DNA of 37,835 nucleotides from assembly GCA_020061515.1 (NCBI GenBank), contig JAGUYC010000258.1, positions 1 to 37,835 on the forward strand, written 5' to 3'. A program made the position numbers and the translations under genes. Position 1 is the first letter of the stretch, and every line of letters begins with the position of its first letter. Positions 1 through 37,835 of the stretch are shown piece after piece. The notes under the pieces are model-generated. The model was given only the letters and a program-made list of their open reading frames with translations, was not told the origin of the DNA and did no database searches. Origin of the DNA: Gemmatimonadota bacterium (GTDB taxonomy: Bacteria; Orphanbacterota; Orphanbacteria; Orphanbacterales; Orphanbacteraceae).

Positions 1-1
1 A

Positions 2-574
2 TACCTCGCGGCTGAGGCCGGCTGGCCGGTTGTCGTGATCGGCCTTCTTTCGATCGCCTCGGCGATCGCGTACACCGGAGGTCCCTATCCGCTCGGCTAT
101 CACGGACTCGGCGATCTCTTTGTCTTCGTCTTCTTCGGGTTCGTCGCGGTCGCGGGGAGCGCGTTCGTGCAGGCGCACGCGGTTCCGCCCGTCGCGTGGA
201 TCGCGTCGATTCCCGTCGCCGCGCTCGCGACGGCGATCCTCGTCGTGAACAACGTGCGCGACGCCGACACCGATCGTCGGTCGGGGAAGAGGACGATCGC
301 CGCACGCTTCGGACGGCGCGCGGCGCGGATCGAGTACGGCGTTCTCCTTCTCGCCGCGTACGCGGTCCCCGCGGCCCTCGCCGCCGCTCCCGGCTTCTCC
401 GCATGGGTTCTTCTCCCGCTCGCGACGATCCCTCTCGCCGCACGAACGGCGCGGGTCGTCTTCACGTCGATCGAAGGACCCGCCCTCAACCGCGCCCTGA
501 AGAACACGGCGAGGCTTCTCTTCTTTCACGGCATTCTCTTCTCGATCGGAATCGCGGCGACGGCGCCGTCGTGA
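2..574 (+). CDS. menA: 1,4-dihydroxy-2-naphthoate polyprenyltransferase (MenA), 5'-truncated by window edge
   Basis: The reading frame is open from base 2, so the N-terminal part lies outside the window and 190 codons are visible. MenA is an integral membrane UbiA-family enzyme that attaches the polyprenyl tail to dihydroxynaphthoate, making demethylmenaquinone. The visible part holds the second aspartate-rich motif, [20 protein letters not shown], which matches the MenA form of the UbiA DxxxD region, and several hydrophobic segments around it. It is followed 11 bases later by menC and then menE, which supports the menaquinone assignment over other UbiA prenyltransferases. The first aspartate motif cannot be seen. 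Confidence 0.9.
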
Positions 575-585
575 GGATGTGAACC

Positions 586-1671
586 GTGAAGGTCGTCGGG
601 AAGAAAGTCGAGCGCGTCGCGGGACCCGTGCGCGGAAAAGCGTGGAGCGCGCGCGCCGCCCACACCGAGAGAAAGGGCGTGCTCCTTCGTCTCTACGATG
701 ACGAAGGGAGGATCGGTCTCGGCGAGGCGAGCCCGCTCCCCGGGTTCTCGACCGACACGGTCGATCGTTGCGAGAAGACCCTCGCGGCTCTTTCCGCCGG
801 CGATCTTCCCGCGAGAGATCCGGAAGATCCTCTGGAGATCTGGCTCGAGTCCGCCGCGAGGCTCGTCGATCCGCGGGCGCCGGCGGCGCGATTCGCGCTC
901 GAGACGGCCCTTCTCGACCTGGCGGGCCAGGAGGAGCGGAAGCCGATTTCGGCCCTCTTCCGCGAGGAGGTTCCGGACCGCGCGATCCCTCTCGCGGCCC
1001 TCGCGCAAGAGGAGGAGTCGGACGCGCTCATCGAGGAGATCCGCGCGGCGAGGGCGCGCGGAATCTCCGTTGTGAAGCTGAAGATCGGAAAGCGGGGACG
1101 CTTCGACAAGGAGATCGAGCTTCTCCGAGGCGTCCGCCGCGCGTTCGGAGGCTCGCTTCGGATGCGGCTCGACGCGAACGGCTCCTGGGACCTCGTCGAG
1201 GCGAACGATCGGCTTCGCGCGCTCGCCGAGCTCGAGCCGGAGTTCGTCGAGCAGCCGGTCATTCCGTATCTCCTCCTCAAGATGGGGCCTTCGCCCGTTC
1301 CCCTCGCGGCGGACGAAACGCTCGCGCTTCCGGGCGCGGCCGAGCGGCTCTCCCTTGTCCCCGCGTGCCGCGTCTTTGTCTTGAAGCCGATGGTACTCGG
1401 CGGTTTCCTTCCGACCCTTCGCATCGCAAGGATCGGAAAGGCGAGAAAAGTCGGCCTCGTCGTGAGCCATCTCTTCGACGGGCCGGTCGCCCTCGCGGCC
1501 GCCGCGGAGCTCGCCCTCGCGCTCCCCGCGGAGCCGCTTGCGTGCGGCCTCGATCGGCACGCGGGTCTTTCGGCCTGGCCGGAGATTGCCGTGCCGCAGA
1601 TCCGCGAGAAGGAGATCCGCCGTTCTGGAGGCGCGGGGCTCGGCGTTCGCCTGGCGGAGGGAATTTCGTGA
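586..1671 (+). CDS. menC: o-succinylbenzoate synthase (MenC)
   Basis: 361-residue enolase-superfamily enzyme that dehydrates SHCHC to o-succinylbenzoate in menaquinone synthesis. The start is GTG 586, close behind menA. The superfamily active-site set is visible in order: the KxK catalytic pair K164/K166 (in VVKLKIGK), metal ligands D196 (RLDANGSWD), E222 (EFVEQPV) and D243 (AADETL), and the second catalytic lysine K267 (VLKPMVLGG). Spacing between these residues is close to that of E. coli MenC. The N-terminal capping domain is present (GEASPLPGFS loop). The stop overlaps the menE start by the shared bases GTGA, which suggests translational coupling. Other enolase-superfamily functions (N-acylamino acid racemase, dipeptide epimerase) are possible by sequence alone, but the menA-menE context argues for MenC. 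Confidence 0.93.
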   Translation: MKVVGKKVERVAGPVRGKAWSARAAHTERKGVLLRLYDDEGRIGLGEASPLPGFSTDTVDRCEKTLAALSAGDLPARDPEDPLEIWLESAARLVDPRAPAARFALETALLDLAGQEERKPISALFREEVPDRAIPLAALAQEEESDALIEEIRAARARGISVVKLKIGKRGRFDKEIELLRGVRRAFGGSLRMRLDANGSWDLVEANDRLRALAELEPEFVEQPVIPYLLLKMGPSPVPLAADETLALPGAAERLSLVPACRVFVLKPMVLGGFLPTLRIARIGKARKVGLVVSHLFDGPVALAAAAELALALPAEPLACGLDRHAGLSAWPEIAVPQIREKEIRRSGGAGLGVRLAEGIS

Positions 1672-3062
1672 GCCTCTCGTTCTCTCGATCGGCGCGCGAG
1701 GCGCCGGAACGAACGGCGCTCGTTTCGGACGGAATCGCGTATACGTTCGAGGAGTTTCTTCCCTTCGTGAACGGCGCGCTCCATGCGCTCGCGGCGCGCG
1801 GGCTCCGGCCGGGAGACGCGCGACCGGTCGCGCTTCTTGCGTCGGCGCGAAAGGAGACGATCGCCTTTCTCTACGCGCTCTTCGATTGGGGGATTCCGGT
1901 CGTCCCCCTTCACGACACGCTCACGGAGCGCGAGCAGGGAAAGATTGTCGATCGGTGCGGGCCGATCGTTCAAATCGAAGGGACGCTCCCCGAGGCGCCT
2001 ACGGAGAGTGCCCCCTTCGAACCGCCGGAACCTCCGCCGGACGACGGGCGTCCTCTCGCGATCCTTCATACATCAGGGACCGGCGGAAAGCCGAAGGGGG
2101 TGATCCTGTCGCGGGCCGCCTTCGCGGCGAGCGCGGCGGCGAACGCGGAGAACCTCGGCTGGGAGAAAGAGGACCGCTGGGCGCTCGCGCTCCCTCTCGC
2201 GCACGTGGGCGGGTTCTCGATCGTGACGCGTTGTCTTCTCGCACGACGAGCGGTCGTTCTCGCCGGACCCTTCGCGGCCGACCGGCTCGCGCGAGCGATC
2301 GCGAAGGAACGCGCGACGCTCCTCTCCGCCGTGCCCGCGATGATCCGCCGACTTCTCGATCTCGAGCCGCGCTGGTCGCCTCCTTTCTGCCTGCGGGCGG
2401 TGCTCGTGGGAGGCGGTCCTCTATCCCCCGCGCTCCTCGACGAGGCGTGGGAGCGCGGGATTCCCGCGTATCCGACCTACGGGCTCACGGAAACTTGCTC
2501 GCAGGTCGCGGCCTGGCCCTATGGGACGAGACCGCCGCGTCCGGTCGCGCGTGCGCTCCCTGAAGCCGAGATCCGCGCGGCGGGCGAGCGGATTCAGGTT
2601 CGCGGGCCGATGCTCTTTACGTCGTATGTTTCCGCGGAGGGCGAGGCTTCTCCCTTCCTCGACGGAGGCTGGTTCGACACCGGGGATCTCGGGGCGATCG
2701 ACGAGGCGGGGTGCGTACATGTGTTCGGAAGATCGGACGAGATGCTCGTCACCGGCGGAGAGAACGTGAGCCCGCTCGAGGTGGAAGCGGAGATCGAGCG
2801 TTTCCCGGGAGTGCGCGCGGCGTGCGTGTTCGGAATTCCCGACGAAACGTGGGGGGACGTTCTCGCCGCGGCGATCGTCGTCGAGGGGGAAGGTCTCGAT
2901 TGCCCGACCCTCGCCGCGCATCTCGCCGCATCGCTGGCCCCGCACAAGCGTCCCAGAAGGATCGCGCGCCTCGACCGCCTTCCCCTCTCCCCGACCGGTA
3001 AGATCGACCGCGAAAAGGCGCGGTCTCTCGCCCTTCCTCTTCTCGAGCCGTTCCGGCCGTGA
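1668..3062 (+). CDS. menE: o-succinylbenzoate-CoA ligase (MenE)
   Basis: 464-residue member of the ANL (acyl/aryl-CoA synthetase) family that activates o-succinylbenzoate to its CoA thioester via an acyl-adenylate. The open frame extends far upstream inside menC, but the GTG at 1668, overlapping the menC stop, begins the family-like N terminus and is preferred. Core motifs are in order: the AMP/phosphate loop TSGTGGKPKGV around residues 135-145, PTYGLTETCSQ (A5), GWFDTGDLG (A7), GRSDEMLVTGGENVSPLEVE (A8 hinge), and PTGKIDREKA with catalytic K445 (A10). Length is normal for the family. Being last in menA-menC-menE supports this substrate over other acids. The next gene is convergent, separated by a hairpin. 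Confidence 0.93.
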   Translation: MSLSFSRSAREAPERTALVSDGIAYTFEEFLPFVNGALHALAARGLRPGDARPVALLASARKETIAFLYALFDWGIPVVPLHDTLTEREQGKIVDRCGPIVQIEGTLPEAPTESAPFEPPEPPPDDGRPLAILHTSGTGGKPKGVILSRAAFAASAAANAENLGWEKEDRWALALPLAHVGGFSIVTRCLLARRAVVLAGPFAADRLARAIAKERATLLSAVPAMIRRLLDLEPRWSPPFCLRAVLVGGGPLSPALLDEAWERGIPAYPTYGLTETCSQVAAWPYGTRPPRPVARALPEAEIRAAGERIQVRGPMLFTSYVSAEGEASPFLDGGWFDTGDLGAIDEAGCVHVFGRSDEMLVTGGENVSPLEVEAEIERFPGVRAACVFGIPDETWGDVLAAAIVVEGEGLDCPTLAAHLAASLAPHKRPRRIARLDRLPLSPTGKIDREKARSLALPLLEPFRP

Positions 3063-3085
3063 GCGCGCCGAAGCGCCAAATGAAA

Positions 3086-3112
3086 ACCGGCGGAGCCGAT
3101 CGCCCCGCCGGT
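3086..3112. terminator. bidirectional hairpin terminator between menE and the convergent cytochrome gene
   Basis: An 8-bp perfect inverted repeat, ACCGGCGG at 3086-3093 and CCGCCGGT at 3105-3112, with an 11-base loop, sits midway between two convergent stop codons. Read on the minus strand the stem is followed by TTTT. On the plus strand it is followed by a weaker pyrimidine stretch (ctcgtctttctt). It is probably an intrinsic terminator shared by both operons. Confidence 0.7.
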
Positions 3113-3135
3113 CTCGTCTTTCTTCTCGCGCCGCC

Positions 3136-3777
3136 CTACTTCTCCGTCTCCTTGGCCTCCGCTTTCGGGACGGGGTGGGCGATCTTCGCGGAAAACGTCT
3201 TGAAGTCGAACGGTTTATACGTCGGCGATTTCTCGTTGTGGCAGGTTTTGCAGACCGCCTCGGTGGGCTCGATGAGGCCGACCGTGGCCGGCTCGATCTC
3301 CCCCGCGTAGAGCTGCTTCATGACGGTGAGCTTCTGGTATTCGCTCCCCGGGCCGTGGCACGCCTCGCAGCCGACTCCTTCGTCGTCCTTCACGCCCCCG
3401 CGGATCGCGGCCGGCTTCCCGTGAGCAGTCACGTGGCAGACGACGCACTCGGGCGCCTGCGCGGCGGGAACAGTGAGGCCTTTCTTCTTCGCGATCTCGT
3501 CCGCCTTCGGGGTCTTCAGCGTCTCGAACGCTTTGGCGTGCGCCGATTCCTGCCAAAGCTTGTACTGCGCGCCGCTCTTCGCGGTCTGGTGGCACATCTT
3601 GCATTTGGCGGAACCGATATGGGTGAAGGCCGGAGCGGCCTCCTTCTTCGCGATCTCCTTCGCCTCCGTTGATTTCCCCGCCTCTTGCGCCGTGAGCTGC
3701 GCGGCGAGGAAGAGGGTCGAAAGGCAGGCGGCGAGCCCGCCGAGCAGGATACCGTAGCGTCTGGATCTCCGGGTCAT
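3136..3777 (-). CDS. exported four-haem c-type cytochrome (cytochrome c554-like)
   Basis: 213-residue protein with an N-terminal basic-plus-hydrophobic export signal (residues 1-31, cleavage probably near AAQLTAQEA). It has four CxxCH haem-attachment motifs: CKMCH (59-63), CVVCH (111-115), CEACH (137-141) and CKTCH (176-180). The spacing and the CEACHGPGSEY stretch resemble the cytochrome c554/c' multihaem family, so it is probably a periplasmic electron carrier or small reductase subunit; the redox partner is unknown. Two ATGs lie close together. A strong AAGGGAGG abuts the upstream ATG (3783) with no spacer but lies six bases from the ATG at 3777, which is therefore chosen. The C-terminal tail is Lys/Glu rich. 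It lies downstream of gcdH on the same strand, but a good promoter of its own lies between them. Confidence 0.88.
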   Translation of the reverse strand: MTRRSRRYGILLGGLAACLSTLFLAAQLTAQEAGKSTEAKEIAKKEAAPAFTHIGSAKCKMCHQTAKSGAQYKLWQESAHAKAFETLKTPKADEIAKKKGLTVPAAQAPECVVCHVTAHGKPAAIRGGVKDDEGVGCEACHGPGSEYQKLTVMKQLYAGEIEPATVGLIEPTEAVCKTCHNEKSPTYKPFDFKTFSAKIAHPVPKAEAKETEK

Positions 3778-3847
3778 GCGCATCCTCCCTTTGTTGCCGG
3801 TCTTCCGGCGAATCTTGCCGCGGCGATTCCATCCACCGTCCCGATCG

Positions 3848-3876
3848 ATTCTAGCGGGAACGGGCGGACCGCGCAA
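3848..3876 (-). promoter_or_regulatory. promoter for the cytochrome gene
   Basis: On the minus strand TTGCGC (3876-3871), a 17-base spacer and TAGAAT (3853-3848). The -10 box matches five of six consensus positions. The inferred start site is about 65 bases from the start codon. Similar boxes occur upstream of several other genes in this window. Confidence 0.55.
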
Positions 3877-3957
3877 CCGCTCGCCCCCGCCTCTTCTCCC
3901 GATGAAACGCCTCTCCTCCCGCCGCGGAGCTCGGCCCAGGCTCGCGCGCGCAAACTC

Positions 3958-5127
3958 TTATCGAAACGCCTCGAGGCCGGTCAGGTCGTTCCCCAGAATG
4001 AGCGTGTGGATGTCGTGCGTCCCCTCGTACGTCTTGACCCCCTCCAAGTTCAGCATGTGTCGGATCACGTGGTATTCGGACATGATCCCGTTGGCCGCGA
4101 GGATGTCGCGTGCGAGCCGCGCGCATTCGAGCGCCATGAACACGTTGTTCCGCTTCGCCATCGAGATCTGCGTGAAACGCGCCTTCCCCTCGTCCTGAAG
4201 ACGTCCGAGCCTGTGCGCGAGAAGCTGCGCTTTCGTGATCTCCGTCGCCATGTGCGCGAGCTTCTCCTGGACGAGCTGGAAAGAGGCGATCGGCTTCCCG
4301 AACTGCACGCGCTCCTTCGAGTACGCGAGCGCCCGATCGAGGCAGTCCGCTGCCGCTCCGACCGCGCCCCAGGCGATCCCGTAGCGCGCGCTGCTCAAAC
4401 ACTTGAGGGGCGAAGCGATTCCCTTCGACGCGGGAAGCAGGTTCTTCTCCGGAATCTCGCAGTTCTCGAAGATCAGCTCCGACGTGTCCGACGCGCGAAG
4501 CGAGAACTTTCCTCTTTGTTCGACCGCCCGGTAGCCGGGAGTTCCCTTCTCGACCAGGAAACCGCGGATCACGCCATCCAGCTTTGCCCAGACGATCGCG
4601 ATGTGCGCGGTCGACCCGTTCGTGATCCACATCTTCGCGCCGTTCAGGAGATAACCAGCGGATGTCTTCTCGGCGCGCGTGACGAGGCCGCCGGGATCCG
4701 AGCCGTAGTCCGGCTCCGTCAGGCCGAAGCACCCGATCGCCTCGCCGCGCGCCATTCGAGGGAGCCACTCCTTCTTCTGCTCCTCGCTTCCCGAGCCGTA
4801 GATCGCGAACATCGCGAGCGAACCCTGCACGGAGACGAAGCTCCGAAGCCCCGAATCGCCCCGCTCGAGCTCGCGGCAGATGACGCCGTACGCGGTCTTG
4901 CTCGTCCCCGCGCATCCGTACTCTTCCGGGAGGAAGCATCCGAAGAGGCCGAGAGACGCGAGCTCGGGGACGAGCTCCGCCGGAAAGGTGTGCTGTTCGA
5001 AGTGCTCGGCGATGATGGGAAGCACGCGATCGGTCACGAAGTCGCGGACGGTGTTCCGCACGAGGATCTCTTCATCGCTAAAGAGCTCGTCCACCTGGAA
5101 GTAGTCGATCGGTTGAAACTTGGGCAT
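3958..5127 (-). CDS. gcdH: glutaryl-CoA dehydrogenase
   Basis: 389-residue acyl-CoA dehydrogenase-family flavoprotein that oxidatively decarboxylates glutaryl-CoA to crotonyl-CoA in lysine/tryptophan or aromatic-acid breakdown, passing electrons to ETF. Long stretches can be aligned from memory with mitochondrial and bacterial GCDH: GCFGLTEPDYGSDP, the QGKFSLRASDT-like segment (here RGKFSLRAS), ARYGIAWGAVGAA, KRNN, EYHVIRHMLNLE and YEGTHDIHTLILG. The last contains the expected catalytic base E368. The GLRSFVSVQ segment near residue 95 corresponds to the substrate-carboxylate-binding Arg-Ser region of GCDH, which separates it from straight-chain acyl-CoA dehydrogenases. An AGAGG ribosome site precedes ATG 5127. 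No ETF or glutaconate genes are in view. Confidence 0.93.
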   Translation of the reverse strand: MPKFQPIDYFQVDELFSDEEILVRNTVRDFVTDRVLPIIAEHFEQHTFPAELVPELASLGLFGCFLPEEYGCAGTSKTAYGVICRELERGDSGLRSFVSVQGSLAMFAIYGSGSEEQKKEWLPRMARGEAIGCFGLTEPDYGSDPGGLVTRAEKTSAGYLLNGAKMWITNGSTAHIAIVWAKLDGVIRGFLVEKGTPGYRAVEQRGKFSLRASDTSELIFENCEIPEKNLLPASKGIASPLKCLSSARYGIAWGAVGAAADCLDRALAYSKERVQFGKPIASFQLVQEKLAHMATEITKAQLLAHRLGRLQDEGKARFTQISMAKRNNVFMALECARLARDILAANGIMSEYHVIRHMLNLEGVKTYEGTHDIHTLILGNDLTGLEAFR

Positions 5128-5220
5128 GGGCTTCCTCTCTCGGCGCGCGAAGGGGCGCTCGCCCGGAAGATTCGATTTCGATCGTCCCCGCGCCGCTGTC
5201 CCGCCGCGGGTATCCTCTTA

Positions 5221-5249
5221 AGGCTATCGTGCGTTCGCTCCTTCGTCAA
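5221..5249 (-). promoter_or_regulatory. promoter for gcdH
   Basis: Minus-strand TTGACG (5249-5244), 17-base spacer and TAGCCT (5226-5221). The -35 box is five of six to consensus and the -10 is weak. It lies about 95 bases upstream of the gcdH start, within the divergent region shared with the membrane protein at 5362. Confidence 0.5.
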
Positions 5250-5282
5250 ACCGCCTCATAACCGGGGGACGCGCGGCATTCG

Positions 5283-5311
5283 TCGACCGGACGAGAACCC
5301 CCTGGTAGTAT
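5283..5311 (+). promoter_or_regulatory. promoter for the 5362-9776 operon
   Basis: TCGACC (5283-5288), 17-base spacer and TAGTAT (5306-5311), four of six in each box, about 50 bases upstream of the ATG at 5362. It is divergent from and partly facing the gcdH promoter. Confidence 0.45.
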
Positions 5312-5361
5312 CTTCGAGGACCTCGCGGGAAGAGAAGCGGGCCGTGAACGGAGGAACGCGC

Positions 5362-7038
5362 ATGGGCCGGACGGTAATCCCCGTGACACTCGTCGTCCTC
5401 GCCGCGCTCTTCGTTCCCCTTCTCGGAATCCTTCCCCCCGCCCAATTCTTTCGCCTCGACGATTTCGCCTGGCTCACCTGGGCGAAGAGCCACGGTGTTT
5501 CCGATGCCTTCGATCCGGGAGAGGCGCCGGCGACGCCGGGCGGCCGCTTTCGCCCTGCTCACGCCCTCTTCTGGATCTTCGGGTCGCGCGCGTTCGGGCC
5601 GGAGTCGGCCGTCCCGTGGATGCTCCTCAGCTCGTCGTTCTTCGCGGCCGGTCTCGCGCTCATGCTTCTCTGGGGGGACCGGGTCGATCCCGGGAAGCCG
5701 CACGCGGGGAAATCCGCGGCGGCGATCTGGTTCGCCGGCTTCTTCCCGATGACCTATTTACTTCTCAATGTTTACAACAACGGGAAGACGATGGTTTTCC
5801 TTCTCGTCCCGCTCGCCGCGGCCTTCGGGATCTCGTTCTACGAGAGACGGCGGCCGCGCGATCTTCTCGTCTTCTTGTTCGCGTTCCTCGCCGGGGCGCT
5901 CGCCCGCGAATCGACGCTCGCGATCGTCCCCGCGGTTCTCTGCGTCTATGTTCTCGCCGATCGTTTCGAGCGAGGGAAGGCGTTTCTTCCGCTCGCGACG
6001 GCGGCGCTCCTCGCGGGAGGGGCGGTGATCGCGGGCGCCGCCGTTTTCTCCCCGCTCGTCCGCGAGACTCTCCGCGATCTCGGTGCGGGGAAGTCGTTCT
6101 CCCTCTGGAGCCGTAACCTGGCCTACTACGCGGAAACGCTCCTCTGGAACGGTCACGGGCGGTTCCTCTGGCTCGGCCTCGTCTTCGCGGCGTCTCTTCG
6201 GAGAACGAGGGCGCTCGCGATCGCGGCGGCCGCGGTGCTCGCGTCGGGTCTCGTCTTCCCGCGCCTCTCGCCGGTTCTCGTTCTCCTCGTTCTCCTCGCC
6301 TTCTGGTTCTCGCGAAGATCGAGAATCAACACCGCGCTTCTCGCGTGGTTCGCGGCGGCCTATCTCGTTCTTCTTCCGGCGCCGAACCCGACCGAATCCT
6401 ACTTCCTCGAGGCGTCTCTTCCCCTCGCGCTCTTCTTCGGCCTCGAGACGGGAGGCGCGCTCGCCGGGGTCGCCTCGCGTGCGGGAGGCGCGTTCCGACG
6501 GGGCGCGGGGCGAAAGTTCCGGACCTTCTTCGCGGCCTGGGGCGCGCTCGTTCTTCTCGCCGCGGTCTTCGCCGCCGGGGTCCACGCCGTCTACGCGCGC
6601 GAGCTTCTCCCGGTGAAGCGACACGGTCTCGATTTCGCCGAAGCGAATCGCTTCATGCGCAAAGAACTTCCCGAGGGGAGCGTCGTGTACGTCTTCCGCC
6701 AAGAGGAGATCTACGGAAAAGGGATGACCGAAACGATTCGCCGCTTCCGCCGTTTCTACCTCTGGAAGAACCATCCGGAGTGCTGGTTCGCCGCCTACAA
6801 CCGGCCGGACGTCCACGTCCTCTACTGGGACGGCGAACCCGAAGCCCGCCGGCCGGGGTTCTTCTTCGCCTCGAACCCGTTCGAGAAGGAAGTCTTCCGA
6901 AAGACGGATCCGGCGCCCGGCGCATCGCTCGTGTTCGAGAATCCGTCCTGCGCCGTTTACGACCTTCAGCCGGCGAGGGCGCGCCAGGGCGCGCCTTTGA
7001 CAGAAACGGCGGGAGATCCTATCCTTCCGGTGTCATGA
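5362..7038 (+). CDS. polytopic membrane protein, possible GT-C glycosyltransferase
   Basis: 558-residue integral membrane protein. The frame is open far upstream, but GGAGG at 5350-5354 lies seven bases before ATG 5362, and the protein then begins with a normal first membrane helix. About eleven hydrophobic helices can be counted between residues 1 and 420, followed by a soluble C-terminal part of about 140 residues. The first extracytoplasmic loop carries an acidic pair (FFRLDDFAWL), the position where GT-C enzymes of the PMT/ArnT type place catalytic acids, and a loop ARESTLAIVP is also reminiscent of that group. No family motif is strong enough to fix a substrate. If GT-C, it would use a polyprenyl-linked sugar at the outer face of the inner membrane. 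Its stop overlaps the M16 peptidase start (ATGA), indicating co-translation. Confidence 0.7.
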   Translation: MGRTVIPVTLVVLAALFVPLLGILPPAQFFRLDDFAWLTWAKSHGVSDAFDPGEAPATPGGRFRPAHALFWIFGSRAFGPESAVPWMLLSSSFFAAGLALMLLWGDRVDPGKPHAGKSAAAIWFAGFFPMTYLLLNVYNNGKTMVFLLVPLAAAFGISFYERRRPRDLLVFLFAFLAGALARESTLAIVPAVLCVYVLADRFERGKAFLPLATAALLAGGAVIAGAAVFSPLVRETLRDLGAGKSFSLWSRNLAYYAETLLWNGHGRFLWLGLVFAASLRRTRALAIAAAAVLASGLVFPRLSPVLVLLVLLAFWFSRRSRINTALLAWFAAAYLVLLPAPNPTESYFLEASLPLALFFGLETGGALAGVASRAGGAFRRGAGRKFRTFFAAWGALVLLAAVFAAGVHAVYARELLPVKRHGLDFAEANRFMRKELPEGSVVYVFRQEEIYGKGMTETIRRFRRFYLWKNHPECWFAAYNRPDVHVLYWDGEPEARRPGFFFASNPFEKEVFRKTDPAPGASLVFENPSCAVYDLQPARARQGAPLTETAGDPILPVS

Positions 7039-9776
7039 CGAAACCCGCGGCGAGCCTCCGGTTTCTCTTTTTGCTCCTTTCCGCCCTTTCGACGGCGATC
7101 TCTCCCGGCGCGGCGAGCGGCGCCGAACCGACTCTCGCGATCCTCGGGAACGGACTCGAGGTGATCCTCCTCGAGAACCGGTCGAGCCCGATGATCGCCG
7201 CCACGATGATCGTCGGCGCGGGGGCCGATCTCGAGACCGCGGAGACCTCCGGCGCGAGCCACATGATGGAGCACCTCCTCTTCAACGGCACCGAGAGGAG
7301 AACGCAGAAGCAGCTCTACGACGAGACCGATCTCTACGGCATCTACAACAACGCGACGACCCGGCGATTCCACACCGACTACTTCGTTCTCGTCTCGAAG
7401 GATCGAATCCGCGAGGCGATGGACATTCAGGCCGACATGCTCTTTCGCTCCGTCTTCCCGCCCGAGAACTTCGAAAAGGAAAAGGGGATCGTCCTCGAGG
7501 AGATGGGGAAGGACGAGCAGGATCCGGGAACCGTCGCCGAAGGGCTCTTTCGGAACATCGCTTTCGCAGGGACGCCGTACGCGCGGCCGATCCTCGGCAC
7601 CCGGAAGTCGATCGCCGCGCTCTCCCGAGACGACCTGATCGCTTACTATCGAGCGACCTACGTGCCGTCCAACATGACGCTCTTCGTGATGGGGGATTTC
7701 GACGCGGAAGCGCTCCTTCCCGCGATCGACTCGATCTACGGCGCCGCTCCGTCCCGTCCGAGCCCGCGCGCGAACCGTCCCCCGTTCCCGTATCTTCCGG
7801 AAGCAGGCGCGATCCGCGTCTTCCGCGGCAAAACGGAGAAGTCCTATCTCTTCGTGGCGCTCCCCCATCCCGAACGCTCGTCCGATTCCCCGTTCAACGA
7901 CATCCTCGCCGCGTACGTCGGAAAGCGCCTTCACGAGGACCTCGCGGAGGGCGCAGATCCTTTCGTCTTCTCTGTCGATGTTTCGTACGTGAAGAGAAGG
8001 ATCGAGAGCGAGGGAACCTGGCCTCCGGTGGATCCGGACATCGTTCGGGGGGGGAATTCGGGGCGCGTTCTCCTCTTTGCCGTCTTCGACCCCGCGCGTT
8101 CCCCGGAAGACGTGGAGTCGGCGATTCTCGCGTCGCTCGCGCGGATTGCCGCCGAGGAGCCGAACCCGGATGAAGTCGAGCGCTTTCAGGTGTCGATGAA
8201 AACCGCGGACATCTATCTTTCCGAGAAGCCGCACATGGTCGGGATGATGAAGGCGGAGAGCATCGCGCAAGGCGGGTATCCGGAAATCGCGAGAGCGCGC
8301 GCGACGCTGAACACGTTCGGCCCGCGCCACGTCGCTGAAAGAACCGCGTGGTTTGAGGCGAAGAGACGCATCTCGGTCGCCTTCGTGCCGGGCGAAAAGA
8401 GCTACGCCGACTCGGATCTCGAAACGGCGGTCTCTCGCGAAAAGCCGATCTGGGAGATGCCGCCGCGGGCGGCGCCGGAGAGCGGGGCTCTTCGAATCCT
8501 CCGCGCGCCCGAGAAAAAGACCGCCGCGGGCGCCGCGCGGAGCGAGCGGGCCGATACGACGCTCGCGAACGGGCTTCGCATCCGCGTGGAATCGAACGGC
8601 GATTCCGAGGTCTTCGCGCTCCATCTTCTCGTGAAGAATCGCTCGTGGCAGGAGCCGAACGGTCTCGACGGGATCGCCGACTGCCTGCACCGTCTTCTTC
8701 TCAAAGGGACCGAGAAGGACGACGGGGCGGCCCTTCGCGCGCGGCTCGAGAGGATCGGCGCCGACGTGAAGACGTGCGACGCGGCGTTCATTCCTTACGA
8801 CGACTACTACACGACCCCGTCGTATTCGTTCGTCCGTTTCGCGACGATCGACGAGCACGCGGAGGAGGGGATGGATCTCTTCGCCGACATGATCCGGCGG
8901 CCGCGCCTCGCCAAGGAGGATCTCGCCGCCGTGAAGTCGGAGATGCTCGCGCTCGCGCGCGGCCGTCGATCGAAGCCTTCGGCTCACTCGGAGCTTCTTC
9001 TCGCGCAGACTCTCCACGCGGACGGTCCTCTCTCCGCGGATCCGGAGGGGAACGAGGAATCGATCGCGGCGATCGCACGCGAGGATCTCGTCCGCTTCCA
9101 CGAAATGTACTTCGCGCCGGACAACCTGATCGTCACCGCCGCTACGTCGCTCCCCGCGGCGGAGGTTCTTCGCTCGATTGCGCGCCGATTCGAGGACGCC
9201 GCGCCGCTTACCAAGCGGAAGAGCGCGCCGCCCGATCCGAGACCCACCGAGCAATCGGTCCGCGTGGAGGAGACGCTCGGCGGAACGCAAGGAGCCCTGC
9301 GAATCGGGTATGTCGTCCCGGTGCCGCGAGAGGATCGAGCGGCGCTCTCCATCGCCGTTTCGATCCTTTCGGATGCGATCGCGTTCGACCTCCGCGAGAC
9401 GCGCGGGCTCGCGTACAGCGTCGGCGCGGGCGTTGTCTTTCGAGGGGAAACCGCGGCGATCTCCGCCTCGATCGGAACGAGCCCGGAGAACATCGAGGAA
9501 GCGGAGAAGGGGATCCGCGAGCATCTCGATCGCTTCGGCGCGATCGAGACGATTGAAGCGCGCGAGGCGGAGCGCGCGGTGAACGCGATCCTCGGGCGGA
9601 TGAACATGCGGCGCCTCTCGCGCCCGAATCAGACGTTTCGCGCCGGCCTGGCGCTCTTCAACGGAGAGGCCGAAGACTGGGTCGATCGTCTCCGCGGGGT
9701 CGCCGCGGAAGACGTCGTCCGCGCCGCGCGCTCCTATGTCCGAAGCTCCCCTTCCGCGACGATCCTGGTTCGCTGA
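7035..9776 (+). CDS. secreted two-domain M16 zinc metallopeptidase
   Basis: 913-residue protein with a signal peptide (hydrophobic residues 9-25, then GAASGAEP) and two tandem M16 halves, the size and plan of PqqL/pitrilysin-like peptidases. The N-terminal half is the catalytic one: the inverted zinc motif HxxEH is H76-M-M-E79-H80 (SHMMEHLLFNGT), and the third ligand lies about 75 residues on, at E155/E156 in VLEEMGKDEQD, as the family expects. The second half, from about residue 510 (TTLANGLRIRVES), has DCLHRLLLKG where the motif would be, so it is a non-catalytic partner domain; its conserved RETRGLAYSVGAG loop is typical of M16 C halves. Start ATG 7035 overlaps the upstream stop. Its substrate is probably a periplasmic polypeptide, but nothing in the sequence shows which. 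Confidence 0.92.
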   Translation: MTKPAASLRFLFLLLSALSTAISPGAASGAEPTLAILGNGLEVILLENRSSPMIAATMIVGAGADLETAETSGASHMMEHLLFNGTERRTQKQLYDETDLYGIYNNATTRRFHTDYFVLVSKDRIREAMDIQADMLFRSVFPPENFEKEKGIVLEEMGKDEQDPGTVAEGLFRNIAFAGTPYARPILGTRKSIAALSRDDLIAYYRATYVPSNMTLFVMGDFDAEALLPAIDSIYGAAPSRPSPRANRPPFPYLPEAGAIRVFRGKTEKSYLFVALPHPERSSDSPFNDILAAYVGKRLHEDLAEGADPFVFSVDVSYVKRRIESEGTWPPVDPDIVRGGNSGRVLLFAVFDPARSPEDVESAILASLARIAAEEPNPDEVERFQVSMKTADIYLSEKPHMVGMMKAESIAQGGYPEIARARATLNTFGPRHVAERTAWFEAKRRISVAFVPGEKSYADSDLETAVSREKPIWEMPPRAAPESGALRILRAPEKKTAAGAARSERADTTLANGLRIRVESNGDSEVFALHLLVKNRSWQEPNGLDGIADCLHRLLLKGTEKDDGAALRARLERIGADVKTCDAAFIPYDDYYTTPSYSFVRFATIDEHAEEGMDLFADMIRRPRLAKEDLAAVKSEMLALARGRRSKPSAHSELLLAQTLHADGPLSADPEGNEESIAAIAREDLVRFHEMYFAPDNLIVTAATSLPAAEVLRSIARRFEDAAPLTKRKSAPPDPRPTEQSVRVEETLGGTQGALRIGYVVPVPREDRAALSIAVSILSDAIAFDLRETRGLAYSVGAGVVFRGETAAISASIGTSPENIEEAEKGIREHLDRFGAIETIEAREAERAVNAILGRMNMRRLSRPNQTFRAGLALFNGEAEDWVDRLRGVAAEDVVRAARSYVRSSPSATILVR

Positions 9777-9831
9777 TCGCGAAAGCCCGCGCGGCGGACC
9801 GGCGAGCGATCCGCCGAAGAAGGGATTCGGC

Positions 9832-10422
9832 GTGTCCTCCGACAAGCTGTCCGAAACGATTCGCGAGCGAATCCGAACCCGGCCCGTTCCCGAGAGACCG
9901 GACGCGTACGATCATCTTCGCCAGGCGGTCTCGTTCTTTCTCCTCGTCGATCGCGACGAGACGCGCGCGCTTCTCGTGAAGAAGAAGGAGAGTCCCGGCT
10001 ACACGTGGAGCGGGCAAGTCGGGATGGTCGGCGGCATGATCGAAGAGGAGGACACGAGCGATCTCGAGACGGCGTTTCGCGAGTTCGAGGAGGAGCTCCG
10101 GATCGACCGCTCGGCGCTCGAGGTATTCGGCGACCTCGGTTATTTCCCGAGCCGCATCGCCGACGCGCTTCTTCACGTCTACGTCGCCCGCTGGAACGGC
10201 GAGGGAACGCCGGTTCCCGATCCGCGCGAGATCGACGATCTCGTCGAGGTTCCTTTCTCCGAGCTTGCGCGACTTCATGAGGAGCGCGGTCTCATGGGGG
10301 TCCGCCCCGATCCGGAAGGGAAAGGTCCGCATTATCCGGTGCTTCATCCGCGCAAAGGACCGCTCGTGATCTGGGGAGTTACGGCGCGGACGATCCACGC
10401 GCTTCTCGAGATGATCCGCTGA
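9832..10422 (+). CDS. Nudix hydrolase, CoA-pyrophosphatase (NudL)-like
   Basis: 196-residue Nudix protein. The frame is open from 9736 inside the M16 gene, but GTG 9832 has a Shine-Dalgarno-like AGAAGGGA just upstream and gives a normal N terminus; an ATG at 9736 would overlap the peptidase gene. The Nudix box reads GGMIEEEDTSDLETAFREFE followed by EELRI. REFEEEL supplies the metal-binding glutamates, but the first part has one residue more than the standard Gx5Ex7 spacing. The same shape (GG-DDTDAS-ALREAEEEV) is known in E. coli NudL, so a CoA or acyl-CoA diphosphatase is the best guess; ADP-ribose or NADH hydrolysis cannot be excluded. Its 3' end overlaps the convergent gene by 44 bases. 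Confidence 0.75.
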   Translation: MSSDKLSETIRERIRTRPVPERPDAYDHLRQAVSFFLLVDRDETRALLVKKKESPGYTWSGQVGMVGGMIEEEDTSDLETAFREFEEELRIDRSALEVFGDLGYFPSRIADALLHVYVARWNGEGTPVPDPREIDDLVEVPFSELARLHEERGLMGVRPDPEGKGPHYPVLHPRKGPLVIWGVTARTIHALLEMIR

Positions 10423-12823
10423 TCGCGACGAACGCGGCGAGTCCGAGAGCGTATGCGCCGGCGCCGACGAGAAGCACCGCGCGAAAGCCGAAGCTGATCG
10501 CAAGAAACGTCGCGAGGACCGACGCCGCGACCGAAGTCGCCCCGTTCACCCCCCACACCCACGGAACCATCCCTTCTCTCTCCTTGCCGAGCGCGCGGAT
10601 CCCCGCGGGAAACGGCATCCCCATGAGAAACCCGACGGGGAAGAGAAGCGCCCACGAGAGGAAGACTCTCGCCGGGAACGAGGCCGCGAGCGAAACGGCG
10701 AAGAGCCGAGGAAGGAGAAACGCGAGAAGAATCGCCGCGCCGACCACGCCGACGAGAGGAATCCAGAGCGCCCGAAAAGAGAGTCTCTGCGCGACGACGC
10801 TCCCGAGCCCGCTTCCGACGAGAAGCGAGAGGAGCACCACCGAGAGTGCGTGCACCGGATGCCCGAGATAGAGGATGAACCGCTGCAAGAGCGGGATCTC
10901 CACGGTGAGAAAGCCGAAACCGAGCGCCGTGAAGTAGAGAAGGAAGAGAACGCTCGCGCGGTCGAGGGGAAATCGTTCGCCCTTTCGAAAAAGAGCGGGC
11001 AGAAGGAGGGTGAACCCGGCGAGAAGAAGGACCACGAAGAGAAGGGCGACGAGAACGAAAACGGCGCGGACGTTGTTCTGCATCACGCCCTGCTCGAACG
11101 CGCCGCGATTGAGCATGGCCCGAAGCGCGTCTCCCGGGCGGATCGTGTAGAAGAAGAAAGGCCGGTCGTCGGTCGGCGGTCGCAGATCCGCAGGATAGCT
11201 CGCAGCGAACGTGTCCGCGTCCTTACCCATCAACTTCGCGAATTCCGAGCGTCCCTCAAGCGACGGGCCGTACACGACGTCGAACCGGAGCTCCTCCGCG
11301 AGGCGCCGTACATGCTCGATCTCGTCCGGAAGCCACGGCGTCCGCTTCACGAGGAGCGTCGCGATTCCGTCTCGGAATTCGTTCAGACGATACGCCCAGT
11401 CCCAGACGGAACGCTTGACGATCAAAACATGAGCGCCCGGTTCGCCCTCTCCGAGATCGCGGAGCGCGGCGGCTGCGACGCCGGCGAGCCGGAGCGTCTC
11501 GATCGGCATCCCCTCGAAGTACCAGCGCGAAACCGCAAGGATCCCGTCGTCCGTCAGGTGCGAGAGGAAATCGACGAACGCCTCCCGGGTGTAGAGCCCG
11601 TTCTCGGAAAGGACGTACGCGCCGGCCGAGGTGGCGGCCCATGTGTCGATGAGCGAGGACTGAATGATTCCGTATTGCCGGCGCGATCGCCGAACCGCGC
11701 TCCGCGCTTCCGCGGCGACGAGCTGGACCTCGGGCCGCTCGTAAAGCCCGCCGGAGTAGGCGCCGAAGGGTCCGCGCACCGCATCGATGATCGCCGGATT
11801 GATCTCGACGGCGGTGATGTTCTTGTAGCCGAAGGAGAGCGCCGTGAGGACATCGCGCCCTCCTCCCGGACCGATCACGAGAACGGGAACGTCGCGGCGG
11901 AGCGTGTAGGCGATCGCGGTGATGTCGTATTGCAGAGCGCGCACCTTCTCGAAGTCGCCGTCGAACCGTACGATCGGCGTCCCCGCCTCGGCGTCGATCT
12001 TGAGCCAAAGCGTCTCCGGCTTCGGTCCCTTGTATGCTTCGCTCGTTCCCCAGTTCGGGGTCCCACGCTCGGCGACGGTGATGCGGGAAAGCGCATTCCA
12101 TTTCTCGTAGAGGATTCTCTCCTCGAGCTCGTCCTTGGCGAAATCAATGCGAAGGAGTCCGGTCGTCTCGTGCGCGAGAAGAAGCGCGCAAAGAGCGAGG
12201 AACGCGAGAATCGCACGGCGGAGAAGCGCGCGCGCGCCGGACGCCGCGAAGAGAACGGCGCCTACGGCCGCGATCATCCCGATCGCGACGACGCTCCCCG
12301 GCCCGGAGAGAAGGTTGAGCAAGGGAACGGCGAGCGCGCACCCGATTCCCGCGCCGAGAAGATCGAATCCGTACACGGTTCCGATCTTTTCCGGAAATCG
12401 GGAGAGTGCGATCCCGAGGACGATCCCGCCGAAAAGAAACGGAATCGCGGCGAAGACATAGATCAGGCCGAGCGAGACGAGCGCCGCGAAGGAGATCCGG
12501 TAGATGAAGGGGACGCCGAGAATGAGGATGAACGAGAGCGGAATCGAGAGAGCGAAGAGAATCGTGAATCGCGCGAGGTGAGAGCCGGTCCGATCTCTCG
12601 GAAAGCGTTCCGGGAAGAAGTGGAGCAGGAGGCCCGCCGCTCCAAGCCCGAAGAGCGCGAGCGAGATCGCGAGAAAGGCGAAATGGTACCAAAGGAGAAC
12701 GGAGAAAATCCGGGTGAGCGCGATCTCGAGCGCGAGGAGCGCGAGAGAGACGACGAGAACGCCGAGAAGCGTTGCTCGCGTCAGTTGCCTCGCGCCGCGC
12801 CCTTCCGCCGGTTCCGCTTGCAA
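10379..12823 (-). CDS. membrane-embedded spermidine-synthase-like protein
   Basis: About 814 residues. A first block of seven or so membrane helices (from LTRATLLGVLVVSLALLALE) is followed by a soluble Rossmann methyltransferase-like domain resembling spermidine synthase: VLVIGPGGGRDVLTAL (nucleotide loop), ITAVEINPAIIDAVRG (acidic residue after strand 2), and YGIIQSSLIDTWAATSAGA. A second block of helices runs to the C terminus. Such fusions are common and mostly uncharacterised; true polyamine synthesis is not implied. The frame is open to 13000, but that would run through the promoter and start of the divergent deacetylase. TTG 12823 is preceded six bases earlier by a strong GGGAGGAAAGGA and is chosen. 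The alternative ATGs upstream (such as 13000) lack this. The 3' end overlaps the Nudix gene. Confidence 0.82.
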   Translation of the reverse strand: MQAEPAEGRGARQLTRATLLGVLVVSLALLALEIALTRIFSVLLWYHFAFLAISLALFGLGAAGLLLHFFPERFPRDRTGSHLARFTILFALSIPLSFILILGVPFIYRISFAALVSLGLIYVFAAIPFLFGGIVLGIALSRFPEKIGTVYGFDLLGAGIGCALAVPLLNLLSGPGSVVAIGMIAAVGAVLFAASGARALLRRAILAFLALCALLLAHETTGLLRIDFAKDELEERILYEKWNALSRITVAERGTPNWGTSEAYKGPKPETLWLKIDAEAGTPIVRFDGDFEKVRALQYDITAIAYTLRRDVPVLVIGPGGGRDVLTALSFGYKNITAVEINPAIIDAVRGPFGAYSGGLYERPEVQLVAAEARSAVRRSRRQYGIIQSSLIDTWAATSAGAYVLSENGLYTREAFVDFLSHLTDDGILAVSRWYFEGMPIETLRLAGVAAAALRDLGEGEPGAHVLIVKRSVWDWAYRLNEFRDGIATLLVKRTPWLPDEIEHVRRLAEELRFDVVYGPSLEGRSEFAKLMGKDADTFAASYPADLRPPTDDRPFFFYTIRPGDALRAMLNRGAFEQGVMQNNVRAVFVLVALLFVVLLLAGFTLLLPALFRKGERFPLDRASVLFLLYFTALGFGFLTVEIPLLQRFILYLGHPVHALSVVLLSLLVGSGLGSVVAQRLSFRALWIPLVGVVGAAILLAFLLPRLFAVSLAASFPARVFLSWALLFPVGFLMGMPFPAGIRALGKEREGMVPWVWGVNGATSVAASVLATFLAISFGFRAVLLVGAGAYALGLAAFVAISGSSREARGSSAP

Positions 12824-12924
12824 GGCGTTTCCTTTCCTCCCGAGGGCGGGGTTCTTCGATCGCCCGACCCGCCCGGGAAGCGCTGCGGAGGCGAGCCGGA
12901 AGCTCCGCGCGGCATCTTTCTCCG

Positions 12925-12953
12925 TGGAAAGATCGGCCCAGACGGAGTATAAT
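12925..12953 (+). promoter_or_regulatory. strong promoter for the deacetylase gene
   Basis: TGGAAA (12925-12930, four of six), a 17-base spacer and a perfect TATAAT (12948-12953), the only perfect -10 hexamer noticed in a promoter position in this GC-rich window. The expected start site leaves a 5' leader of only about 15 bases before ATG 12975. Confidence 0.7.
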
Positions 12954-12974
12954 TGTATCATCTCGCAGGGTGCC

Positions 12975-14663
12975 ATGAAGAAACTACGCGGGCTCGCCAT
13001 CTTGTACTTGCTTCTGTTCGGATCTTTCAGCCCGCGCTCTTGGGCGGTTCCTCCCGCCCCGGAGAACTTGCGAATCGTCGAATCCGACGATCAGAAGCTC
13101 GTCGTCGCGTGGGACTGTGAGGACACCGCCGGCGTCGCGTTCTTCCGAATCCGCGTCTCCGAAACATCCGGCGTCTACAGGGACATGCCGGATTGGAACG
13201 GCCGCGAGGCGGCGTTCACATTCACGACCGACGACGGGCGGCGCGACAACCTCGGATGGGCGGAGGTCTGTCGCGCGCTCGACGTCTCCGCCACGTTCTT
13301 CTGTGTCCCCGATTTCGTGGACGATCCGGGATTCCTCACCGCGGACGAAATTCGCCGGATCGATTCGCTCGGAATTGAAATCGGATGCCACTCGATGTCT
13401 CACGTCGCACTCTTGACCAACGAGGCCTTCCGCTTGCGTTACGAGGGGCCCGCCCCGTCCTGCAGCCTCCGCATCTGGGGCGGACGGCTTCAGATTTTCC
13501 TCGGGCCCGATTCGCTCGATCTCGATTGCGACCTGAACGCGACCGGCACGAACTTCCTCCATTCCCTCTGCGCGACGATCCGCAATCATCCGTGCTACGA
13601 CTGTTCGCTCGATTTCTATACGTGTATCGATGACTTCTGCCGGGCGCACTACCTCAAGTGGGTTCGCGGCGTGTCGGTCGGCCATGACTGGCACCAGACC
13701 TACACGACCAAGGGTATCGACTCGCTTCGGCTCGACGAGGAAACCGCGGGGGCGAAAGCATTCCTCGAGGCTCTCGTCTCCCGCCCGGACTACGAGTGCC
13801 GCTCCTTCGCCTACCCGATGCAGCTGCACGGGGAGCGCGAGATCGCGGCCTGCGTCCGAGCGGGATTTCTCGGCGCGCGGGACGGATACGCATATCCTCG
13901 TCCCTGGGGCTCGCCCAACGGCCCGGACGATCTTTCTAACGTGAATGTTTACGAGAAGGTCTCCGTGTCCAACACGTTCTCGAACGGTTGGGACGAAATC
14001 GCGACGCGCGATTGGGTTCGAGGCCTGGTTCAGGGCTGGAAAGCGGACAAGAGATGGGCGACGCTCCGCGTGGCCCACACGTACGCGGATATCGACTCGG
14101 CCCACCTCTTCTGGGTTCTGGACGAGATCGCGGCGGATGGAGACGTGTGGATCGGGGCGCTCGGCGATGTGGCGGAGTACGCGAGACGATACTCGATCAG
14201 CGTCGGCAAGCCTCCCCGCATGGAGGCGACTCTGGCCGGCTTAATGCCCGACCGGATCCACTACGCGGTGATCACGGCTCTCGACGCGGATCGAAACGAG
14301 AGCGCGCGGTCGAACGAAATCGCGTTCGTCTTGTCGAGCCCGACGGGGGTGAGGAGGACGGACCGCGTCGGCGAGGTTGGGCCGCGCGCGATCCGGTTCC
14401 TTGGGTCCTCTCCTGTTGTCGGGGGAGGCGGGGCGCGCATCTGGTTTTCGCTGGAAGAGCCCTCACTCCTTGAAGTGTTTATCTACGATGTTGCCGGGCG
14501 CGAGGTGTCCCGGCGGAAGGCGGACCGGCTGGAGCCGGGAAATCGGTCGGTCCTCTGGGACGGCCGATCTTCCGCGGACCGCAACGTCGCGCCGGGACGA
14601 TATCTCGTCCTTCTTCGCGGCGAATCCGGCGAGGCTTGCGGGTCCGTCCTTCTCGTTCGCTGA
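12975..14663 (+). CDS. secreted NodB-type polysaccharide deacetylase with split Fn3 and C-terminal FlgD-like Ig domain
   Basis: 562-residue exported protein with signal peptide 1-24 (LAILYLLLFGSFS core). NodB-fold motifs: motif 1 TFTTDDG with D86/D87, motif 2 H139-S-M-S-H143 (metal histidines), a motif-3-like RSFAYPMQLHGE (276-287) and a late strand DVWIGALGDVAEY. Residues 26-68 look like the first half of a fibronectin III domain (PPAPENLRIVES..KLVVAWD), and residues 412-455 like its second half (ATLAGLMPDRIHYAVITALD..NESARSNEI), so the deacetylase seems inserted within Fn3. Residues 145-275 form a long Cys-rich insertion. Residues 488-562 match an FlgD-like Ig module (VFIYDVAGREV..GRYLVLLRGE) as found in T9SS/secretion-associated C-terminal domains. 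Probable role: deacetylation of an extracellular or cell-surface glycan. The start has AGGGTG upstream. Confidence 0.78.
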   Translation: MKKLRGLAILYLLLFGSFSPRSWAVPPAPENLRIVESDDQKLVVAWDCEDTAGVAFFRIRVSETSGVYRDMPDWNGREAAFTFTTDDGRRDNLGWAEVCRALDVSATFFCVPDFVDDPGFLTADEIRRIDSLGIEIGCHSMSHVALLTNEAFRLRYEGPAPSCSLRIWGGRLQIFLGPDSLDLDCDLNATGTNFLHSLCATIRNHPCYDCSLDFYTCIDDFCRAHYLKWVRGVSVGHDWHQTYTTKGIDSLRLDEETAGAKAFLEALVSRPDYECRSFAYPMQLHGEREIAACVRAGFLGARDGYAYPRPWGSPNGPDDLSNVNVYEKVSVSNTFSNGWDEIATRDWVRGLVQGWKADKRWATLRVAHTYADIDSAHLFWVLDEIAADGDVWIGALGDVAEYARRYSISVGKPPRMEATLAGLMPDRIHYAVITALDADRNESARSNEIAFVLSSPTGVRRTDRVGEVGPRAIRFLGSSPVVGGGGARIWFSLEEPSLLEVFIYDVAGREVSRRKADRLEPGNRSVLWDGRSSADRNVAPGRYLVLLRGESGEACGSVLLVR

Positions 14664-15095
14664 ACTTCTCGTTCATTCGAGACGCACAGCGGACCGCTCG
14701 ATCGCCCGCTCGCCGACCGGAGGAAGATGACCACCGAGTGGTCGGCGCGGCGGCGAGGGCGCGGTCTCTTCGCCGACGCGAGCGATTCGGCTTTTCCTGC
14801 GCGCTCGATCGGAGCCGCTCCCAACCTCTGGGCGTTCCGCGCCCTGCGCAATCTCCCCGACTCCGGACCCGATCGCGCCGGCCATCGTCCCCGGCGGAAC
14901 GAATCCTGCTTGCATCGGGCGCGGGCCGGGGTTCGTGCGGGGAGGGGGGGGGCGTGGGAAGGGCCCCGGCTCGCTTCTCTCGTTCTTTCCGAGTGCCTGT
15001 TCGCCCCTGCTCTCGTACAATGGGCTCGTGGGATGGACGACGCGGCCGCGAAGTCTCAGCGATCGCGCCGGAACCGATAGCCGGGAGGTGAGCCG
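14664..15095. other. gene-poor intergenic stretch with G-rich tract
   Basis: No convincing gene. A 117-codon plus-strand frame (14727-15080) follows a GGAGGAAG, but its composition is non-protein-like (Arg-rich, no recognisable motif). Visible structures are a perfect 6-bp hairpin GACCAC-cga-GTGGTC at 14729-14743, and a run of four G tracts at 14939-14963 that includes nine consecutive G and could form a quadruplex. A TACAAT at 15016-15021 (with a poor -35) may be the -10 box for the small gene at 15096. Confidence 0.5.
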
Positions 15096-15521
15096 ATGAA
15101 GGCCTGCGTTCTCTTCGTTCTTCTCGCCGTTCTTCTCGCCGGAGCGCCTGAGGAGTCCGCCGCTCAGGTCGTCGTGACCCGGCAAGGAGACGAAAACCCC
15201 GCGATCTCGATCACGAAGTCGATCTTCTGGGGAGGTCTCGGCGGGCTCATCCTCGGAAGCGCGATCGCTCTCGTCGCGGAGGAGGACGAGGGCGACATCA
15301 TCAAGTGGTCGTTCGTCGGAGGGACCTTCGCCGGGCTCGCGGTCGGGATCTGGCATGTCACGCGCCGACCGGAGCCGGAGGGCGCGCTTCTCGAGTTCAC
15401 GCCCGAAGGGACCCGCGTCGCGGCGCCGGGCTTCACGTTCGAAGTGGAGAAGGATCCGCTCCTCGCCGGATCCGAGTCGGATCGAACCGTGCGCGCGGCG
15501 CTCGTCTCGCTCCGGCGCTGA
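15096..15521 (+). CDS. small exported glycine-rich membrane protein of unknown function
   Basis: 141 residues, not recognised. A strong GGGAGGTG lies six bases before ATG 15096. Residues 1-23 form a signal peptide (CVLFVLLAVLLAGA..SAAQ). Residues 43-60 (IFWGGLGGLILGSAIALV) and 71-86 (WSFVGGTFAGLAVGIW) are two short glycine-patterned hydrophobic segments joined by an acidic turn EEDEGD, giving a helical hairpin of the glycine-zipper kind. The C-terminal 50 residues are soluble. It is probably an envelope protein. There is no operon partner on the same strand. Confidence 0.75.
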   Translation: MKACVLFVLLAVLLAGAPEESAAQVVVTRQGDENPAISITKSIFWGGLGGLILGSAIALVAEEDEGDIIKWSFVGGTFAGLAVGIWHVTRRPEPEGALLEFTPEGTRVAAPGFTFEVEKDPLLAGSESDRTVRAALVSLRR

Positions 15522-15552
15522 AGCCTGAAAACGAAGACCGCGCCGTTCGCGA

Positions 15553-16881
15553 TCAGGCGGTCGTCTCGGCTTCTTCAGTCTCCTGCGAGCGGATGAAGCG
15601 AACGCGCTGAATCCGGCGCTCCTTCACGATCTCGACGACCAACTCTCCCCCGCGGAACAGCATCCTCCATCCCACCTCGGGGAACTCGCCCGCCGTTTCG
15701 AGAAGGACGCCTGCGACGGTGTCCGCTTCCGTCTCGGGAAGCGCCACGCCGGTCGCCTCCTCGAAGTCGCCGACCGCGCAACCGCCGGCCAAGAGGAACT
15801 CGTCCGGTCCTACGCGGACGACCGGAGGCGCCTCGCGGTCGAACTCGTCCTGAATCTCCCCGACGAGCTCCTCGATCACGTCCTCGAGGGTCAGCATCCC
15901 GAGCGTTCCTCCGTGCTCATCCAAGACGATTCCGAGATGAACCTTCTTTCTACGAAATTCCTCGAGGATCGTCGGGAGCGGCGTGTGTTCGGGGAAGAAG
16001 AGGATTTCGCGTCTCAAGCTTCGGATGTCGACGGAGCGCCCCTTCGCCTCGCGCACCGCCCGAAAGAGATCCTTCGAGTGGACGAAGCCGATCACGCGGT
16101 CCACGCTCCTCTCGCAGAGCGGGAAGCGCGTGTGGCCGCAGGTCTCGGCGAGGCGGAGGTTCTTCTCGGCATCGCTGTCGACGGAGAGGAAGACGACGTC
16201 GGTCCGCGGGACCATCACTTGGTGGGCCTCCGCGCGATAGAAATCGAGAACCCGTTCGAGCATGCGCATCTCCGGGGCGGTGAGCATCCCATTCTCCGCG
16301 GAGCGGCTCAGCATCACGCGGATGTCCGCCTCGGTGAGGATGTGCTCGGTGGGCATGTTCGACTCGACGCCGAATAGCCGGAGCGTGAGAAGCGACGCGC
16401 CGTTCGTGAGCGCGATCACGGGGTAGAACGCGAGATAGAACAGACGGAGGAACGGAGAGAGGTTGAGCGCGAGACCGTACGGCCGGCGGATCGCCAGCGA
16501 CTTCGGCGCGATCTCGCCGAAGATGACGTGGAGCAGGGTGATGATCGAGAAGCCCACGATGAAGGACGCCGTGTGGAGCGTCGCGGCCGACTCGACCCCC
16601 GCGAGGCGGAAGAGCGGATGGAGGAGCCGCGCGACGAACGGTTCGCCGATCCAACCGAGGGCGAGGCTCGCGAGGGTGATGCCGAGCTGGCATGCGGTGA
16701 GGTACGCATCCAGATGGCGGATCACGAAGAGCGCGATTCGGGCGCGGCGGCCTCCCCGGCGGGCTCGCTCCTCGACGGGAGCCGTCGGCACTCGGACGAT
16801 GGCGAACTCGGCGGCGACGAAAAACGCATTCAGCAGGACGAAGAAGAGAACCGCGAGGATCTTGAATAACGGACCGTCCAT
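15553..16881 (-). CDS. CNNM/CorC (HlyC)-family transporter-associated protein with CBS pair
   Basis: 442 residues with the standard three-part architecture. The N-terminal DUF21/CNNM membrane domain covers about residues 1-190 (VLLNAFFVAAEFAIVR; FGEIAPKSLAIRRP, both typical). A tandem CBS domain covers about 205-335 (VMVPRTDVVFLSVD; GFVHSKDLFRAV; HLGIVLDEHGGTLGMLTLED). A CorC_HlyC C-terminal domain covers about 350-430 (DEFLLAGGCAVGDFEEATGV). Family members are implicated in Mg2+/Co2+ efflux or homeostasis; the older name 'hemolysin' is historical. ATG 16881 follows GCGGAG. It lies 21 bases downstream of the CoA-binding protein gene on the same strand, so the two are probably co-transcribed. 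Confidence 0.92.
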   Translation of the reverse strand: MDGPLFKILAVLFFVLLNAFFVAAEFAIVRVPTAPVEERARRGGRRARIALFVIRHLDAYLTACQLGITLASLALGWIGEPFVARLLHPLFRLAGVESAATLHTASFIVGFSIITLLHVIFGEIAPKSLAIRRPYGLALNLSPFLRLFYLAFYPVIALTNGASLLTLRLFGVESNMPTEHILTEADIRVMLSRSAENGMLTAPEMRMLERVLDFYRAEAHQVMVPRTDVVFLSVDSDAEKNLRLAETCGHTRFPLCERSVDRVIGFVHSKDLFRAVREAKGRSVDIRSLRREILFFPEHTPLPTILEEFRRKKVHLGIVLDEHGGTLGMLTLEDVIEELVGEIQDEFDREAPPVVRVGPDEFLLAGGCAVGDFEEATGVALPETEADTVAGVLLETAGEFPEVGWRMLFRGGELVVEIVKERRIQRVRFIRSQETEEAETTA

Positions 16882-16902
16882 CGGCTCCGCCGCAACGAGC
16901 GG

Positions 16903-17280
16903 CTACACCTCCTCGGGAGTCATTCCGATCGCGAGAATGCTGCAAGCGATGATCGCGCGGAGGCCGAGCGCGCGCGCTCTCTCGATGAGCTCGTCGCTCT
17001 CCGCGCCGGGATTCACGAACACCTCGCGTACCTTCTTCGCGGCGATCTCGTCCAAAAGGCGGATGCCGACTTGCGGCGGAACGTACAGCGACGCGATCTC
17101 GACCTCGCCGGGGATGTCGCGAACGGACTTGTACGCGGGAAGCCCCTCGACCTCGGCCGCGTTCGGCGTGACCGGATAGACGCGATAGCCCTGCTTCGCG
17201 TACGCCCGCACCGCCTTGTTCCCGTATTTCTCCCGGTTGGTCGAGGCGCCGATGATGGCGATGGTCTTGCTTTCGCTCAT
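16903..17280 (-). CDS. CoA-binding protein, YccU family
   Basis: 125 residues, a single Rossmann-like CoA_binding_2 domain. Family signatures are visible: IAIIGASTNREKYGNKAVR at residues 8-26 (nucleotide-binding loop), GYRVYPVTPNAAEVEGLPAYKSV, the segment VEIASLYVPP, and VREVFVNPGAESDELIERA. The length is that of E. coli YccU, and the biological role of the family is unknown. The ATG at 17280 follows GGGGGAAAG. It appears to be the first gene of a two-gene unit with the CNNM/CorC gene, and a promoter-like pair lies just upstream. Confidence 0.9.
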   Translation of the reverse strand: MSESKTIAIIGASTNREKYGNKAVRAYAKQGYRVYPVTPNAAEVEGLPAYKSVRDIPGEVEIASLYVPPQVGIRLLDEIAAKKVREVFVNPGAESDELIERARALGLRAIIACSILAIGMTPEEV

Positions 17281-17319
17281 GAACTTTCCCCCGAACCTTC
17301 GTTCCCGATCGACGGGGCA

Positions 17320-17348
17320 ATCCTAGCACACCCGTCCCGAGGGCGAAA
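17320..17348 (-). promoter_or_regulatory. promoter for the CoA-binding/CNNM unit
   Basis: Minus-strand TTTCGC (17348-17343), a 17-base spacer and TAGGAT (17325-17320, four of six). It lies about 40 bases upstream of the start codon at 17280 and just past the stop of the GH57 gene on the same strand. Confidence 0.5.
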
Positions 17349-17381
17349 GACGCTTCTCGGCGCGGGGTCCTTCGCGCCGGG

Positions 17382-19982
17382 CTACCGCACGCCGAACCGA
17401 TCCCTCGTCGTCACGCGCTCCGCTCCGGGCGCGAGGCGGACATCGAGCACGCGGTTCTCCACGGGAAACTCCTCCGACGGGTTCCAGACCCCGACCGCCC
17501 CGCTGTTCGTGTACTTGTACTCGACACGCATCCCCTCGGGGAACGCGATCGTCGCCGACCAGATGCCGTCCCCCGCCTTCTCGTCTCCGTTCGTTCCGTC
17601 GTCGAACATGCGGACCTTGTTCGGCGTCCAGTCGGCGAGCTCCGGACGATCGCCGACGATGTAGATCGCGTCGGTCACGCGCTCCGCGCTCGCATCGCAC
17701 GTGAAGAGAACGGGGATCGTCCCGCCGCTCCCCATCGCCATCGTTCCTCCCGCTGCGGGCCGCGCCGGCGCGCTCCCGAGAAGCGAGCGGATCTCGGGCG
17801 GGTTCCCGATCTCGGCGCCGGCCTCGCGGGCGTAGCGATAGACGTTCTCGATGTGCGTGAGAAACGCGCGGTCGAACGGCTCGTCGCCTCCCGGCGCGTT
17901 CTGATCGGAGCCGTACCACCAGAACCAGTCGGAGCCCTCCGCCGCGTACATCCCTTCCCATGCCATCGCCGCGCTGCGCGAGGGATCGCCCGGCGGCGGG
18001 AGCGGAGCGGACGGATCGGGCGCCGGGATCCCCGATGCGGCGAGCGCCGCGCGCGTCTCCCCGAGGAGATTCCACGCGGCGTTCTCCTCCGGCTCGCCGA
18101 TCCATGTCGCGAAGGTCCCGTCGATCCAGCTTCCCGGCCAAAGCGTTTCGAGCGGGGTCATCCGAGCGATCGGGTGCGCCGGAACGCTTCGGCTCGGGTT
18201 CCCCTCGATGTACTCACTGACGGTGACCGTCACGATCTTCCTTTCGTCATAAAGCTTCGAGAGCTTCCGGTAGAGAGCGTGCAGGAACTCCTTCGCGTCG
18301 TTGTCGCGGACATACCACTCCCACGCGTTTTCGCCGTCGAGGATCACCGTGAGCAGGCGGTCCTCGCCCTCGCCCGGCTCCGGCGCGCGGCGGAGCGCCT
18401 CGCGGATGAAGTCGTCCGCCGCTTCCTCGCCGAACAGACGCTGATAGCGGAATCCGATCCGATCCGAAAGCTCCGTGTCGCGAAAGACGACCGCGACCGC
18501 GCCGCTTCGTCCCTCCTCGTCGACCTCGACGCGGTAGGGGCGTCCGAGCGGCATTCCGGCCGGGGTTGAGCGCTTCAAGACGTGATCCGCGGTCGCCATC
18601 CATCGGATCCCGCTTTCCGCGAGAAGAGGAACGATCGACTCGGAGACCGATCCCTCGCCCGGCCACATGCCGCGCGGCCTCGCGCCGAAGAGGTCCTCGT
18701 AGAAGCGAACCGCCTTGATCACCTGCGCGCGCGCGTCCTCGGGATACGAGAACCGCTTGGGGCTCGGGTCTCCCGGGCGGCTGATCTTGGCCGCGTCGGT
18801 GTCCTCGATGAGCGGAAGGATCGGGTGATAGTAAGGGGTCGTGAGAACCTCGATCTGCCCTTCCCGCCGCGCCGGATCGTAGAGCAGTTTCCTATGAATC
18901 GGAACAATCGACGCAAGAACTTTATAGGTTTCGGCGACGAGGCGGTTCACCGTCTCCTCGGCGACCGGTCCGCGGAGCCGGAAAGTTCCGTCCTCTTTCT
19001 CCGCGACGAGATCCGAGAGATCGACGATCCATCCCTCCGGAAGCTCGACCGGCCCGCGGAGGAAGTCCGGATCGAACCACGCGAGATAGAACCAGAAAAC
19101 GATCGCCCGCTTCTCGTCGGCCGTGTAGTTCCCGCCCTTCTCCCGAAGCGCGAGATACTCGGGGAACCTCTGGATCGCGACATCCGAGAAACCGAAGCAG
19201 TTCCACGCGTTCTTGAAGAGAAGACCGTCCTCGCGCTCTCCGAACTCCTCGGCGGGCGTGAGGGCGAGATCGATCCACGGATCGGTCTTCCCGCGCCACG
19301 CGGCGAAAAACGCGTCCGCGTCGATTCGGCTCGCGGTCGGATCGACGTACGGTCCGAGCCGCTCGACATAGTACCGCTGAAGTTGGAAGAGAAGGACCGA
19401 GGTCAGGTTCACGTTGTAGTGGATGTTCGGGTACTGCTCCAGGATCGCCGCCATGTCGTAGTAGTCCTTGGTTCCGTGCGCGCGGACCCACGGCCCCTGA
19501 AGCTCGTCCTTCGCCGGGTCGAGATAGAGCGGCTGGTGCTGGTGCCAGATGATGTTGAGATAAAGGGTCCCCCTGTCGCTCGGATAATCGTCGCCGATCC
19601 GGATCTCGCGGTCTTCTTCATTGAAGGAGATCGTCCCGTCCGATCGGACGACGAGGAGCGAGTTGAAGCCGCCGAAGTTGTCGTCCACTTTGGTCGGGTT
19701 CTCCGGGTCCTCTTTCCAGCTCGTTCCGTCGATCACGAACTTGTAGCGGTAGACGCCGGGAGAGAGGGGGACGACGACACTCCAGACGTCCCCTTCGCGC
19801 TGCATCGGCGTCGCGGTCGTTGACCACGCGTTCATCTCGCCGGCGAGGTTCACGCGCGAGGCCCCCGGCGCGCGGAACGTGAAACGGATGCCGTCCTCGA
19901 CCGGCTGCGGCTCCGCGGCCGCCGCGGCGAAAAGGCCGATGAGCGCGATGAGCGCGATCGCGCATCTCATGATCGTCTTCAT
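17382..19982 (-). CDS. secreted GH57 alpha-glucan hydrolase with N-terminal CBM48-like and C-terminal CBM20-like modules
   Basis: 866 residues. Signal peptide 1-23. Residues 28-115 form an AMPK/isoamylase-type carbohydrate-binding Ig fold (FTFRAPGASRVNLAGEMNAW; GVYRYKFVIDG). The GH57 catalytic part, residues 140-640, shows the conserved regions: region 1 WHQHQP (146-151), region 2 GQIEVLTTPYYHP (375-387), region 3 WPGEGSVSES with the presumed nucleophile E443, and region 4 ILDGENAWEWY with the presumed acid D549. EGSDWFWWYGSD (682-693) is also typical of amylopullulanase-type GH57. Residues 755-866 look like a CBM20 starch-binding domain (YIVGDRPELADWTP; VEYKYTNSG; NPSEEFPVENRVL). It probably degrades starch or glycogen outside the cytoplasm. 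AAGGAG lies seven bases before ATG 19982. Confidence 0.92.
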   Translation of the reverse strand: MKTIMRCAIALIALIGLFAAAAAEPQPVEDGIRFTFRAPGASRVNLAGEMNAWSTTATPMQREGDVWSVVVPLSPGVYRYKFVIDGTSWKEDPENPTKVDDNFGGFNSLLVVRSDGTISFNEEDREIRIGDDYPSDRGTLYLNIIWHQHQPLYLDPAKDELQGPWVRAHGTKDYYDMAAILEQYPNIHYNVNLTSVLLFQLQRYYVERLGPYVDPTASRIDADAFFAAWRGKTDPWIDLALTPAEEFGEREDGLLFKNAWNCFGFSDVAIQRFPEYLALREKGGNYTADEKRAIVFWFYLAWFDPDFLRGPVELPEGWIVDLSDLVAEKEDGTFRLRGPVAEETVNRLVAETYKVLASIVPIHRKLLYDPARREGQIEVLTTPYYHPILPLIEDTDAAKISRPGDPSPKRFSYPEDARAQVIKAVRFYEDLFGARPRGMWPGEGSVSESIVPLLAESGIRWMATADHVLKRSTPAGMPLGRPYRVEVDEEGRSGAVAVVFRDTELSDRIGFRYQRLFGEEAADDFIREALRRAPEPGEGEDRLLTVILDGENAWEWYVRDNDAKEFLHALYRKLSKLYDERKIVTVTVSEYIEGNPSRSVPAHPIARMTPLETLWPGSWIDGTFATWIGEPEENAAWNLLGETRAALAASGIPAPDPSAPLPPPGDPSRSAAMAWEGMYAAEGSDWFWWYGSDQNAPGGDEPFDRAFLTHIENVYRYAREAGAEIGNPPEIRSLLGSAPARPAAGGTMAMGSGGTIPVLFTCDASAERVTDAIYIVGDRPELADWTPNKVRMFDDGTNGDEKAGDGIWSATIAFPEGMRVEYKYTNSGAVGVWNPSEEFPVENRVLDVRLAPGAERVTTRDRFGVR

Positions 19983-20038
19983 GTCGATCTCCTTCTTTGA
20001 AGTTTCGTCCGCCGCCGTGCGACGAAACGCGTCGCTTC

Positions 20039-20067
20039 ATTGTAGCCCGGGAGGCCCCGGCGGACCA
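20039..20067 (-). promoter_or_regulatory. possible promoter for the GH57 gene
   Basis: Minus-strand TACAAT (20044-20039, five of six) about 57 bases from the start codon. At 17 bases upstream the -35 position is only TGGTCC (three of six). The -10 box is the main support. Confidence 0.35.
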
Positions 20068-20450
20068 CGCTTCCCGCCGGCGAGAGGGAGCGCGACTTTC
20101 CCGGCAAGTCGGCCGCGCTTTCGTCGCGCGAAAAAAATCATTTCCTCTTGCGCGTCGCGGGACGGACCGGTAAGATTTCCCTTGTCGACGATCCGCGCAG
20201 CAACGAGCGGGTCGTCCGGATCCAATCCGGGGTGGTTGTTCGGGGTGGTTGCCGGGCTGGTGGAATCGGGGCGCCTTCGGGCTCCCTCTTCACCCAGCGG
20301 GCGTAGCCCGGGCCACCCCGTTTTCGTTGGCAGCACCGTGCGGCTCGGTATCGCCCCTTTTCCCGTTTTCCAATTCTCCCGTTCGCGATAAGATCGAACG
20401 GTCGAGGCGACGATCCATCTTGCGGGGCCGTCCCGCCGGGAGCGCGAAGC
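20068..20450. other. intergenic region with inverted and tandem repeats upstream of ornithine aminotransferase
   Basis: No gene seen. It contains a 13-bp tandem pair whose shared core is GGGGTGGTTG (20229-20238 and 20242-20251). A 60-bp segment is bounded by CCGGGCT (20252-20258) and AGCCCGG (20305-20311), with further complementary pieces inside. The dense GC-rich fold-back suggests a dispersed repeat or a structured leader. A possible promoter for the downstream gene follows at 20367-20394. Confidence 0.45.
20367..20394 (+). promoter_or_regulatory. possible promoter for ornithine aminotransferase
   Basis: TTTCCA (20367-20372), 16-base spacer and TAAGAT (20389-20394), four of six in each box, 57 bases before ATG 20451. 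Confidence 0.35.
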
Positions 20451-21662
20451 ATGAAGAAGACGAAGGACTTTATCGAGCGGGAAGACCGATACGGCGCCCA
20501 CAACTATCATCCGCTCGACGTGGTGATCGAGAGGGCCGAAGGGGTCTGGGTCTACGACGTCGAGGGGAAGAAATACCTCGACTGCCTCGCCGCGTACTCG
20601 GCGGTGAATCAGGGGCATTGCCATCCGCGGATCCTCGGGGTTCTTCGCGAGCAGGCCGCGCGCGTCACGCTCACCTCGCGCGCGTTTCGGAACGATCAGC
20701 TCGGGCTTCTCTACAAGGATCTTGTCGAGATGACCGGCATGGAGAAGGTCCTCCCGATGAACAGCGGCGCCGAGGCGGTGGAGACCGCGATCAAGGCGGC
20801 GCGGAAGTGGGGCTACACGGTCAAAGGGATCCCGGAGGGGAAGGCGGAGATCGTCGTCTGCGAAAATAATTTTCACGGGCGAACGACCACGATCGTCGGC
20901 TTCTCGAGCGAAGAGCAATACAAGAAAGGCTTCGGGCCGTTCACGCCCGGCTTCACGATGATCCCCTACGGCGACGCGAAGGCGCTCCGCCGCGCGATCA
21001 CGCCGAACACGTGCGCGTTCCTCGTCGAGCCGATCCAAGGCGAGGCGGGGATCATCATCCCGCCCGACGGATATCTCAAGGAAGCGGCGGCGATCTGCCG
21101 CGACGAGAAAGCTCTCCTCATCCTCGACGAGATCCAGTCGGGGCTCGGCCGGACCGGGAAGCTCTTCGCGTACGAATGGGAGGGGATCCGGCCGGACGGC
21201 GTCATCGTCGGCAAGGCTCTCTCCGGCGGCTTCTACCCGGTGTCGGCGTTTCTTTCGAGCCGTGAAGTGATGGACGTGTTCCATCCCGGCGATCACGGGA
21301 GCACGTTCGGCGGGAACCCGCTCGCATGCGCGGTCGCGCGCGAGGCGCTCGCCGTCCTTCGCGAGGAGCGTCTCGTCGAGAACGCCGCGGCGCTCGGTCC
21401 CTACTTCATCGATAAACTCCGCTCGATCCGCTCGGACCGCCTGAAGGAGGTCCGCGGGCGCGGTCTCTGGATCGGCGTCGAGCTCGACCGACCGGCCCGT
21501 CCCGATTGTGAAGCCCTCAAGGAAAAGGGGATGCTCTGCAAGGAGACGCACGCCCACACGATCCGGATCGCGCCGCCTCTCGTCATCAAGAAGGAAGAGG
21601 TCGATTGGGCGTTCGAGCAAGTGAGGTCGGTGCTCGAAGCGCCCGCGCTCGCGAGGGCGTGA
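20451..21662 (+). CDS. rocD: ornithine aminotransferase
   Basis: 403-residue class-III PLP aminotransferase converting ornithine and 2-oxoglutarate to glutamate semialdehyde and glutamate. The N-terminal [12 protein letters not shown] is characteristic of ornithine aminotransferase rather than acetylornithine aminotransferase. Other family stretches: [83 protein letters not shown] (PLP-ring aspartate) and [11 protein letters not shown] with the Schiff-base lysine K255, then [14 protein letters not shown]. Length is standard. ATG 20451 has a weak GGGAG upstream. A one-domain asparaginase follows 100 bases later, suggesting an amino-acid catabolism pair. Cytoplasmic. Confidence 0.95.
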
Positions 21663-21762
21663 TCGGCGCCACCGCTCTCTTGCTGCGACCGGCTGCGAAG
21701 GCCGCCCCGGTAGTGAAATCGCGGGGGTGCGTCCGGCGGATCGCCGGGGAGGGAAGATTCTC

Positions 21763-22260
21763 ATGCAAGGCGGCATTCGAGTCTTCGTGACGGGCGGAAC
21801 GTTCGACAAGGAGTACAACAAGATCACGGGCGAGCTCTACTTCAAGGACTCGCACGTGCTTCGCGTTCTCGAGCTTGGGCGCTGCCGCCTCGAGATCAAC
21901 GTGCGCACGCTGATGATGATCGACAGCCGGTCGATGACCGACGAGGACCGAGCGGTCATCGCGAAGAACTGCCGCTCGGCCGTGGAGGAGAGAATCGTCG
22001 TCACGCACGGCACCGACACGATGGTGGAGACCGCGAAGGTCCTCGCGCGGGAGGTGCAAGAAAAGACGATCGTCCTCACGGGAGCGATGACTCCCTACAC
22101 GTTCGGAAGCTCCGACGGTCTCTTCAACATGGGGAGCGCGCTCGCCTTCGTTCAGGCCCTTCCCCACGGCGTCTACATCGCCATGAACGGCCGGTACTTC
22201 GATTGGAACAACGTGAAGAAGAACAAGAAGACCGGCGAGTTCGAGGAGGTCGAGGGGTGA
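21763..22260 (+). CDS. single-domain asparaginase-family protein
   Basis: 165 residues, covering only the N-terminal domain of type-I/II L-asparaginases. The two active-site signatures are present: VFVTGGTFDKEY with T10 and T13, and VVTHGTDTMVET with T84/D85. TGAMTPYTFGSSDGLFNMGSAL follows as in full-length enzymes. The smaller C-terminal domain (about 150 residues) is absent, and the protein ends in a natural stop after a lysine-rich tail, so this looks like the recognised short asparaginase-domain group rather than a frameshift. Whether it hydrolyses asparagine is not shown. ATG 21763 has GGGGAGGGAAG upstream and is preferred to earlier in-frame starts. It lies downstream of rocD on the same strand. 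Confidence 0.8.
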   Translation: MQGGIRVFVTGGTFDKEYNKITGELYFKDSHVLRVLELGRCRLEINVRTLMMIDSRSMTDEDRAVIAKNCRSAVEERIVVTHGTDTMVETAKVLAREVQEKTIVLTGAMTPYTFGSSDGLFNMGSALAFVQALPHGVYIAMNGRYFDWNNVKKNKKTGEFEEVEG

Positions 22261-22346
22261 AGCTCCGCACGCGGCGCGCAAGAGCGGAGGGGTGGTGGCG
22301 GCGTGATTACCCCAACACTTGTGTCCAAGAAACCGGGTGCGGTACA

Positions 22347-22392
22347 GCACTCCGCACCCTTGCGACGAAAACGCGTGCCTCATCCGGGCTGG
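22347..22392 (-). repeat. partial copy of the dispersed element also found at 29690-29875
   Basis: Read on the minus strand, this stretch aligns to the first 46 bases of the atp-operon element with about 38 identities, including an uninterrupted 17-base match (GCACGCGTTTTCGTCGC). No matching second terminal repeat is seen nearby, so this copy is partial or diverged. Confidence 0.6.
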
Positions 22393-22639
22393 GACGCGAG
22401 CCGACCTGCCTGTGCAGGACACGCAGACAGGTTCCGGTTCGCACCGCCGATCTCGCCGTGCCCTTGGTCCGATAAGCTCTCGGTGACGACCCTCGATCGG
22501 TGCTCGGTGCGGAGCCCGATCTCCGCACTCACTTGGAAGCGAAGACAGACCGTCGAGATGGACCGGACATCCTCGACGCCTCTCTCAAGGACGGCGGCTC
22601 AGGGAAGTCTTTTCACTTGCGCCCGTGGGCCTTATAAGA

Positions 22640-22653
22640 GTTAGGCCACTGGC
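22640..22653 (-). repeat. left copy of 14-bp inverted repeat; possible remnant cassette end
   Basis: GTTAGGCCACTGGC on plus is the exact reverse complement of 23437-23450. On the minus strand it reads GCCAGTGGCCTAAC and contains GCCTAAC, an attC R''-like core placed downstream of the lectin gene. No complementary arm or GTTRRRY core follows within 140 bases, so a full attC is not present. Confidence 0.5.
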
Positions 22654-22726
22654 TGCATCAAGACCGATCTTCAGCAGGCTGCGTCACCAGTGCCGCCCAG
22701 CTGGAAAGCCGGACGAACCAGCCTTG

Positions 22727-23332
22727 TCACCTGTGGAGCGACTTGATGCGGCCCCAGCTGCACTGCTCCCAACTGACGGGAGACCCGGACCCATCAACGC
22801 CAGTGGGGAGTCCGGACCACTCAATCACGTACCCTCGCAGCGAGTTCGCGATAGGAGCATCGTTCCAAGTAGATCCCGGTGTCAGGGCACCAACGTTGGT
22901 GTTCGTGAAGAAGTGCAGCCGGTCCTCGTTCCCGCCGGAGTTGTTGGGTTCTGTCGCAGCCCAGTTCGTGAAGATCCAAGGTTCTTCGGTCACCCATCGC
23001 CAGTGCCCAGCCGGCTCCGCACCGCTGTCGAACTGGTATCCCCCAAGCCATGGCCCGAAGGAGTACTCAAAGGGCGCGATGCCGAGATACCAGAACTGCG
23101 GAGCAGCCACCAGGCTGAAGATGAAGCCGTTCTCGGCATCCGACGTCGACGTCGCCAAGTAGCCCCCGACAGCCTCCGCCGCAATGCTGGCGTCATCCCA
23201 GGTGATCCCAGCGGGGACATGTACTGCCTCGTACCAGTGGTCGTTCTCGCTCCACTGGATCGGTGCGGAGCGTCCTGCGGAAGGGACGGCGAGGGCGGAG
23301 ATGGTCAACAGGCACACAATCAAGCTTCTCAT
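22727..23332 (-). CDS. secreted C-type-lectin-like domain protein
   Basis: 201 residues. Signal peptide 1-23 (SLIVCLLTISALAVPSAGRSAP). The mature part is one C-type-lectin fold: ITWDDASIAAEAVGGYLATS, ENGFIFSLV, then WRWVTEEPWIFTNWAATEPN, NSGGNEDRLHF, STWNDAPIANSLRGYVIEWS. The EPN and WND triplets are those used for Ca2+/sugar contacts in canonical C-type lectins, so ligand binding is plausible. There is no PEP-CTERM anchor. GAGAGGTG lies just before ATG 23332, which is preferred to the in-frame ATG at 23386. Codon choice and GC look lower than in neighbours. It sits between the attC-like site (23444-23511) and a half-site at 22640, on the strand expected for a cassette gene. Function unknown; surface binding is inference. 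Confidence 0.82.
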   Translation of the reverse strand: MRSLIVCLLTISALAVPSAGRSAPIQWSENDHWYEAVHVPAGITWDDASIAAEAVGGYLATSTSDAENGFIFSLVAAPQFWYLGIAPFEYSFGPWLGGYQFDSGAEPAGHWRWVTEEPWIFTNWAATEPNNSGGNEDRLHFFTNTNVGALTPGSTWNDAPIANSLRGYVIEWSGLPTGVDGSGSPVSWEQCSWGRIKSLHR

Positions 23333-23436
23333 GGCACACCTCTCGTGAATCTGGTGAACCGTCGAGCTCCCGTGGTTCCAACGCACGCAGTACCCAAGCT
23401 CCCGGCTCGCCGCCCACGCGGGCGCTGGGGTAGTAG

Positions 23437-23450
23437 GCCAGTGGCCTAAC
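23437..23450 (-). repeat. right copy of 14-bp inverted repeat flanking the lectin gene
   Basis: GCCAGTGGCCTAAC on plus, the exact reverse complement of 22640-22653. The repeat includes the GTTAGGC core (minus) of the attC-like site plus the first bases of the presumed lectin cassette. Confidence 0.6.
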
Positions 23451-23511
23451 GACAGCCATAACCCGCGGACGTAGCGAAGCGGAGTCCGACGGGTTCATGG
23501 CATTGTTATGC
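23444..23511 (-). mobile_element. integron attC recombination site (68 bp)
   Basis: On the minus strand the site begins GCATAAC (R'') and ends GTTAGGC (R', an exact GTTRRRY). Between them two arms fold together: GTCCGCGGGTTATGGC on the R' side pairs with the R'' side arm, except for two extra bases (a G and a T) that would bulge out. The terminal loop is TCCGCTTCGCTAC. Two extrahelical bases on the arm next to R'', a one-mismatch R''/R' pairing and a 68-bp length are the attC hallmarks. The upstream minus-strand gene ends with TAA inside GCATAAC, a common cassette arrangement. Confidence 0.75.
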
Positions 23512-24483
23512 CTCTAGTGTATCCCATGTGACTCCCAACAGCTTGGCGAGACGTACATCCCTTCGGTGTCGGCGAAAACTAACACCGAGGAGAACACAAG
23601 GGAGAACGACATACAGCAGCCCGACACTCACCATCAACACATAGTGAAGGGGACGTGCCACCTTCTTGCATCGTTCAGGACCCCCGAGGCTATTGACGAC
23701 AAACTCCCGAGCGGGAACCTCGCGCCGGTACTTCCCGTCAAGCGATCGTACTCGGACCGAGCCATCTTCGCGTGGTACGGCGGTTACCTCACGCACCGTG
23801 CCAGGCGGGTCCTCGTATTTGTACATCACCCGTGTGCCGACAAATGGAGATGGCGACACGAAGAAGAAGAACACAAACATCGCAGCACCACTGAGGCACA
23901 TTACCAGCGACATCAAGAGGCGCCTGCGCCATCGGCGCGGGTTGCCCAAGGCGGTTCTCCGAATGGGCTGCGTGTCGCGGATACGGTGCGCGAATGAGAG
24001 TGCTGCGCGAAAGCCGGCGTGGGTCCTCTTTTTCGCCTCCGGGGACATACTGGCGAGTGCCTGGAAACGAACGAACTCACCACAGCGTAGGAGATCGGGC
24101 TCCACGGCAAGCTCCGAAGTTCCCGGGTCCGAAACGCCTAGCACAACGTCTGGAGAGTGGCCGATAACAGAGCGCCCGAGCCACTTGCAGTCCTGGGGGA
24201 GGGAGAGTGTGATAGGCTTTGCGGTCATCACGCGGGTTAAGTCCACTCTTCCAGTGTTGACGACTGCACCGCGGATCAGAACGACGTCGGGGCTGATCGG
24301 CTTGTCCTGATACGTGATGGCAATGTCCGGCAAGTTCTCGACAATGTCGTCGAAGAGCCAGATCACCGACTCGGAAACAAAGGTGATCTCGCCGGGATAG
24401 CGGCGTTGAAGCGCGAGATACAGTCCCCATCCTCCGAGAATGACGGTCACGACGATTCCCGCGACTGTGAGCACAGTGTTCAT
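23506..24483 (-). CDS. integron-cassette-borne membrane protein of unknown function
   Basis: 325 residues, not recognised. ATG 24483; GGAGG is present upstream but 14 bases away, so initiation may be weak. Three hydrophobic segments: residues 1-25 (VLTVAGIVVTVILGGWGLYLAL), about 190-215 (LLMSLVMCLSGAAMFVFFFF) and about 280-302 (YVLMVSVGLLYVVLPCVLLG). Between the first two lies a soluble domain of about 160 residues (VSESVIWLFDDIVENLPDIAI; LIRGAVVNTGRVDLTR), beta-rich by appearance, perhaps an Ig-like or sensor fold. Between the second and third is a small domain (TRVMYKYEDPPGTVREV) resembling an SH3-like beta module. The stop codon TAA lies in the attC core. Composition is less GC-rich than the surroundings. 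Confidence 0.75.
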   Translation of the reverse strand: MNTVLTVAGIVVTVILGGWGLYLALQRRYPGEITFVSESVIWLFDDIVENLPDIAITYQDKPISPDVVLIRGAVVNTGRVDLTRVMTAKPITLSLPQDCKWLGRSVIGHSPDVVLGVSDPGTSELAVEPDLLRCGEFVRFQALASMSPEAKKRTHAGFRAALSFAHRIRDTQPIRRTALGNPRRWRRRLLMSLVMCLSGAAMFVFFFFVSPSPFVGTRVMYKYEDPPGTVREVTAVPREDGSVRVRSLDGKYRREVPAREFVVNSLGGPERCKKVARPLHYVLMVSVGLLYVVLPCVLLGVSFRRHRRDVRLAKLLGVTWDTLEA

Positions 24484-24508
24484 GAGTCGAACTCGCGCCT
24501 CCGTTGTG

Positions 24509-24515
24509 GCATAAC
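24509..24515 (-). mobile_element. possible cassette boundary (R'-like core)
   Basis: Minus-strand GTTATGC, one base off GTTRRRY, 26 bases upstream of the cassette gene start. With cleavage after the G, the cassette would run from 24514 to 23450 (about 1.06 kb). A full attC or attI upstream of it is not evident. Confidence 0.35.
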
Positions 24516-24540
24516 TACTATTCGACAGTTCCACGATAAT

Positions 24541-24890
24541 AGATCTCCATGCGACGGAATGCAAGATATCCGGGGACGCGGGCATGGGCTTGGCCGTGGA
24601 ACATACTGCGGAGCAGACAGTTACATGTTCGGCCCCCCGCGGGCCTGGCGGGATCGACCGCGAGCTCCGCCCGCGTAGCTGGACAAACATGGGCGGGGCC
24701 GGCGGTTCGCATGTCGGATCGCCGCGGGGGGGTTCGGGGCGATCTTCTCGTGTCCGCGTCGGCCCATCCGATCGAGACGCCTCGGGACATCCGCAAGGCC
24801 GCTTCCGAGGACGGGGAAGAAGTCCTTGCGGGGCGGAGGTTGAAGATCCGAATGAGAGAGCCCCGGGCGCCGGTCCACGGCTCCACTCCC
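24541..24890. other. intergenic region with a bulged hairpin
   Basis: No convincing gene. At 24592-24634 a 43-base segment folds into GGCCG..CGGCC, then AACAT..ATGTT, then ACTG..CAGT, with two 3-base bulges and a 9-base loop. It has no T tract, so it is not a typical terminator. It could be a diverged recombination site or an RNA structure. The rest is GC-rich and featureless to the eye. Confidence 0.4.
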
Positions 24891-25415
24891 CTACTCGCAA
24901 TACTCCCGCCGGCCGCAGGAGTCGCAGAGGGCCCCGGACCAGATCTCTTCGAAGATCGATGCGTGAAGGCGGACGGTCGCCGGGTCGCTCGTCGCGAACC
25001 CGATCTCGAAGTTCCGCCGCTCCGGCTTCTTGACGCCGATCCCGGCCCCGGTGAAGTTCGCGCTTCCCGCGTAAAGAAACGCGGCGTCCACGAGAACCAT
25101 CTTGAGATGAGCGCGGGGGCAGAAGAGCATCTCGAAGCGCTCGCTCGACGAGAGAACGGGGCTTCCGCCGATCTCCTCGCGGAATCTCCGCGACGGGGGC
25201 GCGCCGTGCAGGATCCGGATCGACACGCCGCGCTCCGCCATCTCCTCGAAGGCGCGAACGATCGAGACGTAACGTTTCCCTTTCCGAATTCGGATCTCCT
25301 TGACGTTCGCCGTCGCGATCCGAACGGACTCCCGCGCCGCGAGGATCCCTTCCTCGACCACGGTCGCGTAGTGCTCGTCGTCTCGGATGAAGCGGATCGG
25401 CGGAGCTCCGGTCAT
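24891..25415 (-). CDS. phospholipase D-family protein with one HKD motif and a C-terminal cysteine cluster
   Basis: 174 residues. The single HKD motif is complete: AHLKMVLVDAAFLYAGSAN (HxKx4Dx6GSxN). PLD enzymes of this size (the Nuc endonuclease type) act as dimers, so nuclease or phosphodiesterase activity is possible; some such domains are regulatory instead. The N-terminal half resembles the helix-strand pattern preceding HKD (ILAARESVRIATANVKE; FEEMAERGVSIRILHG). The last 11 residues, CDSCGRREYCE, give a compact CxxCx5C cluster that could bind metal. ATG 25415 overlaps the stop of the SpoIIE-type phosphatase by ATGA, so the two are translationally coupled. No signal peptide; cytoplasmic. 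Confidence 0.85.
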   Translation of the reverse strand: MTGAPPIRFIRDDEHYATVVEEGILAARESVRIATANVKEIRIRKGKRYVSIVRAFEEMAERGVSIRILHGAPPSRRFREEIGGSPVLSSSERFEMLFCPRAHLKMVLVDAAFLYAGSANFTGAGIGVKKPERRNFEIGFATSDPATVRLHASIFEEIWSGALCDSCGRREYCE

Positions 25416-26626
25416 TGCGAGGAGAGACGGCGGACGACGACGACCGTCGCGTCGTCCTCCCATCGGGAGCGGCTGTGGTCCTGCGCCGCGCGGAAAATGG
25501 CATCGAGAATCTCTTTCGCGGAGAGATCGCGGTTCTTGAGAATCACATCCTGGAGACGCTCCTCTCCGAACTCTTCCCCCTTCCGATTCGCCCGCTCGAT
25601 GATGCCGTCGGAGAACGCCACGAGAAGCCCGCCCTTGTCGAGATGCGCGAAGCCGCGCTTGAAGCGAATTCCCGGGAGAGGTCCGAGAACCGAGCCGCCC
25701 ACGTCGAGCCGGAACACGCCGCGTTCGAGGACGAGAAACGGCGGGTTGTGCCCCGCGTTCACGTACATGAAGTTCCCGTTTCGTTCGAGCTCCCCGTAGA
25801 AGAGAGAGACAAACTTCGTCGAGAGCGTGCTTCGGTGAATCACCGCGTTGAGCTTGCGAAGCGCCGGCGTGATCTTCATGTCCTTCTCGACGCCCATGCG
25901 GAGACCCGTAACGACGTCGCGCACGAGAAGCGCCGCGGGAAGCCCGTGGCCGCTCGCGTCGCCCACCGCGATCCCCATCACCTCCTCGTCGAGCGGAATG
26001 AAGTCGTAGAAGTCCCCACCGACGACTTCGGTCGTTTCCGCGCGCGCGGCGATCTCGTAGCCGGGAAACTCCGGGATGCGGTCGGGGAAGAGGCTTCGCT
26101 GGATCGTTCGGGTCTCCTCGAGATCCGCCCGAAGCCATTCGTGTTCGAGGCGATAGCTGAGCGCGTTCCGGATCGCGTTCAGCGAGAACTCGATCGTCTC
26201 CCGCTCCCACCCCTCGGCGAGGCCGAACGCGAGAACCCATTCTCTTTCGCCTCCGACGACGATCGCGGCGGAAGTCGTGCCCCCCACCACCTCTTGCTCG
26301 AAAGCCGGATCGATGCCGGGAGTCGCCGCGTCGAAGATGTAGCACCGGTGTTCGAGAAGGAGGCGGACGGGCGGATAGTCCATGGAAAGGCGGAAGCCCT
26401 GCGGGGTGGCGATCGGACTCTTCCGGTCGGAGATCAGCACGAGCTCGCCGCCCACGATTTCGTACGCGCGCCCGTTTCGAATCGAAAGCTCCTGGCCGAA
26501 CTCCTCCACGAGATCGCGGAGCACGGTGGAGATCAGCTCCTGATGCTTGACGCCCGAAGCGATTTGGATCTTCGAGAGCAGGGAATCGAGCTTGCGATAG
26601 AAGGTCTTCGGGTCGCTGATGGCCAT
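25412..26626 (-). CDS. SpoIIE/RsbU-type PP2C serine phosphatase with N-terminal sensor region
   Basis: 404 residues. The C-terminal 210 residues are a SpoIIE PP2C domain: LEETRTIQRSLFPDRIPEFP linker, then VVGGDFYDFIPL, GIAVGDASGHGLPAALL (metal aspartates), YVNAGHNPPFL, LVAFSDGIIERAN and WEDDATVVVVR. The N-terminal 190 residues look like a GAF-type sensory fold, without clear ligand residues. Such proteins usually control a partner-switching anti-sigma cascade by dephosphorylating an antagonist; no anti-sigma or antagonist gene is in view. ATG 26626 has GGGAGAG at good distance; the frame stays open to 26767 but that part is low-complexity and overlaps the promoter. It is coupled to the PLD gene. 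Confidence 0.9.
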   Translation of the reverse strand: MAISDPKTFYRKLDSLLSKIQIASGVKHQELISTVLRDLVEEFGQELSIRNGRAYEIVGGELVLISDRKSPIATPQGFRLSMDYPPVRLLLEHRCYIFDAATPGIDPAFEQEVVGGTTSAAIVVGGEREWVLAFGLAEGWERETIEFSLNAIRNALSYRLEHEWLRADLEETRTIQRSLFPDRIPEFPGYEIAARAETTEVVGGDFYDFIPLDEEVMGIAVGDASGHGLPAALLVRDVVTGLRMGVEKDMKITPALRKLNAVIHRSTLSTKFVSLFYGELERNGNFMYVNAGHNPPFLVLERGVFRLDVGGSVLGPLPGIRFKRGFAHLDKGGLLVAFSDGIIERANRKGEEFGEERLQDVILKNRDLSAKEILDAIFRAAQDHSRSRWEDDATVVVVRRLSSQ

Positions 26627-26649
26627 CGAGTCTCTCCCGGTTCGCGGTG

Positions 26650-26678
26650 ATGGTAGGCGATCGAACCCACGCGCGCAA
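26650..26678 (-). promoter_or_regulatory. promoter for the phosphatase-PLD unit
   Basis: Minus-strand TTGCGC (26678-26673), 17-base spacer and TACCAT (26655-26650, four of six), about 25 bases from the start codon. Divergent from the atp promoter. Confidence 0.5.
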
Positions 26679-26735
26679 GAGCCATTCCGCGGCCGGCGTC
26701 CGGAACGGCCCGGCCCGCGCGGTCCCGTTTTTCCC

Positions 26736-26764
26736 TTGCCGCGCGGCGGATCGTTAACTAAACT
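26736..26764 (+). promoter_or_regulatory. promoter of the atp operon
   Basis: TTGCCG (26736-26741), 17-base spacer and TAAACT (26759-26764), four of six in each box, 24 bases before the first gene. Its layout closely resembles the one upstream of the cupredoxin gene (36552-36580): TTGC(C/G), GGATC inside the spacer and ACTA at the -10. Confidence 0.55.
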
Positions 26765-26787
26765 CACAGGTCTTCGGGTGAAAGGCG

Positions 26788-27060
26788 ATGGAAGGGGAAA
26801 AGGGGAAGGCGGGCCGTCTGAAGAAGAGTCTCGCCGCCCTCAAAGAGGCTCAGAAAACCGAAGCCGCGCTGGGACGCCACCTTCATCTGGGTCTCACGCT
26901 GGCCGCCTCGACTCTCCTGTTCTTCTACGCGGGCTACCGGTTGGATCGCTGGGCAGGAACCCTCCCGATCTTCACCCTCGCGGGGACTTTCCTCGGCGCT
27001 CTCGGAGGTTTCGTGTACCTCTATCGCGAGCTGACCGCCGGGGAGAAGAAGAAGAGGTAG
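26788..27060 (+). CDS. atpZ: AtpZ-like ATP synthase accessory membrane protein
   Basis: 90 residues. The N-terminal 30 residues are charged and helical; two membrane helices follow (LHLGLTLAASTLLFFYAGYRLD, then PIFTLAGTFLGALGGFVYLYRE) and the tail is basic. The loop YRLDRWAGTLPIFTLAG is typical of the ATPase_gene1/AtpZ family that opens F-ATPase operons. Proposed roles in other organisms are assembly of the c-ring or divalent-cation transport together with AtpI. First gene of the operon, 24 bases after its promoter; ATG 26788 with GGTGAAAGG upstream. The next gene starts eight bases after its stop. Confidence 0.85.
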   Translation: MEGEKGKAGRLKKSLAALKEAQKTEAALGRHLHLGLTLAASTLLFFYAGYRLDRWAGTLPIFTLAGTFLGALGGFVYLYRELTAGEKKKR

Positions 27061-27067
27061 TGCGGCC

Positions 27068-27469
27068 GTGGGGCATCCTGAGCGGGTGTTCGTGATTGGA
27101 TCCGTCGCGATCAGCGCGATCGTATTCCTTTCTCTTCGCCCTCTCTTTCGCGCTTCGTTCGGCGCCGAGGCGTCCGCGACGCTCGCCTATGGGATCGCGG
27201 TCTCTCTCGCCGCCGTCGCGGCGAGCTTCTTTCTCCTGATGCGCGCGCTCCCCGCGTCGCATCGCTCTTTTCAGATCGTCTTTCTCGGAGGAATCCTGGG
27301 GCGGTTCGTTCTGTTCGGCGGAGCGGTGGGGGCGGCGTTCGCTCTTTCCGGACTGAACGGAAGGGGGGCGGCGCTCGCGATTGTCTCGGTCTTCGTTCCC
27401 CTCACCGCGCTCGAACTACTGTGCATCGTGCGGGGCCGCGCCGGTCGGGGCGCGAGCCGCCTGAAGTGA
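27068..27469 (+). CDS. atpI: AtpI-like ATP synthase-associated membrane protein
   Basis: 133 residues with four predicted membrane helices (VFVIGSVAISAIVFLSL; ATLAYGIAVSLAAVAASFFLLM; FQIVFLGGILGRFVLFGGAVGAAFAL; AALAIVSVFVPLTALELLCIV). It occupies the AtpI position between atpZ and atpB. Sequence similarity to E. coli AtpI is not obvious by eye; size, topology and position are the basis for the call. AtpI helps assemble the c-ring in some bacteria. GTG 27068 is used; a second in-frame GTG lies at 27086. Confidence 0.7.
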   Translation: MGHPERVFVIGSVAISAIVFLSLRPLFRASFGAEASATLAYGIAVSLAAVAASFFLLMRALPASHRSFQIVFLGGILGRFVLFGGAVGAAFALSGLNGRGAALAIVSVFVPLTALELLCIVRGRAGRGASRLK

Positions 27470-27476
27470 TGAAACG

Positions 27477-28319
27477 ATGAGCGGAACCGAAGCGATCGCA
27501 GAAGGAACGCATGAGACGGCGGCTCACGCGGAGCACGCGACCGATCCATTCGATTTCGTCCATCTCTTCCATCACCTGCAGGATGAGGTTCTCATCCCGC
27601 TCCCCTCTTTCCGCGTCGGAGCGGCGACGTTCGATCTTTCGATCACGAAGGCGGTCCTGATGATGTGGATCGCCGGGGCGCTCGCGCTCTTTCTCTTCGG
27701 GGGGATCGCGAGACGATTGCGCCGCGAGGATGTCCCGCGCGGAACGGTGACCAACCTCTTCGAGGCGATCATCCTGTTCGTGCGGGACGACATGGTGTAC
27801 GAGATCATGGGGAAAGGTTCCGGGCGCCGCTTCGCGCCCTACTTCCTCACTCTCTTCTTCTTCATTCTTTTCTGCAATGTTCTCGGCCTTGTGCCGTTCA
27901 TGGCGACCGCGACCGGGAACCTCGCGGTCACCGGGGGACTCGCGTTCCTCACGTTTCTTCTCACGCAGGGGGCCGGCATCCGCGAGCAGGGGCTCATGAC
28001 GTATCTCCGGAGCCTCGTTCCGCCCGGCATGCCGATCTTTCTTCTTCCGATCATGATTCCGATCGAGATCGTCGGCCACCTCATCCGGCCGTTCGCCCTC
28101 ACGATCCGTTTGTTCGCGAACATGACCGCCGGCCACGTGGTCATTCTCTCCCTGCTCGGGCTCATCTTTCTTTTCCAGGCGGTCGCGGTCGCGATTCCCG
28201 CGATCGCCTTCGCGCTCTTCATCAACACGCTCGAGCTGTTCGTCGCGTTTCTTCAGGCATATATTTTCGTGTTCTTGTCGATCTTGTTCGTCAACGCCGC
28301 GATGCACCCGGATCATTGA
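27477..28319 (+). CDS. atpB: F-ATP synthase subunit a
   Basis: 280 residues, integral membrane stator subunit holding the proton half-channels. The essential arginine is R211 in LTIRLFANMTAGHVV, the strongest family signature; PIEIVGHLIRPFAL precedes it and FINTLELFVAFLQAYIFVFL follows, both conserved. The His-rich N-terminal segment (HETAAHAEHATDPFDFVHLFHH) is an extended periplasmic tail like those of Bacteroidetes/FCB subunit a. ATG 27477 lies eight bases after atpI. Confidence 0.96.
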   Translation: MSGTEAIAEGTHETAAHAEHATDPFDFVHLFHHLQDEVLIPLPSFRVGAATFDLSITKAVLMMWIAGALALFLFGGIARRLRREDVPRGTVTNLFEAIILFVRDDMVYEIMGKGSGRRFAPYFLTLFFFILFCNVLGLVPFMATATGNLAVTGGLAFLTFLLTQGAGIREQGLMTYLRSLVPPGMPIFLLPIMIPIEIVGHLIRPFALTIRLFANMTAGHVVILSLLGLIFLFQAVAVAIPAIAFALFINTLELFVAFLQAYIFVFLSILFVNAAMHPDH

Positions 28320-28377
28320 TCGTCCGCCGGTCGCGGGACCGGCCGAGCGCGCCGCGGAAGGGAGTAAACGAGGAGGG

Positions 28378-28605
28378 ATGGCTGAAATGGAAATCGGAAA
28401 CATCGCCGCCGGGTTCGGGGCCGGCATCACGGTTTTGGCTGCGGGCATGGGGATTTCGAAGCTGGCGGCCGCGGCTCTCGAGAGTATGGGGCGGCAGCCG
28501 GAGGCCGCAGGGGATCTTCGCACCTCGATGATCATCGCGGCGGCTCTGATCGAGGGGGTCGCGTTCTTCTCTCTCGTGATTTGCATGCTTCTGGCGACCA
28601 AGTAG
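28378..28605 (+). CDS. atpE: F-ATP synthase subunit c
   Basis: 75 residues, two membrane helices forming the c-ring hairpin. The polar loop is MGRQPEAAGDLRT. The ion-binding carboxylate is E59 in MIIAAALIEGVAFF. The residue after it is Gly rather than the Ser of Na+-binding c subunits, so proton coupling is likely. GAGGAGG ends only one or two bases before ATG 28378; the in-frame ATG at 28387 (MEIGNIAAG) sits at a better distance, so the true product may be three residues shorter. Confidence 0.95.
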   Translation: MAEMEIGNIAAGFGAGITVLAAGMGISKLAAAALESMGRQPEAAGDLRTSMIIAAALIEGVAFFSLVICMLLATK

Positions 28606-28630
28606 AGCCGCGGGCGATCAGGGAGCGGGA

Positions 28631-29143
28631 ATGGACAAACTTCTTAGCATCAGCCCGGGACTCGCGATCTGGACGATCGTGAGCTTTCTCGCCTTTTTCC
28701 TTCTCTTGCGGAAGATCGCCTGGGGGCCGGTCCTTCAGGCGCTCGAGCGACGCGAGAAGAGAATCTTCGACGCGATCGAGGCCGCGGAGCGCGCGAAGGA
28801 GGAAAGCGCGCGAGCCCTGGAGGAACAGGTCGAGGCTTTGAAGCGCGCTCGGGAGGAGGCCCGGAAGATCGTCGCCGAAGCCGCCTCGGAGGCCGGCGCG
28901 CGAGGGAAAGAGATCCTCGCCGACTCGCGGTGCGAGGCGGAAAAGCTCGTGGAGCGAGCGCGACTTGAGATCCGGAGCGAAGAAACGCAGGCGATCGACC
29001 GCGTCCGGCGGGAGGCGGTCGACCTGGCGCTCGACGCGGCGGCGAAGCTGATCGGCCGCGCGATGAGCGAGGCGGATCACCGGCGTCTCGTCGAGGAGTT
29101 TGTGGCGGAGGCGACGCGGTCCGCGGACGGGAAGCGGTCGTGA
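28631..29143 (+). CDS. atpF: F-ATP synthase subunit b
   Basis: 170 residues: one N-terminal membrane helix (LAIWTIVSFLAFFLLLRKIAWGPV), then a long charged coiled coil (residues 38-150; RAKEESARALEEQVEALKRA; REEARKIVAEAASEA). This is the peripheral stalk joining subunit a to the delta subunit and the alpha3-beta3 head. It contains one unusual Cys in the coil (ADSRCEAEK). GGGAGCGGGA precedes ATG 28631, and the stop overlaps the atpH GTG. One b gene only, so the stalk is presumably a homodimer. Confidence 0.94.
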   Translation: MDKLLSISPGLAIWTIVSFLAFFLLLRKIAWGPVLQALERREKRIFDAIEAAERAKEESARALEEQVEALKRAREEARKIVAEAASEAGARGKEILADSRCEAEKLVERARLEIRSEETQAIDRVRREAVDLALDAAAKLIGRAMSEADHRRLVEEFVAEATRSADGKRS

Positions 29144-29694
29144 ACGCGGGGGCGGGACCTCTCCTCCGCGTCTACGCCGGCGCGCTCTTCGAGCTGGCTC
29201 GCGAGGCGGGGAAGCTCGAGGAGCGAAAGGCGGAAGCGCAGCTCTTTCTCGATGCTCTCGATCGAGAGAGGCGCATCGGGAAGATCCTCGTTTCTCCGAG
29301 GGTGACGGCGGCGCGCAAAACCGCCTTCATCCACGAGGTTCTCGGCGACCTTTTCTCGCGAGACCTTCGAAGCTTCGTTCTTCTCCTCGTCGAGAAGAAT
29401 CGGCAGGTCTTCCTGCGTGAAATGCTCGAGACGTTCGTCGAGCTGTGCGAAGAAGAATTGGGAGACCTGCGCGGACGCGTATCGACGGCCGTCCCGCTCG
29501 CGGAAGAGGACGCGGCCGTCCTCGCCGAGGAGCTTTCAAGGCGCGCCGGCAGACGCGTGCTTCTCGAGAAGACCGTGGACCCGAGGCTTCTCGGGGGCGC
29601 GGTTCTCCGAATCGGAGACCGCCTCGCGGACGGAAGCCTCCGAAGGCGTATTGGGGAGCTTAGAAGGAGACTTCTCGCTTCGTCCGGAACTTAG
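29140..29694 (+). CDS. atpH: F-ATP synthase subunit delta
   Basis: 184 residues, soluble stator subunit. The N-terminal helical bundle (LLRVYAGALFELAREAGKLE) and the C-terminal region (DPRLLGGAVLRIGDRLADGS then LRRRIGELRRRL) match OSCP/delta. GTG 29140 overlaps the atpF stop by GTGA. Its own stop (TAG 29692-29694) lies inside the left terminal repeat of the fold-back element that begins at 29690, so the last codon and stop may have come from that insertion; the length is nevertheless normal. Confidence 0.94.
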   Translation: MNAGAGPLLRVYAGALFELAREAGKLEERKAEAQLFLDALDRERRIGKILVSPRVTAARKTAFIHEVLGDLFSRDLRSFVLLLVEKNRQVFLREMLETFVELCEEELGDLRGRVSTAVPLAEEDAAVLAEELSRRAGRRVLLEKTVDPRLLGGAVLRIGDRLADGSLRRRIGELRRRLLASSGT

Positions 29695-29875
29695 CCTAGA
29701 TGATGCACGCGTTTTCGTCGCGAGGATGCGGAGCGCGTGCCGAGAGGCCGACCTGGACGAGCCGCTCCCGGAATCGTAGTCTGGGCACTACGATGAGGAA
29801 GCGGCGAAGGAAGAGAGGCTTCGTAGGCCGCGAGCCGCAGCCGCAGTTGGAAACGCGTGCACAATCTAGGCTAAG
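29690..29875. repeat. 186-bp fold-back (MITE-like) element between atpH and atpA
   Basis: Terminal inverted repeats of 25 bp, 29690-29714 and 29851-29875, agree at 23 positions. They read CTTAGCCTAGAT, then two mismatched bases, then TGCACGCGTTT. The exact centre is a perfect hairpin ATCGTAGT-ctgggc-ACTACGAT (29773-29794), and GCCGCT/AGCGGC pairing continues just outside it. The middle portions pair poorly. No reading frame of note. The atpH stop is in the left repeat and the atpA ribosome site (AGGAG) begins at the first base after the right one. No clear target duplication. In the atp transcript it would form a long stem. Confidence 0.8.
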
Positions 29876-29890
29876 AGGAGCGGTTTGTTC

Positions 29891-31405
29891 ATGAAGATAC
29901 GACCCGAAGAGATTACTTCGGTAATCAAGCAAAAAATCAGGGCCTTCGAGCGGGATCTCGAGGTCGAGGAGGTCGGGACGGTCCTTGATGTCGGGGATGG
30001 GGTGGCGCGCGTGTACGGGCTTCGCTCGGCGATGGCGAGCGAAATGCTCGACTTCGGCAACGACGTATACGGAATCGCGCTGAACCTGGAGGAGGACTCG
30101 ATCGGCGCCGTGATCCTCGGGGACTACCTTCACATCGTGGAAGGCCAGGAGGTGCGGCGGACCGGCCGGATTCTCGATGTGCCGGTCGGCGAGGCGCTGA
30201 TCGGACGCGTTGTGAACCCGCTCGGTCAACCGCTCGACGACAAAGGTCCCATTGAGGCGAGGTCCCGGAGGCCGGTTGAGTTCCACGCGCCCGGTGTGGT
30301 GCATCGCCAGCCGGTGAAAAAGCCCCTGCAGACCGGCCTCAAGGCGATCGACTCGATGATCCCGATTGGAAGAGGCCAACGGGAGCTGATCATCGGCGAC
30401 CGGGGGACGGGAAAGACGGCCATCGCGGTCGACACGATCATCAACCAGAAGGGCCAGGGGGTGAAGTGCTTCTATGTGGCGATCGGCCTGAAAGCCTCGA
30501 CCGTGGCCGGCGTCGTCGAGAAGCTCACTTCCGCCCGCGCGATGGACTACACGACCGTCGTCTTCGCGGGCGCGAGCGATCCGGCCCCCCTCCAATACAT
30601 CGCACCCTACGCGGGCTGCGCGATGGCCGAGTATTTCATGTATGAGAAGAACGAGGACACGCTCTGCGTGTACGACGATCTCTCCAAACAGGCGAACGCG
30701 TACCGGCAGCTTTCCCTGGTTCTCCGGCGGCCGCCGGGGCGCGAGGCGTATCCGGGAGACATCTTCTATCTCCATTCGCGGCTTCTCGAACGCTCCGCGA
30801 AGCTGTCCGACGCCCAAGGAGGAGGTTCGCTCACGGCGCTTCCGATCATCGAGACGCAGGCGGGCGACGTCTCGGCGTACATTCCGACGAACGTCATTTC
30901 GATCACGGACGGGCAGATATTTCTGGTGAACGACCTCTTCTTCGCGGGTGTGCGTCCGGCGATCAGCGTGGGCATTTCGGTTTCCCGAGTCGGAGGAAAC
31001 GCGCAGGTCCGCGCCATGCGCCAGGTCGCCGGTTCGCTTCGGCTCGACCTCGCCCAATACCGGGAGTTGGAGGCGTTCGCGCAGCTCGGGACGGAGCTCG
31101 ACAAGACGACGCAGGCGCAGCTCGACCGAGGAGTTCGCCTGGTGGAGCTCCTGAAGCAGCCGCAGTACAAACCGATGCCGGTCGAGGAGCAGGTCGTGTC
31201 GATCTACGCGGGGACCAAGGGCTTTCTCGACGACGTTCCGGTCGCGAAGATCCGCGATTTCGAGGCGAAGTTCCTCGCGTTCATGCGGGAAGCGCACGTC
31301 GGAATTCTCCGGGACATTGGCGAGAAGAAAGAGATCACGAAAGAGAACGACACGGCTCTCGCGGCGGCGATCCGCGAGTTCAAGGACGGCTACGCGAAGG
31401 AGTAG
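29891..31405 (+). CDS. atpA: F-ATP synthase subunit alpha
   Basis: 504 residues, non-catalytic nucleotide-binding subunit of F1. P-loop [11 protein letters not shown] (169-179), [19 protein letters not shown], and [15 protein letters not shown] with the arginine finger are present. The order of N-terminal barrel, central domain and C-terminal helices is complete. AGGAG at 29876-29880 is ten bases before ATG 29891; a TTG at 29885 is in frame but too close to the ribosome site. The gene directly follows the fold-back element. Confidence 0.97.
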
Positions 31406-31416
31406 GCGGACGCTCG

Positions 31417-33975
<2,559 letters not shown>

Positions 33976-33990
33976 GGGCGGGAATAGGAA

Positions 33991-34026
33991 TCCGCTTCAC
34001 CGCCGCGGATGACGCGGCGCGGGCGG
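33991..34026 (+). terminator. hairpin after atpC, possible attenuator
   Basis: CGCCGCG (34001-34007), loop gatga, CGCGGCG (34013-34019), extended outside by TCCGC/GCGGA (33991-33995 and 34022-34026). There is no U tract, and the next gene's ribosome site follows at once, so partial read-through is more likely than full termination. Confidence 0.35.
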
Positions 34027-34043
34027 AAGGAAAGGAGACGGCG

Positions 34044-36014
34044 ATGCGGCGCTCGGCGATCCTCGTTCTCGCGATCGTGAGTGGTCTCTTCGTGTTCTGT
34101 TCGAAGCGGCCGGAACCGGCGGCTTTCTCCGTCTATCCCGCGAAGCCGGAGACGGATCACGAGCTGATGATCGATTACCGGCCGGTGCTCTCTCGCTCCC
34201 CTCTCCAACGAGCGGAGAAGATCGATCTTCGCGTCTCGTTTCTCTCCGCGAGCGGCGACATCCGCTCGGAGGAGATCCCGATGACGAGGCAAGAGGACGT
34301 GTGGACCGTTCGCTTCGTTCCCTCGGAGCGGATGCCGAAGGTGCCGGTCCTTCTCGTCGCGGCGTTCGTGAACGCGGACGACCGCGAGTCCTTCGACAAC
34401 AACCGCGGGAACCCTTGGGTGGTTCCTTTTTATGTAAAAGGACAGCCCGCTTCGAGCGCGCACCTTCAGCTTTCTCGACTGCAGTGGGGGGAAGCGCGTC
34501 TTGAAGGCCCGGTGGGCATGTCTTCCGACCGAAAGACCGCGGCCGCGAGTCTCGATGCGGCCCGCGCCGCCGATCCGAAGAACCCGTTGCTCGGGCCGGT
34601 CGACTGGACCCGAAAGATGAGAGAGTGGAGAGACGACCCGGTCCGCCTTGATTCCCTGAAGAGCGCCGTCCGGGAAGAGGCGGACGGGTTCTTCGCCGGC
34701 CGAGAAACGTGGGGCGAGCCGAAGACGGGGACGGTCGCATTTCTCGAGCTGCTCGGGGCGATGAACGAGAACGCGCTTCGCGACTCGCTCGCCGTGGAGC
34801 TCGCCGCGCGCTTTCCGAGGGACACGGTGATCGCGATGATCGCGGTCGAATCCCTAGTGAACAGGCGCGATTGGGAAGGCTCCGCCGCGCGCCTTCGCGC
34901 GTTCTTGGAGGCGCACTCGAACTCGCCCGCCGCTCCGCGCGCGCGCGGCACGCTCGTCTCGATCTATCTTCGTCGTATCGATGCTCCGGAGCTCGCGGGC
35001 GAGATCGTGCAAAGCGGAGAGCCGATGGAGACGGAGCAGGCGACGGCCTACGCCGAATGGCTCGCCGCCCAACCGGGCCGGCTCGATGAGGCCGAGAGTT
35101 TCTTCCGGCGCTGCGTGGAGGAGGCGCGCGCGGAGGAGTGGTCTCCGTCGGGACCGGAAGCGCGCTCCGAGTGGGCCGCGTCTCACGAGTGGACGATCGG
35201 TCGCGCGATGGCCGGTCTCGCCGATGTTCTCGAGAAGAAGGAGCGGCACGGTGAAGCGGCCGGCGTGCTCGCCGAGCTCGCTTCCGTGATGTCGCAGGCG
35301 GCCGAGGCGGGGGTGTTCGAGGATCTCGCGAGGCTCTGCGAGCGTGCGGGACGGCCCGCCGACGCTCTCGCGGCGTTGGAGCGTCTTGCGGCGCGCGCAA
35401 AGCCCTCCGAAGAAGCGCTCGCGGCGTGGCGGGATCTGTTCGCGAAGGCGCGGCCGAACGAGGATTTCGAGAAGCATGCGGCCGCATTCACGGATACGCG
35501 CCGCGCGCTCATGATGTCGAGGCTCGAGAACCGCGTGCTCGATTGGGAGGCGCCCGACATCCGTGTCGAGGATGCGGAGGGAGCGACGCGGGCGCTCTCC
35601 GATTTCCGAGGCAAGGTCGTTCTCGTCGACTTCTGGGCGACTTGGTGCGGGCCGTGCCGGCGCGCGCTCCCGCACGTGGAAGCGATCGCTCGCGAGATGC
35701 AGGATGCGGAGTTCGTCGTGCTCCCCGTCAACGTGTGGGAGAGGGAGACCGGAGACGAAAGGCGCCAAGCGGTCGCGGAGAAGTGGAAAGAGCTCGGGCT
35801 GGCGATGCCCTACTATCTCGATCCGGACACCGACTGGGACAGAGAAACTTCGGCTGCGGCCCGCTTTCAAGTGTCCGGGATCCCGACTTCCTTCTTGCTG
35901 GATCGCGAGGGGAGGATTCTCTTTCGGACTGTCGGCTTTGGAGGCGAATCGAGCGACGAGGATCTTCGCGCCAAGATCGAGTTCGCGCTCGCGCGCTCAT
36001 CGCCGGGCGCGTAG
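34044..36014 (+). CDS. TPR-like protein with C-terminal TlpA/ResA thioredoxin domain
   Basis: 656 residues. The N-terminal export signal ends in VSGLFVFC, so Cys19 may be a lipoprotein site, though Phe at -1 makes the lipobox poor. Residues 25-135 form a beta-rich domain, and 145-490 a run of helices with TPR-like pairs (EGSAARLRAFLEAHSNSPAA; LDEAESFFRRCVEEAR; ADALAALERLAARA). Residues 505-650 are a TlpA/ResA-type thioredoxin: VLVDFWATWCGPCRRALP with C535/C538, and cis-proline loop VSGIPTSFLLDREG. It is probably a periplasmic-side thiol-disulphide oxidoreductase, perhaps for cytochrome c maturation given the c-type cytochrome nearby. AAAGGAG precedes ATG 34044, 68 bases after atpC. Confidence 0.88.
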   Translation: MRRSAILVLAIVSGLFVFCSKRPEPAAFSVYPAKPETDHELMIDYRPVLSRSPLQRAEKIDLRVSFLSASGDIRSEEIPMTRQEDVWTVRFVPSERMPKVPVLLVAAFVNADDRESFDNNRGNPWVVPFYVKGQPASSAHLQLSRLQWGEARLEGPVGMSSDRKTAAASLDAARAADPKNPLLGPVDWTRKMREWRDDPVRLDSLKSAVREEADGFFAGRETWGEPKTGTVAFLELLGAMNENALRDSLAVELAARFPRDTVIAMIAVESLVNRRDWEGSAARLRAFLEAHSNSPAAPRARGTLVSIYLRRIDAPELAGEIVQSGEPMETEQATAYAEWLAAQPGRLDEAESFFRRCVEEARAEEWSPSGPEARSEWAASHEWTIGRAMAGLADVLEKKERHGEAAGVLAELASVMSQAAEAGVFEDLARLCERAGRPADALAALERLAARAKPSEEALAAWRDLFAKARPNEDFEKHAAAFTDTRRALMMSRLENRVLDWEAPDIRVEDAEGATRALSDFRGKVVLVDFWATWCGPCRRALPHVEAIAREMQDAEFVVLPVNVWERETGDERRQAVAEKWKELGLAMPYYLDPDTDWDRETSAAARFQVSGIPTSFLLDREGRILFRTVGFGGESSDEDLRAKIEFALARSSPGA

Positions 36015-36059
36015 CTTTCCGAGCTCCCCGTCGCCGCGCCGCCGTCGGAGAGGAAACCG

Positions 36060-36539
36060 ATGAAGATCGAGTTCGAGCCGATCGGCATGATCCGCACGCC
36101 GTTCACGAAGCCTGAGGGGATGCCGATCCAGCCGACGGGGGCGGCCGGCGTTCGGGGAACCGTCGAGGTCTTCCCCGATTTCGCCGAGGGCCTCGAGGAT
36201 CTCGACGGGTTCTCCCACATCGTTCTCATCTACCACTTCCATCGGGCGTCCGCGCCCAAGCTGACCGTGATCCCCTTTCTCGACTCGGAAAAGCGGGGGG
36301 TCTTCGCCACCCGGGCCCCGTCGAGGCCGAACCCGATCGGTCTCTCGGTCGTGCGCCTCGTCCGCGTCGAAGGCACGATCCTTTATGTCGAAAACGTCGA
36401 CATTCTCGACGGAACGCCGCTTCTCGACATCAAGCCGCACGTGCCGGACCTCGACGCTCCTCCGGCCGATCGCGTCGGGTGGCTGAAGCGCGCCAAGCGC
36501 CGAGCCACGAGGAAGAAGGCGGACGACCGCTTCGCGTGA
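36060..36539 (+). CDS. trmO: tRNA (N6-threonylcarbamoyladenosine(37)-N6)-methyltransferase TrmO (TsaA/YaeB family)
   Basis: 159 residues. Family signatures are all visible: FEPIGMIRTPFTKPEGMPIQP, VRGTVEVFPDFAEGLEDLDG, FSHIVLIYHFHRA, GVFATRAPSRPNPIGLSVVR and LDIKPHVPDLD. These define the beta-barrel SAM-dependent TrmO core; the enzyme methylates t6A37 in tRNAs for Thr. E. coli TrmO has an extra C-terminal domain, and this short form resembles the archaeal and many bacterial single-domain versions. GAGAGGAAACC precedes ATG 36060. Confidence 0.93.
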   Translation: MKIEFEPIGMIRTPFTKPEGMPIQPTGAAGVRGTVEVFPDFAEGLEDLDGFSHIVLIYHFHRASAPKLTVIPFLDSEKRGVFATRAPSRPNPIGLSVVRLVRVEGTILYVENVDILDGTPLLDIKPHVPDLDAPPADRVGWLKRAKRRATRKKADDRFA

Positions 36540-36551
36540 AAAGCCTTGCCC

Positions 36552-36580
36552 TTGCGCCCGCGGGGATCTCTGACTAGTTT
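36552..36580 (+). promoter_or_regulatory. promoter for the cupredoxin gene
   Basis: TTGCGC (36552-36557), 17-base spacer and TAGTTT (36575-36580). The -10 is only three of six, but the whole segment parallels the atp operon promoter, including GGATC in the spacer and ACTA overlapping the -10. It lies 71 bases before ATG 36652. Confidence 0.4.
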
Positions 36581-36651
36581 CCGAGCAGGTCCATGGGGAA
36601 CGCGCGTCCCCGTCCCCCCGCCGAACTTGTTGGGTGAAAAGGAGACTGGAG

Positions 36652-37065
36652 ATGCACCGGGCGCTTCTCTTCGTTGCGCTTCTGTTCGCGGCCGCCGGTC
36701 CGGCGGACGCGGACACGACGATGGTCACGACTTCCGGAACGACTTTCGTCCCCGCTTCGGTCACGATTCAGCTCGGGGACACGGTGCGATGGGTGAACGG
36801 CTCGCTCTCCCACACGGCGACCAGCGGCTTCGGATCGGGGGATCCGAACGCGGGCGCCCTCTTCGACGCTCCACTCAGTGGACTCAATCCGGAATTCTTT
36901 TACACCTTCACCGATACGGCCGGCACGTACCCGTATTTCTGCAGGCCGCACGAGATCATGGGGATGACGGGGACGGTCGTCGTCGAGTCGAACCTCTCCG
37001 GAGTGCCGGAGGCGTGCTGCGACGTCTTCGCCTCGTGGGGGCAGGTGAAAGCTCTCTTCGATTGA
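36652..37065 (+). CDS. exported plastocyanin/azurin-like type-1 copper protein
   Basis: 137 residues with signal peptide 1-20 (LLFVALLFAAAGPADA). The cupredoxin ligands are all present: H54 (SLSHTATSG), C97, H100 and M105 in YPYFCRPHEIMGMTGTVVV, with the plastocyanin spacing Cx2Hx4M. It is a small periplasmic electron carrier. After the cupredoxin fold ends (about residue 112) there is a 25-residue tail with two adjacent Cys (EACCDV). AAGGAG at 36639-36644 is placed for ATG 36652; the GTG at 36634 precedes that ribosome site and is not used. Confidence 0.9.
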   Translation: MHRALLFVALLFAAAGPADADTTMVTTSGTTFVPASVTIQLGDTVRWVNGSLSHTATSGFGSGDPNAGALFDAPLSGLNPEFFYTFTDTAGTYPYFCRPHEIMGMTGTVVVESNLSGVPEACCDVFASWGQVKALFD

Positions 37066-37068
37066 AGC

Positions 37069-37094
37069 GGGGACGGCCGATGAAGACCGTCCCC
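37069..37094. terminator. hairpin between convergent cupredoxin and mscL genes
   Basis: GGGGACGG (37069-37076) and CCGTCCCC (37087-37094), an 8-bp perfect stem with a 10-base loop, in the 59-base gap between two convergent genes. No T run on either side, so it is either a GC-only terminator or an RNA-end stabiliser. Confidence 0.5.
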
Positions 37095-37124
37095 CCTCGC
37101 TCGAGCTGCGCGCTTCTCCTGCCG

Positions 37125-37568
37125 CTACTCGACCGCCGACGTGCAGAACGCGCACCGCTTCGCCTTGATCGGGATCGCGGAGAGGCAGTGCGGGCATTCC
37201 TTCGTCGTCGGCGCCGCGGGCGCCGTCGCTTCCTGCCGTTTCAGCCGGTTGATGTTCTTGATGAGAAGGAACACGGCGAACGCGACGATGAGGAAGTTGA
37301 TGACCATGTTGATGAAAATGCCGTAGTTCAAGGTGACCGCGCCGGCCTTCGTCGCTTCCTCCAAGGAGGCGAACTCCGCGCCTCCGCCCTTCAACACGAG
37401 ATAGAGGTTTGAAAAGTCCACGTTACCGAGAAGAAGGCCGATCGGCGGCATGAGAACATCCTTGACGAGCGAAGCGACGATCCCGCCAAACGCGCCGCCG
37501 ATGATGATCCCGACCGCCATGTCAACCACGTTCCCGCGCATCGCGAAATCCTTGAATTCCTTGAGCAC
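37125..37568 (-). CDS. mscL: large-conductance mechanosensitive channel MscL with C-terminal zinc ribbon
   Basis: 147 residues. The N-terminal amphipathic helix and TM1 [20 protein letters not shown] with [18 protein letters not shown] are diagnostic of MscL; TM2 is [20 protein letters not shown]. It opens under membrane tension to release solutes on hypo-osmotic shock. Instead of the usual cytoplasmic helix bundle, the C terminus ends in [19 protein letters not shown] with C125/C128 and C139/C142, a zinc-ribbon-like fold. GTG 37568 follows AAAGGAGG at good spacing. Confidence 0.95.
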
Positions 37569-37835
37569 GCGCGCCTCCTTTCGTTGCGAGCGACCCCGCT
37601 GGGAATCGCACGTTGATGGAAGCGATCTTCAGGGATGCGATCGCGGTCGGTCAAGGAGATCGTTCCCAAGCGGGGAACGACGCCTCCTGCAAAGGCGAGG
37701 AGGCCGAAAGGGGACAGCCGAATATTTGTGAACCAGGTTCCTTAACAAGGTTCCTTAACAATTGCAACGACCGAGCCACGCGCGGGTGGCGGCCACGGGC
37801 GCCTGCTCGTCCGACGACTCAGCCACGGCGGGTGA
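37569..37835. other. repeat-rich region upstream of mscL
   Basis: No gene seen. Two perfect 7-bp hairpins lie side by side: CGTTCCC/GGGAACG (37661-37679) and GCCTCCT/AGGAGGC (37682-37704). They are followed by a perfect 13-bp tandem duplication AGGTTCCTTAACA (37735-37747 and 37748-37760). A TTGACC with a weak GAAGAT 18 bases on (minus strand, 37654-37649 and 37630-37625) may be the mscL promoter. The final 70 bases show nothing. Confidence 0.5.

Follow-up and report, generated by a model that had tools for sequence, protein, structure and literature searches.

The 182-bp repeat between atpH and atpA in the window (the whole 37,835-nucleotide stretch of DNA that was analyzed) very probably represents one copy of a mobile element of the ERIC/Correia/RUP kind that is lineage-specific, non-coding, and non-autonomous and has a conserved fold of rod-shaped RNA or single-stranded DNA. 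The conservation of this internal structure is more surprising than the insertion in the atp operon: paralogous copies in one genome pair nearly fully with almost no common stem sequence, which indicates selection on the fold itself. Repeats of this small fold-back type are commonly taken as decaying debris or as MITEs recognized by their sequence. Here the fold is selected and one strand is apparently favored, and the recognizer of such repeats becomes a directly testable question.

The repeat unit between atpH and atpA

The window belongs to a 3.32-Mb draft genome (G000; 341 contigs, 91% complete). By open reading frame and position in the atp operon, atpH (F1 delta subunit) occupies 29140-29694 on the + strand, followed on the same strand by atpA (F1 alpha subunit) at 29891-31405 with its ATG at 29891. 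The original prediction described a fold-back unit of 186 bp (29690-29875) in the gap. Direct reading and a script both gave 23 of 25 identical positions between the terminal repeats 29690-29714 and 29851-29875, and the hairpin expected at the midpoint is a perfect 8-bp one (ATCGTAGT-CTGGGC-ACTACGAT, 29773-29794, + strand). The left repeat contains the atpH stop codon TAG (29692-29694), and AGGAG (29876-29880, + strand), the Shine-Dalgarno of atpA, begins at the first base past the right repeat, both as had been described. The fold-back character of the unit stood, but its extent was refined to 182 bp: the alignment of 35 short copies and the comparison of filled and empty sites delimit a complete short-form element, TA-GCC...GGC-TA or more fully TA-GCCTAGAT...ATCTAGGC-TA, at 29692-29873 on the + strand, and place 29690-29691 and 29874-29875 in the flank outside the conserved unit.

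Within the element, the left outer arm GCCTAGATGATGCACGCGTTTTC (29694-29716, + strand) is paired with the right outer arm (29849-29871, + strand). The conserved structured core (29712-29853, + strand; 155 bits with covariance model R1) contains four small GA-rich internal loops and ends in the apical hairpin at 29773-29794, in place of which long-form copies have a conserved hairpin module that is ∼65 bp larger. From the filled/empty comparison, the right-hand TA (29872-29873, + strand) would be the second copy of the target dinucleotide. RNA folding of 29680-29890 gave the long stem that had been foreseen, at -113.6 kcal/mol compared with -79.8 ± 4.5 kcal/mol for 200 dinucleotide shuffles (z -7.55); none of the 200 was as low, so the fold energy is far beyond chance. 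On reading the sequence, we found no T-run of an intrinsic terminator; the window copy is followed by AGGAGCGG on the + strand and preceded by TTCCGGAAC.

Dispersal of the element and its distribution

A search for the left-arm pattern with up to three mismatches found at least 63 sites in G000 and 0 with the reversed control. Together with an empty atpH-atpA junction in the sister species, these sites bear out the original prediction of a dispersed, inserted fold-back element; the opposite result would have been a spacer conserved in relatives and no other copy in the genome. In a similarity search of G000, 40 of 145 candidates were scored and all 40 were significant, the best other copy having 95% identity. 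The copies are short and non-coding (182 or ∼250 bp), are dispersed over the genome, and carry in all full copies terminal inverted repeats similar to those of the atpH copy. Several stop at contig ends, as expected of a repeat that breaks assembly. The consensus from the aligned set of 35 short and 13 long copies reads TA-GCCTGGATnATGCACGCGTTTTCGTC...GGAAACGCGTGCATnATCCAGGC-TA. Also in the window, the arm pattern detected a second copy that has decayed to a truncated left arm (22347-22393, - strand); it lies downstream of an asparaginase-like ORF (21727-22260) that is itself perhaps cut short. In two further G000 loci, L112 (311 bp) and L109 (555 bp), recognizable arms surround much longer interiors.

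Seven genomes of this phylum were compared (G000-G006), among which G001 is of the same genus as G000 and G004 of a related genus. A covariance model built from 35 core sequences out of three genomes gave 80 matches in G000, 41 in G001, and 30 in G004, counts that include weaker opposite-strand matches of the same copies and are not independent, as copies within one genus are related by descent. G004 carries ∼25 copies. G005 has one (G005:C2:744719-744858; L249:9720-9859), located in the intergenic region that separates a cysteine-synthase-like gene from a convergent TPR-type regulator, and the covariance-model search found no copy in G002, G003, and G006.

An exact pattern run against 85,462 genomes returned 27 single scattered matches, roughly what chance alone would give, and the covariance model fits none of them (best E 0.1); the viral scan with the same pattern gave 3 matches, likewise without a fit. 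In its two source genera the pattern catches between about half and most of the copies, and divergent families elsewhere could escape it. A known RNA family was rejected: no Rfam family scored above its gathering threshold, and the matches were at chance level (E 0.19-9). By these searches the element belongs to an apparently undescribed, lineage-specific family, with no credible relative outside the lineage in the pattern scan.

Empty sites and insertion at TA

The search of relatives for an empty junction was successful in G001, where atpH and atpA meet without the element (CCCGGAACATAGAGGAGCAGCTGGTTCATG), in contrast to the filled junction of G000 (ACT-TA[GCC...GGC]TA-AGAGGAGC); genomes of other family members have short atpH-atpA gaps. 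The empty G001 site reads GGA ACA TAG, which makes the atpH stop codon of the window a composite of the insertion-site TA and the first G of the element (29692-29694, + strand). The right side in G000 has one A more than in G001, so the atp site alone leaves an exact duplication unfixed. A clean pair is found at locus L004, where ATCGC-TA-GGAGG is the empty site and ATCGC-TA[element]TA-GGAGG its filled counterpart; the filled/empty pairs at L020, L022, L025, and L030 agree with insertion at TA. At L004, L020, L022, and L025, TA stands on both sides when the site is filled and once when it is empty. The left dinucleotide differs elsewhere, often being GA, AA, or TC; a true TA duplication is thus unproven, and the element might carry one dinucleotide itself. 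In G004, a further copy has been split at its apical-loop TA by the copy L062, which lies between the two halves of this host copy. Judged from these sites, the element is mobile and inserts at TA. In a separate comparison (L105 with L190), the G001 site without the element has a short extra sequence, TTTGCGGCTATC, maybe the remnant of a lost copy.

The original prediction allowed that the repeat, as RNA, could influence the relative output of the Fo and F1 genes, which in its strongest form would make it a dedicated regulatory RNA tuning the Fo/F1 subunit ratio. The position between atpH and atpA and the very stable fold agree with such a role, but none of the relatives examined has the element in its atp operon, and copies of the sequence lie dispersed at unrelated genes. 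An atp-specific regulator is so improbable on this evidence that we ruled it out, and the absence from relatives argues against any required role there. As a mobile element, the repeat split the atpH stop codon by inserting at its TA, with the terminal G of the element restoring TAG and leaving the frame intact. A stop-restoring insertion of this kind shows how a repeat can enter a core operon and do it no harm. The atp copy would then be transcribed within the polycistronic mRNA as a strong hairpin extending from the atpH stop to just before the atpA Shine-Dalgarno. It is probably nearly neutral; an effect on processing, on atpH-atpA translational coupling, or on Fo/F1 output is possible.

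Position of the copies relative to stop codons

Genes were called by a simple codon-usage script trained on the window, and the placement counts below are approximate. In 34 of 52 measured G000 copies and in 12 of ∼26 copies in G001, the stop codon of a flanking gene takes its first two bases from the terminal TA of the element. The element's first base then completes the stop, usually as G (giving TAG); TAA occurs in two copies whose arm starts with A. In G004, ∼14 of 25 copies have the stop codon of the right-hand gene where the arm ends, at a distance of 10 to 22 nt from the core. By eye, the readable empty sites (L001, L004, L020, L025, L030, and L047) have TAG on the same strand.

Over 1.62 Mb, 17.5% of non-coding TA sites belong to stop codons, a share that 34 of 52 exceeds by far (P = 3e-14). 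Under a local null, in which only TA sites within 60 nt after stops are considered, the expected share is already 55%, or 66% for TAG only, and the observed 34 of ∼41 is a modest excess (P = 2e-4 and 0.013, respectively). The claim of strong stop-codon targeting was weakened by this comparison. TA targeting together with survival at harmless sites would explain most of the bias, with copies surviving mainly at harmless landing places, the 3' ends of genes. The precise fit into the operon that had been pointed out has a simpler cause: the element inserts at TA, stops are a main permissive TA in this GC-rich genome, and the terminal G restores TAG. In G000 and G001 together, the stop is abutted by the right end in 36 copies and by the left end in 10 (P = 2e-4). 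The atpH copy is of the rarer, left-end-abutting kind.

Conservation of the fold and covariation

The left outer arms of the G004 copies have a mean identity of 36% among themselves, compared with 86% in G000, and each is paired with its own right arm. Covariation was measured on 26 matches, consisting of 24 G004 copies (one counted on both strands) and the G005 copy. A standard pair is formed in 94.3% of the cells, compared with 74.9% in shuffles and 36.7-45.0% in slid structures. Changes on both sides were found in 39 of 45 pairs (24.5 in shuffles), and the covariation score was 0.604, against 0.230 for shuffles and at most 0.125 for slid structures. None of 500 shuffles reached any of the five covariation measures. 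The alignment was fitted to the covariance model and so leans towards pairing; the outer arms lie outside the model and give the same picture by eye. The conserved bases, as read from the folds, are those of the internal loops, 5' GA/3' GYA twice in the basal part and 5' GGA/3' GA twice in the apical part, which we take to resemble RNA modules of the bulged-G type. The comparison of copies shows a rod of stems split by conserved GA-rich internal loops, a fold that compensatory changes have preserved while the stem sequence drifted.

The two size classes differ at the apex. The long form (∼250 bp) has at its apex a larger module that contains a conserved hairpin; a pattern search for this module gave 15 matches in G000, 9 in G001, and 1 in G004; those checked for context lie inside the element. 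The G004 module is inverted relative to its core (L259, G004:C41, ∼3463-3650). One shared insertion (L056/L169) is of the long form in G000 and of the short form in G001. Another pair of shared copies (L097/L193) shows deletions, and individual copies are therefore dispensable.

Pairing kept in ∼25 strongly diverged G004 copies, GA/GNA-type internal loops that look like RNA modules, and location at 3' ends are features that would suit host-beneficial structured non-coding RNAs, acting as protein-binding sponges or mRNA 3'-end protectors, which spread by mobility and were kept for their function. Such a benefit is rather unlikely, given that orthologous copies were lost or truncated between G000 and G001 (L097/L193), that sites are empty in G001, and that G002, G003, and G006 live without copies and G005 with one.

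The probable folded strand

G.U and A.C oppositions were counted inside stems, at positions flanked on both sides by three matched pairs, all copies being read in the window's orientation. The G.U:A.C ratio was 26:8 in G004 (p = 0.003), 12:9 in G000, and 9:2 in G001, or 47:19 when pooled (P = 0.0008). Mutation alone would produce both in equal number, and the G.U excess thus indicates that the plus strand of the window is likely the folded form. G.T also stabilizes DNA hairpins, so the excess cannot separate RNA from single-stranded DNA. The G.U-rich strand is mostly opposite to the mRNA of the abutting gene (the right end abuts in 36 of 46 copies), a bias that fits recognition of single-stranded DNA, or a separate transcript, better than a role as 3'-UTR RNA. 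In our proposed mechanism, one strand, as RNA or single-stranded DNA, would be the recognized form, and the recognizer would be either a mobilizing enzyme acting in trans or a host RNA-binding protein.

Candidate mobilizing enzymes

TA at both ends, the clean TA-type pair at L004, and the terminal inverted repeats are what a classic MITE would show if moved in trans by a TA-specific DDE transposase of the IS630/mariner type, as proposed for RUP. We consider this possible but short of probable. No DDE_3 (IS630/mariner) gene was found in G000 (draft 91% complete) or G004, which counts against a DDE_3 mover; the one DDE_3 gene of G001 has no arm motifs nearby. The DDE_3 search of G000 and G004 and the flanks of the G001 gene also yielded no autonomous relative or longer element with the same ends. 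In addition, the arm sequence diverges almost freely between genera, which is unusual for a terminal repeat read by a protein.

Transposition of a folded strand has been proposed for REP/REPIN and IS200/IS605 elements, and REPs are 20-40 bp hairpins with an unpaired GTAG or CGTC tag. By analogy, a single-strand HUH transposase (Y1/RAYT-like) might act on a displaced strand that folds, cut it at TA^G, and move the hairpin; we hold this reading tentatively. Genes with Y1_Tnp (HUH) occur in the four element-bearing genomes tested (G000, G001, G004, and G005) and are absent from the element-free G002 and G003. Y1 proteins of G000 are encoded at G000:C206 and G000:C62. Structure rather than stem sequence is conserved, and the strand bias fits since G.T stabilizes single-stranded DNA hairpins. 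The TA in the stop is constant and the dinucleotide at the other end variable, which is reminiscent of an insertion next to a short target that is not duplicated, and REP termini have been reported to give TAG stops to flanking ORFs (PMC3733652). Against this, no element copy lies within the ∼1.5-kb flanks of the Y1_Tnp genes, and a RAYT gene flanked by the element was not found there; the element is also several times the length of a REP and is without the unpaired tag. The co-occurrence spans six genomes only and is a lead.

Combining fold and placement, we can also imagine, without thinking it probable, a mobile nucleic acid that is defined by its fold: a structure-recognizing enzyme would integrate copies into TAG stops and recognize the rod with four GA loops, the stems could turn over completely in a still active element, and the apical module would be exchangeable or invertible in place.

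Comparison with known fold-back repeats

ERIC, Correia, and RUP are familiar examples of small fold-back elements that have TA at their flanks and transcribed stem-loops (PMC2229807). The enterobacterial ERIC (IRU, RU-1; 127 bp), which has target duplication and long stem-loop transcripts, shares with the present element an intergenic imperfect palindrome with TA ends, and in Yersinia it was argued to uncouple translation or expose a processing site (PMC2229807). The present element differs in its size (182 or 250 bp), its unrelated host lineage, its far stronger covariation, and the replacement of stems between copies; a sequence relation to ERIC is not expected. The Correia elements of Neisseria (CREE/NEMIS) are likewise TA-flanked fold-back MITEs of two size classes that can be part of transcripts, in which case RNase III may cleave them (PMC2229807; PMC2649163). 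In contrast to them, the arm sequence varies here and the size difference is due to an apical module and not to a simple internal deletion. RUP of S. pneumoniae (107 bp) is also non-autonomous, with a TA target and inverted ends (PMC2229807); it has a candidate IS630 mover, whereas the DDE_3 search found none for the present element. REP/REPIN sequences with their RAYT have in common with it an extragenic palindrome, TAG supplied to the neighboring gene (PMC3733652), and, here, co-occurring Y1 genes, although the present element is a rod of 182 bp in which pairing extends to the terminal TA, with no GTAG/CGTC tag and no Y1 gene that it flanks. The REP termini are a precedent (PMC3733652), and the supply of a stop codon by the element is not new in itself.
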